From assembly GCA_021157815.1 (NCBI GenBank), contig JAGGVT010000036.1, positions 1-9,031 on the forward strand: DNA of 9,031 nucleotides. The letters run 5' to 3'. A model generated the notes under the pieces. The model was not told where the DNA came from. It saw nothing but the letters and a program-made list of their open reading frames with translations, and searched no databases. The stretch is from a bacterium. Lineage in GTDB: Bacteria > JAJVIF01 > JAGGVT01. Shown here in pieces: positions 1-9,031 of this stretch; within the stretch, counting starts at the first letter, position 1, and every line of letters starts with the position of its first letter. The position numbers were made by a program, and so were the translations under genes.

Positions 1-773
1 CCGCCGCCCCAGCCTCCTCCGCCAGAACCACTGCCGCCGCCGCTGCCGGAACCGCCGGAACTTCCGCCGGAACCGCCATAATACCAGAAACCAAATCCGC
101 TGCTGGATGGAAGCATGTCCATTTTATAAAGGAAATCAAGCGCCGCGTCGGGCAGGATGTAATGCATTTGATATGATCTGATAAAACCAAGCCCAAGTTC
201 TCCCTCCAGCCTCTCACGAGTTGAAATGAAAAGCATTGGTTCGGCTTGTGGAGTCGCGCGGAAAACCTTGTAGTCAAGATTATTGGCGTTCATGAGAAGA
301 TCGAAAGCCTCATCGAAAGGAACTTCCTGAAGGAATAATGTAACTGAACCGCCACCGGAAATTGGAGGGTTCCATCCGCCGCCGGGCTGGAATCCGCCGC
401 CGCTGTATCCGCTTCCACCGGGACCGCCAACCGGACGTTCTCTGCTATGGCCTGTCGGAGTTTGATTCCAATATGCGTCAAGAACGAAATTAATTCCCGC
501 CTGCTCGGCGAGAACCATCATGACATCGATAAATTCAGCGTTGACAAAGTTAAGCGATACTATGGCATCACTGATATGTCTCGCATCAGTTGATGATTCC
601 AGTTTAGGGAAATCCCACGATTCTCCCTCATCAGCAATGGGGATATCGGGATACATAGTTTCATCATCAACCGCGTATGCCTGTCCTGACGATAAAACCA
701 AGGCAAAGCAGATGAAAGTAAATATCGCCGCTAAAAGCAGTCCAAAGTGTATGTTTTGAATAATTCGTTTCAC
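1..773 (-). CDS. Secretin (PilQ/GspD-like) N-terminal fragment, partial at left edge
   Basis: The reading frame starts at GTG (773-771) and stays open to base 1 for 257 codons, so the C-terminus is missing. Residues 1-34 form a signal peptide: KR near the start, a hydrophobic stretch at about 10-29, and AYA before a likely cleavage at 34/35. Residues about 70-172 match an STN/N0 secretin domain: VSLNFVNAEFIDVMMVLAEQ, then VTLFLQEVPFDEAFDLL, the usual '..L.F.nadi.dVl..La...g.N.v' and 'vtl.l.nvp.deAld.il' halves. A Gly/Pro-rich insert (about 105-143) separates the two halves. From about 196 an N1-like segment begins and runs into a second Gly/Ser-rich stretch (226-257). Secretins form the outer-membrane ring of type IV pili, type II secretion or competence systems. 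The pore domain is outside the window, so the subtype is undetermined. GTG was chosen because it alone keeps the signal peptide and has a GGAGGT site upstream; the first in-frame ATG (codon 40) would remove the signal. Confidence 0.75.
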   Translation of the reverse strand, partial: MKRIIQNIHFGLLLAAIFTFICFALVLSSGQAYAVDDETMYPDIPIADEGESWDFPKLESSTDARHISDAIVSLNFVNAEFIDVMMVLAEQAGINFVLDAYWNQTPTGHSRERPVGGPGGSGYSGGGFQPGGGWNPPISGGGSVTLFLQEVPFDEAFDLLMNANNLDYKVFRATPQAEPMLFISTRERLEGELGLGFIRSYQMHYILPDAALDFLYKMDMLPSSSGFGFWYYGGSGGSSGGSGSGGGSGSGGGGWGG

Positions 774-780
774 GGGATTG

Positions 781-786
781 ACCTCC
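781..786 (-). promoter_or_regulatory. Ribosome binding site GGAGGT of the secretin gene
   Basis: The minus strand reads GGAGGTCAATCCCGTG. A near-perfect Shine-Dalgarno sequence therefore sits 7-8 bases before the GTG, which is the main support for a GTG start. Confidence 0.75.
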
Positions 787-1062
787 GTAGTACTATCTAT
801 GAATGATATAATGCATTAAATCAAGTTTTTTCGATACACAGATTAAATATCCACTCAATTTAATTTCGATAATTATCCAGCTGATATGACACTCATCAAA
901 GCTGTTTGGATCATTTACCCGAAGGATTATTTGAGGTTGCAGGCATTAAAATTTTTAATTTTTTTCTTAAAGAAAAATCCAAGGCATCAAATTCACCTGG
1001 TCGATATGATAAGATAGACAGGATAGTTTAAATAATCAAATCAATTTGAAAGCGAGTGAATC
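787..1062. other. Divergent intergenic region between secretin and aldolase genes
   Basis: This 276-bp AT-rich stretch must hold the promoters of both divergent genes. I see no convincing -35/-10 pair on either strand. The best -10-like hexamers are TATGAT at 1005-1010 (plus) and TATATC-like bases near 805-815 (minus), neither with a good -35. A T-rich/A-rich dyad (961-968 with 970-977, one base between) is present but may be chance in such AT-rich DNA. Confidence 0.4.
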
Positions 1063-1728
1063 ATGACAAAAAAAGAAAAAGAAAAACCAACCGACCCTCT
1101 TGAGTTACTACGAGAGGAAATTGTACGAACAGCAAAAATCTCCCACGAGAAAAACTTCGGTGCCGGGATTGGCTCAAACTACTCAATCCGAACAGGCAAA
1201 GAGGAAATGCTTATCACGCGAACCGGAGTAAATAAAGCGTGGCTTACTCTTGAAGATATTATTCAGGTTAAATTCAACGGCGAGGTTATCTCCGGTAATC
1301 ATGAGGTTTCATCTGAATTCCCGATGCATGTCTGGATTTACAGAGCATTGCCGGATACCGGCGCGATAATTCACTCCAATCCGCCATATCTGACAGCATT
1401 CGCAGTCGCGGGACAGGGATTGGAAACCGCGCATTTAACCGAGCCATACCTTCAAATCGGCGACTACATCCCACTTGTTCATTATGCGACTCCATCAACA
1501 GAGGACCTCGCGACAATGTTTAAACCGTATCTTCGCCCACAGCGAAAAATCTACCTGATGCAGAATCATGGCGTGGTTGTCGTTGGTAAAGACATGACAG
1601 ATGCATACAACGCTATGGCGATGGGTGAAAACTATGCCCATGTCATGAGCCTTTTTGGTTTACCCGCACCGAAGATAATCGATAACGCGGATTTGAAACT
1701 GCTGAACGACACATTTAAAAACAGTTAG
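1063..1728 (+). CDS. Class II aldolase/adducin family protein
   Basis: A 221-residue protein of the usual length for L-fuculose-phosphate-aldolase-type enzymes, which cleave or epimerise sugar phosphates using a divalent metal. Family signatures appear in order: GIGSNYSIR (35-43, phosphate-loop position), SSEFPMHVWIYRALPD (83-98, with Glu85 as the acid/ligand), AIIHSNPPY (101-109, metal-ligand region) and MQNHGVVVVGKD (166-177, third ligand His169). The family's HxH metal motif here reads His104-Ser-Asn106, so one of three metal histidines is replaced. The substrate cannot be told. Members of this fold also act as ribulose-phosphate epimerases, decarboxylases or dehydratases. The N-terminus is very Lys/Glu-rich (KKEKEKEKP). 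The start has only a weak upstream purine stretch (about 1052-1059). The gene is convergent with pgeF, and its TAG stop lies in the first unit of the octamer array. Confidence 0.88.
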   Translation: MTKKEKEKPTDPLELLREEIVRTAKISHEKNFGAGIGSNYSIRTGKEEMLITRTGVNKAWLTLEDIIQVKFNGEVISGNHEVSSEFPMHVWIYRALPDTGAIIHSNPPYLTAFAVAGQGLETAHLTEPYLQIGDYIPLVHYATPSTEDLATMFKPYLRPQRKIYLMQNHGVVVVGKDMTDAYNAMAMGENYAHVMSLFGLPAPKIIDNADLKLLNDTFKNS

Positions 1729-1931
1729 TAAGTTAGCAGGTTAGCAGGTTAGTAAGTTAGCAAGTTAGCAAGTTAGCAGGTTAGCAAGTTAGCAGGTTAG
1801 TAGGTTAGCAGGTTAGCAAGTTAGCAGGTTAGCAAGTTAGCAGGTTAACAAGTTAGCAAGTTAGCAGGTTAGCAAGTTAGCAGGTTAGCAAGTTAGCAGG
1901 TTGGTACGTTAATAGGTTAGTAGGTTGGTAG
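1724..1931 (+). repeat. Tandem octamer array GTTAGYAR, 26 units (left arm)
   Basis: The 208 bases divide exactly into 26 units of 8 bp, consensus GTTAGCA followed by A or G. Variation falls almost only at position 6 (C/T) and position 8 (A/G). Units with A and G at position 8 tend to alternate, giving a 16-bp higher-order period. Divergent units occur near the right end (1900-1931) and at 1844. The first unit contains the TAG stop of the aldolase gene. Every unit carries TAG on the plus strand and, where CTAAC is intact, TAA on the minus strand; because 8 is not a multiple of 3, all frames are stopped on both strands. Confidence 0.95.
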
Positions 1932-2012
1932 GTAGCCCGGGAATCCATTTCCCGGGAAAAACAGCGCTACCCCTGTAACCCGGTGTCCCTTCACCGGGGT
2001 TCCCTAGTTACA
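1931..2012. repeat. Two nested hairpins in the spacer between the octamer arrays
   Basis: Hairpin A has an outer stem GGTAGC (1931-1936) with GCTACC (1966-1971). It encloses or overlaps the perfect stem CCCGGGAA (1936-1943) with TTCCCGGG (1949-1956), loop TCCAT. Hairpin B has an outer stem TGTAAC (1974-1979) with GTTACA (2007-2012). It encloses the near-perfect CCCGGTG (1979-1985) and CACCGGGG (1992-1999). Neither is followed by a T tract, so neither is a standard terminator. They look like parts of a dispersed palindromic repeat. Confidence 0.7.
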
Positions 2013-2103
2013 CTTTATTTCAGTATGACTGATTTTTGTTGATTAAACAGATTGCTTTTATAAGCGAAAGGAAGAAATGGATTTCTGAGGACAGACTAAA
2101 GAA

Positions 2104-2129
2104 CCGACCATTCGCTTCGCGAATGTCGG
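2104..2129. repeat. Hairpin with GCGAATGTCGGAATGAC-type repeat end
   Basis: CCGAC plus ATTCGC (2104-2108, 2110-2115) pairs with GCGAAT plus GTCGG (2119-2129) around a TTC loop, with one bulged C at 2109. The sequence continues GGAATGAC, the same ending as the MITE-like element at 8015-8175, which suggests a relic of the same broad class of dispersed repeats. Confidence 0.6.
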
Positions 2130-2155
2130 AATGACAAGTTTTGGATGTAATAAAC

Positions 2156-2283
2156 CTACTAACGAACTAACTTGCTAACCTGCTAACCTGCAAACTTACT
2201 AACCTACTAACCTGCTAACCTGCTAACTTGCTAACCTACTAACTTACTAACCTGCTAACTTGCTAACCTGCTAACTTTCTAAC
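2156..2283 (-). repeat. Tandem octamer array, 16 units, inverted (right arm)
   Basis: The 128 bases divide into 16 units which read GTTAGYAR on the minus strand, opposite to the array at 1724-1931. Changes again fall mainly at positions 6 and 8. Exceptions are units at 2164 (GTTAGTTC), 2188 (GTTTGCAG) and 2276 (GTTAGAAA). The last unit (2276-2283) supplies the TAG stop of pgeF (2281-2279). Both flanking genes therefore run into the array in the same sense orientation, and a transcript crossing the whole spacer could fold the two arrays into one very long hairpin. Confidence 0.93.
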
Positions 2284-3064
2284 TTCTTTCTTCTTTCTTC
2301 TTTGCGATGAATCCCGCCTGACTTCCGAGGACTTTGCCGTCCCGCCTGTATGAGTAGAACAAATCCTCGTGGCAATGGCTGCAGAGCGATTGTGAATGTA
2401 TGTTCTGTGGATTAACTCCCATTGATGTCAACTGATAAAAAACATATCCCCTGAGATCGAAAAAACGCTTTTTATCTTTCTTGAGAAGAAATCCGAGCGC
2501 AGTTGGGTCTTTTTCGATTAATTCGGAAACAACATCATCCCCTACTTCATAACATTGAGCCGCGATGCTTGTCCCCAGAAGCGCGGTTATGTCAGTTGGC
2601 ATCAACGCAAACTCACGGCACATTGTTACCAGAAGTTTGGTTGGCAGATTGAGAATCGTTCCCTTTCGTCCGCAATGCGCATTCGCAATCACGCCGCTTT
2701 CGACATGAACGAGAATAAGGCTCAGGCAGTCAGCAGACATACTGAACAGGCAGATATCGGGTTCGTTTGTGATTAACCCATCGTTTTCAGGAATAACTGT
2801 GATTTGCTCCTTGAGATCGGCGCTTTTGACAATTGTGATGTTATCCGTATGAACCTGCTTTTGGAACACTAATTTGTGATTCGCCAATCCAAGCCTTTGA
2901 GCATAATCAAGAATCACTGACGAATCGATTAATTCAGTTCTCGCGGGGAAAACCGGTGATTGCAGCCCCTCATTCCTTTTAGATGTGAATCCGTGAATAA
3001 ATCCCTTTTCCAAAAGTGATTGAGTGTGAAAAATACTCAAACCGTTTATCTGTGTGAAGTCCAT
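2279..3064 (-). CDS. pgeF: PgeF/YfiH (LACC1-type) family enzyme: purine nucleoside phosphorylase or peptidoglycan editing factor
   Basis: A 261-residue cytoplasmic protein of typical family length (COG1496, formerly 'polyphenol oxidase/laccase domain'). Characterised members are zinc enzymes with purine nucleoside phosphorylase/adenosine deaminase activity, or act in peptidoglycan precursor quality control. The three expected metal ligands are present: His72 in QKQVHTDNI, Cys113 in SADCLSLIL and His130 in AHCGRKGT. Also visible are NDGLIT (94-99), CYEVG (171-175), FFDLRG (201-206) and LFYSYRRDG (235-243). Departures from family consensus are AHAGWRG becoming AHCGRKG and the late TGR becoming LGS. 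The C-terminus KKKEERS is encoded by a 7-bp microsatellite next to the octamer array. There is no Shine-Dalgarno; a TGCTATAAT box lies 8 bases before the ATG, suggesting a leaderless mRNA. The gene is convergent with the aldolase. Confidence 0.9.
   Translation of the reverse strand: MDFTQINGLSIFHTQSLLEKGFIHGFTSKRNEGLQSPVFPARTELIDSSVILDYAQRLGLANHKLVFQKQVHTDNITIVKSADLKEQITVIPENDGLITNEPDICLFSMSADCLSLILVHVESGVIANAHCGRKGTILNLPTKLLVTMCREFALMPTDITALLGTSIAAQCYEVGDDVVSELIEKDPTALGFLLKKDKKRFFDLRGYVFYQLTSMGVNPQNIHSQSLCSHCHEDLFYSYRRDGKVLGSQAGFIAKKKEERS
2283..2303 (-). repeat. Microsatellite (CTTCTTT)x3 at the 3' end of pgeF
   Basis: Three perfect 7-bp units encode the basic/acidic C-terminal tail of PgeF and touch the octamer array. 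Loss or gain of one unit would shift the frame, but only for the last few residues, since the array supplies a stop in every frame. Confidence 0.85.
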
Positions 3065-3072
3065 ACTGGAGA

Positions 3073-3081
3073 ATTATAGCA
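3073..3081 (-). promoter_or_regulatory. Extended -10 promoter TGCTATAAT of pgeF (leaderless)
   Basis: The minus strand reads TGCTATAAT, then TCTCCAGT, then ATG. This is a perfect extended -10 (TG-n-TATAAT), which in sigma70-type promoters can work without a -35; none is evident. Transcription would start near 3066-3064, leaving at most about two leader bases. The lack of any Shine-Dalgarno before the ATG agrees with a leaderless transcript. Confidence 0.6.
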
Positions 3082-3148
3082 GATGGTCCTTCGATTCGCT
3101 TAATCCTTCGACTCGCTTCGCTTCGCGCAGTCCGCTTCGCTAATGCAA

Positions 3149-3182
3149 AAATGGGACAATTCCTGCATTAACTGTCCCATTT
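3149..3182 (-). terminator. Probable intrinsic terminator of the two-component operon
   Basis: Arms AAATGGGACA (3149-3158) and TGTCCCATTT (3173-3182) pair perfectly over 10 bp around a 14-base loop. On the minus strand the stem is followed by a T tract (bases 3151-3147). It lies between the response regulator gene and the pgeF promoter, so it would insulate pgeF from upstream transcription. The distance from the regulator stop (about 360 bp) lowers confidence. The bases TAATGCA (3141-3147) and TGCATTA (3164-3170) offer a competing pairing. Confidence 0.45.
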
Positions 3183-3395
3183 GTATATTACTTTCCCCTT
3201 TTCAGGTTCCTCTCCGTTTATATTATTAATCTGTTTCTCCCCCCCCTTTACAACTTGAATTCTTCTGCAGGTAAACCTGTCAATTTCATTTCAACCATAA
3301 ATATAATCGATTCCAGAATGACATTACTTCATCAGGATAATCCTGAAATCGATATTCGAAAAACCTTAGGATTCTTTGTGAAAATTTTCTTAATC

Positions 3396-3424
3396 ATTTA
3401 ATTTGTACCCGGTACAAATTAAAT
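3396..3424. repeat. Perfect palindrome, copy 1 (GTACCCGGTAC core)
   Basis: Arms ATTTAATTTGTACC (3396-3409) and GGTACAAATTAAAT (3411-3424) are perfectly complementary around a single C. The length and symmetry fit a dimeric repressor operator or one end of a small non-autonomous element. It is related to the copy at 3514-3545. Confidence 0.75.
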
Positions 3425-3513
3425 TGTCCGAATCCGCCACTTTGAAGTAATTCACTCAAACAGGCATTAATCCAAGCAACTGACTACATTTGTCACCACT
3501 TGATAGATGCCTC

Positions 3514-3545
3514 AAATTAAATTTGTACCCGGTACCAATTAATTT
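3514..3545. repeat. Imperfect palindrome, copy 2 (GTACCCGGTAC core)
   Basis: The same core as copy 1 (TTTGTACCCGGTAC then CAATTAATTT), with one mismatch and one indel between its arms. Its right arm touches the stop codon of the response regulator gene (3547-3545). Its centre lies 120 bp from that of copy 1. Confidence 0.7.
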
Positions 3546-4195
3546 CAGGTGTCCAGAGAGGTAAGACCTTCACGAATGGCGAATTTTGTTAACTCGGCAA
3601 CACTTCTAAGGTCAATCTTATCCATGATGTTCTTTCTATGCGATTCGATTGTTTTTACACTGACATTCATTGTGGATGCTATTTCTTTTGTGGAATTACC
3701 CTCGGCAAGCAATTGGAGCACTTCACGTTCCCTGTTACTTAACATTGAAAGCGTGGATTCGTTTTCCCCAGCTTTCTTTGTGATTAAATCATCGACAACC
3801 TGGCTTGTAATAGTGGCGCTCAAATACATTTGCCCATTCAGAACAGTCTTTATCGCTCTGATAATTTCCTCGAAAGCGCAGTCCTTGAGCAGATAACCGG
3901 ACGCTCCCGCCTTCAGCATGGCGTTTACAAATCTGCGGTCGGAATACATTGAGAGAGCGATCACACGAGTATCTGGAATTTCAGAAACAATCTGCCGTGT
4001 CGCGTCAATGCCGTTAAGTTCAGGCATGTTGACATCCATGATAACGACATCAGGACGCAATTCCCTCACAAGTTCCACCGCCCGGCGGCCATCACCTGCC
4101 TCCGCCACAACCTGCAAATCGGAATGCGGGCTGATAAGCGATTTCAGCCCATCACGAATGATCTTGTGATCATCTGCAATAATTAGTGTTTTCAT
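3545..4195 (-). CDS. NarL/FixJ-type response regulator (REC-LuxR HTH)
   Basis: A 216-residue DNA-binding regulator of standard length. Residues 1-120 form a receiver: acidic pair Asp8/Asp9, phospho-acceptor Asp54 in VIMDVNMPELNG, Ser82 in ALSMYS and Lys104 in YLLKD, with GASGYLLKD typical of the NarL subfamily. Residues about 148-210 form the LuxR-type helix-turn-helix: LSNREREVLQLLAEGNSTKE, then VSVKTIESHRKNIMDKI. AGGGA (4205-4209) lies 9 bases before the ATG. The gene follows the hybrid kinase by 30 bp on the same strand, and NarL-type regulators are the usual partners of HisKA_3 kinases, so it should be the output of this system. The target genes are unknown. Confidence 0.95.
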   Translation of the reverse strand: MKTLIIADDHKIIRDGLKSLISPHSDLQVVAEAGDGRRAVELVRELRPDVVIMDVNMPELNGIDATRQIVSEIPDTRVIALSMYSDRRFVNAMLKAGASGYLLKDCAFEEIIRAIKTVLNGQMYLSATITSQVVDDLITKKAGENESTLSMLSNREREVLQLLAEGNSTKEIASTMNVSVKTIESHRKNIMDKIDLRSVAELTKFAIREGLTSLDT

Positions 4196-4225
4196 AGTAT
4201 CGTTTCCCTGGGCAAAAATTATTAT

Positions 4226-6916
4226 TTAAGCACCTAATGGCACTACAAGCACAATACGAGCGCCGTCTTTATGGTCAGTGTCTATCGAAAGCTGTCCTCC
4301 GAAATGATTCATGCGTTCACGAATACTGAACAGGCCAAATCCCGCATCCTCATGATTTCGATTAGTCAGTTTTTCGGAATCAAATCCAATGCCGTCATCC
4401 GCTACATCGATTTCAATAAAACCGTTTTTGCCTTTGATTGAAATCTGAACGTTTTGCGAACTCGCATGTTTAACAACATTCATCAGAAGTTCGCGAACTG
4501 ACTGGAACAAAAGCCCTTTCAGGTTTTCATCAAGCGGCTTTGAAACATCATCGCTAATAACATTAATTTTCAAGCCATGACGCTGGTTGAAATCCTCCGC
4601 GAGCCATTCCACAGCCGCTTCAAACCCCAGTTCATATAATATAGGCGGACATATTTCAAAGGTGAGTGAGCGGGTTTCACGGATTGTTCCATCGATTAAA
4701 TCACTGATTTCTTTGATCTTATCCACAAGTTCAGTGTCTTTTGCCTCCTTGCCGAGAAGTCCAAGTTGTATCTTTGAAAAAGCAAGGGATTGGCTGATTC
4801 TGTCATGCAGTTCCGTGGCAATTCGCCTTCTTTCACGCTCCTCGGAAATCGAAAGCTGTGATGCCAGCGATTGTAGCTGTTTCTGATATTCCAGAAGCTG
4901 TTTCTCAGTTTGTTTCAGATCTGTGACATTACGTGAAATACCGCATATACCCACAATATTGTTGTTCGCATCTCTCATTGGTACTTTGACAACGTGAAAA
5001 CAATACTCAACATCATTAATCGTAAGGTAATGATCAATTTCAATTATTTCACCATGAAGTACTTTTTCATCAGACTGTATGTTTTTTTCAGCATGATCAT
5101 TGTTAAATAAATCAAAATCGCTTTTTCCAACAAAATCCTGAGATTTGGCATCGAATAATTTCTCCATATAAGGATTTACAAAAATGTAATTAAGGGAATT
5201 ATCCTTAATGAATATCGCATCCTTCGCCCCCTCCACAATCGCTTTAAACCTTTCCTCGCTTTCACTGAGCGCTTCCTGCGTTTTCATGCGCTCGGTAATA
5301 TCCTCAACCATCACAACAATATTTTCCACTCCACCACCAGCGGAATAAATGGGGAAAAACGTGGCGGATATGCAGATATCTCTATATTCGGAGTCATCAG
5401 AAATATCACGAGTGTTAAAACTAAGATTGCCAAATCTGACTATTTCTCCCATCATAACCTTCTTAATATTTTCCGTCAATCCTGCCCTTTTAATGAAAAT
5501 ATCATCAAAGAGCGAAAAATTATCTGAAGGCACAAAACCGAAAATATTTTGAAAAGCTTTGTTTGTGCGCACGAAACAACCCTCAGAATCAAACACTATT
5601 ATTCCGTATGGATTCAAACTGATAACGTTGTCCAGGGTGGCTCTTTCCCTGATGATATTTTCCTCAGCTTTAATCCTGCTTAAGACCTCACCAATCTGCA
5701 AGGCAATCGCTTCAACAACGTGTATCATATCCTTCGGAAACTCAACAAGGTAATGAGAACCAACATTAAGTGCCGCGATGAATTTGCCCTCATAAGTTAT
5801 TGGAATGCTCATGAAACTTCTAAGTGACTCTTGTCGAGCAACATTTTCAACCTGAAACCCGATTTCCTCATGTGTCATGGATTGAGTTTGTCCTTCCCTC
5901 ATCATTTTTACAAACCAATTATCGGGTTCAAGACAGGCATATACGCCTGCAAAGTACGTGGAAACACCTTCGTAATGAGCCAGGTCCATGCCGCCTGTTT
6001 CATCATTAACCAGAAAAATGCTACCGTTATCCATGCCGGATATTTTAAGAACAGCATCAAGAATCTCTTTTAAAGACTCCTTCAATTCGATTGGCCCACT
6101 CAGTGCCAGGCCCAGATCACGCTGCACACGCATATATTCTTCCACGATTTTCTGCTGGCTGATATCCGTAATTACCGCGAAACTCCCGATGAATTTGCCT
6201 TTTTCATCAATTATTTTTCCAGGGGAGATAATAGTTGGAATTCTTGACCCATTTTTGCAACGGAAAGTTAATTCGTATGAAGATAATTCATCCTGCCCGT
6301 CCGAACCTGAATGCTGGATGAAGCTATCCCTGTTGGCAGCATCAAGGAATTCTGTCAAAGGCAGTCCCTTGATTTCATCATCGCCCATCTTGATAAAACA
6401 GCAGAACTGCTCGTTGGCATAGTTGATAATCCCGTTAGCGTCAAGAATTACAACTCCCTCTTTCATTGTTTCAATCAGATTTCTGTATTTTTCCTCACTG
6501 CGTTTTAATGACGCCTGTGCGGATTCCTTTTCCCTTTTCAGAACAATTTTTTCATAGCAGCGGTTGATTGTTGCCAAAAGGACAGTTGCATTCAGTGGTT
6601 TTCGAAGGTAGTCGTAGGCTCCCTCCTGAAGAGCCTCTATAGCGGTTTCGACAGCCGCATACGCTGTCATGATTATGCACAAAATCTCCGGATTAATCTT
6701 ATGGATATCATGTATCAGTTCAATTCCACTCACAGAACCAAGCCTAATATCAAGCAGCGCGATATCCACATCATTGTTTTTAGTTAGCTTAAGAGCCTGT
6801 TCAGCTGTAAAAGCGACATGGCAATCTATCGACCTTGATTCTAAAAGGTCGTGAAGGCTTTCCGCAAAATCCTTGTCATCATCAACAATCAGAATCCGAG
6901 GTGTTGATTGAACCAT
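4226..6916 (-). CDS. Hybrid sensor histidine kinase REC-PAS-GAF-PAS-PAS-HisKA_3-HATPase
   Basis: An 896-residue kinase with no signal peptide or membrane segment, hence cytoplasmic. Order of domains: receiver (about 5-122; acidic Asp12/Asp13, phospho-Asp56 in LLDIRLG, Thr84, Lys106); short coiled linker; PAS1 (about 141-257); GAF (about 275-415; SFMSIPITYEGKFIAALNVG); PAS2 (about 425-545); PAS3 (about 552-668; ends in the usual ISRNVTDLKQTEKQL); coiled coil (about 668-695); HisKA_3 dimerisation/phosphoacceptor (about 690-757; His704 in ATELHDRISQSLA); HATPase_c (about 795-894; N box RELLMNVVKHA 808-818, G1 DDGIGF 840-845, G2 GFGLFSIRERM 859-869). This is a NarX/DegS-type kinase core, expected to autophosphorylate His704 and pass phosphate to the NarL-type regulator encoded 30 bp downstream. 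The ligand is unknown. The start lies 49 bp after the preceding receiver gene; GGAG is at 6930-6933, a somewhat long spacing. Confidence 0.95.
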   Translation of the reverse strand: MVQSTPRILIVDDDKDFAESLHDLLESRSIDCHVAFTAEQALKLTKNNDVDIALLDIRLGSVSGIELIHDIHKINPEILCIIMTAYAAVETAIEALQEGAYDYLRKPLNATVLLATINRCYEKIVLKREKESAQASLKRSEEKYRNLIETMKEGVVILDANGIINYANEQFCCFIKMGDDEIKGLPLTEFLDAANRDSFIQHSGSDGQDELSSYELTFRCKNGSRIPTIISPGKIIDEKGKFIGSFAVITDISQQKIVEEYMRVQRDLGLALSGPIELKESLKEILDAVLKISGMDNGSIFLVNDETGGMDLAHYEGVSTYFAGVYACLEPDNWFVKMMREGQTQSMTHEEIGFQVENVARQESLRSFMSIPITYEGKFIAALNVGSHYLVEFPKDMIHVVEAIALQIGEVLSRIKAEENIIRERATLDNVISLNPYGIIVFDSEGCFVRTNKAFQNIFGFVPSDNFSLFDDIFIKRAGLTENIKKVMMGEIVRFGNLSFNTRDISDDSEYRDICISATFFPIYSAGGGVENIVVMVEDITERMKTQEALSESEERFKAIVEGAKDAIFIKDNSLNYIFVNPYMEKLFDAKSQDFVGKSDFDLFNNDHAEKNIQSDEKVLHGEIIEIDHYLTINDVEYCFHVVKVPMRDANNNIVGICGISRNVTDLKQTEKQLLEYQKQLQSLASQLSISEERERRRIATELHDRISQSLAFSKIQLGLLGKEAKDTELVDKIKEISDLIDGTIRETRSLTFEICPPILYELGFEAAVEWLAEDFNQRHGLKINVISDDVSKPLDENLKGLLFQSVRELLMNVVKHASSQNVQISIKGKNGFIEIDVADDGIGFDSEKLTNRNHEDAGFGLFSIRERMNHFGGQLSIDTDHKDGARIVLVVPLGA

Positions 6917-6965
6917 AGACTCAGGTTAGCTCCAATCTATCAGCGATTAATTAAAAAATATTAAA

Positions 6966-7340
6966 CTACTTCATCGAAGTAAGATCATCAACCATCTTCA
7001 ATAAAACATCTGGATTTAATGGTTTTGATAATACGCCTTTAATCGATAACTCACCAAGTTTCGATACCGATTTTGCTTCATCCTCCCCACACGCCGTGAT
7101 AATAATCGTAGGTATCTCTTGTCCCTTACTGCGTAATTCACTGATAACTTCCTTGCCGCTTTTCTTCGGCATGCACAAATCCATAATTAACACATCGACT
7201 CTTCTCGACAACACACTATCCACCGCCGCTTGACCATCGAACACAATCTCCACCTGAAATCCTTTCATTTCAAAGATTTCAGCAATGCTCTCCGCGAAAT
7301 CGTGATCATCATCCGCAATCAGAATACGTAGATCACTCAT
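6966..7340 (-). CDS. Stand-alone receiver (CheY/Spo0F-like) protein
   Basis: A 124-residue single-domain receiver with no output domain. The acidic cluster is Asp10-Asp12, the phospho-acceptor is Asp54 in LIMDLCMPKKSG, the switch threonine is Thr82 in IIITACG and the conserved lysine is Lys106 in LSKPLNP, so all active residues are kept. GGAGG (7347-7351) lies 6 bases before the ATG. It is the first gene of a three-gene minus-strand operon with the hybrid kinase and the NarL-type regulator. Likely roles are phosphate sink, shuttle, or allosteric partner of the kinase. Its N-terminus (RILIADDDHDFAES) closely matches that of the kinase's own receiver (RILIVDDDKDFAES), suggesting a local duplication. 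Confidence 0.94.
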   Translation of the reverse strand: MSDLRILIADDDHDFAESIAEIFEMKGFQVEIVFDGQAAVDSVLSRRVDVLIMDLCMPKKSGKEVISELRSKGQEIPTIIITACGEDEAKSVSKLGELSIKGVLSKPLNPDVLLKMVDDLTSMK

Positions 7341-7346
7341 AGCCAG

Positions 7347-7351
7347 CCTCC
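7347..7351 (-). promoter_or_regulatory. Ribosome binding site GGAGG of the stand-alone receiver
   Basis: GGAGG sits 6 bases upstream of the ATG at 7340 on the minus strand. It fixes the start of the first gene of the signalling operon. Confidence 0.75.
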
Positions 7352-7407
7352 GTCAATATTTATGGCAGGATACTTAAATATTACCAAAGTTAATCCTGTC
7401 ACCTGCC

Positions 7408-7437
7408 TGTCAACATATCAGCCTCATTATGTTGACA
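7408..7437. promoter_or_regulatory. Perfect inverted repeat upstream of the signalling operon, possible operator
   Basis: TGTCAACATA (7408-7417) and TATGTTGACA (7428-7437) are exactly complementary over 10 bp with a 10-bp gap. Each arm carries a TTGACA-like -35 hexamer reading outward. It lies 68-97 bp before the first gene of the operon, a sensible place for a regulator site, perhaps of the encoded NarL-type regulator (an inference). No good -10 at 16-18 bp from the minus-strand TTGACA was found. Confidence 0.5.
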
Positions 7438-8014
7438 TTCATACATCAGGTGTGCCCCCTGATACAGGATATGACACCATGCCCAATAAACCTCTTTAAT
7501 TAAGAGGGCTTCCTTATTAAACTGACAAATAACTGCTTTAAGCAGATCGATAAAACTGAAAGGATTAGGGCAACATTAACTAACTAAAATTACTTCATCA
7601 CAAACGACAACAAACCTAACATAGAACACCATACTTACTAACTATAACGCATTTCTAAATAATTACTATAATTCATTGCATACTTAAATAATCGGTCAAA
7701 ACAAACATAACTAAATTCCATCAAGAACATCTAAATTGTAACCATTTGATCCTAAATAATTAGCTCAGATTATACACCATAAATCAGATTTTGTTAAGTA
7801 ATTTATTTAAGATAATTGGATATGAGTGTCTGGATTAAATTGGCAGTAAGAAAGAACCTCACGCTGTGAGAGTCAGCTCTCTTGAACTATCATAATCGGG
7901 AAACTATAATTGATTGGCACATGATTTTACAGGTTGCCTGGAAAGTCGTTGCATTTTATTGGTAGAGAATAAAAATAAAATTGGTCGCTGAAATCATTAA
8001 TCGTCAATTAACCA
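7438..8014. other. Long AT-rich non-coding region, no gene recognised
   Basis: About 580 bp with dense stop codons on both strands and only tiny open frames. Small dyads occur: ATCAGG/CCTGAT (7445-7463), CCTCTT/AAGAGG (7491-7507), CTGCTT/AAGCAG (7533-7545), and two mutually exclusive hairpins CTCAC/GTGAG and GAGAG/CTCTC (7858-7881). The word CTAAATAATTA occurs twice, near 7654 and 7752. None identifies a function. Confidence 0.5.
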
Positions 8015-8175
8015 GTCATTCCCGCGAAAGCGGCTGTTGAAAAAGGGCTGAATGTAGAGGGTAGGTCTCTGTGCCTATCCTAAATATTGGCATAAATACA
8101 GGGCAACCACGGAGAGTTGCCCCTACGGTCTGGGACAAAACGTGGTTTTTCAACAGCCACTTTCGCGGGAATGAC
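8015..8175. mobile_element. MITE-like element with 30-bp terminal inverted repeats
   Basis: The ends 8015-8044 and 8146-8175 are inverted copies with 29 of 30 bases matching (GTCATTCCCGCGAAAG at the outer end, GGCTGTTGAAAAA inside). Between them lie two hairpins of the same geometry, 7-bp stem and 8-base loop: GGGTAGG with CCTATCC (8059-8080, one G-T pair) and GGGCAAC with GTTGCCC (8101-8122). It contains no credible gene. No clear target-site duplication is visible. It ends 36 bp before rsmD, so it may carry or replace that gene's promoter. Confidence 0.75.
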
Positions 8176-8199
8176 GGAATATTATCCTCAGTCTGACTT

Positions 8200-8203
8200 A
8201 GGA
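8200..8203 (+). promoter_or_regulatory. Ribosome binding site AGGA of rsmD (supports the upstream start)
   Basis: AGGA (8200-8203) lies 8 bases before ATG 8212. The alternative ATG at 8287, nearer the conserved domain, has no Shine-Dalgarno upstream. Confidence 0.5.
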
Positions 8204-8211
8204 ACAACTAT

Positions 8212-8919
8212 ATGGTGTCAGTCGCCAATTATAACGATTTTCTCGACAGGCTTTTAAACTCTCTGCTATCTGTTAATCCGTTCAAAATGGGAACCTTTGT
8301 GAAAAAGAACAAAACCAAAGCGACATTAACCATACTCGGCGGAAGCTTGAAGGGAGAAAAGATAATTTTTCAAACGGATGATAAAGTCCGCCCGACACGC
8401 CAACTCGTACGAGAAGCTGTTTTTCAAATCTGGGCTGACCGGATTGTTGAATCCATTTTTTTCGACCCGTTCGCCGGCTCCGGCGCGGTTGTGCTGGAGG
8501 CGCTTTCCCGAGGCGCGGAGGAGATATACGCATCGGATATCAAGCCCGACATCCTTTTCAATCTGCGAAAGAGGCTTCGCGCGATTGAAAAAAAACGTCC
8601 CGGCATTGCGGCACCGTCACGGATTATCCTCTCAGCGGAGGATTATAAAAACACGATGAGCAGCCATTTCGCGGACAGGCATAAGTTTGATTTGATATAT
8701 CTCGACCCGCCATATAATTCCGGTTATGGTTTGGATGCCATCAGGCTGATCGCACGATATCAGCTTCTTCACGATGACGGCAGAATCCTGCTTGAAGTGT
8801 CAAAGCGCGAACGAGGTTCAGTCGAACGATTTATCGATGAGGACATTGCTCTGCTTATGAAAAAATACACTTATGGCGAAACACACCTTTATCATTTCTG
8901 CCTGGATGAGGAGTCATGA
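8212..8919 (+). CDS. rsmD: 16S rRNA (guanine(966)-N(2))-methyltransferase RsmD
   Basis: A 235-residue SAM-dependent methyltransferase that modifies G966 (E. coli numbering) of 16S rRNA in the small subunit. Family signatures: ILGGSLKGEKI (41-51), VRPTRQLVREAVFQIW (59-74), SAM-binding motif I FFDPFAGSGAVVLEALSRGA (83-102), then YASDIK (106-111), and catalytic motif IV DLIYLDPPYNSG (160-171, with DPPY at 165-168). The family is usually about 180-190 residues; the extra length is mainly a 25-residue N-terminal extension before Met26 (ATG 8287) that does not resemble the family. The longer start is chosen for its AGGA site, but the shorter one remains possible. Its upstream region is taken up by the MITE-like element. 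Confidence 0.9.
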   Translation: MVSVANYNDFLDRLLNSLLSVNPFKMGTFVKKNKTKATLTILGGSLKGEKIIFQTDDKVRPTRQLVREAVFQIWADRIVESIFFDPFAGSGAVVLEALSRGAEEIYASDIKPDILFNLRKRLRAIEKKRPGIAAPSRIILSAEDYKNTMSSHFADRHKFDLIYLDPPYNSGYGLDAIRLIARYQLLHDDGRILLEVSKRERGSVERFIDEDIALLMKKYTYGETHLYHFCLDEES

Positions 8920-9031
8920 TGATTTGGAAATTAATTAAAATATATGTCAGCAGAGGATTTAAGAGCTTGTCGGGAAAGGCATCGCAAACAAGTTTCCCCC
9001 CACCCCAGCCCTCCCCGCGAGCGGGGAGGGA
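8916..9031 (+). CDS. Possible start of a following gene, ATGA-overlapped with rsmD (doubtful)
   Basis: An ATG overlaps the rsmD stop (ATGA), and a second ATG follows at once. GAGGAG (8908-8913) sits 5 bases before the second. The frame is open to the window edge for about 38 codons and begins MMIWKLIKIYVSRGFK. From about 8990 it is translated from a GC-rich dispersed hairpin repeat (PPPQPSPRAG), which is usually intergenic. It may be a chance frame or a coupled gene cut by the repeat. No family is recognised. Confidence 0.2.
   Translation, partial: MMIWKLIKIYVSRGFKSLSGKASQTSFPPPQPSPRAGR
9009..9030. repeat. GC-rich hairpin repeat at right edge
   Basis: CCCTCCCCG (9009-9017) pairs perfectly with CGGGGAGGG (9022-9030) around a CGAG tetraloop, preceded by a C-rich tract. 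It looks like the beginning of a dispersed intergenic repeat that continues beyond the window. Confidence 0.6.

Follow-up and report, generated by a model that had tools for sequence, protein, structure and literature searches.

Heptamers of the sequences GGGAATC (Xanthomonas) and GGGGA(T/C)T (Nostoc) lie at most 50 bp from a stop codon on the coding strand or from a start codon on the non-coding strand, and may overlap the stop (Rehm et al. 2015, PMC4692102). Direct repeats of another heptamer, TAACTGA, are known from Beggiatoaceae, cyanobacteria, and Bacteroidetes, where they are placed mostly just upstream of start codons (MacGregor 2015, PMC4679880). REP/BIME elements are GTAG-tagged palindromes associated with RAYT transposases, and they lie downstream of genes, to which they can supply a TAG stop (PMC3733652). 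Ribosome termination structures (RTS; Chemla et al. 2020, PMC7518266) lie directly downstream of stop codons and restrict the re-initiation of translation. Here we describe a family of tandem octamers with the consensus GTTAGYAR that has the same polarity relative to genes as the Rehm heptamers.

The window, i.e., the whole analysed stretch of 9,031 nucleotides, contains two opposed octamer arrays at the ends of two convergent genes. Gene A (1063..1728, + strand; an ORF of 221 aa) encodes a class II aldolase/adducin-domain protein (PF00596, E 3.7e-42), and gene B (2279..3064, − strand; an ORF of 261 aa) encodes a Cu-oxidase_4 protein of the multi-copper polyphenol oxidoreductase/laccase family (PF02578, E 2e-53). 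The + array (1724-1931, + strand) consists of 26 octamers in the sense orientation of gene A, with degenerate distal units, and the − array (2156-2283, − strand) consists of 16 octamers that have the same consensus on the − strand and are sense to gene B. Both arrays, as well as the 224-bp hairpin-bearing spacer between them, had been noticed in the first-pass annotation and proved to be real, as the window holds 36 three-unit matches (with at most 2 mismatches), compared with 0 in 200 dinucleotide shuffles. Their description as exact-period octamers is correct for the period, which is exactly 8 with all units in phase, but not for every unit, since the consensus is matched exactly by 22 of 26 units in the + array and 13 of 16 in the − array. 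The arrays had also been placed between the two genes. In fact, the first octamer of each array is the source of the TAG stop of the adjoining gene (1726-1728 on the + strand for gene A, 2281-2279 on the − strand for gene B), and each array thus begins within a gene. The contiguous, head-to-tail arrangement with an exact period is that of slippage-type simple sequence repeats (VNTRs, with units of 1-9 bp), and a CRISPR array was rejected because no unique spacers separate the repeats. An Rfam search returned no match. Beside the array of gene B, the heptamer CTTCTTT occurs three times without mismatch at the coding end of this gene (2283-2303).

The spacer (1932-2155) holds two hairpins, both predicted folds on the + strand. 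The first, GGTAGC..GCTACC around CCCGGGAAtccaTTTCCCGGG (1931-1972), is GTAG-headed and REP-like (GTAG plus a hairpin at 1932-1956). The second, GTAACCCGGTGTCCCTTCACCGGGG (1975-1999), is REP-like and GTAA-headed, and has many relatives located 3′ of arrays elsewhere in the genome. The true REP-like units of the window are those in the spacer, not the octamers. A search of both strands between 1724 and 2283 for intrinsic terminators acting in one or both directions, i.e., for GC-rich hairpins with a run of T behind them on the exit strand, found no terminator-like site. Two other structured regions of the window lie away from the arrays. Two near-perfect palindromes around AATTTGTACCCGGTACAAATT (3396-3424 and 3514-3545) lie in the gap that separates the laccase-family gene from a gene for a LuxR-type regulator, and similar palindromes are present in L111. 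A MITE-like nested inverted repeat (GTCATTCCCGCGAAAGCGGCTGTTGAAAAA ... TTTTTCAACAGCCACTTTCGCGGGAATGAC) occupies 8014-8185 and precedes a methyltransferase-like gene of the Cons_hypoth95 family (PF03602).

The arrays of the window belong to a genome-wide family. The whole genome (3.2 Mb in 221 contigs, 91% complete) contains 1991 three-unit matches (890 + 1101, at most 2 mismatches) vs none for a backwards control octamer. This number, together with the presence of the same arrays on a phage contig that belongs to another metagenome record, shows that the arrays are not an isolated assembly artefact, which the first-pass annotation had kept as an alternative. In a genome sample of 1.62 Mb (140 contigs, at most 20 kb each, plus the window) we found 66 arrays of 3-40 units each, and no second abundant short tandem repeat family. 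Eight of the 66 arrays reach the end of a fetched stretch, compared with 1.8 expected, and the unit numbers may be underestimates. Of the 1072 units, at least about 99% have the same letter at each of positions 1-3 and 7; position 6 is C (60%) or T (36%), and either purine, A or G, occurs at position 8. Slippage and drift do not explain the constancy outside positions 6 and 8, and we count this against the reading that we prefer below. Three genomes of the same class (the phylum is represented by four genomes in the set searched) contain no arrays, which indicates that the arrays were gained fast or are easily lost.

The orientation of the arrays relative to genes was determined with neighbouring genes identified by simple hexamer-scored ORF calling, on which all polarity counts rest. 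For arrays with two neighbours, the gene behind the GTT end was the nearer one in 45 of 50 cases (p = 4e-9); the G-richer strand thus points away from the nearest ORF, as in the class defined by Rehm et al. (2015). More than a half of the arrays with a gene behind them (33/60) start at −24 to +15 nt of a same-strand stop codon. In the two-neighbour set such stop-adjacent starts were found in 29 of 50 arrays, whereas random placement, repeated 2000 times, gave 6.3 on average and never more than 15. An antisense end at a convergent stop was found in none of 56 arrays. The expectation of sense-oriented arrays grouped at the 3′ ends of genes was thus borne out. In 12 of the 33 stop-adjacent arrays, the TAG stop of the gene is part of the array itself, and some other arrays begin 3′ of an intrinsic terminator rather than at the stop. 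The remaining arrays mostly lie 5′ of a gene, again directed away from it. A 3′-UTR role is inapplicable to the 22 of 60 arrays at the 5′ side of the gene behind, which also counts against our preferred reading. In co-directional gaps with an array 5′ of the downstream gene, a 3′-side array was present as well in 6 of 7 cases. At 3′ flanks, single octamers outside arrays were sense in 9 cases and antisense in 7, and thus without strand bias.

An association of the arrays with convergent genes, raised in the first-pass annotation, was not supported. Convergent gaps account for 8 of the 42 array-bearing gaps (19%), which is no enrichment, as among all gaps no shorter than 60 bp 119 of 738 (16%) are convergent. 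Facing arrays are present in just 7 of the 42 array-bearing gaps, so a long two-array stem is not the rule, and the idea of the facing pair as the functional unit was not supported either. The facing pair of the window represents a particular arrangement of arrays that are polarised individually. Outward arrays on the 5′ side of genes, the genome-wide polarised family, and the folding of a single sense array had all been overlooked.

The two strands of the repeat differ in predicted RNA folding. In the sense fold predicted for a single array, each helix joins two GUUAGC segments by six base pairs (two G-C, two U-A, and two G.U). When the first 18 units of the window's + array were folded, the sense strand gave −49 kcal/mol (z −11.7) and the reverse strand −11.2 kcal/mol, and sense RNA was predicted to fold more strongly than antisense RNA in 56 of 56 arrays (mean −0.26 vs −0.05 kcal/nt). 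With DNA parameters, 18 units gave 0 for two unit types, and −14 and −30 kcal/mol for the other two. The fold is predicted directly at the stop codon, where an RTS would sit. A read-through transcript carrying both window arrays was, as had been proposed earlier, predicted to form a very long stem (MFE −281 kcal/mol, z −18). However, about one third of permuted octamers fold equally well in tandem, and the two C-bearing units rank 72 and 76 of 210 among permuted octamers in fold strength, so the folding of the octamer could be a coincidence. The frequency of unit variants did not correlate with their predicted effect on the fold (Spearman −0.19, p = 0.40). An RNA-structure constraint on the unit was rejected on the grounds of these ranks and of this lack of correlation. 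Moreover, the T-rich unit types of Bacteroidota fold weakly, another point against our preferred reading. As permuted octamers fold too and variants ignore the fold, the fold is a plausible, not established, cause of the polarity.

The internal order of the units bears on how the arrays change in length. Unit order within arrays recurs at a lag of 2 units (z 6.2) and of 4 units (z 5.0), and imperfect units are commoner distally than proximally (83 vs 44 of 466 units; 26 arrays vs 8). Whole-unit length variation at orthologous sites was seen in Pseudoalteromonas. The Pseudoalteromonas arrays are nearly pure GTTAGCAA, and their unit number differs within all six orthologous sets, e.g., 5, 7, 11, 11 and 21. 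Such differences are what replication slippage produces, and slippage is probably the source of the arrays in the window's genome. The earlier suggestion of a slippage origin is thereby upheld as to the way in which arrays change length. Copying of arrays between loci was rejected, because the runs of unit order shared by different loci barely exceed those in shuffles. The 3′ flanks of many Pseudoalteromonas GTTAGCAA arrays carry a related 28-bp stretch (CACTAGACTGCCTACCACTTGTGTCAAG and variants; L059, L062, L067, L075, L086, L093-L096), often followed by single inverted octamers (TCGCTAAC), which resembles a small element with unequal octamer ends.

Among the matches listed, the exact four-unit pattern occurred in Pseudoalteromonas, Glaciecola, Marinomonas, Moorena, several Bacteroidota, a Planctomycetota MAG, Veillonella, and Desulfosporosinus, a set of genomes picked by the octamer pattern itself. 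At independent loci of these other taxa, again among the matches listed, stop-adjacent arrays were sense in 17 cases and antisense in 2 (p = 0.0007), and the gene behind was the nearer one for 24 of 33 arrays (p = 0.014). Stop-adjacent sense arrays were found also in the cyanobacterium Moorena (L061, L074, L091). Apart from the query, none of the 295 Bacteroidota sampled had the octamer, nor had any of 77 genomes of another phylum, and the backwards control octamer forms arrays in five Bacteroidota. A universally favoured octamer was rejected on this basis. With the octamer this rare, and with control octamer arrays elsewhere, the sequence shared across phyla may reflect convergence, and the polarity common to the taxa is a stronger result than the common sequence. 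The control octamer, GATGATTG/AATGATTG, forms arrays at about 20 places in one Bacteroidota genome (G303), and also in viral contigs L224-L227, beside a terminator.

On the phage contig from a separate metagenome record (L221), GTTAGYAR arrays are located right after portal-, protease-, and capsid-like genes (the names of these and of a terminase-like ORF were read by eye, not from a family search), and the contig carries tandem array-plus-hairpin units. A dispersed repeat, CCGCCCATACAGCC...GGGCGGCACCC, is present at about 7543-7641 of L221 and on many contigs of the window's own genome at about 80-95% identity, linking the phage to the host lineage. The spread of arrays by phages was rejected, as viral contigs gave 3 matches to the four-unit pattern vs 4 for the control.

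We interpret the window arrays as members of a slippage-grown GTTAGYAR family whose orientation is filtered by effects on transcripts and which may act in the 3′ UTR in the manner of REPs or RTS, and give this interpretation a probability of about 0.45. It proceeds from the family, the polarity, the stop-codon supply, and the predicted one-strand folding as observed; we infer selection as the cause of the polarity, and likewise every downstream effect. Octamer arrays lie at the border of gene and spacer DNA, their length would shift by the gain and loss of whole units, and their orientation would be filtered by the effect of the repeat within a transcript. A sense array after the stop would fold into a rod whose GUUAGY/GUUAGY helices depend in part on G.U pairs, and which may be tolerated or useful in a 3′ UTR. 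Such a rod could mark the mRNA 3′ end, hinder 3′-5′ exonucleases, and discourage translation beyond the stop; REPs and RTS are thought to act likewise. RNA of the (GUUAGCAG)n type would form GUUAGC helices, and its reverse complement, the nearly unstructured orientation found near start codons, would not. Facing arrays would be a minority case, in which read-through RNA can make one long duplex. Since unit number varies, the arrays would be tunable 3′-end elements. It is doubtful whether the octamer goes as far as being a one-strand RNA folding tag, mostly unfolded as DNA and forming a G.U-dependent rod in sense RNA, that several phyla would have kept independently, and in that orientation only, as a length-tunable 3′-UTR element.

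The main rivals of this interpretation are a Rho-based one-way barrier and a neutral product of strand-biased slippage. In the neutral case, slippage would amplify the octamer only in one orientation to transcription, e.g., when the G-richer strand is displaced, coding DNA would be purged of it, and the arrays would have no function. The recurrence of unit order, the unit numbers in Pseudoalteromonas, and the lack of arrays in the three class-level relatives fit such an origin, as does the same polarity of unrelated units in Xanthomonas and Nostoc (PMC4692102). However, 5′-side arrays and the second arms of facing pairs oppose the transcription of the nearest gene, and the near-constancy of positions 1-3 and 7 next to freely varying positions 6 and 8 speaks against a neutral product; we regard this origin as rather unlikely. 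A barrier would make use of the other strand: the inbound CTAACYTG repeats, which are C-rich, G-poor, and unstructured, are a candidate Rho loading site, and outward arrays would end inbound transcripts, antisense ones from the 3′ side and read-through ones from the 5′ side. One rule would then cover arrays on both sides of genes; some arrays start 3′ of an intrinsic terminator instead of at the stop, the inbound strand is predicted to be nearly unstructured, and rho is present in the genome. Nevertheless, cyanobacteria lack Rho according to PMC13289151, and Moorena, Rho-less on that account, also has stop-adjacent sense arrays. Additionally, in three co-directional gaps the inbound array is merely 19-44 bp ahead of the start codon. 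We therefore consider the barrier rather improbable.

The arrays could also be the arms of a MITE- or REP-related element that inserts between genes and is moved by a Y1-type transposase. Nine Y1_Tnp matches in the genome correspond to Y1-type (RAYT-like) transposases, and REP-like heads of the kind found in the spacer, GTAGC(C/T)CGG or GTAAC(C/T)CGG, of which the sampled genome has 204 (187 of them intergenic), are present in 43% of array gaps vs 13% of length-matched gaps. The facing arms in 7 gaps and the tandem array-plus-hairpin units on the phage contig point in the same direction. Most gaps, however, have one arm, the unit order is hardly common to different loci, the spacers vary by locus with no constant core between the arms, and no target-site duplication was noticed, making such an element very unlikely. 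Finally, a telomerase-like enzyme could have added octamers to broken DNA ends from an RNA template, with wobble at positions 6 and 8. Such a process would account for the outward direction of the GTT strand, for the random order of the four unit types at every locus, and for facing arrays, which look like two capped ends joined. It is hardly credible, since no RVT_1 reverse transcriptase was found in the 91% complete genome, the distal ends, which would be the newest, are more degenerate than the proximal ones, and the slippage periodicity is present.

The octamers share features with each of the systems described above. RTS are, like the arrays, stable RNA structures (predicted in our case) directly after a stop codon, but they are ordinary short structures, unrelated in sequence and found by folding energy. 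Like REPs, which have been proposed to act as RNA hairpins, the arrays are multi-copy, mostly downstream of genes, and supply TAG stops. However, REPs are DNA palindromes of 20-40 bp with a GTAG or CGTC tag, and the octamers are tandem and non-palindromic in DNA. The TAACTGA repeats share with the octamers a patchy occurrence in distant phyla, an intergenic location, stops in all frames, and a strand bias at gene borders, but differ in the unit, in copy number (2-6), in their location mostly before start codons, and in having no predicted RNA structure.

A close parallel is that of the Rehm heptamers. Both are dispersed intergenic tandem repeats that are nearly always nearer to the ORF behind the G-strand, and the Nostoc heptamer has, as does GTTAGYAR, a Y-degenerate position (PMC4692102). 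In contrast to the heptamers, the octamer has a unit of 8 instead of 7, and its arrays reach 40 units as opposed to a preference for 4. The heptamers have G-tracts for a G-quadruplex; the runs of G in the octamer consensus do not exceed 2, so it is not of the G-quadruplex type, and its sense RNA has a predicted G.U-paired fold instead. The first-pass view that the repeat is not a named family is accurate for this octamer, as no paper with its exact strings was found in a literature search that did without most subscription journals, but missed this close published parallel (PMC4692102). That a different octamer obeys the heptamer rule suggests a general force on bacterial intergenic repeats, for which selection on transcripts and strand-biased slippage are the candidates. 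The polarity itself is already published for heptamers; the GTTAGYAR arrays extend it to a different repeat unit, to another phylum, and to a phage from the lineage of the host.
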